Part shown: positions 1 through 64,000 of the stretch, one piece after another
Layout of the letters: each line of letters begins with the position of its first letter
How positions within the stretch are numbered: position 1 is the stretch's first letter
Assembly: GCA_016184125.1 (NCBI GenBank)
Contig: JACPDG010000039.1
Span: 62,001-126,000 of the forward strand
Length of the DNA stretch: 64,000 bases
Origin: Candidatus Rokuibacteriota bacterium
GTDB taxonomy: Bacteria > Methylomirabilota > Methylomirabilia > Rokubacteriales > CSP1-6
Direction: 5' to 3'
The notes under the pieces: generated by a model
The model's input: only the letters and a program-made list of their open reading frames with translations
Told to the model about the DNA's origin: nothing
The model's database searches: none
Translations under genes and position numbers: made by a program

Positions 1-938
1 AGGGACAGGAGTCGGGCGAGTCGTCCGCGGCCTCGCGTCCAGGACTCGCTCACACCGCCCGCCGCGGCCTCGACGAGCTCGCGGAGCACGGTGAACCGCC
101 GGGTGATCTCGGGCAGCTCGGCGTGGTCGCGGAGCAGGAGCAGGTGAAATCCACCGGCCGCCGGCGCGCGCCAGGCCTCGATCTCGTTGTGGTTCATCTC
201 CGGCAGGCTGCCTGCGATCGCGAACGTCTTGGCGTTCTCCTCGACGTCCGTCTTCCACCGGTACGCGATCGGGCCGGTGTCCTGACCACCGTAGATCGCC
301 GGAATCCGGTTGCCGATGGCGAGCGCCAGCCGTTTGGCCTCGTTCGACCGTGTCGGGCGCTCGGGCACCAGCTCGGCGCCGAGCGCGTCCACCGTCTCGA
401 GGGCTTCGGCGACCTCGGCGTCCGTGGCGACGGAGATCCCGACGCCTGCGAGCACCGAGAGCGCGGGGAAGAACAGGTTGCCGAGCGCCATCCGGGGCAT
501 CAGGCCGCCGGGCAGCGCCACGCGCGGCAGACCGTACTGCGCGGCGAGCTCCGCCAGGCGTCCCCCGGCCGTGATGACCAACGCGGGCACGCCGCGGGCA
601 ATGGCGGCCTCGAGGGCGGAGATCACCTCGGCCGTCTCGCCCGAGTACGACGACGCGATCACGAGCGCCCGCCGGCCCGCGACCGGCGGCAGGCCGTACC
701 CTCGGTGCACGAGGATCGGCACGTCCGCGCGATCCGCGGCACACGCGGCCAGCAGATCGCCGCTCGCGGCCGACCCGCCCATGCCGGCGACGACGACGGC
801 CGACGGGCGGTCGATCGAGGGAGCGGGCCGCGCCACGAGCCCGGTCGCCTCGCGACACTGCGCGGCGAACGCCGCGAGCACGTCCCGCGTGTCGTGGACG
901 TCGATCCGCTTGATGTCTCCGAGGTCGTCGAGGGTCAT
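1..938 (-). CDS. bifunctional phosphoglucose/phosphomannose isomerase (SIS domain), 3' end outside window
   Basis: Minus-strand reading from ATG at 936-938: MTLDDLGDIKRIDVHDTRDVL...VVVAGMGGSAASGDLL...SSYSGETAEVISALE; open to the window edge, absent from the ORF track because no stop is in the window. Confidence 0.8.
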   Translation of the reverse strand, partial: MTLDDLGDIKRIDVHDTRDVLAAFAAQCREATGLVARPAPSIDRPSAVVVAGMGGSAASGDLLAACAADRADVPILVHRGYGLPPVAGRRALVIASSYSGETAEVISALEAAIARGVPALVITAGGRLAELAAQYGLPRVALPGGLMPRMALGNLFFPALSVLAGVGISVATDAEVAEALETVDALGAELVPERPTRSNEAKRLALAIGNRIPAIYGGQDTGPIAYRWKTDVEENAKTFAIAGSLPEMNHNEIEAWRAPAAGGFHLLLLRDHAELPEITRRFTVLRELVEAAAGGVSESWTRGRGRLARLLS

Positions 939-953
939 CGTGGGACCAGCGAC

Positions 954-1060
954 GTGGGGGGCCCCGAAATGGCCCCCCACACCCCCCAACGCTCGGAGCG
1001 CCGCGGGGGGTGCGAGGACGCACTCGGGGAACCCGCGGCGCTCCTCGATTCGCCGACTCT
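954..1060 (+). repeat. GC-palindromic modular element (copy 1)
   Basis: tggggggccccgaaatggcccccca ... gctcggagcgccgcgggggg...cccgcggcgctcctcgattcg. Confidence 0.8.
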
Positions 1061-1136
1061 CCGACACGTTCCTAGGCCGGACACCCGTCGATCGTCCTCG
1101 ACGGAGCCGCGCATGGGGGTCGTGTTCGTCATCGGG

Positions 1137-2009
1137 CTACTCGCGATCCAGGTCGCGGTGGACCACGGTGGGCGACAGGCCGCGCTCCTCCAGGAACGCC
1201 CGCAGCTCCTCCACGAAGGCGACCGACCGGTGGCGGCCGCCGGTGCAGCCGATGGCGACCGTGAGGTACGCCTTGCCCTCGCGCTCGTAGCACGGGATCA
1301 GGAACGCGAGGAGGTCGCGGAGCCGCCGGAGCAGCTCGCGGCTCTCCTCGTGCTCGAAGATGAAGGTCCTCACCGGCGCGTCGCGCCCGTCGTGGGCCCG
1401 GAGCTCGTCGACGAAGTGCGGGTTCGGGAGGAACCGGACGTCGAAGACCAGGTCGGCGTCGTACGGGATGCCGTGCTTGAACCCGAACGAGACGAGCGAC
1501 GGCGCGAGCCCGGGGCGCTGCTTCGGCGTCACGTAGAGCTCGATCAGGAGCGCCTTGAACTGGTGCACCGTCAGGCCCGACGTGTCGAGGATGCGATCGG
1601 CGATCTCGCGCAGGTGGGCCATCGCCTTGCGCTCGGCCCGGATGCCCTCGAGCACGTTGCCGTTGCCGGCGAGCGGATGGCGGCGCCGCGTCTCGTGATA
1701 GCGGCGGACGAGCGTCTCCTCGCTCGCCTCGAGGTAGAGCACCTCCACCGAGTGCCGGCGGCGCCTGAGCTCGGCGATCGCGTCGAGCAGGTGCGAGAGG
1801 TACTCGCCCTCGCGGACGTCCACGCCGAGGGCGATCCGGTGAATGCTCTGGGTCGAGCGGGTCGCGAGGTCGGCAAACGTGGGGATCAGCGTCGTCGGCA
1901 GGTTGTCGACGCAGAAGAACCCCATGTCCTCGAAGCACTTGATGGCGTAGCTCTTCCCGGCCCCCGACATGCCGGTGATGACGACGAAATCGATCGGCGG
2001 ATCCGCCAT
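1137..2009 (-). CDS. rapZ: RNase adapter RapZ / P-loop nucleotide-binding protein
   Basis: MADPPIDFVVITGMSGAGKSYAIKCFEDMGFFCVDNLP...; GCTGGRHRSV motif; follows rpoN. Confidence 0.92.
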   Translation of the reverse strand: MADPPIDFVVITGMSGAGKSYAIKCFEDMGFFCVDNLPTTLIPTFADLATRSTQSIHRIALGVDVREGEYLSHLLDAIAELRRRRHSVEVLYLEASEETLVRRYHETRRRHPLAGNGNVLEGIRAERKAMAHLREIADRILDTSGLTVHQFKALLIELYVTPKQRPGLAPSLVSFGFKHGIPYDADLVFDVRFLPNPHFVDELRAHDGRDAPVRTFIFEHEESRELLRRLRDLLAFLIPCYEREGKAYLTVAIGCTGGRHRSVAFVEELRAFLEERGLSPTVVHRDLDRE

Positions 2010-2029
2010 CGTCCCCGGGCGAAGGCCGG

Positions 2030-3487
2030 TCACCGGCGGCGGGGCATCAGGCGACGCTGGTGGGACGGCAGGATCCCGAGCTCCTCGCGGTACTTCGCGA
2101 CGGTCCGCCGGGCGATCGTGAGGCTCCGCCCCTTCAGGATCTGCGCGATCTCCTGGTCGGAGAGCGGCTTCGACGGATCCTCGTTCGCGAGGAGATCCTG
2201 GATCATCTTCTTCACGGAGACGGACGACACCATCTCGCCGTCGCCCGACTGGATGCCGCTGTGGAAGAAGAACTTCAGCTCGAAGAGGCCCTGCGGCGTC
2301 TCGATGTACTTGTTCGTGGTGACGCGGCTCACCGTCGACTCGTGCATGCTGATGTCCTCGCCGACGTCGCGCAGCGACAGCGGGCGAAGGTACGGCAGGC
2401 CCTTGTCGAGGAAGTCCTTCTGGAACTTCACGATCGACTGCGCCACCTTGCGGAGGGTGCGCTGGCGCTGGTCGACGCTCTTGATGAGCCAGACCGCCGA
2501 GCGGAGCTTCTGCTCGACGTACTGCCGCGCCTCGTCGCCGGAGCTCCTGAGCAGCGAGCGGTAGAGATTGTTCACGCGCAGCCGCGGGATCCCGTCCTCG
2601 TTGAGCACGACCGTGTACTCGCCCCCCGTCTTGACGACCGCGACGTCCGGGACGATGTAGCGCGAGTCGTTGCCGCCGAAGCGCCGCCCCGGCTTCGGCT
2701 CGAGCCCCATGATCTCCTCGACCGACTCCATGATCCGGTCGAGCGGCAGCTTGAGCGCTCGCGCGATGTCCGGGTAGCGCCGGCGCGTGAGGTCGTCGAA
2801 GTGCTGCTCGACGATCTCGACCGACACAGGGTCCGGATTCGGATCGGTCTTGAGCTGGAGCAGCAGGCACTCCTGGATGCTGCGCGCCGCCACGCCGGGC
2901 GGGTCGAAGGCCTGCACGATCGCCAGGATCTTCTCGACCTCGGGCACGCTCACGCCGCAACGCTGGGCGATCTCCTCGAGCTCGGCGCGCAGGTACCCGT
3001 CCTCGTCCAGGTTGCCGATGATCTCCGTGCCGATGCGCCGCGCGACGGGATCCTCGAGCTCCGGGCTCAGGCGGAGCTGCTCGTCGAGGTGGTCGTTGAG
3101 CGAGGACGTCGACCGCACGATGTTCTCGAAGGGCAGGTCGTCCCGGTCCTCCTGCGCGACCAGCGAGCGCTCCTCGTGGTCGTCGAACATCACCGCGGTG
3201 AGGTCGAACGGCAGGTCGTCCGTCGGCCGTTCGTCGCGCGGCGGCGGCTCCGTGGTCGCCGGCAATTCGGGAGCCGTCGCCGTCGCCCGCGGATCGTCGG
3301 CTTGCGGCGCCTCCGGGTTCTCCTGCTCGGGGGTCTCCTCGAGCAGCGGGTTCTCGAGGAGCTCCTTCTGGACGACTTCCTGCAGCTCGAGCGTGGACAG
3401 CTGGAGCAGCTGGATCGCCTGCTGCAGCAGCGGCGTCATGACGACCCGCTGGCTCTGCCTGAGTGATAGTCGCGTTTCCATGGCCAT
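2030..3487 (-). CDS. rpoN: RNA polymerase sigma-54 factor
   Basis: N-terminal LRQSQRVVMTPLLQQAIQLLQLS, C-terminal RpoN box ARRTVAKYREELGI. Confidence 0.97.
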   Translation of the reverse strand: MAMETRLSLRQSQRVVMTPLLQQAIQLLQLSTLELQEVVQKELLENPLLEETPEQENPEAPQADDPRATATAPELPATTEPPPRDERPTDDLPFDLTAVMFDDHEERSLVAQEDRDDLPFENIVRSTSSLNDHLDEQLRLSPELEDPVARRIGTEIIGNLDEDGYLRAELEEIAQRCGVSVPEVEKILAIVQAFDPPGVAARSIQECLLLQLKTDPNPDPVSVEIVEQHFDDLTRRRYPDIARALKLPLDRIMESVEEIMGLEPKPGRRFGGNDSRYIVPDVAVVKTGGEYTVVLNEDGIPRLRVNNLYRSLLRSSGDEARQYVEQKLRSAVWLIKSVDQRQRTLRKVAQSIVKFQKDFLDKGLPYLRPLSLRDVGEDISMHESTVSRVTTNKYIETPQGLFELKFFFHSGIQSGDGEMVSSVSVKKMIQDLLANEDPSKPLSDQEIAQILKGRSLTIARRTVAKYREELGILPSHQRRLMPRRR

Positions 3488-3507
3488 GGCGAATCTCTCT
3501 TCGACGC

Positions 3508-4230
3508 CTAGAGCGAGAAGCGCTCCCCGAGATAGATCTCCCGGGCCTTCGGGTCGGACGCGATCTCGCTGGCGGTGCCGGAGACCAGGATCTTCCCGTC
3601 GTGCAGGATGTAGGCGCGATCGGTGATCGCGAGGGTCTCGCGGACGTTGTGGTCGGTGATGAGGATGCCGATCCCGCGCTCGGTGAGGCGGGCGACGATC
3701 TCCTGGATGTCCCCGATCGCGATGGGGTCGATTCCCGTGAACGGCTCGTCGAGGAGCAGGTACCGCGGGGACGTGACGAGCGCGCGCGTGATCTCGAGCC
3801 GCCGGCGCTCCCCGCCGGAGAGCGTGTAGGCGGGATACGGCGCGAGCGTTGTCAGGTCCAGCTCCGCCAGGAGCTCGCGCGCGCGCTCGCGGCGCTCCCC
3901 CTGCCCGAGGTCGAGCGTCTCCAGGATCGCGAGCAGGTTCTCCTCGACGGTCAGCTTGCGGAAGATCGACGATTCCTGTGGCAGGTAGCCGACCCCGAGG
4001 CGGCAGCGCTGGTACATCGGCAGGCTCGTGATCTCCTGCCCCTCGAGGAAGATCCGGCCGCCGTCGGCAGGCAACAGACCCACGATCATGTGAAAGGACG
4101 TCGTCTTGCCGGCGCCATTCGGCCCGAGCAGACCCACGACCTCGCCCCGGTGGATGTCGACCGACACGCGGTCGACGACCTTCCGGTGCTTGAAGAACTT
4201 CACGAGGTCCTGGGCGATGAGGCCTTCCAT
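3508..4230 (-). CDS. lptB: LPS export ABC transporter ATP-binding protein
   Basis: Walker A GPNGAGKTT, signature LSGGERRRLEI; lptA/lptC neighbours. Confidence 0.95.
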   Translation of the reverse strand: MEGLIAQDLVKFFKHRKVVDRVSVDIHRGEVVGLLGPNGAGKTTSFHMIVGLLPADGGRIFLEGQEITSLPMYQRCRLGVGYLPQESSIFRKLTVEENLLAILETLDLGQGERRERARELLAELDLTTLAPYPAYTLSGGERRRLEITRALVTSPRYLLLDEPFTGIDPIAIGDIQEIVARLTERGIGILITDHNVRETLAITDRAYILHDGKILVSGTASEIASDPKAREIYLGERFSL

Positions 4231-4235
4231 CTGAT

Positions 4236-4417
4236 CATGGGGGGGCTATCGAAGCCCCCCATACCCCCCAGGGTGGCTCGGACACGGCCCGGGGAACCCG
4301 GGCCGCGCCTCGGGCTCGCGCTCGGTCTGCGGGGACAATCGATACCCCCCATGGTGGCTCGGAACCGGCCCGGGGAACCCGGGCCGGTCCTCGGCGACCG
4401 CATCTCGTTCACGAGTT
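4236..4417 (+). repeat. GC-palindromic modular element (copy 2, tandem dimer)
   Basis: catgggggggctatcgaagcccccca + cggcccggggaacccgggccg, then a second unit with ccggcccggggaacccgggccgg and terminal ctcgttcacgag. Confidence 0.8.
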
Positions 4418-4418
4418 C

Positions 4419-5009
4419 TCAGTTGTCGCAGGGCGCCGCCGTCTTCGCCGGCCGCTTCGTCGTGCCGTCGCCGGCCTTGTCGTCACGCGGATGGAAGACC
4501 GCTTTCACCCGATCCTGCTTGCCGCCCTGCACGACGCTCCGGTCCTGCGCGAGGAAGATGGTGATCGTCTCGCCGCTGACCACGTTGTCATCCTGCCAGA
4601 CACGCGCGCCGCCGGACAGCACGAGGCGCTGCTCGAGGTCGAAGTACTCGGCCCGCTTCGCGGTCCCCGTCCGGCAATCGCGGGTGACGATCCTGACGCT
4701 GCCCGTCGACACCGTACGGAGGATCCGGTCGCCCTTCTCGTCGAAGTAGACCTCCATGCGCTCGGCGTACTGCACGGAGTTGCCCTGTCGGGCGACCACG
4801 TTGCCGGTGAACACCACCAGGCCTTCCCTGCCGTAGCGCTCCATCCGGTCGGCGTCCACCGTGACCGGTTGCGTCTTTCCGTCCTCGTCCTTGGCCGCCG
4901 GACCGCCACCGCGCGGCGGCGTCTGCGCGGCCGCGCCCGAGGGGGGCGCGGCCGCGCCCGGCGTAGCCAGCAGCGCCACGAGACCGATCGCGGCGATCAC
5001 GCGGCGCAT
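4419..5009 (-). CDS. lptA: LPS transport periplasmic protein (OstA-like)
   Basis: QPVTVDADRMERYGREGLVVFTGNVVARQGN...; position between lptC and lptB. Confidence 0.88.
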   Translation of the reverse strand: MRRVIAAIGLVALLATPGAAAPPSGAAAQTPPRGGGPAAKDEDGKTQPVTVDADRMERYGREGLVVFTGNVVARQGNSVQYAERMEVYFDEKGDRILRTVSTGSVRIVTRDCRTGTAKRAEYFDLEQRLVLSGGARVWQDDNVVSGETITIFLAQDRSVVQGGKQDRVKAVFHPRDDKAGDGTTKRPAKTAAPCDN

Positions 5010-5638
5010 CAGCGGTCCGTCCCCGTGAACATCGCGCGCACGCGGCGTATCGTCGCCCGCTCCTCACCGGTCAGGAGCTCGAACGTCACCCCCTGGATGT
5101 CGGTCCCCTCGCGCGTGAGCCTCACGGGCGCGTCGGTCCACAGGCGCCGACCTGCTCCGTCCCAGTGGAGCTGATTCGTCTCGAGCCGGTATCCGTCGCT
5201 CGAGGTCACGACGACATTGTGCCGGACCTCGACGTCCCGCACCCGGGACGCGCGCTCCACGGCCGCGGATGCCCCCTCGCGCGCGCGCCGCTCCGGCCCG
5301 GCCGCGGGCCGCTCCGGCCCGCGCTCGTGAACGTCGCCCTCGTCCGCGACGATCGTCCACATCCGGTCACGGTCATGGACGATCACGGAGATCTTGCGGA
5401 GCGAGGTGCGCCGCTCTCGCTCGTAGACCAACGCTTGCTCCGCCTTCAGGCGCCATCGGACGGTTCCGGTCTGCTCCTCGATCTCGACCTCCTTTATGCG
5501 GAGGTCGGCCGTGGAGGCCATGGCCGCCGTCGCTGTCGATTCCACGGCCGTCCGGCTCTTCGCCGTCAGCAAAAGCGCGACGACGAGGAGGACGAACAGC
5601 CCAACGACCACGGGTACGATGCGTGCTAGACGATGCAT
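5009..5638 (-). CDS. lptC: LPS export system protein LptC
   Basis: N-terminal TM helix, LRIKEVEIEEQTGTVRWRLKAEQALVYE; adjacent to lptA (start chosen at ATG 5638). Confidence 0.85.
   Translation of the reverse strand: MHRLARIVPVVVGLFVLLVVALLLTAKSRTAVESTATAAMASTADLRIKEVEIEEQTGTVRWRLKAEQALVYERERRTSLRKISVIVHDRDRMWTIVADEGDVHERGPERPAAGPERRAREGASAAVERASRVRDVEVRHNVVVTSSDGYRLETNQLHWDGAGRRLWTDAPVRLTREGTDIQGVTFELLTGEERATIRRVRAMFTGTDR
5287..5321. repeat. 21-bp-period in-frame repeat in lptC (GPERPAA/GPERRAR)
   Basis: gccgctccggcccg at 5287-5300 and 5308-5321. Confidence 0.75.
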
Positions 5639-5689
5639 TGTTTGCAATTTCGGTACCAGCCTATCACACGGTCTATATCGCGGGAAGCG

Positions 5690-5705
5690 AAAACCGCCCG
5701 GGCGG
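5690..5705 (-). terminator. candidate intrinsic terminator after kdsD
   Basis: CCGCCCGGGCGG palindrome followed by TTTT on the minus strand, just after the kdsD stop. Confidence 0.4.
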
Positions 5706-5719
5706 CTCCCAGCGTACGG

Positions 5720-6739
5720 TCAATAGACGATCTTTGCCCGAAGGATGTCGTGCAGGCGAATCAGACCGACGGGCCGCTGCTGGTCGTCGACGATGACCAG
5801 GCTCGTGATCTGGAACGCCTCCATGATTTCGAGCGCTTTTGCGGCAAGCTCCTCCTTCCGGATGAGCTTCGGGTTCCGGGTCGCGATCTGCCCGGCCGCG
5901 ACGCCCGGACGGTCGTGGCCTCCCAGGTGCACGCGCCGCAGGTCGCCGTCCGTGAAGACGCCGATGAGCCGACCGGCAGCGTCGACGACCGTCGTCATGC
6001 CGAAGTTCTTGCGCGTCATCTCCGCGATGACATCCTTCAGCGACGCGCCCTCCGGAACCACGGGGACCGCGTCACCCGTGACCATCAGGTCGGCCACCCG
6101 GAGGAGTGCGCGCCAGCCGAGCGCCCCTCGCGGGTGTAGCGCCGCATAGTCCTCGGGACGTAACCCGCGTCGCTCGAGCAGCGCCATGGCGAGCGCATCG
6201 CCCATCGCCAGTGTCGCGGTGGTCGACGAGGTCGGCGCCAGGTTCATCGGGCACGCCTCCTCCACGACGCTGACGTCGAGCACGACCTCGCACTGCCGCG
6301 ACAGGGTCGAGGCCGGGTTGCCGGTCATCAGGATGATCGGCACGCCGAGCCGCTTGAGCGGCGGCACCACTGCGAGCACCTCGTCCGTCTCGCCCGAGTT
6401 CGACAGGGCGAGCACGACGTCGCCGCGCGCCACCATGCCGATGTCCCCGTGCACGCCCTCCGCCGGGTGCAGGAAGTACGCGGGTGTCCCCGTCGATGCG
6501 AGCGTCGCCGCGATCTTGCGGCCGATGATCCCGGACTTGCCCATGCCGGTCACGATCACGCGGCCCATGCAGCCCCAGAGCACCTCGATCGCCCGATCGA
6601 AGCGCTCGTCGAGCTTCGGGATGAGCGCCAGGATGGCGTCGGCCTCGATCCTCAGCACGCGCGCCGCGAGCGCGGCCGCGCGCCCCTCGGGCGCGGCCGC
6701 GCGCCCCTCGGGCGCGGCCGCGCGCCCCTCGGGGCTCAT
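5720..6739 (-). CDS. kdsD: D-arabinose-5-phosphate isomerase (KpsF/GutQ)
   Basis: SIS domain [37 protein letters not shown] plus two CBS domains; start ATG at 6737-6739. Confidence 0.93.
6670..6732. repeat. 3 x 21-bp perfect tandem repeat in the kdsD 5' end (EGRAAAP)
   Basis: (gcgcggccgcgcgcccctcgg)x3. Confidence 0.95.
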
Positions 6740-7587
6740 GCGCCCGGGCCCCGGGGTCGAAGCGCCCTCTCGATGCCGAGCACCTCGTCCAGCAGCCGAG
6801 GCAGGTCGTCGATCCTCAGCATGTTGGGCCCGTCCGAGAGCGGACGGCCGTCGGGCAGCGTCCGATCGGGGTCCTCGTGCATCTCCATGAACAGCGCGTC
6901 GACGCCGACGGCGATCGCCGCCCGCGCGAGCGCCGGAACGTACTTCCGCTCGCCGCCCGAGCGATCGCCCGCGCCGCCCGGAAGCTGCACGGCATGCGTC
7001 GCGTCGAAGACGACCGGGTACCCGAGGTCGCGCATGTCCGGCAGCCCCCGCATGTCGACGACCAGGTTGTGATACCCGAACGACGTCCCCCGCTCGGTGA
7101 GCAGGATGCGCTCGTTGCCGGTCGACCGGATCTTCTCGGCGACGTGCTTCATGTCCCGCGGCGTGACGAACTGGCCCTTCTTCACGTTGACCGGCTTTCC
7201 GGTGCGGCCCGCGGCGACCAGGAGATCCGTCTGCCGGCAGAGGAACGCCGGGATCTGGACGACGTCGAGCACCTCGGCGGCCGGCCCGACCTCGGACACC
7301 TGGTGGACGTCGGACAGCACCGGCACGCCGACCGCCTCCCGCACGCGCGCCAGGATGCGCAGCCCCTCGACGAGCCCCGGCCCCCGGTAGCTGGCGATCG
7401 ACGACCGGTTGGCCTTGTCGTACGACGACTTGTAGATGAACGGGACGCGCTTCGCGGCGGCGATCGAGGCGAGTCGCTCGGCTGTCATCAGCGCGTGCTT
7501 CTCGTTCTCGATCGCGCATGGCCCCCCGATGAGGACCAGGGGATGCCCGGCGCCGATCGTGACTGGTCCGACCTCGACTGACTTCAT
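6736..7587 (-). CDS. kdsA: 3-deoxy-8-phosphooctulonate synthase
   Basis: [43 protein letters not shown]; overlaps kdsD by 4 nt. Confidence 0.95.
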
Positions 7588-7618
7588 GGGGGGACTATCG
7601 AAGCCCCCCAAGCCCCCC
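7585..7618 (+). repeat. GC-palindromic modular element (copy 3, short form)
   Basis: catggggggactatcgaagccccccaagcccccc between the kdsA start and pyrG stop. Confidence 0.8.
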
Positions 7619-7622
7619 GCGG

Positions 7623-9227
7623 TCACGCGCGCTCCGCGTGGCAGAGCGCCGCGTGGACGAAGCCCGCGAACAGCGGGTGCGGCTCCCACGGCCGCGAGCG
7701 GAACTCCGGGTGGAACTGGCCCGCGACGAAGTGGGGATGATCGGGGATCTCGACCACCTCCACGAGCTCCTTCTCGGGCCACACGCCGGCGACCTTGAGG
7801 CCGTTCTTCTCGAGGAGCCGCCGGTAGTCGTTGTTCACCTCGTAGCGGTGCCGGTGACGCTCGCGGATGGTGGTCGTGCCGTAGAGCGCCGCGGAACGCG
7901 TGCCATCGTCGAGCTGCACCGGGTACAGGCCCAGCCGCATGGTGCCGCCCTTGTCGGCGAGGGTCCGCTGCTCGGGCAGCAGATCGATGACCGGATGGCG
8001 CGAGAATGGATCGAACTCCGAGGAGTTCGCGCCGTCGAGCCCGCAGACGTGACGCGCGAACTCGATCACCGCACACTGCATGCCGAGGCAGATGCCGAAG
8101 AACGGGACCCGCCGCTCGCGCGCGAACCGCACGGCCTCGATCTTGCCCTCGATGCCCCGGTCGCCGAACCCACCGGGGACGAGGATACCAGCCGCGCCGC
8201 CGAGATGGGCCTCGGCGCCGTCGCGCTCGATGTGCTCGGCGTCCACCCAGACCAGCTCGACACGCGCGTCGTTGGCGATCCCGCCGTGGACCAGCGCCTC
8301 GCTGAGACTCTTGTACGAGTCCTTCAGCTCGACGTACTTGCCGACGACTGCGATGCGGGTGGTCGTGCGCGGCGCCTTCACGCGGCGGACGATGTCCTCC
8401 CAGCGGACCAGCTCGATGGGACGGTCCGGCAGTCCGAGCAGCCGCACGATCGTGTCGTCGAGCCCCTCCTTGTGGAACACGAGCGGCACTTCGTAAATCG
8501 TGTCGACGTCCTTCGCCGTGATCACCGCGTCCTCGTCGACGTCGCAGAAGAGCGCGATCTTCGACTTGATGCCCTTCGGGAGATAGCGGTCGGTGCGGCA
8601 GAGGAGGATGTCGGGCTGGATCCCGATCGCGCGCAGCTCCTTCACCGAGTGCTGCGTGGCCTTGGTCTTCAGCTCGGCCGCCGCCTTCATGAACGGTACC
8701 AGCGTCAGGTGGACGTAGATGACGTTGTCTTTGCCGACGTCCTTCTTGAGCTGCCGGATCGCCTCGAGGAACGGCAGGCCCTCGATGTCGCCCACGGTGC
8801 CGCCGACCTCGACGATCTGCACGTCGGTGTCCGCCGACACGCGGCGGATCATGCCCTTGATCTCGTCCGTGATGTGCGGGATCACCTGCACCGTCCGGCC
8901 GAGGTAGTCGCCCCGGCGCTCCTTCTGGATGACCGAGAAATACACCTTGCCGGTCGTGATGTTGTGGTCCCGGCTGGCGCGCACGGACGTGAAGCGCTCG
9001 TAGTGGCCGAGATCGAGATCGGTCTCGCCGCCATCGTCCGTGACGAACACCTCGCCGTGCTGGAAGGGGCTCATCGTCCCCGCATCCACGTTGATGTACG
9101 GGTCCATCTTCTGCAGCGTGACGCGGAACCCGCGCGCCTCCAGCAGCGATCCGATCGATGCCGCCGCCAGGCCCTTGCCCAGGGAGCTCACGACGCCGCC
9201 CGTCACGAAGATGTATTTCGGGCCCAC
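7623..9227 (-). CDS. pyrG: CTP synthase
   Basis: [27 protein letters not shown]; class I GATase FFGICLGMQ. Confidence 0.98.
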
Positions 9228-9228
9228 T

Positions 9229-10905
9229 TCATCCCTCCTTTCGGGTCACGACCCATCGCCGAACCCACTCGGCTTCCGCGTCCCTGTCCTCGAGCGCCGC
9301 ATCGAGCCGCGCGTCCCGGAGCGCTCGGAGTGCCGCGGCCACCTCGGGACCAGGCGGCACGCCGAGCGCGACCACGTCGTCACCGCGCAGCGCGGGGCGC
9401 AGCGCGCGGCCCGTCGACCGCCACCACTCGACCGCGGCCCGCGTCTCGGCATCGCCCGCCAGCCACATCCAGCCCAGCGCGACGGGCGAGAGCTCGCGGA
9501 GCACGTGCGCCCGGCGACTCGGTGTCCTCGCCGCGCGCAACGCCCCGAGCATCGCGGTGTGCCCGGTGGTCGTGCCGAGGATCCGCTTGCGTGGCTCACC
9601 GGCGTAGCCCAGGCGGTCGAGGGCCGCGGCCACGACTTCGGGACGCTGGTCACCGAGGAGCGTCACGACGATCAGCTCTACGGGGCGGAGGTCCATGTCC
9701 CCCGCGCGGACCCATGCGGGCGCTGCCGGGAGTGCCGCGACCCACGCTCGGGTCTGCTCGGTGAACCGGTATCGGCGATCGAGCAGCCGGTAGACCTGGC
9801 TGTCGCCCAGGTCCGTCAGCGCGACGTCAGGTCGCTCGTCACGAGCGATGGCGTCGAGCTCGGCGAGCAGCCGCGCGCCCGAGAGCGCCGGGTACGGAGC
9901 GAGCGCGATGGCGAGTCGCCGGCACTCCCGGGTCCACGGGTCGATGTCGAAGCCGAGCCGTGCCGCATAGCGGGCCGCGCGGAACATCCGCGTCGGATCC
10001 TCGACGAACGACAGCGGATGCAGGACGCGCAGGCGCCCGGCCGCGAGGTCGGCCCGGCCGCCGAGGGGATCCAGCAGCGCGTGGTCATTCGCCATCAGGT
10101 CGATCGCCATCGCGTTGACGGTGAAGTCGCGGCGCCGCAGGTCGCGCTCGATCCCGGCGGGCATGACACGCGGCAGCGCGCCGGGGACCTCGTACCGTTC
10201 CGAGCGCGCGGTGATCACGTCGATCGTGCCGACGGTCGACGTCTCCACGGAGGCGGTCAGAAACCTGGCGTGGACGACGAGCGAGCCTCCCAGCGCACCG
10301 GCGAGCGCCTCCGCCAGCGCCGGCGCGTCCCCCTCGACGGCGATGTCGAGATCGGGGAGGGTGACGGGGACGTCGCGGAGCGCGACGGGGACGTCGCGAA
10401 GGCAGTCCCTCACGGCGCCGCCGACGAGCCAGGCGCTCGCCGGCGCGGATGTGGCGAGACGACGCACCTCGTGCAGCACGGACCACACGGCGTCGGGCCA
10501 CTGCGCGAGCCGATGACGCATCGACGGCCTCGCCGCCGCCGCAGCCGCTGCCGACGGTGTCGCGATTCCCACGAGGGTGGTCCCGTCCCGCACGAGCGCC
10601 GCCGGCGCGCCGTCGATGAAGTGGCGGCGGACCACGATCTCGGACGCCCGCGCGTCGACCGCCGGCACCGGACGCGCCAGCACGCGCGCGGGGAGCTCCC
10701 CGAGACCGAGGGCGCGGGCACGCGCCAGGTCCTCGCGAAGAATGACCCGTCGCCCGGTCGCGACCATGACCGTCGCGTCACGGCGCCGCGCGAGCGCGAG
10801 CGCAGCGGTCACGGTCGCCTGCGCGTCGAGCCGCACGGGCGCGGCGCTCACGAGGGAGACCGCGCCAGGATCGACCTGCGGATAGACGTGCGCGCGTCTG
10901 GGCAT
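9229..10905 (-). CDS. CCA-adding tRNA nucleotidyltransferase / poly(A) polymerase family with N-terminal CBS-like region
   Basis: [11 protein letters not shown]...[44 protein letters not shown]. Confidence 0.88.
10363..10404. repeat. 2 x 21-bp in-frame duplication ([14 protein letters not shown])
   Basis: gacggggacgtcgcggagcgc / gacggggacgtcgcgaaggca. Confidence 0.8.
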
Positions 10906-10910
10906 GGGGC

Positions 10911-11795
10911 TCACGCTCGCGGGTGAAACCGCTGGTACATCCGCTTGAGCGTCGCGGATGGCAGATGCGTGTAGATCTGCGTCGTCGCGATGTCCGCGTG
11001 GCCGAGCATCACCTGCACCGCGCGAAGGTCGGCCCCGCCTTCCAGCAGGTGGCTCGCGAACGAATGCCGCAGCACGTGCGGCGAGATGCGCCGTGTGATG
11101 CCCGCGGCTCTCGCATTCCTGCGGACGATCGCCCAGAGCGCCTGCCTCGACAGGCGTTGCCCGCGGCCGTTGACGAACAGGTGCCCCGAGTCGCGTCGCC
11201 GCGTGAAGCTCCCCCGTGCGTCGCGAAGCCAGGCGCGCACGCGCGCGAGCGCCTCCGCGCCGACCGGGACGAGCCGCTGCTTCCGTCCCTTTCCCGTGCA
11301 GACGACGTACCCGGCGGACAGGTTGAGGTCGTCGAGCCGGAGCCCCAGACACTCGGAGGCGCGCATGCCCGTCGCGTAGAGCAGCTCGAGCAACGCTCGG
11401 TCCCTCATCCCGAGCGGCCTCGAGACGTCGGGCGCCTCGACCAGCGCCGCCGCCGCCTCGAGCGACAGCGTGCGCGGCAGCGGGCGCGAGGTGCGAGGGC
11501 GATCGACGTGGTCGGTGGGATTCGCGGACAGCGTGCCCTCGCGGACGAGATGGCGGTAGAGGCCTCGCAGCGCCGAGAGCCGTCGTGCGACGCTGGACGG
11601 CTTCAGTCCTCGCTGGCGGAGGCATTCGGCGTAGCGAACGATGTCGTCGGGCCTCACGCCGCCGACCGTGATGCTCGACGGCGCGAGAAATCGCACGAAA
11701 TCGTCGAGATCGCGCCGGTAGGCCGAGAGAGTATTCCGGGACGCCCCCGCTTCAGCTTCGAGGGTCCCGAGATACTCGGCCACCGGGTCCATCAT
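10911..11795 (-). CDS. xerD: tyrosine recombinase XerD/XerC-type
   Basis: RDRALLELLYATGMRASECLGL, HVLRHSFASHLLEGGADLRAVQVMLGHADIATTQIYTH. Confidence 0.9.
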   Translation of the reverse strand: MMDPVAEYLGTLEAEAGASRNTLSAYRRDLDDFVRFLAPSSITVGGVRPDDIVRYAECLRQRGLKPSSVARRLSALRGLYRHLVREGTLSANPTDHVDRPRTSRPLPRTLSLEAAAALVEAPDVSRPLGMRDRALLELLYATGMRASECLGLRLDDLNLSAGYVVCTGKGRKQRLVPVGAEALARVRAWLRDARGSFTRRRDSGHLFVNGRGQRLSRQALWAIVRRNARAAGITRRISPHVLRHSFASHLLEGGADLRAVQVMLGHADIATTQIYTHLPSATLKRMYQRFHPRA

Positions 11796-11896
11796 CGGAT
11801 CCGCCGGTCGAACCCCCAGGGATCGCAGCTGGCGAGGAGAAGCACGACGGATTTTAGCACGTGCCTCGCGCGGCGAACAACCGCGCGAGCGTCGCG

Positions 11897-13477
11897 TCAC
11901 GCGTCAACGCGCCGGCGTCGGGACACGATCTGGAGCAGCACGCGCGGCTCGGACGCGCCGAGCGCGAGACTCGTCCCGCAGTAGATCCCGACGCCACCGC
12001 CGATCGCCACCGCGAGCCAGATCACCTCGATGAGGAGACGCGCCCGCACGGGCCAGAGCCACACGAGCGCGGCAGACCAGACCGCGAGCGCCACCGCGGC
12101 GGTGACGGTGCGGGCGACACTCGCCGCGAGCGCGCGACCGCCGATCCGCCCGAAGCGACGCCGCGCCGCGACGGCGAGCGCCATCAGGTTCACGTACGCC
12201 GCGACCGAGGACGCGAGCGCGAGGCCGCCGTGCGCGAGCGGGGTCATCAGGAACACGGCGGCCACGATGTTCGCCGCGACCGAGACGATCCCCATCCGGA
12301 CCGCCGTGGCCGGCTCGCCGATGGCGTAGAACGCCTGCGCGGCGATCCGCGACGCGGAGAACCCGGCGAGGCCGAGCGCGTACCAGGCGAGCGCCACCGC
12401 CGTGGCGTCGGTGTCCGCGGCCGAGAACCGGCCGCGCTCGAACAGCACGCGAGTGATCGGTGTTCTGAGCACGACCAGGCCGACGCTCGCGGGCACGGAG
12501 ATCCAGAACGAGAGCCGCAGCGCGAAGTTCAGCGTGTCCGCGATGCCGCGCGTGTCACCTGCCGCGGCCTGGCGGGACATGGTCGGCAGCGACGCGGAGG
12601 CGAGCGCGATGCCGAACACGCCCAGAGGAAACTCCATCACGCGGTCGGCGTAGTAGAGGAACGAGATCGACCCGGGCGCCAGCAGCGACGCGAGCAGCGT
12701 GTTCACGAAGACGGTCACCTGCACGGCCGCGAGCCCGAAGACCGAGGGCCCGAGGAGTCCCAGGATCCGCGCGAGCGCAGGATGGGCCAGCTCGCGCGAC
12801 GGCGGCACGAGGAGCCCGAGCCGCGCGAGCCCCGGGAGCTGGATGGCGAGTTGCGCGACGCCCCCCACGAGCACGCCGATGGCAAGCGCCAGGATCGGCG
12901 GGTCGAGCCGTCCCGCGAGGGCCAGCACGCTGGTGATCATCCCGACGTTGAGCAGTGCTGGTCCCAGCGCCGGCGCGAAGAAGCGCCCCTCGGCATTGAG
13001 CAGTCCCACGGCGAGCGCGCCGAGCCCGACCAGGACGAGGTAGGGGAACATCACACGCGTCAGCAGGACGGCCAGCGCGTGATGCCCCGCGTCCGCGCTG
13101 AAGCCGGGCGCGATGACGCGGACGATCCACGGTGCGAGCACGATGCCGGCGGCGGTTGTCGCGAGCAGGCCGATGAGCGTGGCCGTCAGCACCGCGCGCA
13201 GCATGCGCAGCAGCTCGGGCCGCGGCCGCTTCACGAGGTACTCGCTGAAGACCGGGATGACCGCGGTCGACAGCGCGCCCTCGGCAAGCAGGCGCCGCAG
13301 CATGTTCGGGATGCGGAACGCGACGAAGAACGCGTCGGTCACCGGACCGGCCCCGAACGCGAGCGCGACGACCATGTCGCGCACGAACCCGAGGATGCGG
13401 CTCGCGAGTGTCGCCGTCCCGATCGATCCGAGCGCCCTGATGATCCGGCGCTCGGCCGCCTCGCGTAGCCCGCTCAT
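11897..13477 (-). CDS. murJ: lipid II flippase MurJ (MviN)
   Basis: multi-TM; LASRILGFVRDMVVALAFGAGPVTDAFFVAFRIPNMLRRLLAEGALSTAVIPVFSEYL. Confidence 0.94.
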   Translation of the reverse strand: MSGLREAAERRIIRALGSIGTATLASRILGFVRDMVVALAFGAGPVTDAFFVAFRIPNMLRRLLAEGALSTAVIPVFSEYLVKRPRPELLRMLRAVLTATLIGLLATTAAGIVLAPWIVRVIAPGFSADAGHHALAVLLTRVMFPYLVLVGLGALAVGLLNAEGRFFAPALGPALLNVGMITSVLALAGRLDPPILALAIGVLVGGVAQLAIQLPGLARLGLLVPPSRELAHPALARILGLLGPSVFGLAAVQVTVFVNTLLASLLAPGSISFLYYADRVMEFPLGVFGIALASASLPTMSRQAAAGDTRGIADTLNFALRLSFWISVPASVGLVVLRTPITRVLFERGRFSAADTDATAVALAWYALGLAGFSASRIAAQAFYAIGEPATAVRMGIVSVAANIVAAVFLMTPLAHGGLALASSVAAYVNLMALAVAARRRFGRIGGRALAASVARTVTAAVALAVWSAALVWLWPVRARLLIEVIWLAVAIGGGVGIYCGTSLALGASEPRVLLQIVSRRRRVDA

Positions 13478-13569
13478 CTTGCAAAACCCCACGCCGTCCG
13501 GCATGATGACCGACGGTCTGCCGCACGCTGGCGCAGCCCGTCGCGGACCAGACGAGGAGGACATCCAGG

Positions 13570-13836
13570 GTGGCGAACACCAAGTCGGCTCTCAAACGGA
13601 TGCGCCAGAACGAGAAGCGGCGCCTCCGGAATCGCGCGGTCCGGTCGCGCGTCCGCACCACCGTCAAGAACGCCCGGACGACGCTCGCGACCTCGGGGAC
13701 CGACGCCAGGGCGGCGGTGACCGAGGCGATTCGCGCCCTGGACAAGGCCGTCACGAAGGGCGTGGTGCACCGCAACACGGCCGCGCGCAAGAAGTCCGCG
13801 CTCGCCCGCCGCCTCGCTGCCGCAACGCGCGGCTGA
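13570..13836 (+). CDS. rpsT: 30S ribosomal protein S20
   Basis: GTG start; MANTKSALKRMRQNEKRRLRNRAVRSRVRTTVKNAR; divergent from murJ. Confidence 0.96.
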   Translation: MANTKSALKRMRQNEKRRLRNRAVRSRVRTTVKNARTTLATSGTDARAAVTEAIRALDKAVTKGVVHRNTAARKKSALARRLAAATRG

Positions 13837-13847
13837 ACCGACTACTT

Positions 13848-14035
13848 CATGGGGGGCCCCGACATGGCCCCCCATACCCCCCCGCCCTCGGCGCCGTCCC
13901 GGGAAACCCGGGCCGGCCCTCGATGACCCGATTCGGTCACGGACCCCCACTTCATGGGGAGCCCCGACATGGCCCCCGCACCTCTCGGCGCTCGGAACTG
14001 CCCCGGGACACCCGCGGCGTGCCGCGATTCCCCGA
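13848..14035 (+). repeat. GC-palindromic modular element (copy 4, tandem dimer)
   Basis: cttcatggggggccccgacatggccccccat...gtcccgggaaacccgggccggccctcgatgacccgattcggtcacgg then cttcatggggagccccgacatggccccc... Confidence 0.85.
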
Positions 14036-14057
14036 TAGCCTCCCGGCGCGCGAGACG

Positions 14058-15533
14058 TCACCGTGCGCCTGCTCCCCGGCGTGGGTACGCCGCAGACGGC
14101 GTGCGTGCGGTCGCTGCGCCATCGCCCGTCAACCGGCCGAGCACTCGCGCCGCAGCGTCGGCGAGGCGCTCGCCCGCCTCGGGTCCGTGGACGCTCGCAC
14201 ACGTGACGTAGCTCACCCGGTCCCAGTCCTCCGTTTCCACGAGGTAGCCGAGGTAGTCGTTCGACAGACCAGCCACGAACGGCGCCGCTACCCGTGGACG
14301 GACGCGTTGCTTGATGCGCATGCCCAGCGACGACTGCAGCTCCCCCGGCATCGTGACCCACGCCGTGTCGCCGGCAGCCACGCCGACGAGCATCGCCTCG
14401 CCCGGAAACACGCGCCCGAGGGGAACACGGACGGCGCGCGGCACCCAGCGTCCCACGCAGTTCCGCACGCTGAGCGCGGCACCGGCGAGATCGACGCGCT
14501 CGTGCGCGACCGCCGGCGGCGTCGAATCCCGTGCCTCGGTGCGACGGGCAGCGTCCTCCACCGCTCGCGCGAGCTGCTCCGCCGTCGCCGCCAGCGCACC
14601 GTCGCCGTGGCCCCGGGGGCTCACGTCACCGACCGCGCCGTTCACGAACAGCGCCGGCGCCCCGATGCTCGCCTCGATCCGCGCGGACGCGACGCCCATG
14701 ACATCGCCGGACAGCCGGTGGTTGCGCGGTCCCAGCATGGTTCCGTGAATCGCGAAGTTCCACACGAGCGCGATCACCGGCCCCTCGGGACGGGTGATCT
14801 TCATGACGGTCAGCTCGCGGTCGATCGGATCTCCGAGGCGTGGCCGGGTGACCGGCGGCCCCGGGACGGACAGCGTGCCGATGCGGGCCGGCACGCGCGC
14901 GCGATCCGCCCGGCGCGCCACTTCCACCATCGCGTCGAGAATCGCCTCCCGGACCTCGGTGTTCGAGCGGTCGAGCGCGACGAGGCCCATCACGGCGGAT
15001 TCGATGAAGGCGCCCGGCCCGGAGTGCGTGTGTGACGCCGAGACGATCAACGTGTCCGGGCCCGACGGGTCGAGGCCGAGGCGGCGCTCGAGCTCACGCG
15101 TGAAGCCGCGGTCGACGCCGATCAGGTCCGCGGTGAGCCAGACCACGCGACGCCCGTCGCCCTCGAGCACGAGCGCGCGCGCCGCCAGCCGATCGCGCTC
15201 GCCGACGCTCGGCCGGAACCAGAACGCGTACGGATGACGGCCGAGGACGTCCGGGACGTAGAGACGGCGCGAGAGCGAACCATAGCCGGCGAGCGGCGTG
15301 CCCGTCGGCACGACGAGATCCACCCGGGCCGCGCCCGCGCTGAGAGTTCGCGCAACAATCGCGCGCCGGGGCGGGCGATTGTCGCTCGAACTGAGTCGTG
15401 CGGCGCCGCGCCCCTCTCCCCGCAGCCGCCCCGGAGTCGGCGCGCCGGGCGAGGGCGCCGGACCGGCAGCGGTCGCACGCGACGCGACCAAGAACAGCGC
15501 CGCAAGCGCAAAGCACGCAACCACAAGTGGCAT
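14058..15533 (-). CDS. neutral/alkaline ceramidase-like secreted hydrolase
   Basis: signal peptide; LTADLIGVDRGF...IVSASHTHSGPGAF..., FAIHGTMLGPRNHRLSGDVMG, GAVGDVSPRG. Confidence 0.75.
   Translation of the reverse strand: MPLVVACFALAALFLVASRATAAGPAPSPGAPTPGRLRGEGRGAARLSSSDNRPPRRAIVARTLSAGAARVDLVVPTGTPLAGYGSLSRRLYVPDVLGRHPYAFWFRPSVGERDRLAARALVLEGDGRRVVWLTADLIGVDRGFTRELERRLGLDPSGPDTLIVSASHTHSGPGAFIESAVMGLVALDRSNTEVREAILDAMVEVARRADRARVPARIGTLSVPGPPVTRPRLGDPIDRELTVMKITRPEGPVIALVWNFAIHGTMLGPRNHRLSGDVMGVASARIEASIGAPALFVNGAVGDVSPRGHGDGALAATAEQLARAVEDAARRTEARDSTPPAVAHERVDLAGAALSVRNCVGRWVPRAVRVPLGRVFPGEAMLVGVAAGDTAWVTMPGELQSSLGMRIKQRVRPRVAAPFVAGLSNDYLGYLVETEDWDRVSYVTCASVHGPEAGERLADAAARVLGRLTGDGAATARTPSAAYPRRGAGAR
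15341..15394. repeat. 54-bp coding palindromic element, copy A (in the ceramidase-like gene)
   Basis: tgagagttcgcgcaacaatcgcgcgccggggcgggcgattgtcgctcgaactga; about 87% identical to 48290-48343 reversed (47/54 by hand alignment). Confidence 0.8.
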
Positions 15534-15634
15534 GCACGACCGCGCGCAGTGCCCGGCGCGACCGACGCGGCGGGTCGTGGGCAGAGACCCTGCCCCGCTC
15601 CGCCACGTCCCGCCGCCCGCGTCCGCCGCGCCCG

Positions 15635-16663
15635 TCAGCGGCGCCCCGACGAAAGCTCCGCGACGAGCGCCGCGAGCTCCGCCTTGACCTGTCCGCCGGA
15701 CTTCAACCGGCGCTCGACCTCCCAGCAGCGTTGGAGCTTCGCGCGCAGCGTCGCGGCAGATGCGCCGCCGAGCGCGGCGAGCCGCGCGGAGATCACGCCA
15801 GCGGGTCGCCGAAGGGTGCGTGCGATCTGCTCCGCCGGCTGGCCGCGTCGCGTCAGCTCGTGGACCAGCCACGCCATGCGCGTCTCGGACGTCAGCAGCG
15901 CCAGCAGACGCATCGGCTCCTCGCTCACGAGCAGCCGCTCGAGCGTCCTGAGTGCGAGCCCGACGTCGCGACGCTCGATCGCGCGCGTGAGGTCGAACAC
16001 GCCGGCGAGACGATGCTCTCCGACGACCGCCTCGACCTCCCGCTTGCCGACCTGTCGGTTCGCACCGGCGGTGCCGACCGCCGCACCGGCGAGCGCGGCC
16101 TTCCGGACCTCGCCCAGCAGTGCGGCGGTGTCGTCGCCGACCCACTCCACGAGCAATCGCGCGGCGTCCTCGCTCACGGTGATGCCGTCGGCCGCAGCAC
16201 GCTGTCGCAGCCACTCCTCCAGTGCGCGTCCCCGTCGGGCCGGCAGCGTGACCACTCCACTCGCCGGCACCGCGCGCAGCAGCCAGTGCGGCTTGCCGTC
16301 GCGCCCGCCCGCGAGCAGCTCGTCGGCGAGCAACAGCAGGCACGTCGACGGATTCGGGTTCGCGGTGTACTCACCGATCACCGTCGCCGCCTTGGCGGCG
16401 AGCTCCTGGGCGTGCCGCACCACGACGAGCCGCACGGCGGTCATCAGCGGCAGCGTCATGGCGGACCGGACGATGTCCTCCGCCGGCACGTCACGGGCGT
16501 CGACCACCTCGCGCCCGAACGCGACGAGCGTCGGGTCCGCAAAGAGTCCACGCGTCGCGGCGGCGAGCGCGTCGTCGACGAGCTGCGCGTCGCCGCCGTG
16601 CACGAGCACCAGCGGGGGCAGCTGAGCCCGCTCGGCGCTGCGAACGAACGCGGCGTAGTCCAA
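15635..16663 (-). CDS. holA: DNA polymerase III subunit delta (start uncertain, TTG 16663 proposed)
   Basis: LPPLVLVHGGDAQLVDDALAAATRGLF...DPTLVAFGREVVDARD; located downstream of lptE; the longer ORF start lies in repeat DNA. Confidence 0.8.
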   Translation of the reverse strand: MDYAAFVRSAERAQLPPLVLVHGGDAQLVDDALAAATRGLFADPTLVAFGREVVDARDVPAEDIVRSAMTLPLMTAVRLVVVRHAQELAAKAATVIGEYTANPNPSTCLLLLADELLAGGRDGKPHWLLRAVPASGVVTLPARRGRALEEWLRQRAAADGITVSEDAARLLVEWVGDDTAALLGEVRKAALAGAAVGTAGANRQVGKREVEAVVGEHRLAGVFDLTRAIERRDVGLALRTLERLLVSEEPMRLLALLTSETRMAWLVHELTRRGQPAEQIARTLRRPAGVISARLAALGGASAATLRAKLQRCWEVERRLKSGGQVKAELAALVAELSSGRR

Positions 16664-16691
16664 CGGCCCTCGCTCGCCGTCCCGGGTCAGC

Positions 16692-16884
16692 GCCCGTGAA
16701 CGAGTCCCATGCTCGAGCCGCGCCCCGGGTCCCATGGGGCGCCCGCGAGCGCGAGGGGCTGAGCGCGAGCCCGAGGCGCGGCCCGGGTCCCACGGGTGCG
16801 TCCGCGCACCCCCCGGGCCGCGTCCGAGCGCGAGGGGTTTGGGGGGCATCGATAGTCCCCCCATTTCGATAGTCCCCCCATGAT
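16692..16884 (-). repeat. GC-palindromic modular element (copy 5)
   Basis: minus sense: gatcatggggggactatcgaaatggggggactatcgatgccccccaaa...ggggggtgcgcggacgcaccc...gactcgttcacggg. Confidence 0.8.
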
Positions 16885-16885
16885 C

Positions 16886-17416
16886 TCAGAACTGCTCGAT
16901 CGCCGCGTTGATCACCGCGCGCGCGATGTCGACGGCCGCCGTGCGGAGCGCCGTCTCCTCGAGCGAGATCGTGTCTGCCGCCGAGGCGGCGACACGGAAG
17001 TCGGCGCGCTCCTCGAGCCCGGCCGCCTCGAACAGGACACGGTTCTGGCGGACATCCCGGAACCGCACGTTGAGTCTCACGACCAGCCGATACTGCTGGA
17101 CGTTGGCGCGAGGATCGAAGGCGATCGACACGAGCTGGTGGGCGACGACCTCGCCTTCGAGCACGCTGTCCGCGTCCGCGGGCGGCACGACCTGGAGCCG
17201 ACCGTTCGTCGAGAACGCCTCCACGATGGCCCGGGTGATGAGCGCCTCCACGCCCGGCTCGGACGTCTGGTTGCCGAAGATCGGAACGCCGACCGTCCGG
17301 ATGTGCGAGGGCAGGCTTCCGCCGACCGTGTAGCCGCACCCGGATACGGCGGCGACGACGACGGCAGCAAGCAGGACCGAGCCGGCGATGCGCGCGAGAC
17401 GGGACGACGTGATCAC
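16886..17416 (-). CDS. lptE: LPS-assembly lipoprotein LptE
   Basis: lipobox VSGCGYTVGGSLPSHIRTVGVPIFGNQTSEPGVE; between leuS and holA. Confidence 0.85.
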   Translation of the reverse strand: MITSSRLARIAGSVLLAAVVVAAVSGCGYTVGGSLPSHIRTVGVPIFGNQTSEPGVEALITRAIVEAFSTNGRLQVVPPADADSVLEGEVVAHQLVSIAFDPRANVQQYRLVVRLNVRFRDVRQNRVLFEAAGLEERADFRVAASAADTISLEETALRTAAVDIARAVINAAIEQF

Positions 17417-19914
17417 GCGCGGGTGACGACGTTGACCAGCCGGCGCGGCACGACGACGACCTTGTCGATGCGGCGGGATCCGACCCACGGTTTCACCTTG
17501 TCGTCGGCGAGCGCGAGCCGCTCGACGTCCGCGTCGCTCGCGTTGACGTCCACGGACAGGCGGCTGCGGATCTTGCCGTCCACCTGCACGACGACGGTCA
17601 CCTCCTCGCGCGCGAGCGCCGTGCCGTCGGCCTCCGGCCAGCGCTGCTTGAAGACGCTCTCCGTGTGGCCGAGACGCTGCCACAGCTCCTCCGTGACGTG
17701 CGGGCAGAAGGGTCCCAGCAGGAGCAGCACCGCCTCGACGGCCTCGCGCAGGAGCGCCGCGCGCTCCGTGGCCGGCATGGCGTCGGCGGAGGCAGCCTCG
17801 AAGGCGTGCAGCGCGTTCACCAGCTCCATCACGGCGGCGATGGCGGTGTTGAAGTGGAAGTCGCGCTCGATGTCGCCGGTGACGCGCTGGATCGTCTCGT
17901 GGATCGTCCGCCGGAACTGCCGTCCGGCATCGGTCGATGGCGTCTCGCAGCGCCGCGCGGCCGCCCGCAGGACGTCCGCATGGCCGACGGCGAAGCGCCA
18001 GATCCGGTTCAGGAACCTGGCCCCGCCCTCGACGCCGCGGTCGTTCCAGTCGAGATCCTTCTCGGGCGGCGCCGCGAAGAGCGAGAACAGGCGGGCGGTG
18101 TCTGCGCCGAGCGTCCGGATGAGGTCATCCGGATCGACGACGTTGCCCTTCGACTTCGACATCTTCGCGCCGTCCTTGATGACCATGCCCTGCGAGAGGA
18201 GCGCCATGAACGGCTCGTCGACCTTCACGAGGGCGAGGTCACGGAGCACCTTCGTGTAGAAGCGCGCGTAGAGCAGGTGCAGCACCGCGTGCTCGATGCC
18301 GCCGATGTACTGATCCACCGGCATCCAGTACTCCGCCGCGGCCCGGTCGAACATCCCGGTCTCGTGGCGCGGGGAGCAGTACCGCAGGAAGTACCACGAC
18401 GACTCGACGAACGTGTCCATCGTGTCGGTGTCGCGGCGCGCGCGCCCGCCGCACCGGGGGCACGGCGCGTTCACGAACGAAGGCGCGCTCGCGAGCGGCG
18501 CGCCCCCCTTGCCGCTGATCTGGACGTCGCGCGGCAGGACGACGGGAAGGTTCTCCTCCTTCTCGGCGACCATGCCGCAGCGCTCGCAGTAGAGCACGGG
18601 AATCGGCGCGCCCCAGTACCGCTGGCGGCTGATGCCCCAGTCGCGGAGCCGGTAGTTGATCGTCGCCTCGCCGAGGCCCTGCGCGACGAGCCAGTCGATC
18701 GCCTGGCGCTTGGCTTCCGCGATCGTCAGGCCGTCGAGAAACCCCGAGTTGATCTTCACGCCGTCGCCGGTGTACGCCTCGCCGGTCCATCCCTCGGGAC
18801 GCTTCACCGTCTCGATGATCTGGAGGTCGTGGCGCTTCGCGAAGTCCCAGTCGCGCTGGTCCTCGCCGGGCACCGCCATGATCGCGCCGGTGCCGTACGT
18901 CATCAGCACGTAGTCGGCGATGAACAGCGGGATCTCGGCGCCGTTGAACGGGTTGACGACCTTCGCGGACAGCCGCAGCCCCCGCTTCGGCCGGTCCTCG
19001 GCGAGCCGCTCGATCTCCGACTGGCGCAGCACCTCCGCACGGAACCGCTCGACCTCCGCACGCTCGGCGGGCATGGTGACCAGCTGATCGACGAGCGGAT
19101 GCTCGGGCGCGAGCACCGCGTACGTCATGCCGAACGCGGTGTCGGGGCGCGTCGTGAACACGCGGATCCTGAGCTCCGGCCGGCCGGCGACGGGCAGGTC
19201 GAACGCCGCGCCCTCGCTGCGTCCGATCCAGTTCTTCTGCATGGTGATCACGCGTTCCGGCCAGCCGGTCAACCGGTCGCACCACGCGAGGAGCTCCTCG
19301 GCATACGCGGTGATCTTGAAGAACCAGCCCTCGATGTCGCGCGGCGTGACCTCGGAGTCGCAGCGCCAGCAGCGGCCGCCCTCCACCTGCTCGTTCGCGA
19401 GGATCGTCTGGCAGGACGGACACCAGTTCACCGTCGAGCGCTTGCGGTACGCGAGGCCGCGCTCCAGCATCTTGACGAAGACCAGCTGCTCCCAGCGGTA
19501 GTACGCCGGATCGCACGTCGTCACCTCGCGGTCCCAGTCGTACGAGAGCCCCATCGTCTTGAGCTGCGACCGCATGTAGTCGATGTTCTCGTACGTCCAG
19601 ATCGCCGGGTGGACGCCGTTGTCGATGGCCGCGTTCTCGGCGGGCAGACCGAACGCGTCCCACCCCATCGGGTGGATCACGTTGTAGCCGCGCATCCACT
19701 TGTAGCGCGCGAGCACGTCGCCGATCGCGTAGACGCGCACGTGGCCCATGTGGATGCGCCCCGAGGGGTACGGAAACATCTCGAGGCAGTAGAACTTCGG
19801 TCGGGCAGGATCCTCGGTGGCGCGGAACTGCTTGCCGTCCTCCCAGATCCGCTGCCACTTCGCCTCGATCGCGCGAAACGGATAGCGATCGCCCGCGGGC
19901 CGGTCGATGGACAT
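17413..19914 (-). CDS. leuS: leucyl-tRNA synthetase
   Basis: EMFPYPSGRIHMGHVRVYAIGDVLAR; KMSKSKGNVVDPD. Confidence 0.98.
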   Translation of the reverse strand: MSIDRPAGDRYPFRAIEAKWQRIWEDGKQFRATEDPARPKFYCLEMFPYPSGRIHMGHVRVYAIGDVLARYKWMRGYNVIHPMGWDAFGLPAENAAIDNGVHPAIWTYENIDYMRSQLKTMGLSYDWDREVTTCDPAYYRWEQLVFVKMLERGLAYRKRSTVNWCPSCQTILANEQVEGGRCWRCDSEVTPRDIEGWFFKITAYAEELLAWCDRLTGWPERVITMQKNWIGRSEGAAFDLPVAGRPELRIRVFTTRPDTAFGMTYAVLAPEHPLVDQLVTMPAERAEVERFRAEVLRQSEIERLAEDRPKRGLRLSAKVVNPFNGAEIPLFIADYVLMTYGTGAIMAVPGEDQRDWDFAKRHDLQIIETVKRPEGWTGEAYTGDGVKINSGFLDGLTIAEAKRQAIDWLVAQGLGEATINYRLRDWGISRQRYWGAPIPVLYCERCGMVAEKEENLPVVLPRDVQISGKGGAPLASAPSFVNAPCPRCGGRARRDTDTMDTFVESSWYFLRYCSPRHETGMFDRAAAEYWMPVDQYIGGIEHAVLHLLYARFYTKVLRDLALVKVDEPFMALLSQGMVIKDGAKMSKSKGNVVDPDDLIRTLGADTARLFSLFAAPPEKDLDWNDRGVEGGARFLNRIWRFAVGHADVLRAAARRCETPSTDAGRQFRRTIHETIQRVTGDIERDFHFNTAIAAVMELVNALHAFEAASADAMPATERAALLREAVEAVLLLLGPFCPHVTEELWQRLGHTESVFKQRWPEADGTALAREEVTVVVQVDGKIRSRLSVDVNASDADVERLALADDKVKPWVGSRRIDKVVVVPRRLVNVVTRA

Positions 19915-19995
19915 GTCTTTGGATATTTACCCGATCGGGAGGGCCGAGGCAAGGGACCGGGCCTCTCGGCGCTGGCCGAGAGGCCGCGGAGAGCA

Positions 19996-20253
19996 CTACT
20001 TCTTCTTCGTCAGCGTGATGCCGCCGGCCTTCGCCGCCTCGTCGCACTTCGCGACGGAGTCGGCGTGCTTGCCCGCCTTGTGCAGCTGCTCGCACTCGTC
20101 GGTCAGCTTCTTGACCCCGGCGGCCTTGCTCGCGTCGGCCACCGTCGCCTCGCGCAGCTGCTTCACCAGCAGCGGGCACTGGGCGGCGTCGACCGTCGCG
20201 ACACCGAACGCCACGGCGGAGCCGAGCGCCAGGATGGACAGGAACGTCTTCAT
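19996..20253 (-). CDS. small secreted hypothetical protein
   Basis: signal peptide MKTFLSILALGSAVAFGVATVDA; 85 aa. Confidence 0.6.
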   Translation of the reverse strand: MKTFLSILALGSAVAFGVATVDAAQCPLLVKQLREATVADASKAAGVKKLTDECEQLHKAGKHADSVAKCDEAAKAGGITLTKKK

Positions 20254-20281
20254 GCAGTCACCCCCTTGTCGAGCGCGATGT

Positions 20282-22141
20282 TCAACACTCGCCGTCAAAA
20301 CGCTCCGCAACCGCCTCCGGTTCCCGCGGGCTGTCGGAGGAGCCTGGGGCGGGATGGAAGTGGTCGTGGATCCGCTGGGCGAGCTTCGGGGTCACCTTGG
20401 GCACGGCGGCGAGCTCCGCGACCGATGCTTCGCGAACACGACGAGCGGAGCCGAGCGTCTTCAGGAGCTCCGTCCGGATCGTCGGGCCGACGCCGGGGAT
20501 CGCGTCGAGCACGGACTGGATCGTGCGCCGGGTCCTGAGCTTCTTGTGGTACGTGACGGCGAAGCGATGCGCCTCGTCCCGGATCTTCTGGAGCGTCTGG
20601 AGCGCGGGCGAGGTCGGGTCGAACAGGAGCGGCTCGACGTCGTCCGGGCGGTAGACCTCCTCGCGCTGCTTCGCGAGCGCGACCACGGGCAGCCAGTCGA
20701 GGCCCAGGTCCGCGAGCGCCTTCAACCCCGCGGTGAGCTGCCCGCGCCCACCGTCGATCATGACGAGGTCCGGGAGCACGCCCGACTCCTCGAGCGCGCG
20801 CGAGAACCGCCGGCGGAGCACCTCGGCGAGCGCCGCAAAGTCGTCGCTCCCCACGACCGTCTTGATCCGGAAGCGCTTGTAGTCGTCCTTCTTCATCTCG
20901 CCGTTCTCCCAGACGACGAGCGCGCCGACCTGCTCGGAGCCCTGCACGTGCGAGATGTCGTACCCCTCGATGCGATTCGGTGGCCCGGGAAGCCCGAGCG
21001 CCGTTCTCAGGTCTTCCTGCACGACCTGCTGCCGGTTGCCGCGCGCGAGTAGACGGTTTTGCAGGGCGATCGCGGCGTTCTGCTCGGCCATCGCGACGAA
21101 CTCGCGCTTGCCGCCGCGCTGCGGCGCGGCGAGCAGCACGCGACGGCCGGCGAGCCCCGAGAGCCACTCGGTGACGAGGTCGCCGTCCGGAACGTCCTCG
21201 GAGACGAGGATCTCCGGCGCCGGACGCACGTCCTTGCCGTAGAACTGGCGGAGGAACGCCGACAGGATCTCGCCGTCGCTCGCGCCCGCCACCTTGTCGA
21301 AAAAGAAGGCCTCCTGACCGACGAGCCGCCCCTTGCGCACGAAGAAGAGCTCGACGCACGCCTCGCTGCCCTGCCGGACGACGCCGACGACGTCCTGGTC
21401 GATCTCGTCCGTCGAGATGATCTTCTGCCGCTCCCGCACTTTCTTGAGCGACTGGATCTGGTCGCGCAGCACCCCGGCACGCTCGAACTTCAGCTCGGCG
21501 GCAGCCTCCTCCATCCGGCGCGTCAGCTCCAGCACGAGGTCCTCGTCCTTCCCCTCCAGGAACCGCTGCACGTCGCGCACGGTGCGCGCGTAGCCCGCCT
21601 CGGTCTCCCACCCCGTGCACGGCGCGTTGCACCGGCCGATCGCGTACTGGATGCAGGGCCGCTCGAGCCGTCCGTCGATCGTGATCGAGCACGTCCGGAG
21701 CGGGAACAGCTGCCGCGTGAGCCGGAGCGTCTCGCGCATCGCGGTGGCCGGGTAGAACGGGCCGTAGTAGGTGGCGCCGTCGTTCTTCACCCGGCGCGCG
21801 ACGAGCAGCCGAGGGAAGGGCTCGTTGGTGGTCAACCGGAGGAACGGGTAGTGCTTGTCGTCGCGAAGGATGATGTTGTAGCGGGGCCGGTGCCGGCGAA
21901 CGAGGTTCGCCTCCAGCATCAGCGCCTCGAGCTCGTTGTCCGTCACGACGTACTCGAGGTCCCGTACCTGCCGCACGAGGGCGTCCGTCTTGGCGTCGCG
22001 GGCGCGCGAGTCCTGGAAATAGGACCTCACCCGGCTCCGGAGCGAGGACGCCTTGCCCACGTAGATGATCTGGCCCTTGGCGTCCTTGTAGAGGTAGACG
22101 CCGGGTCGGTCGGGCAGCCGGGCGAGCTGGTCGTCGAGCAT
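20282..22141 (-). CDS. uvrC: excinuclease ABC subunit C
   Basis: LPDRPGVYLYKDAKGQIIYVGKASSLRSRVRSYF GIY-YIG; IEGYDISHVQG. Confidence 0.96.
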   Translation of the reverse strand: MLDDQLARLPDRPGVYLYKDAKGQIIYVGKASSLRSRVRSYFQDSRARDAKTDALVRQVRDLEYVVTDNELEALMLEANLVRRHRPRYNIILRDDKHYPFLRLTTNEPFPRLLVARRVKNDGATYYGPFYPATAMRETLRLTRQLFPLRTCSITIDGRLERPCIQYAIGRCNAPCTGWETEAGYARTVRDVQRFLEGKDEDLVLELTRRMEEAAAELKFERAGVLRDQIQSLKKVRERQKIISTDEIDQDVVGVVRQGSEACVELFFVRKGRLVGQEAFFFDKVAGASDGEILSAFLRQFYGKDVRPAPEILVSEDVPDGDLVTEWLSGLAGRRVLLAAPQRGGKREFVAMAEQNAAIALQNRLLARGNRQQVVQEDLRTALGLPGPPNRIEGYDISHVQGSEQVGALVVWENGEMKKDDYKRFRIKTVVGSDDFAALAEVLRRRFSRALEESGVLPDLVMIDGGRGQLTAGLKALADLGLDWLPVVALAKQREEVYRPDDVEPLLFDPTSPALQTLQKIRDEAHRFAVTYHKKLRTRRTIQSVLDAIPGVGPTIRTELLKTLGSARRVREASVAELAAVPKVTPKLAQRIHDHFHPAPGSSDSPREPEAVAERFDGEC

Positions 22142-22145
22142 GGGG

Positions 22146-24134
22146 TTACGTCACCGTCTGCTTGCGCAGGGCCTTCACCCGGTCGCGCAGCTCCGCGGCG
22201 CGCTCGAAGTCCAGGCGGCGCGCTGCCTCACGCATCTCGGTTTCCAGCTCCGCGATCCTCTTCTCGAGCGCCGCCGGCGACTCGAACGTCTGCGGCGCCG
22301 GCGCCTCGACGTCGACCGTGTAGTAGTCGCGCTCGTAGATCGTCTGCAGCAGCTCGCGGATCGAGGAGCGGATCGACTCGGGCGTGATGCCGTGCTCGGC
22401 GTTGTACGCCGCCTGGATCTCGCGCCGCCGCTCGGTCTCCTGGATCGCGGCGCGCATCGACCCGGTGATGCGGTCGGCGTACATGATCACCTCGCCATGG
22501 ACGTTCCGCGCCGCGCGCCCGGCCGTCTGGATGAGCGACGTCGCCGACCGGAGATACCCTTCCTTGTCCGCGTCCAGGATCGCGACCAGCGAGACCTCGG
22601 GGATGTCGAGCCCCTCGCGGAGCAGGTTGATGCCGATCAGACAGTCGAACTTGCCGAGCCTCAGATCCCGGATGATCGCCACGCGGTCGAGCGTGTCGAC
22701 GTCCGAGTGCAGGTACCGCACACGCAACCCGGTCTGCTGGTAGTACTCCGTCAGGTCCTCGGCCATGCGCTTCGTCAGCGTCGTGACGAGCACCCGCTCG
22801 TCGCGCTCGGCGCGCAGGCGGACCTCGTGCAGCAGGTCGTCCACCTGGTCGGCCGCAGGACGGACGGTGATCTTCGGGTCCATGAGACCCGTCGGGCGGA
22901 TGATCTGCTCGGCCACCGCGTCGCCGGCGAGCTCGAGCTCGTACTCTCCCGGCGTCGCGGAGACGTACACGGTCTGGCCCGTGAGCCGCGTGAACTCGTC
23001 GAACGTCAGCGGACGGTTGTCGAAGGCCGACGGCAGCCGGAACCCGTACTCGACGAGCGCTTCCTTCCGCGAGCGGTCCCCGTAGTACATCCCCCGGATC
23101 TGGGGCACCGCGACGTGGCTCTCGTCGATGATGACGAGCGCGTCCTTCGGCAGGTAATCGATCAGGACCGGCGGCGGCTCCCCGGCCCGGCGGCCGGTCA
23201 GGTGGCGCGAGTAGTTCTCGATGCCGTGGCAGTACCCGAGCTCGCGGAGCATTTCCATGTCGAAGAGCGTCCGCTGCTCGAGCCGCTGGGCCTCCAGCAG
23301 GCGATTGCGCTGGCGGAGGAACGCCAGGCGCTCGCCGAGCTCCTCCGTGATCGTCTCCAGCGCACGCTCGAGCTGTCCGGCCTCGGTCACGTAGTGGCTC
23401 GCGGGATAGACGTGCGCGGCGTCGTAGCGCTCGAGGAGCGCCCCCTTGAGCGGATCGATCTTCCAGATCGCCTCCACCTCGTCGCCGAAGAGCTCGACAC
23501 GCATCGCGTGCGACTCCTCGTTCGCGGGAAAGATCTCGACGACGTCGCCGCGCACCCGGAACGTGCCGCGATGGAAGTCGTAGTCGTTGCGCTCGTACTG
23601 CACCGCGATCAGCCGCCGGATGATCTCGTCGCGGTCGATCCGGTCGCCCACGCGGAGCGACAGGTGCAGCCCGCGGTACGTCTCCGGCGCGCCGATGCCG
23701 TAGATGCAGGAGACGGACGCCACGACGACGACGTCGCGCCGCTCGAGCAGCGAGCGGGTCGCGGAGTGTCGCATCCGGTCGATCTCGTCGTTGATGAGCG
23801 CGTCCTTCTCGATGTACGTGTCCGACTGCGGGATGTACGCCTCGGGCTGGTAGTAGTCGTAGTACGACACGAAGTACTCGACGGCGTTCTCCGGGAAGAA
23901 CGCCTTGAACTCGCTGAAGAGCTGCGCCGCGAGCGTCTTGTTGGGCGACATGACGAGCGCGGGCCGGTTCAGGTTCGCGATGAGGTTCGCGATCGTGTAC
24001 GTCTTGCCCGATCCGGTCACGCCGCGGAGCACGGCGTGGTCGCGCCCGCTCGCGACGGCGCGCGTGAGGTCCGCGATGGCGGTCGGCTGGTCGCCGCGCG
24101 GGGCGTACTCCGAGGTCAGCTCGAACATCGTCAC
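22146..24134 (-). CDS. uvrB: excinuclease ABC subunit B
   Basis: [41 protein letters not shown]. Confidence 0.98.
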
Positions 24135-24182
24135 ACGTTGTGGCCTTACGTCGGGTCGCTCGTGAAGCGATCACGCGCGAGG

Positions 24183-24331
24183 CGGCTCGGGGGTGGCGCC
24201 GGGGGGTCCGCGCGCCCGCCGCGCTCCGTCACCCACTCGACCCACACGCAGTGCTTCGCACTGCGAGGGTACGAGGGGGTCCCACTCACGCGCGCCGGGC
24301 GCGCGGACCCCCCGGCGCCACCCCCGAGCCG
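24183..24331. mobile_element. MITE-like inverted repeat, 35-bp perfect arms
   Basis: 24183-24217 cggctcgggggtggcgccggggggtccgcgcgccc is the exact reverse complement of 24297-24331; tcacgcg at 24171-24177 and 24333-24339. Confidence 0.7.
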
Positions 24332-24444
24332 GTCACGCGTAGCCGCTCCCCGAATAACCTCCATAGGGTACCGCAGCGTGGCGGTGTCGTTCCGCGCCTG
24401 GCCGCAGGGCGATCGGAGCCCGCCCGCTGGAGAACGCTCCCGGA

Positions 24445-24975
24445 TCAGCCGGGGAGCGGGACGGCCACGAGGTACTTCCGCCACGAGTCGAGCAGCGAGT
24501 GCGCGTGCGGGTGCCTCAGCAAGTGCGTGGAGAAGAGGAACTTCGGGTGCACGGGGTCGCGCAGCAGCCGCATCCCCGCCTCGTGCGGGAGGCGGTTCCC
24601 CTTCTTCAGGTTGCAGCGCAGGCAGGCGGCCACGACGTTCGTCCACGTCGTGTCACCGCCGCGCGAGCGCGGGATGACGTGATCGACGGTCAGCCGCTCG
24701 CCACGCCGGCTGCAGTACTGGCACGAGTAGCCGTCGCGCCGGAGGATGTTCTTCTTGTTGAAGGCCACGCGATCGATGAACGGCTTGCGGATGTACACCG
24801 CGAGCCGGATCACCGCCGGCAGCGAGAACACCGTGGACGGCGACCGGATGACGCGCGGCGAGGCTTCGACGGGCACAGCCTTGCCGTTCAGGAGGAGCGT
24901 GACGGCGCGCCGGGCGTTGGTGAAATGCAGGGGCTCGTACGAGTAGTTGAGCACGAGTACTGCGATTTCATCCAT
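24445..24975 (-). CDS. HNH endonuclease
   Basis: NILRRDGYSCQYCSRRGERLTVDHVIPRSRGGDTTWTNVVAACLRCNLKKGNRL. Confidence 0.88.
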   Translation of the reverse strand: MDEIAVLVLNYSYEPLHFTNARRAVTLLLNGKAVPVEASPRVIRSPSTVFSLPAVIRLAVYIRKPFIDRVAFNKKNILRRDGYSCQYCSRRGERLTVDHVIPRSRGGDTTWTNVVAACLRCNLKKGNRLPHEAGMRLLRDPVHPKFLFSTHLLRHPHAHSLLDSWRKYLVAVPLPG

Positions 24976-25040
24976 CTTGCCCGCTTAGCATAGAGGCCGG
25001 GCGCGGGAGTGTCAAACCGCCATGCGCACCAAAGGGCCGT

Positions 25041-25970
25041 TCAGGCGTACTTCTCGGCCGCCTCGGCCATCATTCCCTCGCGGAGCCCGGCGTCGCTGAC
25101 GACGAGACTCGCGACACCGAGGAGGTCCAGCGTCTCCTCGACGATCGCGAGCCCCGGCAGGACGAGGTCGGCGCGTCCCGGTTCGAGGCACGGCAGCGCC
25201 GCACGCTCCTCGACGGTCAGTGCGGACAGGCGCGCGCCCTGGCGTGCGAGCGCATCGCGCGAGAGCCGATGTCCCTGAACCCGACCCCGGTCGTACGTTT
25301 CGAGGCCGAGATCGAGCGCGGCCAGCGTCGTCACCGTGCCCGCCGTGCCGACGAGCTCGTCCACGTCAGTGGCCTGGATCGACGCCGGCAGCTCGCGGCG
25401 CAGCCGACGGCCGACGTCGTCGGCCATCGCGCGGTAGCGCCCGGCCTCGGCCGGCCGGGGAAACGGAAACTGCTCCGCGAGCGGCACCACGCCGAGTCTG
25501 AGGCTCGTGGCCGCGACGATGGCTCCGTCACGGATGCGGATGTATTCCGTGCTGCCGCCGCCGATGTCGAACACGATGAGCGTCCCCCGCGGCCGCCCCA
25601 GCCCGTCCAGCACACCGCGCACGGCGAGCCGTGCCTCGTCCTCGCCGCTCACGACGTCCACCGGCGCGCCGGTGTCGCGCTCCAGCGTCGCCGCGAACCA
25701 GCGACCGTTGCGCGCGTCACGGATGGCGCTCGTGCCCACGATGCGGATCCGGCTTGCACCGAGCGTGCGCGCGCGCTCGACGTACTCGCGGACCGTCGCG
25801 GCGGTCCTCGCCATCGGTGCCCCGCCGAGCTCGCCGCCCGCGGCCAGACCTTCCCCGAGCCGCGTCACCCGTTGTTCCTCGTGCACCGGCGTCCACGAAC
25901 CGCGGCGTACGACCTCGGCGACGAGGAGCCGAACCGTGTTGCTTCCGAGATCGATGGTGGCCAGGCGCAT
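25041..25970 (-). CDS. Ppx/GppA family phosphatase
   Basis: ATIDLGSNTVRLLVAE; IVFDIGGGSTEY. Confidence 0.9.
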   Translation of the reverse strand: MRLATIDLGSNTVRLLVAEVVRRGSWTPVHEEQRVTRLGEGLAAGGELGGAPMARTAATVREYVERARTLGASRIRIVGTSAIRDARNGRWFAATLERDTGAPVDVVSGEDEARLAVRGVLDGLGRPRGTLIVFDIGGGSTEYIRIRDGAIVAATSLRLGVVPLAEQFPFPRPAEAGRYRAMADDVGRRLRRELPASIQATDVDELVGTAGTVTTLAALDLGLETYDRGRVQGHRLSRDALARQGARLSALTVEERAALPCLEPGRADLVLPGLAIVEETLDLLGVASLVVSDAGLREGMMAEAAEKYA

Positions 25971-25978
25971 GAGACGGC

Positions 25979-26007
25979 GACGCCCCGCCGGTGAGCGGCG
26001 GGGCGTC
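25979..26007. terminator. hairpin (terminator-like, no T tract) between the cytochrome c and ppx genes
   Basis: gacgccccgcc-ggtgagc-ggcggggcgtc. Confidence 0.35.
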
Positions 26008-26030
26008 CTCAGCGTCGGGAGGCGGAGAGT

Positions 26031-26429
26031 CTAGCCGCCCTTCTGGAGCTGGCGGATGTAGTTGACGATCTGCCAGCGCTCCTTCTCGGGCAGGTGCTTC
26101 CACGGCGGCATCGCGCCGCGCCCGTTCGTGATCTTCCAGAAGAGCTCTCCGTCGGTCTCCTTCTTCACCTTGTCCGACGTCCAGTTCCCCGGCTTCGGGT
26201 TCAGCGCGGCGGCCGCCGGGCCGTCACCCTTGCCCTTCGGACCGTGGCACGCCGCGCAGTTGGTCTCGACGGACTTCTTGCCGAGATCGGTCGCCTTCTC
26301 GGGGTTCTTCGTCTTCTTCGCGTCGGCCGGCGCCTTCCACTCGGTCTGCGCCCACACCGCTGCGCCCGTGCCCACGGCAAACATCGCCGCGGTCGCGGCC
26401 ACCACTGCCACGGATCTGAATGCGCCCAT
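26031..26429 (-). CDS. c-type cytochrome (monoheme)
   Basis: signal peptide; CAACHGPKGKGDGPAA; GAMPPWKHLPEKERWQIVNYIR. Confidence 0.88.
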   Translation of the reverse strand: MGAFRSVAVVAATAAMFAVGTGAAVWAQTEWKAPADAKKTKNPEKATDLGKKSVETNCAACHGPKGKGDGPAAAALNPKPGNWTSDKVKKETDGELFWKITNGRGAMPPWKHLPEKERWQIVNYIRQLQKGG

Positions 26430-26537
26430 GCAACCTCCCTCGTCGCGCGGTCTGGAGATGCTCGTGATGGACTTCACGAGGAAACCGGCTCATTACACCG
26501 CGTCAGACGGACGGGGTCAAGGCGCTATTCCGATGGA

Positions 26538-26700
26538 ATGGGGGGCCCCGACATGGCCCCCCATCCCCCCCCGCGTTCGCAACCGCCCCGGCGCAGCCGG
26601 GGCGGTGCTCGGGTACACGCGTGCCCCCCGGGGCCCCGACATGGCCCCCCATCCCTCTGAACGCTCGACGGGACCGGGGTGAACCCGGGCCCGTCTCTAC
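26538..26700 (+). repeat. GC-palindromic modular element (copy 6, tandem dimer)
   Basis: atggggggccccgacatggccccccatcc...aaccgccccggcgcagccggggcggtgctcg; second unit ggggccccgacatggccccccat... Confidence 0.8.
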
Positions 26701-26728
26701 CACACGCCCCGTTCGCGCTCGCGTCAGA

Positions 26729-28138
26729 TCACCGCCCGACGGCGCCGAGCATGTCCTCGACGCTCGTCAGCTTGATGCGCGGGCGTCCAGCGGGCCCGCC
26801 CTTCGAGACCTCGATCTCGTTGAGCCTGAGCCAGTCCGCGTACGAGAAGAAGCGAGGCTGCCGCTCGGTCACGAGCCGCTCCACGGCCTCGCGCGACGGC
26901 GCGGGCGCCGGCCGCACGCGTCCCTCGGCCACGTCCTCGAGCATGCACTGCACGGTCTCCGCGGCGTCCGGCTTGTTCGTCCCGATCACGCCACTCGGCC
27001 CGCGCTTGATCCAGCCCGCCGTGTACTCGCCCGTGATCGGCTGCTTCGTCTCGGGATCGAGCACGCGCCCCGTGTCGTTCAGGATCACGCCCCACGCGTC
27101 GTGGAACGGCACGCCGGGCACGGGCACGCCGCGGTAGCCGACGGACCGGAACACCAGGCCCACGGGGAGAATCTCCATCTGGTCGGTTGCCTTGGCCTGC
27201 ACCGCGCCGCTCGGCGTGGCATACAGCACGTTGCGCACGAGTTTGATCGCCGACACGTGTCCCGTCGGGTCACCGAGGATCTCGACCGGTGACATGAGAA
27301 ACCGCAGCACGAGCCGCCGCGACTTCCCGGTGGCCGGCCGTCCCGCATAGCTCTTGATGATGTCGACCTTCTTCATGGTCGCGCGGTCGTGGGTCTTCTC
27401 GAGCGACTCGCGGCTCACGGGGTCGAGCTCCGCCTCGTCCCCGGGCACGGTGATCTCCGCGTCCGCCAGCTCGCCGAGCTCCTTGATCTCCGGGTTCGTG
27501 AAGGCCGCCTGCGCCGGCCCGCGGCGACCGATCAGGTAGACCTCGCGAATGCGGCTCTTGCGCAGCGCTTCGAGCGCGTGGTCCGCGATGTCCGTCTGAA
27601 GCAGCTCGTCCGCGGTCCGGCACAGGATGCGGGCGACGTCGACGGCCACGTTCCCGACGCCGATGACGGCGACCCGCTCGACGGAGAGGTCGAACGGCTT
27701 GTCGCGGTAGTCCGGGTGCCCGTTGTACCAGGCGACGAACTCGGTCGCCGGGTGGCTGCCCACGAGGTCCTCGCCCGGGATGCCCATGCGCCGGTCGGTC
27801 TGCGCACCCGTGCAGTAGACGACCTGGTGATAGTGCCGTCGCAGATCCTCGACCGACAGCTCCCGGCCGATCTCGACGTTGCCGAAGAACCTCAAGCGCG
27901 GATGCGCGGCGACCTTGTCGAACGAGGCCGTCACCGCCTTGATCTTCTGGTGGTCGGGCGCGACGCCACCGCGCACGAGCCCGAAGGGCGTCGGCAGGCG
28001 GTCGTAGAGATCCACCTCGACGACGACGTTCCGGGCACGCAGGAGATGATCCGCTGCGTAGAAGCCGGTGGGACCGGCGCCGATGATGGCGACGCGGAGC
28101 GGATGCTCCGCCGTTCCGATACCTGTCGCGGGTGTCAT
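26729..28138 (-). CDS. FAD-dependent ferredoxin-NADP+ reductase (FprA/adrenodoxin reductase-like)
   Basis: RVAIIGAGPTGFYAADHLL; YDRLPTPFGLVRGGVAPDHQKIK; VIGVGNVAVDVARIL. Confidence 0.85.
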   Translation of the reverse strand: MTPATGIGTAEHPLRVAIIGAGPTGFYAADHLLRARNVVVEVDLYDRLPTPFGLVRGGVAPDHQKIKAVTASFDKVAAHPRLRFFGNVEIGRELSVEDLRRHYHQVVYCTGAQTDRRMGIPGEDLVGSHPATEFVAWYNGHPDYRDKPFDLSVERVAVIGVGNVAVDVARILCRTADELLQTDIADHALEALRKSRIREVYLIGRRGPAQAAFTNPEIKELGELADAEITVPGDEAELDPVSRESLEKTHDRATMKKVDIIKSYAGRPATGKSRRLVLRFLMSPVEILGDPTGHVSAIKLVRNVLYATPSGAVQAKATDQMEILPVGLVFRSVGYRGVPVPGVPFHDAWGVILNDTGRVLDPETKQPITGEYTAGWIKRGPSGVIGTNKPDAAETVQCMLEDVAEGRVRPAPAPSREAVERLVTERQPRFFSYADWLRLNEIEVSKGGPAGRPRIKLTSVEDMLGAVGR

Positions 28139-28593
28139 CAGTGCTTGAACACCTTGCCTTCCCGTTGGGATTCGATCAGCTGGACCTGCAGCGTGTCGAC
28201 CTCACCCTCGAGCTGGTCGCGCTGGGCCTTCACGATGTCGCCGATCGACACGATGCCGATCAGCTTGCCCCGGTCGACGATCGGAAGATGGCGGATCCGC
28301 CGCTCGACCATCGTGTACCCCACCGACACCAGGTCGTCCTGGGACGAGCCGACGATCACGTCGCGCGTCATGATCGAAGCCACGGGCTCCGAGAGCAGCT
28401 TCTCGTTGCGCGCGAGGTGCCGGACGATGTCGCGCTCGCTCACGATGCCGACCGGCTGGCCGTCGCCGTCGATGGTCACGAGGGCCCCGACGTTGTGCTC
28501 GGCCAGCACGCCGAGCGCGTGCCGCACCGTCTGCTCCGGTCGCACAGTGAACACCTGTCCGCCCTTGGTCGCGAGGATGCTCGCGATGTTCAT
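28138..28593 (-). CDS. CBS-domain protein
   Basis: two CBS repeats: ALGVLAEHNVGALVTIDGDGQPVGIVSERDIVR; YTMVERRIRHLPIVDRGKLIGIVSIGDIV. Confidence 0.88.
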   Translation of the reverse strand: MNIASILATKGGQVFTVRPEQTVRHALGVLAEHNVGALVTIDGDGQPVGIVSERDIVRHLARNEKLLSEPVASIMTRDVIVGSSQDDLVSVGYTMVERRIRHLPIVDRGKLIGIVSIGDIVKAQRDQLEGEVDTLQVQLIESQREGKVFKH

Positions 28594-28701
28594 GTCCGGT
28601 GCTCTCCTTCCGGCGTCGTTTCCGTGCTCGCGGAAGCGCGCCCGAGACCTGAATGATGGTACCGACCCCGCCGGCGGGGCGGAATAGGGTGAACGTATCA
28701 A

Positions 28702-28930
28702 ACTGCTCGCGCCGAGGCCCGCCGAGCGGCGAGCCAGCAGAGCGCCGCGAGCACGCCACAGGCGCCGGCGAGCTTCGGCGTGATCGCCGAGGGCGCGGCC
28801 CACGGCCAGAAGAGCGCTCCGTTCGGCACGAGGCCGATGATGACGAGGTTGGTGGTGTTGTCGAGCGCGAGGCCGAGGAACCCGTTCAGGTCCCCCGGCC
28901 GGATCCAGGACGGCGCCGTGGGGCGGGTCG
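28702..28930 (-). pseudogene. permease-like fragment without start codon (NCS2-like, tentative)
   Basis: minus-strand third frame: WIRPGDLNGFLGLALDNTTNLVIIGLVPNGALFWPWAAPSAITPKLAGACGVLAALCWLAARRASARAV*; no ATG/GTG/TTG found upstream in the stretch read. Confidence 0.45.
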
Positions 28931-29233
28931 CTATTGTGGCGCGGCGGACGCGGTCTGGAGGAGATGCTCCCGGACGAAGGCGCGCGTGCGGTCCGCCAGC
29001 GTCTTGCCCCAGGCCAGGCTCCCGCGGTTGTCCGCGACGTCCTTGTAGTCGAACTCCATCACGGGCGACACGTCGGCGCCGAGCCTGAACCGCACGCCAT
29101 ACGAGGTCCCGTGCCGCTCGTCACCCGCATCGAGCAGGACCTCGATCCGCGGGTGGGCGCGCTTGGCGTGCGAGGTCAGGAAGTTCCAGAGCCACCGGGC
29201 GACTTCGTCGTAGCTTCCGCCTGAGAATGCCAT
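28931..29233 (-). CDS. hypothetical protein (100 aa)
   Basis: ORF with coding-like composition: MAFSGGSYDEVARWLWNFLTSHAKRAHPRIEV... Confidence 0.6.
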   Translation of the reverse strand: MAFSGGSYDEVARWLWNFLTSHAKRAHPRIEVLLDAGDERHGTSYGVRFRLGADVSPVMEFDYKDVADNRGSLAWGKTLADRTRAFVREHLLQTASAAPQ

Positions 29234-29280
29234 GGCGCTCGGATTCTAGCATCCGGACTTGCCGTCGAGCCCCCGGGAGC

Positions 29281-29390
29281 CCGAGAACGAATCGAGAACG
29301 AATCGGGTCCCCGAGGGCCGTCCCGGGTTTTCCCGGGACGGCTCCGAGCGTGTGGGGGGCTTGGGGGGCTTCGGTAGTCCCCCCATGAAG
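29281..29390 (-). repeat. GC-palindromic modular element (copy 7)
   Basis: minus sense: gacttcatggggggactaccgaagccccccaagccccccacacgctcggagccgtcccgggaaaacccgggacggccctcggggacccgattcgttctcgattcgttctcgg. Confidence 0.85.
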
Positions 29391-29396
29391 TCGATC

Positions 29397-31790
29397 TCAA
29401 CACTCGTTGAAGCCGCAGGAGAGGCACTTCTTGCACCCCTCCTCGTATACGAACGTCGCCTGACCGCACTCCTTGCAGAGGTCGCCGATCCGCTTCTGCG
29501 CGGCCGGCGCGGCTGGCGCGGCCGGCGGCGATGCCGTCGCCGCCGCAGCCGCGCCACCGTTCATCCCCGTCACCTGCCCGACGTGCTCGGCCAGCGTGCG
29601 CGCCAGCGCGTCCGGCAGCGAGAGCACCTTCTGCGCACCGAATCCCATCGGCTGGCCTCCGCCGATGCGGGAGAGCTGGCTGATGACCTCCTCGAGCCGG
29701 CGCCGGGGCGTCATCGGCGACGGCAGCCTCAGCACGAGCGAGATCAGCCGCCCGATCGCCTCGGCCACCGCCATCGTGTCCGACCCGGCCTTGCCCACCT
29801 GGACGAACACCTCGAAGGGCTCGCCGTCCTGCGTCTCGTTGACCGTGATGAACGCGGTCCCGATCGGCGTCTCCATCCGGTACGTCGCGCCCTTGAGGCT
29901 GTGCGGGCGCGGCTTGATGACGGCGACGCTCGGTGCCGCCGCGACCGCCGCGGCGTCCTTCTTGATGCCGACGTTCAGCACCTGCTCGCCCTTGCAGCCA
30001 TCGCGAAACACGGTGATGCCGAGGCAGCCGAGCTGCCAGGCGAACTCGTAGGCGCCGGCCACGTCCTCCTCCGACGCCTCGTTCGGGAGGTTGATCGTCT
30101 TCGACACCCCGTTGTCGGTGTAGCGCTGGAACGCCGCCTGGTGCCTCACGTGCCACTCGTAGGGGATCTCGTGCGCCGTCTTGAGGACGCGCTCGGCCCA
30201 CTCCGGCACCCCCGGGATGCCGTGCAGCGATCCGCGCCGCGCGATCTCGTCCTTGAGCGCCTGCGAGTAGAAGCCCTCGTCCCTGACGATCTCCTCGAAC
30301 GTCTCGTTCATGAACGTGAGCACGCGCTCGCCGTCCGGCTGCTTCACGCGGTGCTGGAACGCGAGCGCGAAGATCGGCTCGATGCCCGACGAGCAGCCCG
30401 CGATCATCGAGATCGTTCCCGTGGGCGCGATCGTCGTCACCGTCGAGTTCCGCATGGGCCGGCCGTGCCGGTAGATCGACTGCGCCCAGTTCGGGAACGG
30501 GCCGCGCTCCTCGGCGAGCTTGGCGGACTGGTCGTGCCCCGTCTCCTTCACGAACGCCATGATCTGCTCGGCGAGGTCGAGGGCCTCCTGGCTGTCGTAC
30601 GGGATGCGCATCTTGAAGAGCAGGTCCGCCCAGCCCATGATCCCGAGGCCGATCCGGCGGTTGGCCTTCACCATCGCGTCGATCTCGGGCAGCGGGTACG
30701 GGTTCATCTCGATGACGTCGTCGAGGAACCGCACGGCGAGCCGCACGACCCGCTCCATCTCGTCCCAGTCGATCGACCACTCGCCCGCCTCGTTGCGCCG
30801 GGCGAACCTCGACACGTTCAGCGAGCCCAGATTGCACGCCTCGTTGGGCAGGAGGGGCTGCTCACCGCACGGATTGGTCGCCTCGACGACGCCGAGGTCC
30901 GGCGTCGGGTTGGCCGGGCTCGCATTGATCCGGTCGATGAAGACCATGCCGGGGTCGCCGGTCCGCCACGCGGCGCGCACCATGCGGTCGAAGACTTCCC
31001 TCGCGGAGAGCCGGCCGACCGACACCTTCGTGTGCGGATTGATGAGGTCGTACTCGTCGCCCTTGAAGAGCGCCTCCATGAACCGGTCGGTGACCGCGAC
31101 GGAGATGTTGAAGTTCGTGATCCCGCCATCCAGCTTGCACTCGATGAACTCCAGGATGTCGGGATGGTCGACGCGCAGGATGCCCATGTTCGCGCCGCGA
31201 CGCGTGCCGCCCTGCTTGACCGCTTCGGTCGCGCTGTTGAACACCTTGAGGAACGACACGGGCCCGGACGCGCGACCACCGGTCGACGCGACGATGTCGT
31301 CCTTCGGGCGCAGCCGCGAGAACGCGAAGCCCGTGCCGCCACCGCTCTTGTGGATGATCGCCGCGGCCTTGACCGAGTCGAAGATCTCCTCCATCGAGTC
31401 GCCCACCGGGAGCACGTAGCAGGCGGAGTACTGGAGGCCGTTGCTCTTTCCGGCGTTCATGAGGGTCGGCGAGTTCGGGACGAAATCCCCGTCCACGATA
31501 ATGTCGTAGAAGGCCGCGGCCACCTCGCGGCCGGCGGCAGGGCTGCGCCCGTAGCGCGCCTCGCCCTCGGCGATCGAGGTCGCCACCCGCCAGCACATCT
31601 CCTCGGGCGTCTCGACCACCTCGCCGCCGCGCCGCGTGAGGTAGCGTTCGCGCAGGACGCGTAACGCCGCGTCCGTCCACTTCCCGACCTTGGACGGCCG
31701 ATGGACGATCTCGGGCGACGGCCCGGTATCGTGAGACGTCCCCGCCCGCGTGTCCGTGTTCCGTCGGCCCGCAGTCGCGTCCGCCTGCAT
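29397..31790 (-). CDS. nrdJ: adenosylcobalamin-dependent ribonucleoside-diphosphate reductase (class II)
   Basis: SPTLMNAGKSNGLQYSACYVLPVGDSMEEIF; NPCGEQPLLPNEACNLGSLNVSRF; C-terminal CKECG...CKKCLSCGFNEC. Confidence 0.93.
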   Translation of the reverse strand: MQADATAGRRNTDTRAGTSHDTGPSPEIVHRPSKVGKWTDAALRVLRERYLTRRGGEVVETPEEMCWRVATSIAEGEARYGRSPAAGREVAAAFYDIIVDGDFVPNSPTLMNAGKSNGLQYSACYVLPVGDSMEEIFDSVKAAAIIHKSGGGTGFAFSRLRPKDDIVASTGGRASGPVSFLKVFNSATEAVKQGGTRRGANMGILRVDHPDILEFIECKLDGGITNFNISVAVTDRFMEALFKGDEYDLINPHTKVSVGRLSAREVFDRMVRAAWRTGDPGMVFIDRINASPANPTPDLGVVEATNPCGEQPLLPNEACNLGSLNVSRFARRNEAGEWSIDWDEMERVVRLAVRFLDDVIEMNPYPLPEIDAMVKANRRIGLGIMGWADLLFKMRIPYDSQEALDLAEQIMAFVKETGHDQSAKLAEERGPFPNWAQSIYRHGRPMRNSTVTTIAPTGTISMIAGCSSGIEPIFALAFQHRVKQPDGERVLTFMNETFEEIVRDEGFYSQALKDEIARRGSLHGIPGVPEWAERVLKTAHEIPYEWHVRHQAAFQRYTDNGVSKTINLPNEASEEDVAGAYEFAWQLGCLGITVFRDGCKGEQVLNVGIKKDAAAVAAAPSVAVIKPRPHSLKGATYRMETPIGTAFITVNETQDGEPFEVFVQVGKAGSDTMAVAEAIGRLISLVLRLPSPMTPRRRLEEVISQLSRIGGGQPMGFGAQKVLSLPDALARTLAEHVGQVTGMNGGAAAAATASPPAAPAAPAAQKRIGDLCKECGQATFVYEEGCKKCLSCGFNEC

Positions 31791-31914
31791 CTCAGGACCT
31801 CCTCAACAGGGTTGGTTCGTGAACGATGGAGAGTGCCTGATCGCCGAAACCAGCATCCTCAACGAGAAACGCGTCCCTGCTCATCGTCTTGTGTCTTTCT
31901 GGCTGCCGGCGCTG

Positions 31915-31930
31915 ACGCTACATCTTGTGG
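31915..31930. promoter_or_regulatory. candidate NrdR box upstream of nrdJ
   Basis: acgctacatcttgtgg compared with the NrdR consensus acaCwAtATaTwGtgt; about 125 bp upstream of the nrdJ ORF start. Confidence 0.4.
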
Positions 31931-32108
31931 TGGCGCAGCATCTAACACCCATCATCTCGCGCGGGTCAAGGGAAAACGTATCCGCCGATATCCACCGCCG
32001 ATCCACGGTCATCGGCGTCGGGGTTGTCCTGAACGTCGGCGGGCTCGTGCTATCTTCGAGCGTCGGACATCCCACTGCCCGCCGTTTCCGAGGGCGAAGG
32101 AGACCTGC

Positions 32109-33407
32109 ATGAGGTTCGTGCTCGCCGCGCTCGGGCTCCTCTGCGCGGCGCTCCCCGCATTGGCCCAGACGCCGTCGCCGCCGCAGGTCGCCGGCCGTGT
32201 CATCACGCTCGAGGAGGCGATCGCGATCTCGCTCGAGATCCAGCCGCAGATCCAGGCCCGTCTCGGCGACTACGAGGCGGCGCGGTTCCGCGTGGACCAG
32301 GTCTTTGCGACCCTGCTGCCGCAGCTGACCGGGTCGTGGACCGCGGCGCGCACGCAGAGCGTGACCGGCTCCACCTCGGTAGCGGCGGGCGGGGCCAGGA
32401 CCGTGACGTTCTTTACGACCACGACGGTCGCCCGCGTCGCCCTCTCGCAGTTGCTCTTCGACTTCGGCAAGAGCTTCGCGAGCGTCGAGGTCGCCCGGAA
32501 GGGCGCCGAGATCGCATTCGAGGACGTCGAGCTCCAGCGGCAGGCGCTCACGCTTGCCGTGAAGGAAGCCTACACGAACCTGCTCTTCGCGCAGCGGCTG
32601 ATCCGCGTGAACCGGCAGGCCCTCGAGCGGGCCGGGCTCAACCTGCGCTCGGCGCGTGGCTTCTTCGACGTCGGGACGAGGCCGAAGTCCGACGTCACGC
32701 GGGCCGAGGTCGACGTGGCCAACGCCCGCGTCGACGTCATCCGGGCGTCGAACGCCGAGCGGCTGGCGCGCGTGGCGCTCAACACGGCCATGGGCATCCC
32801 GAGCGACACGCCGACGCAGGTCGTCGACAACCTCGCCTACGAGCCGGTGAAGTTCGACCGCGCGCAGCTGCAGACCAATGCGCTGCGGCAGCGTCCCGAG
32901 TACCGCCAGACCAAGCTGCGAGCGGACGCCGCGGAGGCGGACCTGAAGCGGCGCTTCCTCGACTTCCTCCCCGACATCACCGGCGGCGGCTTCTACGGCG
33001 CCGCACGCGCGGACATGAACGAGATCTGGGAGCTGAACCTCAACCTCACGTGGCAGCTCTTCGACGGCGGCAACCGGATCGCCCGGTACCGCGAGTCGCG
33101 CGCCCTCGTGGACGCGTCGCGGGCGCGCGTCAAGGCGCTGGAGCTCGACATCGCCCGCGAGGTCGAGCAGTCCCAGATCGGCGTCGAGGAGGCCGACGAG
33201 CGTATCCAGGCCGCGCAGGTCGCCGTCACGTCCGCGCAGGAGAACTTCCGGCTGGCCCAGGGCCGTTTCGACGCCGGCGTCGGCACGATCCTCGAGCTGA
33301 CCGACGCGCAGCTCGAGCTGACACGAGCGCAGAACCAGGAGGCGCAGGCGCTGGCGGACTACCGGATCGCTCTCGCGCGCCTGGACCGGTCCGTCGGCCG
33401 AAGGTAG
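32109..33407 (+). CDS. TolC-family outer membrane efflux protein
   Basis: signal peptide; ITLEEAIAISLEIQPQIQARLGDYEAA; first gene of an efflux operon. Confidence 0.9.
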   Translation: MRFVLAALGLLCAALPALAQTPSPPQVAGRVITLEEAIAISLEIQPQIQARLGDYEAARFRVDQVFATLLPQLTGSWTAARTQSVTGSTSVAAGGARTVTFFTTTTVARVALSQLLFDFGKSFASVEVARKGAEIAFEDVELQRQALTLAVKEAYTNLLFAQRLIRVNRQALERAGLNLRSARGFFDVGTRPKSDVTRAEVDVANARVDVIRASNAERLARVALNTAMGIPSDTPTQVVDNLAYEPVKFDRAQLQTNALRQRPEYRQTKLRADAAEADLKRRFLDFLPDITGGGFYGAARADMNEIWELNLNLTWQLFDGGNRIARYRESRALVDASRARVKALELDIAREVEQSQIGVEEADERIQAAQVAVTSAQENFRLAQGRFDAGVGTILELTDAQLELTRAQNQEAQALADYRIALARLDRSVGRR

Positions 33408-33410
33408 GAG

Positions 33411-33440
33411 TGGGGGCCCGAGATGGCCCCCGGCTCGGTG
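33411..33440 (+). repeat. partial GC-palindromic element
   Basis: tgggggcccgagatggcccccg 3 bp after the tolC-family stop. Confidence 0.6.
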
Positions 33441-33544
33441 ACCCGCTCGCCCCTCCGCGGGGCCCGACGTGGCGTCCGGACCCCGTCGAGCGCCAGCGCG
33501 TACAATAAAGTCCGGTCGTCCCGCGTCGAATCTTCGAATTCTCC

Positions 33545-35251
33545 GTGATCGGACCTCATTTGAAACGACTCGTCGTGCTCGCCCTGATCGTGCTGACCGT
33601 GGGCGGCGGTGTCTGGGCCTACTTCGCGACCCAGAGCCGCGGCAACGCGGCGCGGTACCGCCTCGCCCGCGTCGAGCGCGGGCCCTTGACCGCGGCGGTG
33701 TCGGCGAGCGGCAACCTGGCCGCGGTGACGACGGTCCTCGTCGGCAGTCAGGTCTCGGGCCAGATCACGGAGCTCTTCGCCGACTTCAACTCCCTGGTCG
33801 AGCGCGGTCAGGTCATTGCCCGGATCGACCCCGAGATCTTCGAGGCGAAGGTCAACCAGGCACGCGCGGAGCTCGACTCGGCGGGGGCGTCCGTGCTGAA
33901 CCAGCAGGCGCAGGTCGAACGCGCGCGCGCCGACGTCGAGAACGCCCGGTCCGCGCACGCCGAGTCCCGCGCGCAGACGGCCAAGGCGCAGGTCGCCCTG
34001 CTCGACGCGCGCCGCGACCTCGAGCGGAAGGACGAGCTGTTCCGGCGCCAGCTCATCGCGAAGAGCGAGCGCGACAGCGCGCAGGCGGCGCACGACTCCG
34101 CCGCGGCGCAGCTCGACTCCGTCAAGGCCAAGGAGGCGGCGCTCGCCGCGGCCATCGGCTCGGCGGCCGCGCAGCTCCGCGTCGCGGAGGCGCAGCTCGT
34201 CGCGGCACGCGCGCAAGTCAAGCAGAAGGAGGCGTCGCTCCAGCAAGCGCAGGTCGACCTCGAGCACACGACGATCCGCGCGCCCGTCAACGGCGTGGTC
34301 GTCTCGCGCCAGGTGGACGTCGGCCAGACGGTCGCCGCCAGCCTCCAGGCGCCGACCCTGTTCACGATCGCGCAGGACCTCACCAAGATGCAGGTCGAGA
34401 CGAGCGTGGACGAGGCCGACATCGGCCGCGTCAAGCTCGCCGACCGCGCGACGTTCACCGTCGACGCGTTCCCCGGCGAGACGTTCGCCGGAGGCGTCAC
34501 CCAGATCCGGAAGGCCGCTCAGATCGTGCAGAACGTCGTCACGTACACGGTCGTGGTCGCGGTCGACAACCCGGGCGGCAAGCTGCTGCCGGGGATGACG
34601 GCGAACGTCAAGCTCGTCGTCGCCGAAAAGCCGAGCGTGCTCAAGGTCCCGAACGCCGCGCTGCGCTTCAGGCCGAGCGGAGCCGCTGGCGGGGCCTCCG
34701 TGGCCGCCGGCGGCGCGCCCGCGCGACGGGCCGCGGGTGGCAGCGACGCGGGCGCCGGTGCTGCCGGCGGGGGCGGTCAGCGGCCGAGCATGGAGCAGAT
34801 CCGTGAGCGGCTCGTGAAGGGCCTCGGGCTGACCGAGGAGCAGCAGAAGACGCTCGACCCGATTCTCGCGGACAGCCGGCAGCAGATGATAGCCCTCCGC
34901 GGCGCTCAGCTGTCGGACGCCGAGCGGCAGGGACGCATGCAGAAGATCCGGGAGGCGACACGGACGCGGGTGCGGCAGATCCTCACCGCCGAGCAGCAGC
35001 GCCGGTACGACGAGATGTCGCCGCCGAGCCGCGCCGACGCCGGCGCTGCGACCGGCCTGCCGGGACGCGTGTGGATCGTCGGGCCGGACGGCAAGCCGGC
35101 GCCGGTGTCGATCACGCTCGGTCTGAGCGACGGGACCGCGACCGAGGTGCTGCGCGGCGACCTGAAGGAGGGCCAGGACGTGATCATCGGGACGGTGAGC
35201 GGCGCCGGCGGCCAGTCGCGGCCGTCGGGCGGCCCGAGACTTCGGCTGTGA
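33545..35251 (+). CDS. macA: MacA-like periplasmic adaptor with embedded LTXXQ/Spy-like segment
   Basis: [57 protein letters not shown]...[12 protein letters not shown]. Confidence 0.85.
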
Positions 35252-36021
35252 CGGCCCCGAGCGCGCCCGGCCGCCCGAGCGGGCTGATCCTGACCGACGG
35301 GCTCACGAAGGACTACCGCCTCGGCCCGCACGTCGTCCACGCGCTCCGCGGCGTGAGCGTGACGATCGCTCGCGGCGAGTTCGTCGCGGTGATGGGTCCG
35401 TCCGGCTCCGGCAAGTCGACGTTCATGAACATCCTCGGCTGCCTGGACACGCCGACCGCGGGGCGCTACGTGCTCGACGGCGAGGAGATCGGGCGGCTCC
35501 GCCGGGACGCGCTCGCACGGATCCGCAACCGCAAGGTCGGCTTCGTCTTCCAGCAGTTCAACCTGCTGCCGCGCGTCTCCGCGCTGGAGAACGTCGAGCT
35601 TCCCCTGCTCTACGCCGGTCTCGGCGCCCGTGAGCGACACGAGCGCGCGAGAGCACGACTCGCGGAGGTCGGCCTCGCCGACCGGATGGACCACCATCCG
35701 AGCCAGCTCTCGGGCGGGGAGCAGCAGCGCGTGGCGATCGCGCGCGCGCTCGTGAACGACCCCGCCGTCGTCCTGGCCGACGAGCCGACGGGCAACCTCG
35801 ACACGCGCACGAGCGCCGAGATCCTGGCCGTCATGCAGCGGCTCAACCGGGCGGGACTCACGATCGTCATCGTGACCCACGAGCTGGACGTCGCGCAGTG
35901 CGCCCAGCGGGTGCTCACCTTCCGCGACGGGCGTCTCCGGAACGACGAGGCGGTCACCGCGCCGGTCGACGCCGCGACGCTCCTCGCGGGGCTCGAGGAG
36001 GAGCAGGAGGTCACGGCGTGA
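35248..36021 (+). CDS. macB: MacB-type ABC transporter ATP-binding protein
   Basis: [47 protein letters not shown] overlap with macA. Confidence 0.92.
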
Positions 36022-37250
36022 CGGCCTGGCAGTCGATGCGGATCGCCATCGGCGCGCTGCGCGTGAACAAGCTGCGCAGCATGCTCACGATGCTCGGGAT
36101 CATCATCGGGGTCGGCGCGGTGATCGCGATGATCGCCGTGGGCGCCGGCGCGCAGGCGCGGGTCGCCGAGCAGATCCAGAGCCTCGGGTCGAACCTGATC
36201 CTCATTCTCTCGGGCAGTGTCACGTCGGGCGGCATCCGGATGGGCCACGGCAGCCAGCAGACCATCACGGAGGACGACGCGGCGGCGATCCAGCGCGAGA
36301 TCCCCGCCGTCCAGGTAGCCGCGCCGGTGACGCGCGGGACGGCGCAGGTGGTCTACGGCAACCTGAACTGGTCCACGGTCATCCTGGGCGTCACGCCGGA
36401 GTACCTCGAAGCGCGCGACTGGCCGCTCGCCGCCGGCCGCGCCATCAACCCGGAGGAGGTCGACGGCGCCATGAAGGTCGCGTTGATGGGCCAGACGACG
36501 GCGGAGAACCTCTTCGGCGACAGCGATCCCCTCGGCCAGATCATCCGCATCCGGAAGGTCCCCTTCACCGCCGTCGGCGTGCTCGGCCGCAAGGGCCAGA
36601 ACACCTGGGGCCAGGACCAGGACGACGTGATCATGATCCCGCTCTCGACGGCGAAGAAGAAGGTGCTCGGGTCGAGCCAGGCCAACCCGCGCGCGGTCGG
36701 CGCCATCTCCGTGAAGGTCCGCGCCGGCGAGAACATGGTGGAGGCCGAGGGTCAGATCCGGGCGCTGATGCGCCAGCGCCACAAGCTGCAGCCGTACCAG
36801 GACGACGACTTCTTCCTGCGGAACCTCTCCGAGGTGCTGCAGGCGCAGGAGGAGTCCTCCCGGGTGATGACCTACCTGCTCGGCGCGATCGCGTCGATCT
36901 CGCTGCTCGTGGGCGGCATCGGGATCATGAACATCATGCTCGTCAGCGTGACGGAGCGAACGCGCGAGATCGGGCTTCGGATGGCCGTCGGCGCTCGCGG
37001 CCGCGACATCCTCTCCCAGTTCCTCGTCGAGGCCGTCACGCTGTCGCTGATCGGCGGCGCGATCGGCATCGCGCTCGGGCTCGGCGCATCCGCGGCGATC
37101 AGCTACTACTTCGAGTGGCGGACGCTGGTCGCGCCGGAGGCCATCGCGCTCGCGTTCGGCTTCGCGGCCACCGTCGGCGTCTTCTTCGGGTTCTACCCGG
37201 CGAGGAAGGCCGCACGGCTCGACCCGATCGAAGCCCTCCGGTACGAGTAG
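36018..37250 (+). CDS. MacB-type ABC transporter permease (FtsX-like)
   Basis: [61 protein letters not shown]. Confidence 0.92.
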
Positions 37251-37338
37251 CCCGCCCCCCGGCTCGGTGCGCGACCCCGAGAGCCTCGCCAATCCGCGCT
37301 CGTCGCGTTCCTGCGGTTCGCGGGCGAGCCCGCTCAGA

Positions 37339-37365
37339 GCCCGTGAACGAATCCGGTGGTCGAGG
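37339..37365 (-). repeat. orphan right-end fragment of the GC-palindromic element
   Basis: gcccgtgaacgaatccggtggtcgagg is the exact reverse complement of 45962-45988. Confidence 0.75.
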
Positions 37366-37434
37366 CAGCGCGGAGGCCGCCGCTGGCGGTCGGAGGGCAC
37401 CTGCGGCCACTGGCGACTCTGCTAAGGTCGGAAC

Positions 37435-38022
37435 GTGATGGCGCGATCGAAGGAGCGGCAGCAATCGCGCGAGCCGAAGGGCCTTCCGCACGCCGCGGTA
37501 GCGCAAGCCGCGGCGTCCGCGGCGCGTGCACTGATCGGACCGACCGACGGCGCGGCGGAGCCCGCGCCACCGGCCGCGCCGCCCCGCGGTCTCGCAGGAA
37601 CAGGACCGCGCGCTCCGCGAGCGAACGAGGTGACGGAGCGCGCGCTCCTCGCGATGGCGCGCGAGGTCGCGACGCTCGCGACGCGCGGCGGCTCGCTTCG
37701 CGAGGCGCTCGCCCACATCGCGCGAACGTCCAGCGAGCGCGAGCTACGCCGGGCGCGGCTCGACGCGTTGCTCGACGAGGACGAGACGCGCGCCCTGTCG
37801 CTCGCGTGGGCGCGCGAGCAGCTCAGGCTCGCGCTCGAGGAGCTGATCGCCGTCCTCGGCAAGACCGGCGCCGTGCGGACCGACATCCCCGCGCCGACGC
37901 TCGCCTGGGTCCTCCTCGCGGCGTGCGAGGCGATCGCCCTCGAGCCGCCGGGCGACACCGACGACCGGGTCGATGCCCTGCTGCGCGTCAGCGGTCCGAG
38001 ATCATGGGGGGCCCCGACATGA
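37435..38022 (+). CDS. TetR C-terminal-domain-like protein lacking a recognisable HTH
   Basis: LLAMAREVATLATRGGSLREALAHIARTSSERELRRARLDALLDED...VRTDIPAPTLAWVLLAACEAIAL; C-terminus GPRSWGAPT* is encoded by a repeat. Confidence 0.5.
   Translation: MMARSKERQQSREPKGLPHAAVAQAAASAARALIGPTDGAAEPAPPAAPPRGLAGTGPRAPRANEVTERALLAMAREVATLATRGGSLREALAHIARTSSERELRRARLDALLDEDETRALSLAWAREQLRLALEELIAVLGKTGAVRTDIPAPTLAWVLLAACEAIALEPPGDTDDRVDALLRVSGPRSWGAPT
38003..38021 (+). repeat. half copy of the GC-palindromic element
   Basis: catggggggccccgacatg. Confidence 0.65.
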
Positions 38023-38035
38023 TAAAGTCCTGCCG

Positions 38036-38773
38036 ATGCTCATCCGGGCGGCCGCCATCGCCGTCGTGCTCCTTGCGTTCGTGGTCCCGGCCCATGCCCA
38101 GACCGCCGTCGAGACGGCGACGAAACTGATCGCGTCCTATCACGAGGACGTCGCTCGCATCGATCGCGCGCGGGAGATCCTCGAGGACACGCTCAAGACG
38201 GAGCAGCGGGTCGAGACGATGGTCCTCCTCGCCCGCGTCTGCCTGCTCCAGGGCGAGATCCGCGCCACGACGAACGACGCCAAGCTCGCCGCGTACGGGC
38301 GCGGGCGCGAGATCGCGCAGCGCGCGGTCGAGCTTGCCCCGAAGAGCGAGGACGCGCACTTCTGGTACGCCGCGAACACGGGCCGATGGGGTCAGACCAA
38401 GGGCGTGTTGCGCTCGCTGTTTCTCCTCCCGGCGATGCGCGAGGAGATCGACACGCTCCTCGCGCTGAACCCGCGCTCCGCACGGATTCACAGCGTCGCC
38501 GGCAACTTCCTGGCCGAGGTCCCCGGGCTCTTCGGCGGCGACAAGAAGAAGGCCGAGGAGCACTTCAGGAAGGCGCGCGACATCGACCCGCACTACACGA
38601 TCGCGCGCGTCGACTTCGCCCGGTTCCTGATCGACACCGGGCGGCACACCGAGGCCCGGCGAGAGCTCGAGCGCGTCCTCGCCGAGAAGCAGCCGGCGAA
38701 CCTCGCCGACTGGACCGTCCGCGACGTGCCGCGTGCGCGACAGCTGCTCGAGTCGATCAAGGACGCGAAGTAG
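38036..38773 (+). CDS. secreted TPR-repeat protein
   Basis: signal peptide MLIRAAAIAVVLLAFVVPAHA; TPR-like helices (KAEEHFRKARDIDPHYTIARVDFARFLIDTGRHTEARRELERVL). Confidence 0.75.
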   Translation: MLIRAAAIAVVLLAFVVPAHAQTAVETATKLIASYHEDVARIDRAREILEDTLKTEQRVETMVLLARVCLLQGEIRATTNDAKLAAYGRGREIAQRAVELAPKSEDAHFWYAANTGRWGQTKGVLRSLFLLPAMREEIDTLLALNPRSARIHSVAGNFLAEVPGLFGGDKKKAEEHFRKARDIDPHYTIARVDFARFLIDTGRHTEARRELERVLAEKQPANLADWTVRDVPRARQLLESIKDAK

Positions 38774-38783
38774 GCGGTCGTCC

Positions 38784-39443
38784 ATGAAACGGGTCGTCCC
38801 CATCGATACCATCATTCGCCGGTTGCGCGAAACCGCCCCCGCGTGGAACCCGACGGCCGTCACGGTCGTCGCCGAAGAGAAGCACACGCCGTTCCGGGTG
38901 CTGATCGCCTGCATCCTCTCGCTGCGCACGCAGGACACCACGACCGGGCCGGCCGCGGCGCGATTGTTCGCGCTCGCCGACACTCCGGAGGCGATGCTGC
39001 GGCTCACACCCGCGGCGATCGAGCGCGCCATCTACCCCGTGGGCTTCTATCGCACCAAGGCGCGCGTCATCCTCGATATCTGCCGGGATCTGATCGCGCG
39101 CTTCGGCGGGCGCGTGCCGCACGACATCGACCGACTCCTCACGCTGAAGGGCGTGGGCCGCAAGACCGCGAACCTGGTGGTGACGATCGGCTATGCGAAG
39201 CTCGGCATCTGCGTCGACACGCACGTCCATCGCATCTCGAACCGCCTCGGCTACGTGAAGACGAAGACTCCGGAGCAGACGGAGATGGCGCTGCGCCAGC
39301 GCCTGCCAAAGAAGCACTGGATCGGCTACAACGACCTGCTCGTCACGTTCGGGCAGAACGTCTGCACGCCGCTCTCGCCGAAGTGCTCGCTCTGTCCGGT
39401 GCGAGCCCTCTGTCGCCGGGTCGGCGTGACGCGCGCCCGCTAG
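38784..39443 (+). CDS. nth: endonuclease III
   Basis: LLTLKGVGRKTANLVV...CVDTHVHRISNRLG; FeS CTPLSPKCSLCPVRALC. Confidence 0.95.
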   Translation: MKRVVPIDTIIRRLRETAPAWNPTAVTVVAEEKHTPFRVLIACILSLRTQDTTTGPAAARLFALADTPEAMLRLTPAAIERAIYPVGFYRTKARVILDICRDLIARFGGRVPHDIDRLLTLKGVGRKTANLVVTIGYAKLGICVDTHVHRISNRLGYVKTKTPEQTEMALRQRLPKKHWIGYNDLLVTFGQNVCTPLSPKCSLCPVRALCRRVGVTRAR

Positions 39444-39947
39444 GCTGACGGTGTGGGGGCCCCGAAATGGCCCCCCACGGGGTGCCCGGCGCCGGCGATG
39501 TTCTCGAGCGCGATCTTCACGCGGCAGCCGGACGTCCGGGCGATGGCCTCGTCGAGCGCCGCGGCGATGCGCCGGACCCCGGCATCGACGCCCTCGCCGA
39601 GGTGCGAGCCGGGGTGGATCACGACCGACGCCAGTGCGAGCGCCTCGGCGCGCCCGAGCTCGTCGGCGGACGCGTCCACCGCCTGACGCCACTGCCCGGC
39701 CGCGGGCGCCCCGAGGTTCACCAGCGAACTGTCGTGCGCGAGCACCCGACGGAGACCCGTCGTGCGGCGCGCCGCCGTGAACGCCCGGACGTCGTCGGCA
39801 TCCAGCGGCCGGCACGCCCACTGCCGGTGGCTTTTGAGGAAGATCTGGACGGCGCCGCATCCGAGGGCCTCGCCGCGCTCGAGCGCGCGCCAGAGCCCCG
39901 CCGGCGATCGACATGTGCGCCCCGATCGTGTCGGAAGGTATGGCCAC
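39440..39947 (-). pseudogene. nfo: truncated, frameshifted endonuclease IV
   Basis: DTIGAHMSIAGG (frame 1) then LWRALERGEALGCGAVQIFLKSHRQW...LAHDSSLVNLGAP...VIHPGSHLGEG...KIALENIAGAG (frame 2), then repeat DNA and a stop. Confidence 0.85.
39454..39477 (+). repeat. GC-palindromic element hairpin at the nfo truncation point
   Basis: tgggggccccgaaatggcccccca. Confidence 0.8.
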
Positions 39948-40066
39948 GGTGACAAGTCCAGCAGCGTTGCGCGTGGTGCAAGCCTTGACCGCCTCGGTCG
40001 TCGATGTTACAGAGAAGACACCGTCCGGCGCCCTCCGCGCCGGTCACCCTCTTCGCGGGAGTCGGC

Positions 40067-41044
40067 ATGCACGCGCGCACGATCACCTCGCCGCTCGCGA
40101 CGACGTTCGAGCTCGACTACTCGACCGCGGAGCCGGAGGTCCGCCGGCTCTACGAGAACGCCAAGCGGGACCAGTGGAACGCGTCGCGGGACATCCCGTG
40201 GTCGACGCCCCAGCCCGACGATGGGCGCGTGCTCGCCGATGAGCTGGTCGACATCCACGGCAGCCCCATGTGGGCCACGCTGGGCGAGCAGGACCGGGTG
40301 ACGCTCAACCGTCGCATCGCGGCGTGGCGGCTCGGCGTGCTCATGTACGGCGAGCAGGGCGCGCTGCTCGCGTGCAGCCAGCTCGTCGACATCGTCCACG
40401 GCACGGACCTGAAGTTCTTCCAGGCGACCCAGGTGATGGACGAGGCCCGGCACAACGAGGTCCTCGACCGCTACATCCGCGAGCGGCTCGACGACGTCCG
40501 CTACGAGATGCCCGTGAACGAGCGCGATCTGTTCGATGCCATCCTGTCGGAGAGCCGCTGGTACCTCAAGACGATCGCGCTTCAGCTCGTCGCCGAGACG
40601 TTCGCCGTATCGCTCTTCCGCATGATGGCCGAGAGCGCGCGCGATCCGGTGCTCGGCGAGCTGTGCCGGCGCGTGCTCGGCGACGAGGCGCGGCACATGG
40701 GGTTCGGGATGCTGTCGCTGCCCGAGGTGGTGCGCGAGGCGTCCGAGCAGGAGCGGCGCGAGATGGAGGACTACACCGTGTGGGCGCTCGAGAAGACGCT
40801 CCTCGGGTTCTTCCCGCTCGAGGCGTACCAGGATCTCGGGCTGTCGCCGACGGAGATCGAGGAGGTCCGGCGGTACCGTCGCGACACGGCCGCGAGGAAC
40901 GACTACGCGCCGTTCAGGAAGTACTTCAAGCGCGACATGCACGGCTCGATGGTGCAGAACCTCGCGCGCATCGGGCTCGTCACCGAGCGCGTCCGTCCGC
41001 GGCTCGAGGCGCTCGGCCTCAGCCTGCCGGCGGGGATCGTCTGA
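40067..41044 (+). CDS. ferritin-like diiron protein (R2-like/AurF-like oxygenase superfamily)
   Basis: helical; MYGEQGALLACSQLV, QVMDEARHNEVLDRYI, LVAETFAVSLFR, VLGDEARHMGFGML ExxH-type ligands. Confidence 0.75.
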   Translation: MHARTITSPLATTFELDYSTAEPEVRRLYENAKRDQWNASRDIPWSTPQPDDGRVLADELVDIHGSPMWATLGEQDRVTLNRRIAAWRLGVLMYGEQGALLACSQLVDIVHGTDLKFFQATQVMDEARHNEVLDRYIRERLDDVRYEMPVNERDLFDAILSESRWYLKTIALQLVAETFAVSLFRMMAESARDPVLGELCRRVLGDEARHMGFGMLSLPEVVREASEQERREMEDYTVWALEKTLLGFFPLEAYQDLGLSPTEIEEVRRYRRDTAARNDYAPFRKYFKRDMHGSMVQNLARIGLVTERVRPRLEALGLSLPAGIV

Positions 41045-41495
41045 CCGGCCCCACGAGCTCGCCGATCCGCCGCTCGCGATAGCGCCAGATCGCGTCCAGC
41101 TGCCGCCGGACGACGACCGCGTGCGCGAGCCGTCCGACCGGTCCGAACGGCAGGCGATACGTCACCAGGTCCTCCACCCACGTCCCGCCGCTGTCCTCGA
41201 GGAACAGGTGCCGGTGCTCCCAGCGCGCGTACGGGCCGCGGATCTGCACGTCGACGAAGCGCACCGGCGGGTCCCACTCGCGGATGAACGTGCGCCAGCG
41301 GAGCGGGACGCCGAGCCACCGGATGCGAGCGTCGATCACCGTCCCGGCCGCCATCGCGGGCGCATCGCCGACCATCTCGAGCCCGAGCCAGCCGGGAGTG
41401 ATGTGCGCGAGGTTGCCGGGGTCGGCGAAGAACGCGAAGACCGCATCGCGCGGCCGGGCGATCCAGACGCGCGACTCGTGGTGGTCATCGGCCAT
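41041..41495 (-). CDS. SRPBCC (cyclase/dehydrase-like) family protein
   Basis: RVWIARPRDAVFAFFADPGNLAHITPGWLGLEM; WEHRHLFLEDSGGTWVEDLVTYRLPFGPVG. Confidence 0.8.
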
Positions 41496-41568
41496 CGGTG
41501 TCTCTGGCTGGGCGCGCGGCGCGATCGCCGCGCATCTCGGCCGGCCACGCGGGCGCTACTATAGGCGG

Positions 41569-42480
41569 GTGCCCCCGCTCGGTCAAACGCGTGCCTACCT
41601 CCTGCTCGTCCTCATCGTCTCGATCTGGGCCAGCTATCCGGCGGTCGCGAAGGTGGCGCTCCGGGACTTCCCGCCGTTTTTCATGGCCGCCGTCCGCTGC
41701 ACCCTCGCGTCGGCATTCCTGGTCGCGCTCTTGCTGCGAGCGCCCGGTGACCCGCTGAGGGGGCTCGGCGCGAAGGCGCTCGGGCCGTTCCTGTTCCTCG
41801 GCGTGACGGGCTACTGGCTGGCGACGCAGTTCAGCTACCTCGGCTACTACTACACGACGGCGACGAACGCGGTCATCCTCCAGGCCGCGACCCCGGTGAT
41901 GGTCGCGCTCGGCGCGCGGCTCTACCTCGGTGAGCGCCTCGCACGGCTCCAGCAGGTCGGCGCGGCCGTCTCGGTCGTCGGTGTGCTCTGCATCATCACG
42001 AACGGACGGCTGGCGATGATCCGTCCCGAGGAGATGCGCGCCGGGGACTTCATCACGCTGGCCGCGCTGACCGGATGGGCGGCCTACACCGTGTACGGCA
42101 AGCGGCTCCTCGGACAGTACTCGCCCGGGCTGGCGACGACGGCCGCCTACGTGCTCGGCACGCTCCTGATGATCCCGACCGCGATCGTGACGGCGCCGCA
42201 CTTCCCCGAGCCACGGCTCGGCTCCGTCTTCGCGTGGAGCGTGGTCGTGTACCAGGCGATCATCGGCGCGCTCGCACACGTGTGGTGGTACCGCGCGATC
42301 CAGGTCGTGGGGCCGAGCGTCTCGGCGATGTTCGTCAACCTGCAACCCGTCGTCGGCGTGCTGCTCGCGTGGCTCCTCGTGGGCGAGACGATCGGCCTCT
42401 GGCAGATCGTGGGAGGCGCGCTGGTGGTGGGCGGCGTGGGCTTGACGGCGTGGGCCGGCCCGCCACCGCCCCCCCGGTGA
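41569..42480 (+). CDS. EamA/DMT family transporter
   Basis: multi-TM with two EamA repeats; GLWQIVGGALVVGGVGLT. Confidence 0.88.
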   Translation: MPPLGQTRAYLLLVLIVSIWASYPAVAKVALRDFPPFFMAAVRCTLASAFLVALLLRAPGDPLRGLGAKALGPFLFLGVTGYWLATQFSYLGYYYTTATNAVILQAATPVMVALGARLYLGERLARLQQVGAAVSVVGVLCIITNGRLAMIRPEEMRAGDFITLAALTGWAAYTVYGKRLLGQYSPGLATTAAYVLGTLLMIPTAIVTAPHFPEPRLGSVFAWSVVVYQAIIGALAHVWWYRAIQVVGPSVSAMFVNLQPVVGVLLAWLLVGETIGLWQIVGGALVVGGVGLTAWAGPPPPPR

Positions 42481-42485
42481 CGCGG

Positions 42486-42962
42486 TCAGCCGAGCTTCTT
42501 CACCTCGGCCAAGATCTTGTCGGGCTCGGGCAGCTCGCCCTTGCCGTACCGCTCGACGAAGCGGATCGTGCCCTGCGCGCCGACGATGAAGGTAGCGCGC
42601 TGGTTCGCGTTCCACTCGGGCCAGTAGACCCCGTAGTCCTTTGCGGCCGTCCGGTGCACGTCCGAAAGCAGCGGGTAGTTCTTGATGTCGTACTTCTCCG
42701 CCCAGTTCTGGTGGCTGAAGGGGCTGTCCGTGGAGATACCCAGCACCTGGGTATTGGCCGCCTCGAAGTCGCTCACGCGCTTGTCGAAGGCGGGCATGCA
42801 CTTGCTTCAGCCGGGTGTCCAGTCGAGCGGATAGAACAGCAGCACGACGTTCTTGCCCCGGTAGTCGTGCAGGCTGACCTCCTTGAGCCCGATCGACTTC
42901 AGCGTGAAGTCGGGGGCCGGGTCGCCTGCCTTCAAGGTCTTCTGCTCGGCGACGGTGCTCAC
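42486..42962 (-). CDS. peroxiredoxin (AhpC/TSA, BCP-like) with in-frame TGA (Sec?) at 42807-42809
   Basis: V/MSTVAEQKTLKAGDPAPDFTLKSIGLKEVSLHDYRGKNVVLLFYPLDWTPG-TGA-SKCMPAFDKRVSDFEAANTQVLGISTDSPFSHQNWAEKYDIKNYPLLSDV...; both halves in one frame (42962 to 42809 = 51 codons). Confidence 0.85.
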
Positions 42963-43909
42963 CAGAGTCGCCCTCCTTGCCTGCGCGTGGTGGGGACGCG
43001 CGTGGTCGTGTTGCGCGGGACGCGGGCCATGGTACCAGACACCGCTCCCGCCTTCGCGGGGGGCTTCCGCGCCTCGCTCCAGAGCTCCCGGCGGCGGCGC
43101 TCGAGCGACGCGTCGGCGAGACCGCAGTAGCGAGCCGCGGTCACGACCTTGCCCGTGTCCCAGAGCCGCGCGAAGCGCGACTCGTACCGCGCGTCGCGCA
43201 CGGCGTGGTGGTCCATGATGACCTGGCATCCGGTGCGCTCGACGAGCCGCAGCAGGTTGTCGATGGCGCGGTCGATCGCCGGGGCGCCGAGCTCGTGCTC
43301 GATGTACGAGGGCGGTCCGGACAGGTACGCGAGCGTCGGCCGCTCCTGCACGAGCCACGCCGCCGCCACGGCGGACAGCGGCCCCTGGACGTCGGAGGCG
43401 AAGACGAACCGCTGGCGCTCGGCGTGGTCCACGATGGTCAGCGCGACGACGTACCCCAACGTGGTGCCTTCGATGCCGTGAGGCAGCGGAGACGAGACGC
43501 GCAGCTCCACGTCGCCGTCGCGCTCGATGAGGCTGTCCGCGCGCTCCACGCGGGCATGCGCCTCGAGCGTCTTCCACAGTTCCGCCCCACGCTTCGCCTG
43601 GACGCCCGCGACCATCCGCAGCGGGTCCTTCGCGAGCACGCGCCGCCCGGCGTACGTGACCGGCTCCGACCGGAAGTGGTCGTCGTGGTAGTGGCTCACG
43701 AACACGACGGTCGCGCGCGCGGCGTAGGCCGAGATGCGGTCGTTCGCCCGGCGCAGCGCCTCCCACTCGGCGTCGCTCGGCGGCATGGTGAACCGTGACG
43801 GCGCCAGGGTCGCGCCGGGATCGATCAGCACGCGGAGACGGCCCGCCTCCACGTACGTCGCCATCGAGCGGACGCCGAGGGAATCGGCCGCGAGCGGCAG
43901 CACTCTCAT
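42959..43909 (-). CDS. MBL-fold metallo-hydrolase (UPF0282-like)
   Basis: VVFVSHYHDDHFR; FVFASDVQGPLS; QVIMDHHAVRD. Confidence 0.75.
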   Translation of the reverse strand: MRVLPLAADSLGVRSMATYVEAGRLRVLIDPGATLAPSRFTMPPSDAEWEALRRANDRISAYAARATVVFVSHYHDDHFRSEPVTYAGRRVLAKDPLRMVAGVQAKRGAELWKTLEAHARVERADSLIERDGDVELRVSSPLPHGIEGTTLGYVVALTIVDHAERQRFVFASDVQGPLSAVAAAWLVQERPTLAYLSGPPSYIEHELGAPAIDRAIDNLLRLVERTGCQVIMDHHAVRDARYESRFARLWDTGKVVTAARYCGLADASLERRRRELWSEARKPPAKAGAVSGTMARVPRNTTTRVPTTRRQGGRLW

Positions 43910-43913
43910 GGCG

Positions 43914-44675
43914 TCAGATGCAGCGGCCGCCGTCCACCTCGACCGTGGAGCCGGTGATCATGGCGGCGTCGTCGGACGCGAGGAAGACGGCCACGCGCGC
44001 CACGTCCTCGGGCTGGTTCAGCCGCCCGAGCGGCACGGTCGCCTCGTACCGCTTGAGGCCTTCGTCGTCCACCTGGACCTTGTTCATGAACGTCGGCAGC
44101 ATCGGCGTGTGCGTCGCGACCGGGCAGATGGCGACGACGCGCACGCCGAACGGGGCGACCTCGAGCGCGAGCGCCTTGGCCAGCGTCACGACGGCGCCCT
44201 TCGACGCCGCATAGATCTGGCCGCCCGGCCGTGGCCGGATCGCCGCCGTCGACGCGGTGATGAGGAACACGCCGCGCCTGTCCCGCTTCATCACGGGCAG
44301 CGCGGCCTTCGCGCCGAGCCAGACGCCCTTGACGTTCACGTTCATGATCCGCTCGAACGTCGCCTCGTCGACCTCCTCGACGTCGGTCTTCCATTGCGGC
44401 ACGCCCGCGTTCGCGAAGAACACGTCGAGCCGGCCCCACTGCGCGACCGCGCGATCGACGGCTGCCTGGTTGTCGGCGGCCCGCGTCACGTCGGCGGCGA
44501 TCGCGATCGCCTGACCGCCGTGCTTGTCGATCCGGTCCGCGACGTCCTTCGCGCCGGCCTCGTTCACGTCGACGATCACGATGCGCGCGCCCTCGGCCGC
44601 CAGCGCGAACGCCGACGCCGCGCCGATGCCCGACCCCGCCCCGGTGATCACGGCGACCTTGTCTCTGAGCTTCAT
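43914..44675 (-). CDS. SDR family oxidoreductase
   Basis: KVAVITGAGSGIGAASAFALAAEGA; YAASKGAV; ITGSTVEVDGG. Confidence 0.92.
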   Translation of the reverse strand: MKLRDKVAVITGAGSGIGAASAFALAAEGARIVIVDVNEAGAKDVADRIDKHGGQAIAIAADVTRAADNQAAVDRAVAQWGRLDVFFANAGVPQWKTDVEEVDEATFERIMNVNVKGVWLGAKAALPVMKRDRRGVFLITASTAAIRPRPGGQIYAASKGAVVTLAKALALEVAPFGVRVVAICPVATHTPMLPTFMNKVQVDDEGLKRYEATVPLGRLNQPEDVARVAVFLASDDAAMITGSTVEVDGGRCI

Positions 44676-44683
44676 CTCTTTGT

Positions 44684-44745
44684 CATGGGGGGGAGCGAGC
44701 AGCCGCTCCTCCCCCAAGCCCCCCCACCGCATTGTTCGGTGACGC
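44684..44745 (+). repeat. GC-palindromic element (variant loop)
   Basis: catgggggggagcgagcagccgctcctcccccaagccccccc...gttcggtgacg. Confidence 0.65.
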
Positions 44746-44818
44746 GCGTGAGACCGGCCGCTACCCCGGCGACAGGCCCCGGCCGCCTCACGTGTCCTCG
44801 CTTCATGAGCAGTCGCGG

Positions 44819-45835
44819 CTAGAGTGCCAGTTCAGCCACGGTGCGCATCGCGGTCGCGTCGCCGCCGATCATGAGGGTCGTGACGCCCGCGTCCTTCCAC
44901 GCGGCGAGCTGCTCGCGGATGCGCTCGCGGGGACCGCAGAGCGCGACCTCGTCCACGAGCGCGTCCGGCACCGCGGCCTCGGCCTCCTTCTTCCTGCCCG
45001 ACAGGTAGAGATCCTGGATGCGGCGCGCGGCGTCCTCGTAGCCGTACCGCTGCGCGAGCTGGTTGTAGAAGTTCCGGCCGCGCGCGCCCATCCCGCCCAC
45101 GTACAGCGCCAGGCGCGGCTTGATGACCGCGCGACACGCGTCCACGTCGTTCCCGACGACGACCGCGGCCGACGGCATGATGTCGAACCGCGGCTTCGGC
45201 CCTGACGTCCGGAAGCCCTCGTTGAGCCATTCGCGGTACATCGTCATCCGGTGTGGCGAGAAGAAGATCGGGATCCAGCCGTCGGCGATCTCGGCGGCCA
45301 GCGCCACGTTCTTCGGGCCGATCGCGGCGAGATAGAGGGGCAGGTCGGCGCGCCCGTGCACGATCGACTTGAGCGGCTTGCCGAGACCGGTGGCGTCAGG
45401 GCCCGCATACGGGATCTGGTAGTACTGCCCCCGGTACTCGACCGGCTTCTCGCGCCTGAGCACGGCCCGCACGATGTCGACGTACTCGCGCGTCTTCGCG
45501 ATCGGCTTGCCGAACGGCTGGCCGTGCCATCCCTCGACGACCTGGGGGCCCGACACGCCGAGCCCCATCCGGAAGCGACCGCCGGAGAGCGCGTCCAGCG
45601 TCATCGCGGTCATCGCCGCCATGGCGGGCGTGCGTCCCGGGATCTGCATGATCGCCGTGCCGACGTGGATGCGGCCGGTGCGCGCCGCGATCCACGAGGC
45701 GGGAACGACGGCGTCAGACCCGTAGGCCTCGGCGGTCCAGATCGAATCGAACCCGAGGCGCTCGGCCTCGAGCACGCGCTCCATGTCGATCGCCACCTGC
45801 GCGCCCGAGTAGCTCAGATGCAGCGCCAGCTTCAT
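44819..45835 (-). CDS. LLM-class (luciferase-like, possibly F420-dependent) oxidoreductase
   Basis: [79 protein letters not shown]. Confidence 0.9.
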
Positions 45836-46280
45836 CGTCCCTGCCTCCTGATGTCATGGGGGGACTATCGATGCCCCCGACACTCGTACGAAGGGGGCTC
45901 ACGCCCCCCTCGTACTCCCCCGGCCCCGCGCTCGGAGCGCCCCGGCAGGGCCGTGGCGCTCCTCGACCACCGGATTCGTTCACGGGCTCAGGCTGCCACC
46001 GGTATCGTGAGAGGCTCACGCGTCCCCGACGGACGGCGACGCCTTCCTGCTCGAGCAAGATCTCCTGCGTCAGCATCGACGCGACGCGCGCGCGCCGGCT
46101 GATGCGGCCCGCCGCGTTCACCACCCGATGCCACGGCAGCCCCTTCGGACAGCGCCGCATCGCCGTCCCGACGGCGCGCGCCGCACGCGGACGGTCCAGG
46201 ACGACCGCCACCTGCCCGTACGTGACGACACGCCCCGGCGGCACGCGCGCCACGAATCGGTACACCTGCTCCGCGAACAA
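45714..46280 (-). CDS. alkyltransferase-like protein (ATL, PWHR motif); conserved core about 45997-46280, with repeat-encoded 3' extension
   Basis: [56 protein letters not shown]. Confidence 0.75.
45855..45987 (+). repeat. GC-palindromic modular element
   Basis: catggggggactatcgatgcccccgacactcgtacgaagggggctcacgcccccctcgtactcccc...ggagcgccccggcagggccgtggcgctcctcgaccaccggattcgttcacggg. Confidence 0.85.
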
Positions 46281-46285
46281 CGGTG

Positions 46286-46512
46286 TGGGGGGCCCCGACA
46301 TGGCCCCCCACGCCCCCCCAACGCTCGCAACCGGCCCGGGAAACCCGGGCCGGTGCTCGACCCTGGGCTCGGTCAGGGGACGCGGTGTGGGGGGCCCCGA
46401 AATGGCCCCCGACCATCGCACGAAGGGGGCTGACGCCCCCCTCGGACTCCCCCGGCCCCGACGCTCGGAGCGCCCCGGGAGACCCGTGGCGCTCCTCGAC
46501 TCCTCCGACATG
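46286..46512 (+). repeat. GC-palindromic modular element (tandem dimer)
   Basis: tggggggccccgacatggcccccca...ccggcccgggaaacccgggccgg; second unit tggggggccccgaaatggccccc...ggagcgccccgggagacccgtggcgctcc. Confidence 0.85.
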
Positions 46513-46515
46513 CTC

Positions 46516-48351
46516 CTATGCCGTTCGCGCGCCCATCGAGAGCTCGTACAGCTTGGCGTAGAGGCCACCGGCGCGGAGCAAGGTCTGGTGCGTGCCTTCC
46601 TCGTGCACGCGGCCACGGTGCAGCACGAGCATGCGATCGGCGCCCTGAATCGTCGCCAGCCGGTGCGCGATCGTGACCGTCGTGCGCCCGGCGACGAGCT
46701 CCCGCATGGCCTCCTGGATCAGTCGCTCCGATCCGGGATCGACGCTCGACGTCGCCTCGTCCAGGATCAGGACGGCGGGATTGTACACAAGCGCTCGCGC
46801 GATCGCCAGAAGCTGGCGCTGTCCCTGCGAGACGTTGTGCCCGCGCTCGCCGAGCTCCTCCCCGAGGCCGCGCGGCAGCGACTCGATGAACGTCCGTGCG
46901 TTCGCGAGCTTCACGGCCCGATCGAGGTCGGCGCTCGACACCGTGCCGTCGGCGCCGAGCCGGAGGTTCGCCTCGACCGTCCCCGTGAACAGCAGCGTGT
47001 CCTGGAACACGATGCCGACGTGCCGGCGCAGCCGCTCGAGGTCCCACTCGCGGACGTCGACGCCGTCGACGAGCACCTGGCCCCGCACGACGTCGTACGA
47101 GCGGTTCAGCAACCGCGCGCACGTCGTCTTCCCCTCGCCGGTCGCGCCGACGATCGCCACGTGCTCGCCGCGCGCCACCTGGAACGAGCAGTCGCGGAGC
47201 ACCCAGTCCTCGCCCTCGTACGCGAACCAGACCCCGCGGAACTCGAGCGCCGGCGTCCCGGCCGTCGGCCGCGCGATGGAGGGCGACGCCGGCGAGACGA
47301 TCGCGGGCCGCACCTCGAGCAGGCCGAAGATCCGCTCCGAGGAAGCCATCGCCGCCTGCATGACCGCGTACTTGGCGCCGAGGTCGCGGATCGGCAGGAA
47401 GAAGCGATGGGTGTACTGCATGAACGCGACCAGCGCGCCGAAGGTCAGGCCGCCGGACGCGATCTGTGACCCGCCGTACCAGACGAGCAGCGCGAGCGCG
47501 ACGGACCCCAGCGCCTCGACCGAGGCGTAGAGCGACGCCTCGAACATCGTCGAGCCGAACAGCGCGCGCCGGTAGTCGCCGTTCAGACGGCGAAACGATG
47601 CGTGCTCGTGGCGCTCCCGGGCGAAGAGCTGGATCACGCTCATGCCCTGGAGCGACTCCTGGAGGAACCCGTTCAGGCGCGCGAGGCGGCGCCGCACCTC
47701 GCGGTACGCGTCCCGGGAGCGCACGCGGAAGTACGCGGCGGCGACGAGGAGCGCCGGCACGATCGAGAACGTGACCAGCGCCAGCCGCCAGTCCATCCAG
47801 AGCATGATCGCGACGACGCCGGCGAGCGTCACGACGTCGGCGACGACGGCGAAGAGGCCCCCGGTGAAGGCGTCGTTCACGGCCTCGACGTCGTTCAGCA
47901 CGCGCGTCATCAGCCGGCCCACCGGGTTCCGGTCGAAGAACCGCGCGTCGAGCGCCAGGAGGCGCTCGAAGAGCGCCGCTCGCAGGTCGTGCATCACCCG
48001 CTGCCCCGTGAGGTGCATCAGGTACGACTCCACGGTGTGGAGCGCGTAGAGCGCGGCGAGCGTCGCGAGGTAGAACCCGGCGATCGTGGCGAGGCCCGCC
48101 CAGTCGGCGCGCAGGATGTGCTCGTCGATCGCGACCTTCACGAGCCACGGCTGCAGGAGCTCGACGGCCGCGACGACCGGGAACAGGAGCATGCCCGCTA
48201 CGACCAGCCGCCGGTGCGGGCGGGTGGTCTGCCAGAGCCGCGCGATCAGTCGCCGGTCGAACGCGCGTCCCAGGACCTCGTCGTCGGCGTCAGTTCGAGC
48301 AACAATCGACCGCCGCGGCGGTCGATTGGTGCGCGATCTCTCACGGCGCAT
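46516..48351 (-). CDS. MsbA-like ABC transporter (fused permease-ATPase)
   Basis: VAIVGATGEGKTTCARLLNRSYD; NVSQGQRQLLAIARALVYNPAVLILDEATSSVD; ATG overlaps the upstream stop. Confidence 0.9.
   Translation of the reverse strand: MRRERSRTNRPPRRSIVARTDADDEVLGRAFDRRLIARLWQTTRPHRRLVVAGMLLFPVVAAVELLQPWLVKVAIDEHILRADWAGLATIAGFYLATLAALYALHTVESYLMHLTGQRVMHDLRAALFERLLALDARFFDRNPVGRLMTRVLNDVEAVNDAFTGGLFAVVADVVTLAGVVAIMLWMDWRLALVTFSIVPALLVAAAYFRVRSRDAYREVRRRLARLNGFLQESLQGMSVIQLFARERHEHASFRRLNGDYRRALFGSTMFEASLYASVEALGSVALALLVWYGGSQIASGGLTFGALVAFMQYTHRFFLPIRDLGAKYAVMQAAMASSERIFGLLEVRPAIVSPASPSIARPTAGTPALEFRGVWFAYEGEDWVLRDCSFQVARGEHVAIVGATGEGKTTCARLLNRSYDVVRGQVLVDGVDVREWDLERLRRHVGIVFQDTLLFTGTVEANLRLGADGTVSSADLDRAVKLANARTFIESLPRGLGEELGERGHNVSQGQRQLLAIARALVYNPAVLILDEATSSVDPGSERLIQEAMRELVAGRTTVTIAHRLATIQGADRMLVLHRGRVHEEGTHQTLLRAGGLYAKLYELSMGARTA
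48290..48343. repeat. 54-bp coding palindromic element, copy B (perfect 24-bp palindrome at 48304-48327)
   Basis: tcagttcgagcaacaatcgaccgccgcggcggtcgattggtgcgcgatctctca. Confidence 0.85.
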
Positions 48352-50044
48352 GCGCGATCTCTTCCTCGAGCTGCTGGATGCGCCAGAGCCGTGCGTAGAG
48401 GCCGCCCCGCTCGATGAGCGCGTCGTGTGTCCCGGTCTCGACGACACGGCCGGCGTCGAGCACGACGATGCGGTCCGCGGCGCGCGCCGCCCGCAGCCGG
48501 TGGGTCGTCAGCAGCACCGTGCGGCCGTGCAGCGCGCCCGCGAGGTTCCCGAGGATCTCCTCCTCCTTCGCCGCGTCGACGTTCGCGAAGACGTCGTCGA
48601 GGACGAGGATGGGCGCCTCGCCCGCGAGCGCGCGGGCGAGCGCGACGCGCTGCCGCTGCCCGCCCGACAGCGTCAGGCCGCGCTCGCCGACGACCGTGTC
48701 GAGGCCTCGCGGAAGCCCCTCGATCTCTTCGGCGACGCCGGCCAGCACGATGGCCTGCTTGGCCTCGACCTGATCGACGTCCGGCCGCGCGAGCGTCACG
48801 TTGTCCTGGATCGAGCGCGAGAACAGGAACGACTCCTGCGGCACGTACGCGACGTCCCCGCGCAGCGTCGCAAGGTCCATCGCCGTGACGTCCTGCCCCC
48901 CGACGAAGACGGTGCCGATCGGCGGATCCCACAGGCGTACCAGGAGCAGCCCGAGCGTGGACTTCCCGCTGCCTGTCGGCCCGACCACGGCCACCACCTC
49001 GCCCTCGCCGACCTCGAAGGTCACGTCGACCAGCGCCGGCGCGCGGTCGCCGTACGTGAACGCCAGACCGCGGAACGCGAGGGCGCGGGAGCGCGGCGCG
49101 GGACCTCCGCGCGGCACGCGTCGTGACGCCTCGGTCCGCTCGACGTCAGGTACCGCCTCGACGACCTCCTGGATGCGCCCCATCGACGTGAGGCCGCGGC
49201 GGACCATGGACAGCGTCCACCCGAGCGCCAGCGTCGGCCACGCGAGGTACGCGAGGTACCCGTTGAACGCGACGAGCGAGCCGAGCGTGATCCGGCCTTC
49301 GACGACCGCGAGGCCTCCGGCCCAGAGGACGACGAGCGTCCCGACGCCGGCGATCAGGCTCATCAGCGGCGTGAACTGCGCCTGGATCCGCGAGAGCGCC
49401 AGCGCGTGCCGCAGGTATGCCGCGCTCGCCTGGCCGAACGTCTCCCGCGCCTGGCCCTCCATCGCATACGCGCGAACGACGCTCATCCCGGCGAGATGCT
49501 CCTGCACCCGCCCCGACAGCACGCCGAGCTGGCCCTGCATCGCCTCCGTCCGCTCGTGCACGAGCGAGGTGAAGCGACGCGCCAGCAAGATCATCGCGGG
49601 AAACGGCAGCATCGCCCAGAGCGTGAGCCACGGGTCCACGACGACCATCGCGGCGATCGCGCCGACGAAGGCGAACGTCGTCTGGATCATGCTCACGCCA
49701 CCGAACCCGACGACGGTCTTCACGCCGGACACGTCGCTCGTTGCGCGGGCCATCAGGTCTCCCGTCGGGTAGCGAGTGAACAGCGCCGGGGGAAAGCGCG
49801 TCAGGCTCGCGTACAGGTCGTCCCGGATGTCCGCCTCCACGCGCTGGGCCGCCCCGATCATCGCCAGGCGTGACCCGAGACGCGCGGCGGCGTTGATCGC
49901 CGCGAGCCCCAGGATGGATCCCACGAACACACCGAGCGCCGCGTTCGCGGCGTCGGTCTCGAGCGCTTCCACCGCGCGCTTCACGGTCCACGGGATCCCG
50001 AGGCTCGCGAGCGTGGCGATGGCGAGACAGAGGACGCCCCCCAC
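48341..50044 (-). CDS. MsbA-like ABC transporter (fused permease-ATPase); true N-terminus may extend upstream
   Basis: VAVVGPTGSGKSTLGLLLVRLWDP; LSGGQRQRVALARALAGEAPILVLDDVFANVD. Confidence 0.9.
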   Translation of the reverse strand: MGGVLCLAIATLASLGIPWTVKRAVEALETDAANAALGVFVGSILGLAAINAAARLGSRLAMIGAAQRVEADIRDDLYASLTRFPPALFTRYPTGDLMARATSDVSGVKTVVGFGGVSMIQTTFAFVGAIAAMVVVDPWLTLWAMLPFPAMILLARRFTSLVHERTEAMQGQLGVLSGRVQEHLAGMSVVRAYAMEGQARETFGQASAAYLRHALALSRIQAQFTPLMSLIAGVGTLVVLWAGGLAVVEGRITLGSLVAFNGYLAYLAWPTLALGWTLSMVRRGLTSMGRIQEVVEAVPDVERTEASRRVPRGGPAPRSRALAFRGLAFTYGDRAPALVDVTFEVGEGEVVAVVGPTGSGKSTLGLLLVRLWDPPIGTVFVGGQDVTAMDLATLRGDVAYVPQESFLFSRSIQDNVTLARPDVDQVEAKQAIVLAGVAEEIEGLPRGLDTVVGERGLTLSGGQRQRVALARALAGEAPILVLDDVFANVDAAKEEEILGNLAGALHGRTVLLTTHRLRAARAADRIVVLDAGRVVETGTHDALIERGGLYARLWRIQQLEEEIAHAP

Positions 50045-50097
50045 GTAGCGAGCCCGGTAGCGCGAGGCGTAGCGCCAGAGCGCCCGAGCGGAAGCGC

Positions 50098-51096
50098 TCA
50101 GCCCTGCCTCCCCTCGGGCGCGGCCGCGCGCCCCTCGGGCGCGGCCGCGCGCCCCTCGGGCGCGGCCGCGCGCCCCTCGGCGACCTGGCCTGCCGCGTGG
50201 GGCTTGAGCGCCGCGTAGACGGCGAACAGCATCGGTGTCGGCACCCCGAGGCGCTCACCGAGGCGCACGGCGTGGCCGTGCAGCGTCTCGAGCTCCAGGC
50301 GCTTGCCCTGGAGCAGGTCGTGGTGGAGGGACGACGTCGTCTCCGGCCCGAGCGCCGCGGCGGTCTTCATGATCGTCTCGACCACGTCGGCGGCCATGCC
50401 TGCCCCCGCACGCGCGCCGAGCGCGGCGAGCTCCTCGAGCATCATCCGGTACATCCGCCACGTCTCGGGCACCGGACGAATCACCCCGGTGCTGGCGCGC
50501 GTGAGCGCGGTCATGCCCGCCTGCGCGCAGATGAACAGGTACTTCTCCCAGAGCACGCGACGGATCTCCGTCGAGACCTCCACCGGGACCCCGGCGTTCG
50601 CGAGCGCGTCGCGCAGGCGCTCGACGCGCGGCGTGAGACGCCCGTCCATCTCGCCGAGCACGATCCGCCCCAGGAACCGGTGCGCGACGACGCCGGGCGA
50701 CTCGATCGTCGCGAAGACGTACGCGGCGCCGCCGAGCGCGTGGCCGGCGCCGAGCGCCGCGTCGATCTTCTCCGGCCCGTCGACGCCGTTCTGCAGCGTC
50801 AGGACCGGCGTGTCGCGACCGACGACCGGCCGGATCGTCTCGAGCGCCCGGGCGGTGTCGAATCCCTTCACGGAGAGGACCACGGCGTCGGCCCGTGGCC
50901 GGCCCTCGAGCGACGTCGCGACCTCCGGCTTCGCGAGCCACTCGCCCTCGATCATCGACCGCACGCGAAGCCCCCGGTACCGGATCGCGTCCGCGTGCGC
51001 ACCGCGCGCGACCATCGTGACCGCCTCGCCCGCGCGCGCGAGCTTGCCCCCGAAGTATCCGCCCACACCACCTGCGCCCATGACGACGATGTGCAT
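50098..51096 (-). CDS. panE: 2-dehydropantoate 2-reductase
   Basis: MHIVVMGAGGVGGYFGGKLARAGEAVTMVARG; KTAAALGPETTSSLHHDLLQGKRLELETLHG. Confidence 0.9.
   Translation of the reverse strand: MHIVVMGAGGVGGYFGGKLARAGEAVTMVARGAHADAIRYRGLRVRSMIEGEWLAKPEVATSLEGRPRADAVVLSVKGFDTARALETIRPVVGRDTPVLTLQNGVDGPEKIDAALGAGHALGGAAYVFATIESPGVVAHRFLGRIVLGEMDGRLTPRVERLRDALANAGVPVEVSTEIRRVLWEKYLFICAQAGMTALTRASTGVIRPVPETWRMYRMMLEELAALGARAGAGMAADVVETIMKTAAALGPETTSSLHHDLLQGKRLELETLHGHAVRLGERLGVPTPMLFAVYAALKPHAAGQVAEGRAAAPEGRAAAPEGRAAAPEGRQG
50118..50180. repeat. 3 x 21-bp perfect tandem repeat in the panE 3' end, identical to 6670-6732
   Basis: (gcgcggccgcgcgcccctcgg)x3. Confidence 0.95.
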
Positions 51097-51125
51097 GCTC
51101 TCGATGCTCCGAGAGCGGTCGGGTC

Positions 51126-51154
51126 TTGTCAAGCCGGCGTCGCCGTGTGATACA
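51126..51154 (+). promoter_or_regulatory. candidate sigma-70 promoter of the inositol monophosphatase gene
   Basis: TTGTCA - 17 nt - GATACA; 13 nt before the ATG. Confidence 0.5.
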
Positions 51155-51167
51155 GTCAGCACTCGTC

Positions 51168-51959
51168 ATGTCGTCGCTCGAACGCCGCGTGGCGGTCGAC
51201 GCCGCGCGCGCGGCCGGCCAGTTGCTCCGTGCCGAGCTGTGGGGTCCGCGGCGCATCGCCTTCAAGGGCACCCCGACCAATCTCGTCACCGAGATGGATG
51301 CGCGCGCCGAAGCCCTCATCACCGCGCGCCTGCGCGAGAGCTTCCCACACGACGCGATCCTCGCCGAGGAAGGCGGCGCCACGAGTGGCGAATCGGGGCG
51401 GCGCTGGATCGTCGACCCGCTCGACGGCACCACGAACTACGCGCACGGGCTGCCGATCTTCGCGGTCTCCATCGGTCTCGAGGTCGCGGGCCGCGTCGCG
51501 CTCGGCGTCGTCCACGACCCGAACATGGACGAGCTCTTCGTCGCCGAGCGTGGCGCGGGTGCGTGGCTCGGCGGAGAGCGTCTTGTCGTCTCCGCGACGG
51601 CGACGCTGAACGAGAGCCTGCTCGCGACGGGACTGCCGTACAACGTGCGCGAGACGCCGGACAACAACCTCGCCGAGTTCTCCGCGTTCACCGTGCGCGC
51701 GCAGGGTGTGCGCCGGATCGGCTCCGCGGTGCTCTACCTCGCGTACGTGGCGGCAGGACGCCTCGACGGCTACTGGGAGCTGAGGCTCGGATCGTGGGAC
51801 GTCGCCGCGGGCGCGCTGCTCGTCGAGGAGGCCGGCGGCCGCGTCACGGATCTCGAGGGCGGTCGCCTCGACCTCGACGCCCCGCGCGTCGTCGCATCGA
51901 ACGGGAGGATCCACGAGGAGATGCTGAACGTGCTGAAGGACGTGAGGGCGGCCCGGTGA
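51168..51959 (+). CDS. inositol monophosphatase family protein
   Basis: ILAEEGGATSGESGRRWIVDPLDGTTNYAHGLPIFAVSIGLE; WDVAAGALLVEEAGG. Confidence 0.93.
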   Translation: MSSLERRVAVDAARAAGQLLRAELWGPRRIAFKGTPTNLVTEMDARAEALITARLRESFPHDAILAEEGGATSGESGRRWIVDPLDGTTNYAHGLPIFAVSIGLEVAGRVALGVVHDPNMDELFVAERGAGAWLGGERLVVSATATLNESLLATGLPYNVRETPDNNLAEFSAFTVRAQGVRRIGSAVLYLAYVAAGRLDGYWELRLGSWDVAAGALLVEEAGGRVTDLEGGRLDLDAPRVVASNGRIHEEMLNVLKDVRAAR

Positions 51960-52522
51960 GCGAGCAGACGCGCCGCCCGGTGCACACGCGAACGATCACG
52001 ATCGACGTCTTCCGGGCCGGCGACGACGAGCTCGAGGTCACGGGCCGGCTCGTCGACTCCCGGCCCGACGCGCAGCCGAGCTGGTTCGACGTCCCGCAGG
52101 GCTCGACCATCCATGACATGTCGGTCACGCTGCGCGTGCGCTACCCCGATCTCACCATCACCGCCGCGTCGTCGAGCATGACCGAGCACCCCTACACGAT
52201 CTGCCCGGACGCGATCCCGGCGCTGGGGCGCCTGGTTGGGCTGTCGGTGGCGCAGGGCTTCACGCGTGCCGTGAACGAGCGCCTGGGCCGCCAGCAGGGC
52301 TGCTCGCACATGACGGCGCTCGTGCACGCCATGGCCCCCGCGATCAAGCAGGGCGCCGGGGCCGCGTTCTTCGACGAGAACGGCTTCCCGCCGCCGGACG
52401 CCGATCTCTGGTTCATCAACACGTGCCAGGCCTGGCGTGACGGCGGCCCGCTGGTGAAGGGTCTGCGCGCGGGCGACACGGAGGGGTTGAAGGCGCTCCG
52501 GGCGCGCGGCGAGACGGCGTAG
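51956..52522 (+). CDS. DUF2889-like conserved protein
   Basis: VHTRTITIDVFRAGDDELEVTGRLVDSRP...CSHMTALVHAMAPAIKQ; GTGA overlap. Confidence 0.7.
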   Translation: MSEQTRRPVHTRTITIDVFRAGDDELEVTGRLVDSRPDAQPSWFDVPQGSTIHDMSVTLRVRYPDLTITAASSSMTEHPYTICPDAIPALGRLVGLSVAQGFTRAVNERLGRQQGCSHMTALVHAMAPAIKQGAGAAFFDENGFPPPDADLWFINTCQAWRDGGPLVKGLRAGDTEGLKALRARGETA

Positions 52523-52524
52523 CG

Positions 52525-54144
52525 CTACATCTCCCAGGGTGGCTCGACTTCCATCCGGAGCTCGAGCACCGTCGGGCCGTCGGCCGCGAATGCCGCGCGG
52601 AGCGCGTCGGGCAACGCCGCCACCGCCGCCACGCGCTCGCCACGCGCGCCGAACGCGCGCGCCAGCGCGATGAAGTCGGGGTTCGCCAGATCGGCCTCGC
52701 CCCACCGGCCCTCGAACATCTGCTCCTGGAGCCACTTGATCGCGCCGTACCGGTCGTCGTTCATGACGAGGAACGCGATCGGCAGCCGGTACTTCACCGC
52801 GGTCGCGAGCTCGTTCACCGAGAACATGAAGCCGCCGTCGCCGACGACCGCGACGACCGGCGTCCCCGGGCGCGCGATCTGCGCGCCGATCGCCGCCGGA
52901 ACGGCGTAGCCGAGCACCGCCGAGCCCACGGGATAGAGGAACGTCCGGGGCGCCAGCACCGGGTATCGCCACTCGGCCCAGTAGTTGATGCCGGTCTGGT
53001 CGTTGACGAGAATGCCGTCAGGCGGCAGCGCGGATCTGAGCGCTTGGAGCAGCCCGTCCACCTCGGGCGTGTAGCGCTCGCTCGCCGCGGTCTTGAGCGC
53101 GGCGAGACGCTCGCGGTTCCACCGGCTGTTCGGCGCGCCGGCGTCGAGCACGGCCGCCAGTCCCCCGAGGCCGTTCTTCGCGTCGCCGACGATCCCGAGC
53201 TGGGGCTTGAACATGCGCCCGATCACGGTCGCGTCGAGATCCATGTGGATGAGGGTCTGGTGCGGCGCGAAGGCGAGGTTCAGCAGCAGCCCCTTCGTCG
53301 AGCGCGCGGCGAACCGGCATCCGGCGGCGAGCACGACGTCGGCGTCGCGGAAGACCTCCTCGGTCGCGCGCTTGTTCGGAAGCACGGCGTGCCACAGCGG
53401 ATCGGCTTCGCTGATCGCGCCACGCCCCATGACGGTGGTGATGACCGGGGCGCCCAGACGACGCGCGACCTCGAGGAGCTCGGCGCTGGCGCCCGCGCTC
53501 ACGACTCCGCCGCCCGCCACGATGAGTGGCCGCGCCGCCGCCGCGAGCCGGCGCGCGGCCTCGGCGATCTCGTTGACGTGGCACGGAGGCCGGCGCCCGG
53601 CCCGCTCGCTTCGCACGACGCCCTCGCTCGTGCCGAAGAGCAGGTCATTCGGGATCGAGAGCGCCACCGGTCCCGGGCGCCCCGTGCGCAGCAGGTCGAA
53701 CGCGCCGGCGATCGACGTCGCGATCGAGCGCCCGTCGGCGACGAGCTCCGCCCAGCGCGTGACCGGGCGGAAGCACGCGATCTGGTTCGGCACCTCGTGG
53801 AGGGCGCCCAGGTCGCGGCCGACGAGGTCCGACGCGATGTCGGACATGAGACAGAGCACGGGGACCGACCCGGAGTACGACTCCGCGAGCGGCGTCAGCG
53901 TGTTGGTCGCGCCCGGCCCCGTCGTCACGACGACGACGCCCGGCTCGCCACACGCGCGCGCGTACCCGTCGGCCATGAACGCGGCGCCGGACTCGTGCCG
54001 CGCGAGCACGTGCACGATGTCGCGCTGCCGGAGCAGCGCGTCGTAAACGGCGAGGTTGTGCACGCCGGGAATGCCGAACACGTGCCTCACGCCCTCGGCG
54101 CGGAGCGCCTCGACGACCCACTCCCCTCCGGTCCGCGTCGTCAT
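52525..54144 (-). CDS. thiamine-pyrophosphate enzyme (acetolactate synthase-like)
   Basis: GGEWVVEALRAEGVRHVFGIPGVHNLAVYDAL; PGATNTLTPLAESYSGSVPVL; GDGGFMFSVNELATAVKYRLPIAFLVMND. Confidence 0.92.
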   Translation of the reverse strand: MTTRTGGEWVVEALRAEGVRHVFGIPGVHNLAVYDALLRQRDIVHVLARHESGAAFMADGYARACGEPGVVVVTTGPGATNTLTPLAESYSGSVPVLCLMSDIASDLVGRDLGALHEVPNQIACFRPVTRWAELVADGRSIATSIAGAFDLLRTGRPGPVALSIPNDLLFGTSEGVVRSERAGRRPPCHVNEIAEAARRLAAAARPLIVAGGGVVSAGASAELLEVARRLGAPVITTVMGRGAISEADPLWHAVLPNKRATEEVFRDADVVLAAGCRFAARSTKGLLLNLAFAPHQTLIHMDLDATVIGRMFKPQLGIVGDAKNGLGGLAAVLDAGAPNSRWNRERLAALKTAASERYTPEVDGLLQALRSALPPDGILVNDQTGINYWAEWRYPVLAPRTFLYPVGSAVLGYAVPAAIGAQIARPGTPVVAVVGDGGFMFSVNELATAVKYRLPIAFLVMNDDRYGAIKWLQEQMFEGRWGEADLANPDFIALARAFGARGERVAAVAALPDALRAAFAADGPTVLELRMEVEPPWEM

Positions 54145-54272
54145 GGATCCTCTCCGCTGGATGGCCGCGCGATCGTCGCGTCGACGAGCCGCGGCCGGTT
54201 CACGCGAGTGCCGAAGAGGTACCTCACCCCCGCCGCGGCGAGGATCTCCATGAGGACGGACGCGAGCTTCAT
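54141..54272 (-). pseudogene. remnant of a second TPP-enzyme N-terminus (43 codons)
   Basis: MKLASVLMEILAAAGVRYLFGTRVNRPRLVDATIARPSSGEDP*; aligns to VVEALRAEGVRHVFGIPGVHNLAVYDAL of the next gene. Confidence 0.55.
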
Positions 54273-54889
54273 GATTCATTCATGGGGGGACTATCGATGC
54301 CCCCGACACTCGTACGAGGGGGGCTCACGCCCCCCTCGTGCTCCCCCGGTCCCGCGCCCGGAGCGCCGCGGGGGGTGCGCGGACGCACCCGACAAAGCCG
54401 TGGCGCTCCGCGACCCCCTGATTCGTTCATGGTGGGCCGCCTGAGCGGCCATGCGCGCTCCCCGAGCCGCAGCACTTCGCCGGTCGCGCCATCTTCTTCC
54501 GCGAGCGCGAGGAGCTGGAACGTCGCGGGACGCGACAAGCGCGCCTCGAATCGGCCCTCTTTCACGGTCGCGTACGGGATGTTGCCCGGGCCGATCCGGA
54601 GCGTCGCCGGATCGATCGCCGCCTCGGTGCCGTCGTTGAGGATCGCGTGGAGTGTCTGCCCGCGCCGCTCGAGCCGGACCACCACCCACGGGACATCGGC
54701 GACCGCCACCGGGATGCGCACGCGCGTCTGGATGAAGTAGCCGTGGTCGTCACGACGCAGGTTCCCGCGGAGGTTCGCGACGATCCCCGGGTGGGTGATC
54801 TGCACACCGTCGTCGTACCACTCGCCGTCCGCGTCGATCGAGAGGTCCGGCAGCTTCCAGTCCCCGGTCGACCGCTCGGGCGCGCTCAC
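54269..54889 (-). CDS. DUF1285-like protein with repeat-encoded C-terminal tail
   Basis: LPDLSIDADGEWYDDGVQITHPGIVANLRGNLRRDDHGYFIQT...; tail [14 protein letters not shown]...[11 protein letters not shown]. Confidence 0.75.
   Translation of the reverse strand: MSAPERSTGDWKLPDLSIDADGEWYDDGVQITHPGIVANLRGNLRRDDHGYFIQTRVRIPVAVADVPWVVVRLERRGQTLHAILNDGTEAAIDPATLRIGPGNIPYATVKEGRFEARLSRPATFQLLALAEEDGATGEVLRLGERAWPLRRPTMNESGGRGAPRLCRVRPRTPRGAPGAGPGEHEGGVSPPRTSVGGIDSPPMNES
54273..54432 (+). repeat. GC-palindromic modular element with 13-bp terminal direct repeats
   Basis: gattcattcatgg (54273-54285) and gattcgttcatgg (54420-54432) bracket ggactatcgatgcccccgacactcgtacgagggggg... Confidence 0.85.
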
Positions 54890-56121
54890 GGGAACACCAC
54901 GCTGGCGAACGTGACCACGCAGCTCGGATCCGGTGTCTGGCCGTAGTGCCGCACGGTGCCGCGGCGACCGCCGAGGGCGTAGAGCACGCTCCAGATCGGC
55001 GACAGGCCGCAGATGCGGCGCCGATCACCGTCGGCCGCGACCGACGCGAAGAACGCCTTCGGGTCTCCCTCCTCCACCGCCCGCAGCATCTCACGATCCT
55101 CGTCAGCCACCTGCGCCATGTCCGCCGGCGTCAGCGGCCTCGGATCTCCGAACCGCGGGCCGACGTGCGCGAGGTCCGCGCCGGCGACGAACGCCACACG
55201 CCGCCCGCACGCCGACGCCGTCTCGACGACGGCGTCGAGCACGCCGAGGACTCTCGAGTCGTGCTCGGGCACCGACCCGTGCAACATCGCTTCGTGGGCG
55301 AAGCTCGCGAGGATCGGCACGATCGTGAACGGCCGGCGGTCATCGAAGAGGTAGCGCAGGCACACGGCCTGGAACTCGATCGAGTGCTCCGACCGGTGCG
55401 CCAGCTCGGAGGCGAACAGGTCGATCGGCGAGCGAGCGACCAGGTGCTCGACGAAGTCCTGGTCGACGGGCGCCGGCCCGAGAGGCGTGTCGTAGTCCTT
55501 GCGGGTGATCGCGAACGCGTCCGGCATGCCCGCGTGGCAGCTCCCGAACACGACGAAGACGTCGGCGGGGCACCGCTCGGCCACGTCCCGGTACGCCCAC
55601 GCGTACGCCGGGCCTCCGCGGTGGAAGTCGATGTGCGGGGCGACGACGGCCTCGAGGATCTCGCCGGGCGTGAGTGCGGACGACGACGCGATCGCGCCCG
55701 GTCCGGCCGGCGGCTCGAAGAACCGGTCGAATGCGGCGCGCAGCGCGTCAGGGTCTCCGGGGTACGCTCCACCCGCGTGCGCGGCGAGCCGGCACGCCGC
55801 ATCGTGGAACTCCTGCTCGACGCCGCGCTTGCGTTCGGCGAACCTCGCGCTGTCCAGAAACCCGTGCTCGTCGAGCATCTCGATGACGCGGTCGATCGTG
55901 TCTCGATACACGAGTTCGCCGGTCCGGCGGGTCAGCATCGCCTGGATGTCCCTGACCGAGTGCTGGCCGTCGAACCGGCTCACGACCTCGATCGCCTCGA
56001 CGGGCAGGAGCAGGACCGAGGCGGTGTACCCGGCGGGATCCCTCAGGCCCACGAACCTCCGGCCCTCGTGCTCGACGGGAAACGCCTCGACGGCGCGGAG
56101 CTTCGGGTAGTCGTCGCTCAT
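54886..56121 (-). CDS. MEMO1 family protein (AmmeMemoRadiSam system protein B-like)
   Basis: VVAPHIDFHRGGPAYAWAYRDVAE...VFGSCHAG; RSEHSIEFQAVCLRYL; VAGADLAHVGPRFGD. Confidence 0.85.
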   Translation of the reverse strand: MSDDYPKLRAVEAFPVEHEGRRFVGLRDPAGYTASVLLLPVEAIEVVSRFDGQHSVRDIQAMLTRRTGELVYRDTIDRVIEMLDEHGFLDSARFAERKRGVEQEFHDAACRLAAHAGGAYPGDPDALRAAFDRFFEPPAGPGAIASSSALTPGEILEAVVAPHIDFHRGGPAYAWAYRDVAERCPADVFVVFGSCHAGMPDAFAITRKDYDTPLGPAPVDQDFVEHLVARSPIDLFASELAHRSEHSIEFQAVCLRYLFDDRRPFTIVPILASFAHEAMLHGSVPEHDSRVLGVLDAVVETASACGRRVAFVAGADLAHVGPRFGDPRPLTPADMAQVADEDREMLRAVEEGDPKAFFASVAADGDRRRICGLSPIWSVLYALGGRRGTVRHYGQTPDPSCVVTFASVVFP

Positions 56122-57332
56122 TGGAGGAAGTTCAGAGCCGAGGCGACGTAGATACGCGCCGCTTCGAGCAATTCACGGACTTTCACGTGCTCGTTCACCT
56201 GGTGTGGGATGAAGCGGTTCCCGGGACCGCACGTGACGATCGGGATGCCGAGCGTCGTCCTGAGGATCGTCCCGTCGGTGGAACCCGGCACGCCGCCGAA
56301 CCGCGGCGCGCGCCCCGTGGCCTGCCGCGTGCCCTTCACCATCGCCTGGACCAGCGACTCGTTGCGGTCCACCTCGGTCGCGAGCCGGAAGCCGTTCACC
56401 GGCTTCCACTCGATGGTCGCCCCCGGGAACCTGGCCGCGACCGTGCGGCACGCCGCGTCGATCGCATCCTGGATCGCCTGCTCGTCGGGACCCGGGGTGA
56501 GCCGGATGTCGAGCGTGGCTTCCGCGACGGACGGGATCACGTTCGACTGCGGAACACCGTGCGCCGGCGCGTGCAGGATGGTCGGGGTGACGGTCGGCGG
56601 CCTCAGGTAGCGACTCCGCCGGCACAGGGCGCGAAGCTGACGCTCCAGCACGCGTGACTGGCGGATGAGCTCGGCGAGCGCGCTGATCGGATTCACACCC
56701 GCCTCGGGCATCGCGCCGTGCGCCATGCGCCCGCGCACGCTCACGCGCGCCCAGACGACCCCGCGCTGCTCCAGGCACAGCTCGTTCTGCTCCGGCTCGC
56801 AGATGATGGCGGCGTCGAGCTCGCGCCCGATCGCGGTCGTCGCGAGATGGCGTGCGCCGATCATGTCGGCTTCCTCGTCGACCAGCGCGCCGACGATGAG
56901 CCGCCCGCGCAACGCCGCACCGCTGCGCTTGATCGCGGCCGCCGCGACCATCGCCGCGGCCAGGCCCGACTTCATGTCCGCGGACCCGCGGCCGTAGATC
57001 TTGCCGTCGACGACGTCCGCGGAGAACGGGCCGCGGCTCCACTCGGCCGCGTCGCCCTCGGTCACGACGTCGGTGTGCCCTTCGAGCAGCAGCGTCCGCC
57101 CCTCGCCCTTCTCGCCGATCCATCCGAGCACGTTCGGCCGCCCGGGTGCGACCTCCTGGACGTCGACCGTGAACCCTTCCTTCGCGAGCCAGGCCCGCAC
57201 TCGCTCGGCCACGGCAGCCTCGGTGGCCGTCGGGTCGCCGGGGCGCACCACGCTCGGGATGCGGACGAGCTCCCGCGTCAGCGAGATCAGCTCGTCGTCG
57301 TCGATGGCGGCGAACACGTCCTCGAGGGACAC
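56118..57332 (-). CDS. M20 family peptidase (ArgE/DapE-like)
   Basis: LLLEGHTDVVTEGDAAEWSRGPFSADVVDGKIYGRGSADMKSGLAAAM. Confidence 0.92.
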   Translation of the reverse strand: MSLEDVFAAIDDDELISLTRELVRIPSVVRPGDPTATEAAVAERVRAWLAKEGFTVDVQEVAPGRPNVLGWIGEKGEGRTLLLEGHTDVVTEGDAAEWSRGPFSADVVDGKIYGRGSADMKSGLAAAMVAAAAIKRSGAALRGRLIVGALVDEEADMIGARHLATTAIGRELDAAIICEPEQNELCLEQRGVVWARVSVRGRMAHGAMPEAGVNPISALAELIRQSRVLERQLRALCRRSRYLRPPTVTPTILHAPAHGVPQSNVIPSVAEATLDIRLTPGPDEQAIQDAIDAACRTVAARFPGATIEWKPVNGFRLATEVDRNESLVQAMVKGTRQATGRAPRFGGVPGSTDGTILRTTLGIPIVTCGPGNRFIPHQVNEHVKVRELLEAARIYVASALNFLQ

Positions 57333-57355
57333 CCTCGGTCCCCGGGAACGCGGCG

Positions 57356-57658
57356 TTACTCGGTGGGGAACGACAGGATGACGCAGTCGAGGCGGATGAC
57401 GCGGAACTCTTCCCCGCCGACGCGGAAGTAGTGCCCCTCCACCTCCTCGGCGCCCTCCTCGAAGGCGACGATCGTCCCGATTCCAGGCATCTCGCGGAAG
57501 GCGTTGGCGCCCTCGTCGAAGCCGTCGCCGCGCGCCACGACCTGTCCGTAGAGGATCGGCGAGCCCTTCGGGCAATGGACGCGGACGTCCGCAGGCGCTT
57601 CGGCCATCAAGCGAATCAGCAGGTTGATGCCGTAAACCTGGATCGGGATGTGCGTCAT
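57356..57658 (-). CDS. divergent GroES/Cpn10-like small protein
   Basis: YGINLLIRLMAEAP...ILYGQVVARGDGFDEGANAFREMPGIGTIVAFEEGAEEVEGHYFRVGGEEFRVIRLDCVILSF. Confidence 0.5.
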   Translation of the reverse strand: MTHIPIQVYGINLLIRLMAEAPADVRVHCPKGSPILYGQVVARGDGFDEGANAFREMPGIGTIVAFEEGAEEVEGHYFRVGGEEFRVIRLDCVILSFPTE

Positions 57659-57708
57659 CGGCCTCCTCAGCGACATGGCGCGATCTCGGCGTATGATACC
57701 ACGCTGAT

Positions 57709-59430
57709 TCAGGCGGTCCGGGCGGCGGTGGCACGCACGAGCCACGCGATCAGGGCCGCCGCCACGCCGATCGTGATCACACCCTGTTCCGGTCGGCCGA
57801 GCACGACCGCGCCGATCCCGAAGAGCCCCAGGTACACCACCACGCAGCCGAGGAGCCACTGCCCGACGCCCGCCCCGAGGCTCGCGTCCTCCCCGGCGCG
57901 CGGCACGATCGCGGTCCATCCCGGTCCGCCGGGGCGCACCCGCTCGTAGAACGCGACGAGCCGCTCGCGTGGCTCCGCGGGCGTCGACCACGTCACCGCG
58001 AGCCACACGACGGTCGTCAGCGCCGTGGTCACCAGCAGGAGCCACGCGAAGCCCCGCGGGTCGTCGGGCGACAGGCCCCACGCCTGCGCCGCGAGCGACA
58101 CGACGAGCGCAGCCGTCATCGCGCTGACCTCCGACCAGGCGTTGACGCGCCACCAGTACCAGCGGAGCAGGTACACGAGCCCGGTCCCCGCGCCGATCGC
58201 GAGCAGGAACTTCCAGGCGCCCGCGACGGTCGAGATGTACATCGTGACGATCCCGGAGATGACCATCATCACGACGGTGGCCACGCGCCCGATCGCCGCG
58301 TAGTGGCGCTCGCCACGCGACGGCGCCCAGAAGCGCCGGTAGACGTCGTTGACGAGGTACGACGCGCCCCAGTTGAGCTGCGTGGCGATCGTGGACATGT
58401 ACGCCGCGAAGAACGCCGCGAGCAGGAACCCCCGCCAGAACGGCGGCAAGTGGTCGACCATCACCTTCACGAAGCCCGACTCGGGATCGTCCAGCCCGGG
58501 GTAGAGGACCATCGACACGAGCGCGACGACGATCCACGGCCACGGTCGGAGCGCGTAGTGCGCGACGTTGAACCAGAGCGCGGCGAGCAGCGCGTGGCGC
58601 TCGTTCTTCGTCGCCATGATCCGCTGCGCGACGTAGCCGCCGCCTCCTGGCTCCGCGCCCGGGTACCACGACGCCCACCAGTTCACCGCGATGTACACGA
58701 AGAACGTGATCGCCGGCATCCACGGCGAATCGAGCGACGGGACCAGCGCAAGCGGTGCGCCGTCGGGGTACTTGGTGTTCAGCGCGCTCATCAGGCCCGC
58801 CATGCCACCGACGGCGCCGAGCGCGAAGAGGGCGAGCGCGATGCATCCCGTCATCGCGAGGATGAACTGGAAGAAGTCGGTGACGAGCACCCCCCACAGG
58901 CCGGAGAGCGCGGAGTAGGCGCCGGTGATCACGAAGAGCCCGACGGTCGCCTGCCACTTGCCGACGCCGAGCGTCATGCCGACGATCTTCGCCATCGCTG
59001 CCGTGACCCACCCGATGATGATGGAGTTGACGGCGAGCGCCAGGTAGCACGCGCGGAATCCGCGCAGGAACGCGGCCGGGCGGCCCGAGTACCGGATCTC
59101 GGCGAACTCCGCATCCGTCATGACGCCGGCGCGCCGCCAGAGCCGCGCGTAGAAGACGACCGTGAGCATGCCGCTCATGACCATCGACCACCAGATCCAG
59201 TTGCCCGCGATGCCGTTCTTCACGGTGAGCCCGGTCACGGCGAGCGGCGTGTCGGCGGCGAACGTCGTCGCGACCATCGACGTCCCGGCGAGCCACCACG
59301 GAATCGTCCGGCCCGAGAGGAAGAACTCCTCGGCCGACCGCGACGCGCGCCTGGAATACCAGACACCGACGATCGCGGAGACGACGAAGTAGAGCGCGAC
59401 GACGACCCAGTCGACGGCGGTGAGCGTCAC
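57709..59430 (-). CDS. sodium:solute symporter family protein
   Basis: multi-TM; VWYSRRASRSAEEFFLSGRTIPWWLAGTSMVATTFAADTPLAVTG. Confidence 0.92.
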   Translation of the reverse strand: MTLTAVDWVVVALYFVVSAIVGVWYSRRASRSAEEFFLSGRTIPWWLAGTSMVATTFAADTPLAVTGLTVKNGIAGNWIWWSMVMSGMLTVVFYARLWRRAGVMTDAEFAEIRYSGRPAAFLRGFRACYLALAVNSIIIGWVTAAMAKIVGMTLGVGKWQATVGLFVITGAYSALSGLWGVLVTDFFQFILAMTGCIALALFALGAVGGMAGLMSALNTKYPDGAPLALVPSLDSPWMPAITFFVYIAVNWWASWYPGAEPGGGGYVAQRIMATKNERHALLAALWFNVAHYALRPWPWIVVALVSMVLYPGLDDPESGFVKVMVDHLPPFWRGFLLAAFFAAYMSTIATQLNWGASYLVNDVYRRFWAPSRGERHYAAIGRVATVVMMVISGIVTMYISTVAGAWKFLLAIGAGTGLVYLLRWYWWRVNAWSEVSAMTAALVVSLAAQAWGLSPDDPRGFAWLLLVTTALTTVVWLAVTWSTPAEPRERLVAFYERVRPGGPGWTAIVPRAGEDASLGAGVGQWLLGCVVVYLGLFGIGAVVLGRPEQGVITIGVAAALIAWLVRATAARTA

Positions 59431-60899
59431 GGCGTCGCGTCCTCGCTCCGATCGACGTCCGCCGTCCTCGCCGCACGGCGCCGCGGCCGCGCACCCGCAT
59501 CACTCGCTTCCGGCGCCAGCTCGAGCTGCTCCGCGAACTCCGGCGCCGTCAGCCGTCGCAGGCCCTGGTCGATCGCCTCGAGCGGGGGGATGTCGTCCCG
59601 GGTGCCGGCGCCGAGGTCCCGGAATCGACGTGCCGCGGGCAACACCCGGCGCTCGATGGAGCCGACGGCGTCGTTGTACGCCTCGACGGCCTTCTCCAGC
59701 GACTGCCCGATCCCTCGAACGTGGCCGCCGAGCGTCGCGAGCCGCTCGTAGAGCTCCTGTCCGAGCCGGCGCACGTCCTCCGCGCTCTTCGCGACGAGCT
59801 GCTGCTGCCAGCCGTGCGCGACCGCGGCCAGGAGCGTGAAGAGGATCATCGGGGTGGCGATCACGACGCGCCTGGCCATCGCGTCGGTCGGCAGGTCGGG
59901 GTCCGCCTCGACGGCGGCGGTCACGAACGACTCGCCCGGGATGAACATGACCACGAGGTCCGCGCTCTGCGCGAACTGCTTCCAGTACGCGCGGTTCGCC
60001 AGCTGGGTCATGTGCGCGCGCAGCTCGCGCGCGTGCCGGGCGAGCGCCTCGCGCCGCGCGTCCGGGGTGGTGGCGGCGACGGCGTCGAGGTACGCCGCGA
60101 GCGGCACCTTGGAATCGACGACCACCTCGCGTGCGGCGGGCAGACGCACGACCATGTCCGGGCGCAGCCGCCCGCTGTCGCCCTCCACGGTCACCTGCTC
60201 CACGAAGTCGCAGTGCTCGGTCATCCCCGCGAGCTCGACGACGCGCCGGAGCGCCACCTCGCCCCATCGCCCGCGCGCCTGGGACGAGCGGAGCGCCGTC
60301 GCGAGCGTCGACGTCTCGCGCTGAAGGTGGCGGCTCTGCTCGGCCAGGCTCCGGAGCTGCTCCTCGAGCCCGCCGTAGGCCTGCTGCCGCGTCTTCTCGA
60401 GCTCCCTCACCTGCTCCTCGGCCCGGCGGAGCGCGTCCTGGAGCGGTCGGAGCAGTGCCTCCACCGCCTGCTCGCGGTGCCTGAGCTGCGCGTCGATCGT
60501 CTCGCGCGCGCGCTCGAGGAACGTGCCGCTCGTCTGGCTCAGCGCATCCGCGCTCAGCGCGCGGAACGTGTCGGCGAGCTGCGCCCGCGCGTGGTCGAGC
60601 AGGCGCCGCTGGTCCTCGACGTTGCGCCGCTCGGCCGCCGCGCGTTCCTCGGCGCGCGCACGCTCCGTGCGCTCGCCGTCGAGCGCCGCGCGCAGGTCGC
60701 CCAGGTCGAGCTGCCGCTCGGTCAGCTGCTTGCCGAGCTCCTTCTCGACCGTCTCGAGCGCGGCGAGGCGCTGCTCGAGCCGGCCGCGCTCGGCCGCGTG
60801 CGCGGCGGTCAGCCGCGACCGTCCGATCAGCCAGGCCCCGATCCCACCGATGGCGGCGCCGAGGACGAGACCCGTGACGACGAGCACGGCTTCAAGCAT
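59427..60899 (-). CDS. rmuC: DNA recombination protein RmuC
   Basis: coiled coil; QARGRWGEVALRRVVELAGMTEHCDFVEQ...RPDMVVRLPAAREVVVDSKVPLAAYLDA. Confidence 0.93.
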   Translation of the reverse strand: MLEAVLVVTGLVLGAAIGGIGAWLIGRSRLTAAHAAERGRLEQRLAALETVEKELGKQLTERQLDLGDLRAALDGERTERARAEERAAAERRNVEDQRRLLDHARAQLADTFRALSADALSQTSGTFLERARETIDAQLRHREQAVEALLRPLQDALRRAEEQVRELEKTRQQAYGGLEEQLRSLAEQSRHLQRETSTLATALRSSQARGRWGEVALRRVVELAGMTEHCDFVEQVTVEGDSGRLRPDMVVRLPAAREVVVDSKVPLAAYLDAVAATTPDARREALARHARELRAHMTQLANRAYWKQFAQSADLVVMFIPGESFVTAAVEADPDLPTDAMARRVVIATPMILFTLLAAVAHGWQQQLVAKSAEDVRRLGQELYERLATLGGHVRGIGQSLEKAVEAYNDAVGSIERRVLPAARRFRDLGAGTRDDIPPLEAIDQGLRRLTAPEFAEQLELAPEASDAGARPRRRAARTADVDRSEDATP

Positions 60900-61782
60900 G
60901 GCTCCTCCCCTCGTCTCGGCGGCCCGCCCAGTGGCGGCACACGACGCGGAGGCCGCACGGCTCGCAGACCTCCGGATCTCGCCGGTCGCGGCAGTCCCCC
61001 GACATCCGCTTGTGGCAGAGCGCGAAGTCGTACTTCACCGGGTCTCGGGAATCGATCAGGCCGAGGCGGCCCGTGATCTCCTCGGCCATGCGCCAGCTCC
61101 GCGACTTCCGCCTGGTGAGGCCGATGGCGCGCGACATGTTCTCGACGTGCGTGTCGACGGGGATCACGAGCCGCGCCGGCGAGACCGCGGTCCAGAGCCC
61201 GAAGTCGGGCGGCTCGCGGCGCACCATCCACCTGAGGAACAGGAGCAGTCGCTTGCACGGTCCGCCGGCCGATGGCAGCGGAAAGAGGTGGCGATAGCCG
61301 CGCGACAGCCGGCGGCCGCGAAACACGTCCCCGAGCTCGGCCTCGAGGAAGGCGCGTGCGAAGCCCTCGAGCGCCGGAGCGATCGGACCCCGAGGATCGG
61401 GATCGCCGTGCACGAAGCACGTCTCGAGGGTGCCGTGGCGTCCGAGGATCTGCCGGGCTGCGACGAAGAACGCGACGAGATCGCGCGGGCGGTTGAACCG
61501 GTAGATGAAGTCCCGGAACGTGTCGCCGTCGCGCCGCGCGTCGAACCGCATCGTGAAGTCGTACGGCGCGCCGATGCGCGCCAGCACGGCGTCGAGCTGC
61601 GCGCCGAAGAGGTCGACCCGCCCGTACGCGAGGCACGCGGTCAGGAGCGCGGCGATCTCGCGGTCGCGCGGATCGTCGTAGCGCAGCGGAAAGCGGATCG
61701 CGTCGCGCTCGATCCGCTCGGCGTACGCGAAGTCGCGGTAGAGCCGCTCCAGCGGCTCGCGCAGCCGCTCGGGGGCAGTCAT
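60892..61782 (-). CDS. TIGR02757 family protein
   Basis: LRYDDPRDREIAALLTACLAYGRVDLF; KRLLLFLRWMVRREPPDFGLW; PVDTHVENMSRAIGLTRRK. Confidence 0.85.
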   Translation of the reverse strand: MTAPERLREPLERLYRDFAYAERIERDAIRFPLRYDDPRDREIAALLTACLAYGRVDLFGAQLDAVLARIGAPYDFTMRFDARRDGDTFRDFIYRFNRPRDLVAFFVAARQILGRHGTLETCFVHGDPDPRGPIAPALEGFARAFLEAELGDVFRGRRLSRGYRHLFPLPSAGGPCKRLLLFLRWMVRREPPDFGLWTAVSPARLVIPVDTHVENMSRAIGLTRRKSRSWRMAEEITGRLGLIDSRDPVKYDFALCHKRMSGDCRDRRDPEVCEPCGLRVVCRHWAGRRDEGRSHA

Positions 61783-61898
61783 CCTACCGCCGCGGCGGCG
61801 GTCGGGGCGTTTCTTCATGCTCACGTCGTTCGCCGATTATGCAGGATGTGGGCCCTCCGCGACAACCGACCCCAACATTTCGTGCCCGGCGCCCGTAC

Positions 61899-61904
61899 TA
61901 CAAT
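61899..61904 (+). promoter_or_regulatory. candidate -10 box (TACAAT), 7 nt before ATG 61912
   Basis: gtactacaatgacccgcATGG. Confidence 0.35.
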
Positions 61905-61911
61905 GACCCGC

Positions 61912-62019
61912 ATGGATCCGACGCTGGAGCCGCCGTACCTGATCATCAAGCCGTTCACCACCGAGGACGACTTCTACCGGCTGGCAGCGCTCGCCTGCCT
62001 GAAGGGGATCCTGGGATGA
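61912..62019 (+). CDS. 35-aa small ORF translationally coupled to nadX
   Basis: MDPTLEPPYLIIKPFTTEDDFYRLAALACLKGILG*; ATGA overlap with nadX. Confidence 0.4.
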   Translation: MDPTLEPPYLIIKPFTTEDDFYRLAALACLKGILG

Positions 62020-62816
62020 AGCGCGTCGGCATCGTCGGACTGGGCGCCATCGGGCGGCAGGTGTGCCGCGCCCTCGACGAGGGCATCGGTGGCCTCACGC
62101 TCTGCGGCGCGACCGCGCGTGACCGCGACAAGGGCGAGGCGTTCCTCCGCACGCTCGCCTCGAAGCCGCCGTTCCTCACGCTCGACGAGCTCATCGAGGC
62201 GTCGGACCTGGTCGTCGAGGCGTCCACGCAGGCGCACCTCGAGGAGATCGCGCCGAGGACGCTCGCCCGCGGCCGTGATCTGGTCGTGCTCTCGTGCGGT
62301 GGCCTGCTCGGCCGCGGGGACTGGGTCACGCTCGCCGGGAAGCATGGCGCGCGGATCCTCGTCCCCTCCGGCGCGATCGCCGGCCTGGACGCCGTGAAGG
62401 GCGCGCGCGTCGGCGCCATCACGTCGGTGACCATGGAGACGCGCAAGCCGCCCCGCGGGCTGGCAGGTGCGCCCTGGATCGTCGAGCGCGAGATCGACCT
62501 CGACGCGATCAAGGAGGAAACGCTGATCTTCGAGGGGCCGGCGACCGAGGCGTGCCGGGCCTTTCCCGCGAACGTCAACGTGCTCGCGGCGCTGTCGCTC
62601 GCCGGCGTCGGTCCGGAGCGCACCCGCATTCGGATCCACGCGGTGCCCGGGCTGACGCGCAACCAGCACCGCATCACCGTCGAGGGCGAGTTCGGGTCGC
62701 TCCGCGTCGAGATCGAGAACGTGCCGTCGGAGAACCCGCGCACGGGCAAGCTCTCCTATCTCTCGACGATCGCCCTGCTGCGCGACCTCGGCGCGCCACT
62801 GCGCGTCGGGACCTAG
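62016..62816 (+). CDS. nadX: aspartate dehydrogenase
   Basis: RVGIVGLGAIGRQVCRAL; VLSCGGLLGRGDW...LVPSGAIAGLDAVKGARVG. Confidence 0.87.
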   Translation: MKRVGIVGLGAIGRQVCRALDEGIGGLTLCGATARDRDKGEAFLRTLASKPPFLTLDELIEASDLVVEASTQAHLEEIAPRTLARGRDLVVLSCGGLLGRGDWVTLAGKHGARILVPSGAIAGLDAVKGARVGAITSVTMETRKPPRGLAGAPWIVEREIDLDAIKEETLIFEGPATEACRAFPANVNVLAALSLAGVGPERTRIRIHAVPGLTRNQHRITVEGEFGSLRVEIENVPSENPRTGKLSYLSTIALLRDLGAPLRVGT

Positions 62817-62820
62817 GGAT

Positions 62821-62896
62821 GTGGGGGCCCCGAAATGGCCCCCACGCCCCCCGCGCTCGGCAGCGCCCCGGGAAAACCCGGGGCGCTCCTCGAGAG
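62821..62896 (+). repeat. GC-palindromic modular element
   Basis: tgggggccccgaaatggccccca...cagcgccccgggaaaacccggggcgctcctcga. Confidence 0.8.
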
Positions 62897-62907
62897 CGCG
62901 CCGCCAG

Positions 62908-63810
62908 CTACACGCTACCCGGCGTGCGTCGCCTCGAGATACCGCCCGTGACCGCCTGGCGCCACACCGAATCCTGCACGTCGCCGGCCGCGAACACGCC
63001 CGTCACCGACGTCTGCGTCGTGCCCGGGATGACCTTCACGTAGCCGTTCGGCAGCAGCTCGATCTGCCCTGCGAACACCGTCGTGTTCGGCTCGTGCCCG
63101 ATCGCCACGAACAGGCCGTCCACGGGCCGCTCGGTGATCTCGCCCGTCTTCGTGTTGCGCAGCCTCACCGCCGTGACCCGCGCGGCCTCGACATCGTCGA
63201 GGTCGTGGACGACGCTGTTCCAGATGAAGCTGATCTTGGGATTCTTCCGCGCGCGTTCCTGCATGATCTTCGACGCGCGCAGCTCCTCGCGCCGGTGAAC
63301 GACCTCGACCTGGCGGCCGAGGCGCGCGAGATAGAGCGCCTCCTCGATCGCCGAGTCGCCGCCACCGACCACCATGATGTTCTGATCACGGAAGAAGAAG
63401 CCATCGCACGTGGCGCACGTCGACACGCCGCGGCCCATCAGCTTCGCCTCGGCGGGCAAGCCGAGCAGCTTGGCGGAGGCGCCCGTGGCGATGATCACCG
63501 TGTGGCTCTCGTACTCGACGTCGCCGGCGCGCACGACGAAGGGCCGGCGCGAGAAGTCGACGGCGGTCACGTCCTCGGCGACCATCTCGGCGCCGAAGCG
63601 CTCCGCCTGCTTGCGCATCGCTTCCATCAGCTCGGGTCCCATCACGCCGTCCACGAAACCCGGGTAGTTCTCGACGAGCGTCGTCAGCATGAGCTGACCG
63701 CCGGACTGGACGCCGGTGAGCAGGAGCGGCGTGAGGTTCGCGCGCGACGCGTAGATGGCGGCCGTGTAGCCAGCCGGCCCGGAGCCGATGATCGTGACCT
63801 TGCGAACCAT
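62908..63810 (-). CDS. trxB: thioredoxin reductase with altered C-terminus
   Basis: TIIGSGPAGYTAAIYASRANLTPLL; CATCDGFFFRDQNIMVVGGGDSAIEEALYL; GVFAAGDVQDSVWRQAVT then ISRRRTPGSV*. Confidence 0.93.
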   Translation of the reverse strand: MVRKVTIIGSGPAGYTAAIYASRANLTPLLLTGVQSGGQLMLTTLVENYPGFVDGVMGPELMEAMRKQAERFGAEMVAEDVTAVDFSRRPFVVRAGDVEYESHTVIIATGASAKLLGLPAEAKLMGRGVSTCATCDGFFFRDQNIMVVGGGDSAIEEALYLARLGRQVEVVHRREELRASKIMQERARKNPKISFIWNSVVHDLDDVEAARVTAVRLRNTKTGEITERPVDGLFVAIGHEPNTTVFAGQIELLPNGYVKVIPGTTQTSVTGVFAAGDVQDSVWRQAVTGGISRRRTPGSV

Positions 63811-63957
63811 TGTCTCCCTCCCCTACGAACTAGGATGCACCAGGCAGCCGCGCGGATGCGGGAGAAATGGCCGCGCGAACCAGTGATTGAGCGAGAATCG
63901 GGCGCGCGCCGGCGCGAGCGAGAGACTCATGTCTGCACGCCAGGCGAGCGCGTTACC

Positions 63958-64000
63958 GAGGAGCGCCGCGGGTTCCGCGGGTGCGTTCGCGCACCCCCCG
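63958..64000 (-). repeat. GC-palindromic modular element, cut by the window edge
   Basis: minus sense: cggggggtgcgcgaacgcacccgcggaacccgcggcgctcctcgg, matching the middle module of copies at 954 and 54273. Confidence 0.7.

Follow-up and report, generated by a model that had tools for sequence, protein, structure and literature searches.

Protein-coding palindromes are known mainly from Rickettsia, and the small dispersed repeats (SDR) of cyanobacteria are reportedly very small mobile repeats, some of them hairpin-like. The classic in-frame palindromes are the Rickettsia palindromic elements (RPEs; Ogata 2000, 2002), the first described of which measure about 150 bp (PMC10969869), and bacterial MITEs (RUP, Correia, ERIC etc.) span 70–300 bp (PMC10969869). 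REPs carry a GTAG or CGTC tag at one end, and in the GTAG families their stems are mostly 6–9 bp long; REP termini often supply the TAG stop of flanking ORFs, and some REPs lie within ORFs (PMC3733652).

Here we analyzed a hairpin at positions 15341–15394 of the window, a 64,000-nt stretch of a Candidatus Rokuibacteriota genome (4.09 Mb, 121 contigs, draft, 93% complete). This feature very probably belongs to a non-autonomous mobile hairpin element that has an N-GA-N target and is present in about 98 copies; no earlier report of the hairpin family in Rokubacteria was found in the literature. Like the RPEs, these palindromic repeats occur in frame in unrelated protein genes and at tolerated sites. 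They differ from RPEs as these have been described in a length of 51 nt, a defined N-GA-N target, a mostly stop-sited or intergenic location, a Rokubacteriota host and a frame preference explained by the target. From the SDR, as these are described in general, they are set apart by lineage and sequence. With bacterial MITEs they share a non-autonomous nature, inverted ends, a short target duplication and occasional in-frame fusion, yet they fall below the MITE size range and no parent IS was identified in their draft genome. High-copy hairpins near 3′ ends with a tetranucleotide at the foot also recall the REP/REPIN-RAYT systems (PMC3733652; TnpA-REP, PMC8266576), from which the element departs in several ways: each foot has TGAG where REPs have GTAG/CGTC at a single foot, the stem is 22 bp long, there is evidence that the outer bases derive from the target, and no RAYT was found in its own or same-genus genomes. 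The family works like REP/RPE elements, yet it is neither a GTAG nor a CGTC REP.

Sequence, copy number and distribution of the hairpin family

The initial annotation had described the palindrome and a second copy in the same window (Table 1), and had proposed a genome-wide search for more. Both copies are real and far beyond chance: a left-half pattern with ≤2 mismatches was found at 101 places in the genome vs. 4 for the reversed control pattern, and a strict two-ended pattern gave 51 matches vs. 0 for the reversed control. A profile built from 44 copies detected 92 non-overlapping copies in 447 kb of retrieved sequence, stretches retrieved afterwards added another 6, and the hairpin at 15341–15394 is one member of this near-identical family. 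Left ends outside full copies look like chance matches or decayed copies, not IS ends. An origin as chance palindromes in GC-rich coding DNA, or by convergence, is contradicted by the strict matches and their control; nothing speaks in its favor after the genome-wide count, and we regard its probability as negligible.

Table 1. Coordinates of the hairpin copies, their host genes and other repeats in the window
Feature	Position	Strand	Details
Hairpin copy 1 with target bases	15341..15395	+	N1=T 15341, GA 15342-15343, body 15344-15392 (49 nt), GA 15393-15394, N2=G 15395
Hairpin copy 2 with target bases	48289..48343	-	N1=T 48343, N2=C 48289; left TGA 48341-48343 serves the upstream ABC gene as stop codon
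Neutral ceramidase-like protein	14058..15535	-	PF04734, E 3e-23; start codon inferred from the signal peptide
ABC transporter	46516..48351	-	PF00664 + PF00005; N-terminus MRRE-[17 aa]-ADDEVLGRAFD, copy 2 in frame; the 17 residues absent from orthologs
Upstream ABC transporter gene	48341..50044	-	Stop TGA common to the left end of the element, same place as in relatives
Second intergenic repeat (starts)	954, 4235, 7584, 13849, 26538, 45854, 46286, 54280, 62819
21-bp tandem repeats	6643-6753, 50091-50201		GGCCGCGCGCCCCTCGGGCGC; inverted partner at 4925-4960
42-nt inverted repeat	24183-24331		98% complementary, spacer 65 nt

The family consensus is N1-GA[ GAGTTCGAGCAACAATCGACCGCCG-CGGC-GGTCGATTGTTGCTCGAACT ]GA-N2, and with the TGAG tetranucleotide present at both feet it reads TGAG-AGTTCGAGCAACAATCGACCGCCG-CGGC-GGTCGATTGTTGCTCGAAC-TGAG, with sharp borders and unrelated flanks. 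The 49-nt body begins with GAGTTCGAGC and finishes with GCTCGAACT, its stem has 22 bp and its loop 4 nt. Copy 1, an almost perfect palindrome, has TGAG at either side (15341–15344 and 15392–15395), and it aligns with copy 2 over 59 nt at 85%. The compensatory stem changes first seen between these two copies hold true family-wide: among 50 symmetric copies, both partners had changed in 42 pair cells, and 500 shuffles gave a mean of 7.2 and a maximum of 15. In one subfamily a loop base is deleted and a stem base inserted (1 nt each), which leaves the length unchanged; another has stems of the form GTGAAAC...GTTTCYAC. Comparison with Rfam gave a best match of E 0.44, far below the family cut-off. 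Tandem pairs were observed at C28:78468–78573 (L116) and C38:60654–60760 (L038) of the host genome (G000); each joins different subfamilies with a single CTGAG common to both, as if one element had been inserted into the end of the other.

Occurrence outside the host genome is sparse. No copies were found in the same-genus genome G001, while one or two diverged copies are present in the same-genus G002 (QHRT01000376.1, Candidatus Rokuibacteriota isolate AR8) and one in G056, from another family of the class; the strict end pattern is absent from 92 other genomes of the class. Since the family is nearly restricted to its own genome, with none in G001, it has spread recently in this lineage. A search of 85,462 genomes returned 57 matches to the end pattern vs. 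~56 expected by chance (264e9 x 2 x 29 / 4^19), none of them in Rickettsia. The end pattern also gave 10 matches in viral contigs, and a stricter interior pattern gave none in the wide-occurrence search. The hairpin in G056 (C12:26573, L181) has the same terminal GAGAGTTCGAGCAAC...GTTGCTCGAACTGAG around a different core, which may point to a lineage of the element that is older or was transferred.

Target site, inserted length and reading frame

The inner GAG and TGA hardly vary across the copies, but the outermost bases do. N2 differs from G in 10/31 stop-sited vs. 4/55 other copies (p=0.005). N1 differs from T in 8/12 in-gene vs. 7/43 other copies (p=0.0015), the left base of stop-sited copies being T by definition; the right base of the in-gene copies is G, and only one copy deviates at both positions. 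In all 12 full in-gene copies the length from N1 to N2 is 55 nt. These data fit an N-GA-N target, TGAG being the best, at which insertion repeats GA and adds 51 nt. The N2 statistics speak against IS200-type insertion in which the element itself carries the right TGAG. The palindrome does measure the 54 bp (18 codons) initially assigned to it, but one GA comes from the target, so that insertion adds a net 51 nt (17 codons).

The clearest empty site was found in the ABC transporter gene. Its orthologs in 20-odd related genomes have a short N-terminus, which in most of them overlaps the stop of the upstream ABC gene, and at the nucleotide level the empty site in same-genus orthologs reads TGAC. 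The site is ...GTGCGTCGTGACGACGAC... in G001, ...GTGCATCGTGACGAGGACGAC... in G002 and ...ATGCGCCGTGA[G...CTGA]CGCCGACGAC... in the host genome; the compared gene starts are of gcgtGTGcgtcgTGACgacgac type in G001, gcgcGTGcatcgTGACgaggacgac in G002 and gcgcATGcgccgTGA[G...CTGA]Cgccgacgac in the host. The C after the right TGA of the inserted copy corresponds to the C after TGA in the relatives. Subtraction of 51 nt from the host gene gives the length of the G002 gene, and the G001 gene is one codon shorter. A clean 17-residue insertion was likewise observed in a glycosyltransferase (C73:152863), whose two orthologs lack exactly these 17 residues. In-frame insertion in unrelated genes, with orthologs lacking the insert, is thus shown for the ABC transporter and the glycosyltransferase. 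For a copy in an SNF2 helicase the orthologs have a gap of about the same size, though the alignment there is less secure. The initial annotation had considered a case of just two copies, with orthologs free of any indel; we found instead about 98 copies and these clean 17-codon insertions.

The ceramidase-like gene, from which the analysis started, is a less clean example. Its signal peptide MPLVVACFALAALFLVASRATAA lies upstream of the element and the catalytic domain downstream, and the element is read in frame as SSSDNRPPRRAIVARTL. The insert separates the signal peptide from the enzyme and so has to be translated. In the orthologs the signal peptide is followed by a mostly short linker of variable length and then by an AGAA-type enzyme start; as the linker length varies, the exact indel position is not placeable. 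The proposed site between signal peptide and enzyme was borne out, but not a clean 18-codon indel; an insertion in this gene is plausible from the sequence comparison.

Both window copies encode NRPPRR[A/S]IVART in their enclosing frames, as had been noted, and they give the same peptide in opposite orientations because the element is nearly perfectly palindromic. Of 15 in-gene copies, 12 read as xSSSxNRPPRRSIVARTx (ESSSNNRPPRRSIVARTE), 3 are in the second frame and 0 in the third. Within genes, 80% of NGAG sites fall in the first frame (a fraction computed from counts), since GAG and CTC are common codons. With 80% expected and 12/15 observed, selection on the peptide is not needed as the cause of the frame bias; the target (GAG/CTC codons) and a length divisible by three together account for the preferred frame. 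A half element (L116:3627–3654, C28:79526–79553) was also observed inside a CtaG-like cytochrome oxidase assembly gene, in frame as LSSSNNRP.

Placement on stop codons and within genes

Genes around the copies were called on the fetched stretches with a home-made codon-usage caller. In 31/86 copies with resolved ends, the left TGA is the stop codon of a same-orientation upstream gene. About 15 of the ~90 resolved copies lie in genes (about 12 full copies, those in the ceramidase and ABC genes, and one half copy), and copies neither in genes nor on stops are intergenic. The initial view of a protein-coding mobile palindrome stands as to mobility and in-frame insertion; with so few copies in genes and about one third on stops, it does not stand as to a protein-coding nature.

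Proteins with stop-sited copies mostly end as their orthologs do, whichever stop codon the ortholog uses, and C-termini match in 7/7 orthologs of a sigma factor and 10/10 of an M23 peptidase. Truncation of proteins by element-created stops was rejected as a rule, since in 4 compared genes the C-termini match those of the orthologs, apart from a small number of longer tails. The fifth gene compared (C32:39173), whose product is 3–23 residues shorter than its orthologs, may be an exception. As a rule, then, the element occupies native stops and does not create them. Among the stop-codon contexts of the sampled genes TGAG is the most frequent, so copies often land exactly on stop codons. Stops appear to be used a little more frequently than TGAG sites between genes, in a sample biased toward copies, and we do not claim active targeting. 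In-gene insertions are rare relative to the many TGAG sites inside genes, which is consistent with purifying selection, and the surviving ones are mostly in linkers and termini.

The many copies exactly on stops in the orientation of the gene, together with the stem covariation, could also be expected of a selected RNA structure, a terminator or 3′-end stabilizer, and not a mobile element. Near-identical, sharp-ended copies at unrelated loci, in-frame copies inside domains, the target-site pattern, the lack of a T-run and the absence from relatives all argue against this explanation, which we consider very improbable. A role as RNA structure may nevertheless be secondary to the mobile element.

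Possible routes of mobility and significance

For the mobile hairpin, which we prefer, the following course is proposed. The element inserts at N-GA-N with a strong preference for TGAG, leaving GA on both sides and adding 51 nt, as the target-base statistics and the empty sites support. An enzyme is inferred to act in trans, perhaps on an extruded single-stranded hairpin as in REP/IS200-type systems, and the mover is most likely an unassembled or lost enzyme. Stop-sited copies form a hairpin at the 3′ terminus of the mRNA. In-gene copies survive where the site is a linker or terminus, and in the sampled ones the frame is kept, 51 being a multiple of three. The covariation favors a single-strand (HUH) route and the GA duplication a DDE route, and judged from sequence the two seem about equally open.

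In a classical REP, a RAYT (Y1 HUH) recognizes the single-stranded hairpin with a tetranucleotide guide at its foot. Hairpin structure, many copies, a position close to stop codons and insertion into ORFs have all been reported for REPs (PMC3733652), and the tetranucleotide at both feet and the tandem copies agree with such an origin. Its probability is nonetheless rather low, as the GTAG or CGTC tag is missing, the stem far exceeds the 6–9 bp usual in GTAG families and the target-derived N2 implies a 2-bp repeat, which IS200-type insertion would not be expected to leave. Moreover, RAYT/Y1 (PF01797) is matched in the host genome only by the C-terminal part of an IS200-like protein, located where a contig ends, the absence of a RAYT being provisional in a draft assembly, and no Y1 transposase was found in the same-genus genomes.

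The inverted ends, the apparent 2-bp GA duplication and the outer bases derived from the target would suit instead an exceptionally short MITE derived from a DDE transposon, with GAGTTCGAGC/GCTCGAACT as terminal inverted repeats. However, no parent element with these ends was found among the left and right half patterns and all exact GAGAGTTCGNG sites, a result provisional for the draft genome. Furthermore, the element is a single stem over its whole length and covaries as far as the loop, which is more than end recognition needs. We hold this origin, too, to be doubtful. It is conceivable, though our confidence stays below even, that the family is a distinct minimal class of mobile hairpins that targets TGAG, duplicates GA, favors native stops, uses a non-RAYT mover and keeps its length divisible by three.

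A second, very abundant intergenic repeat family was noticed in the same sequences. It has the form WTCATGGGGGG...CCCCCC...GCTCGG...CCCGGG...TTCACGGGCTCYGAG, is ~150–200 nt long with two hairpins, and has 66 starts in 447 kb. Both of its borders are often YGAG/YGAC, and it adjoins the hairpin element flush at TGAG; perhaps it is moved by the same machinery. The window also contains 21-bp tandem repeats and a long inverted repeat (Table 1).

The family provides a case outside Rickettsia in which a protein-coding palindrome can be dissected, with target rule, length and frame interdependent and empty sites at hand. It shows that a peptide frame can be preferred without selection for the peptide, as target choice suffices, which bears on the reading of RPE and REP insertions in genes. 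Its placement on stop codons parallels the GTAG REPs that give TAG stops and suggests a common route for small hairpins to gene ends. If the family is indeed a distinct class, the element can seed 17-residue peptides into proteins without a frameshift.
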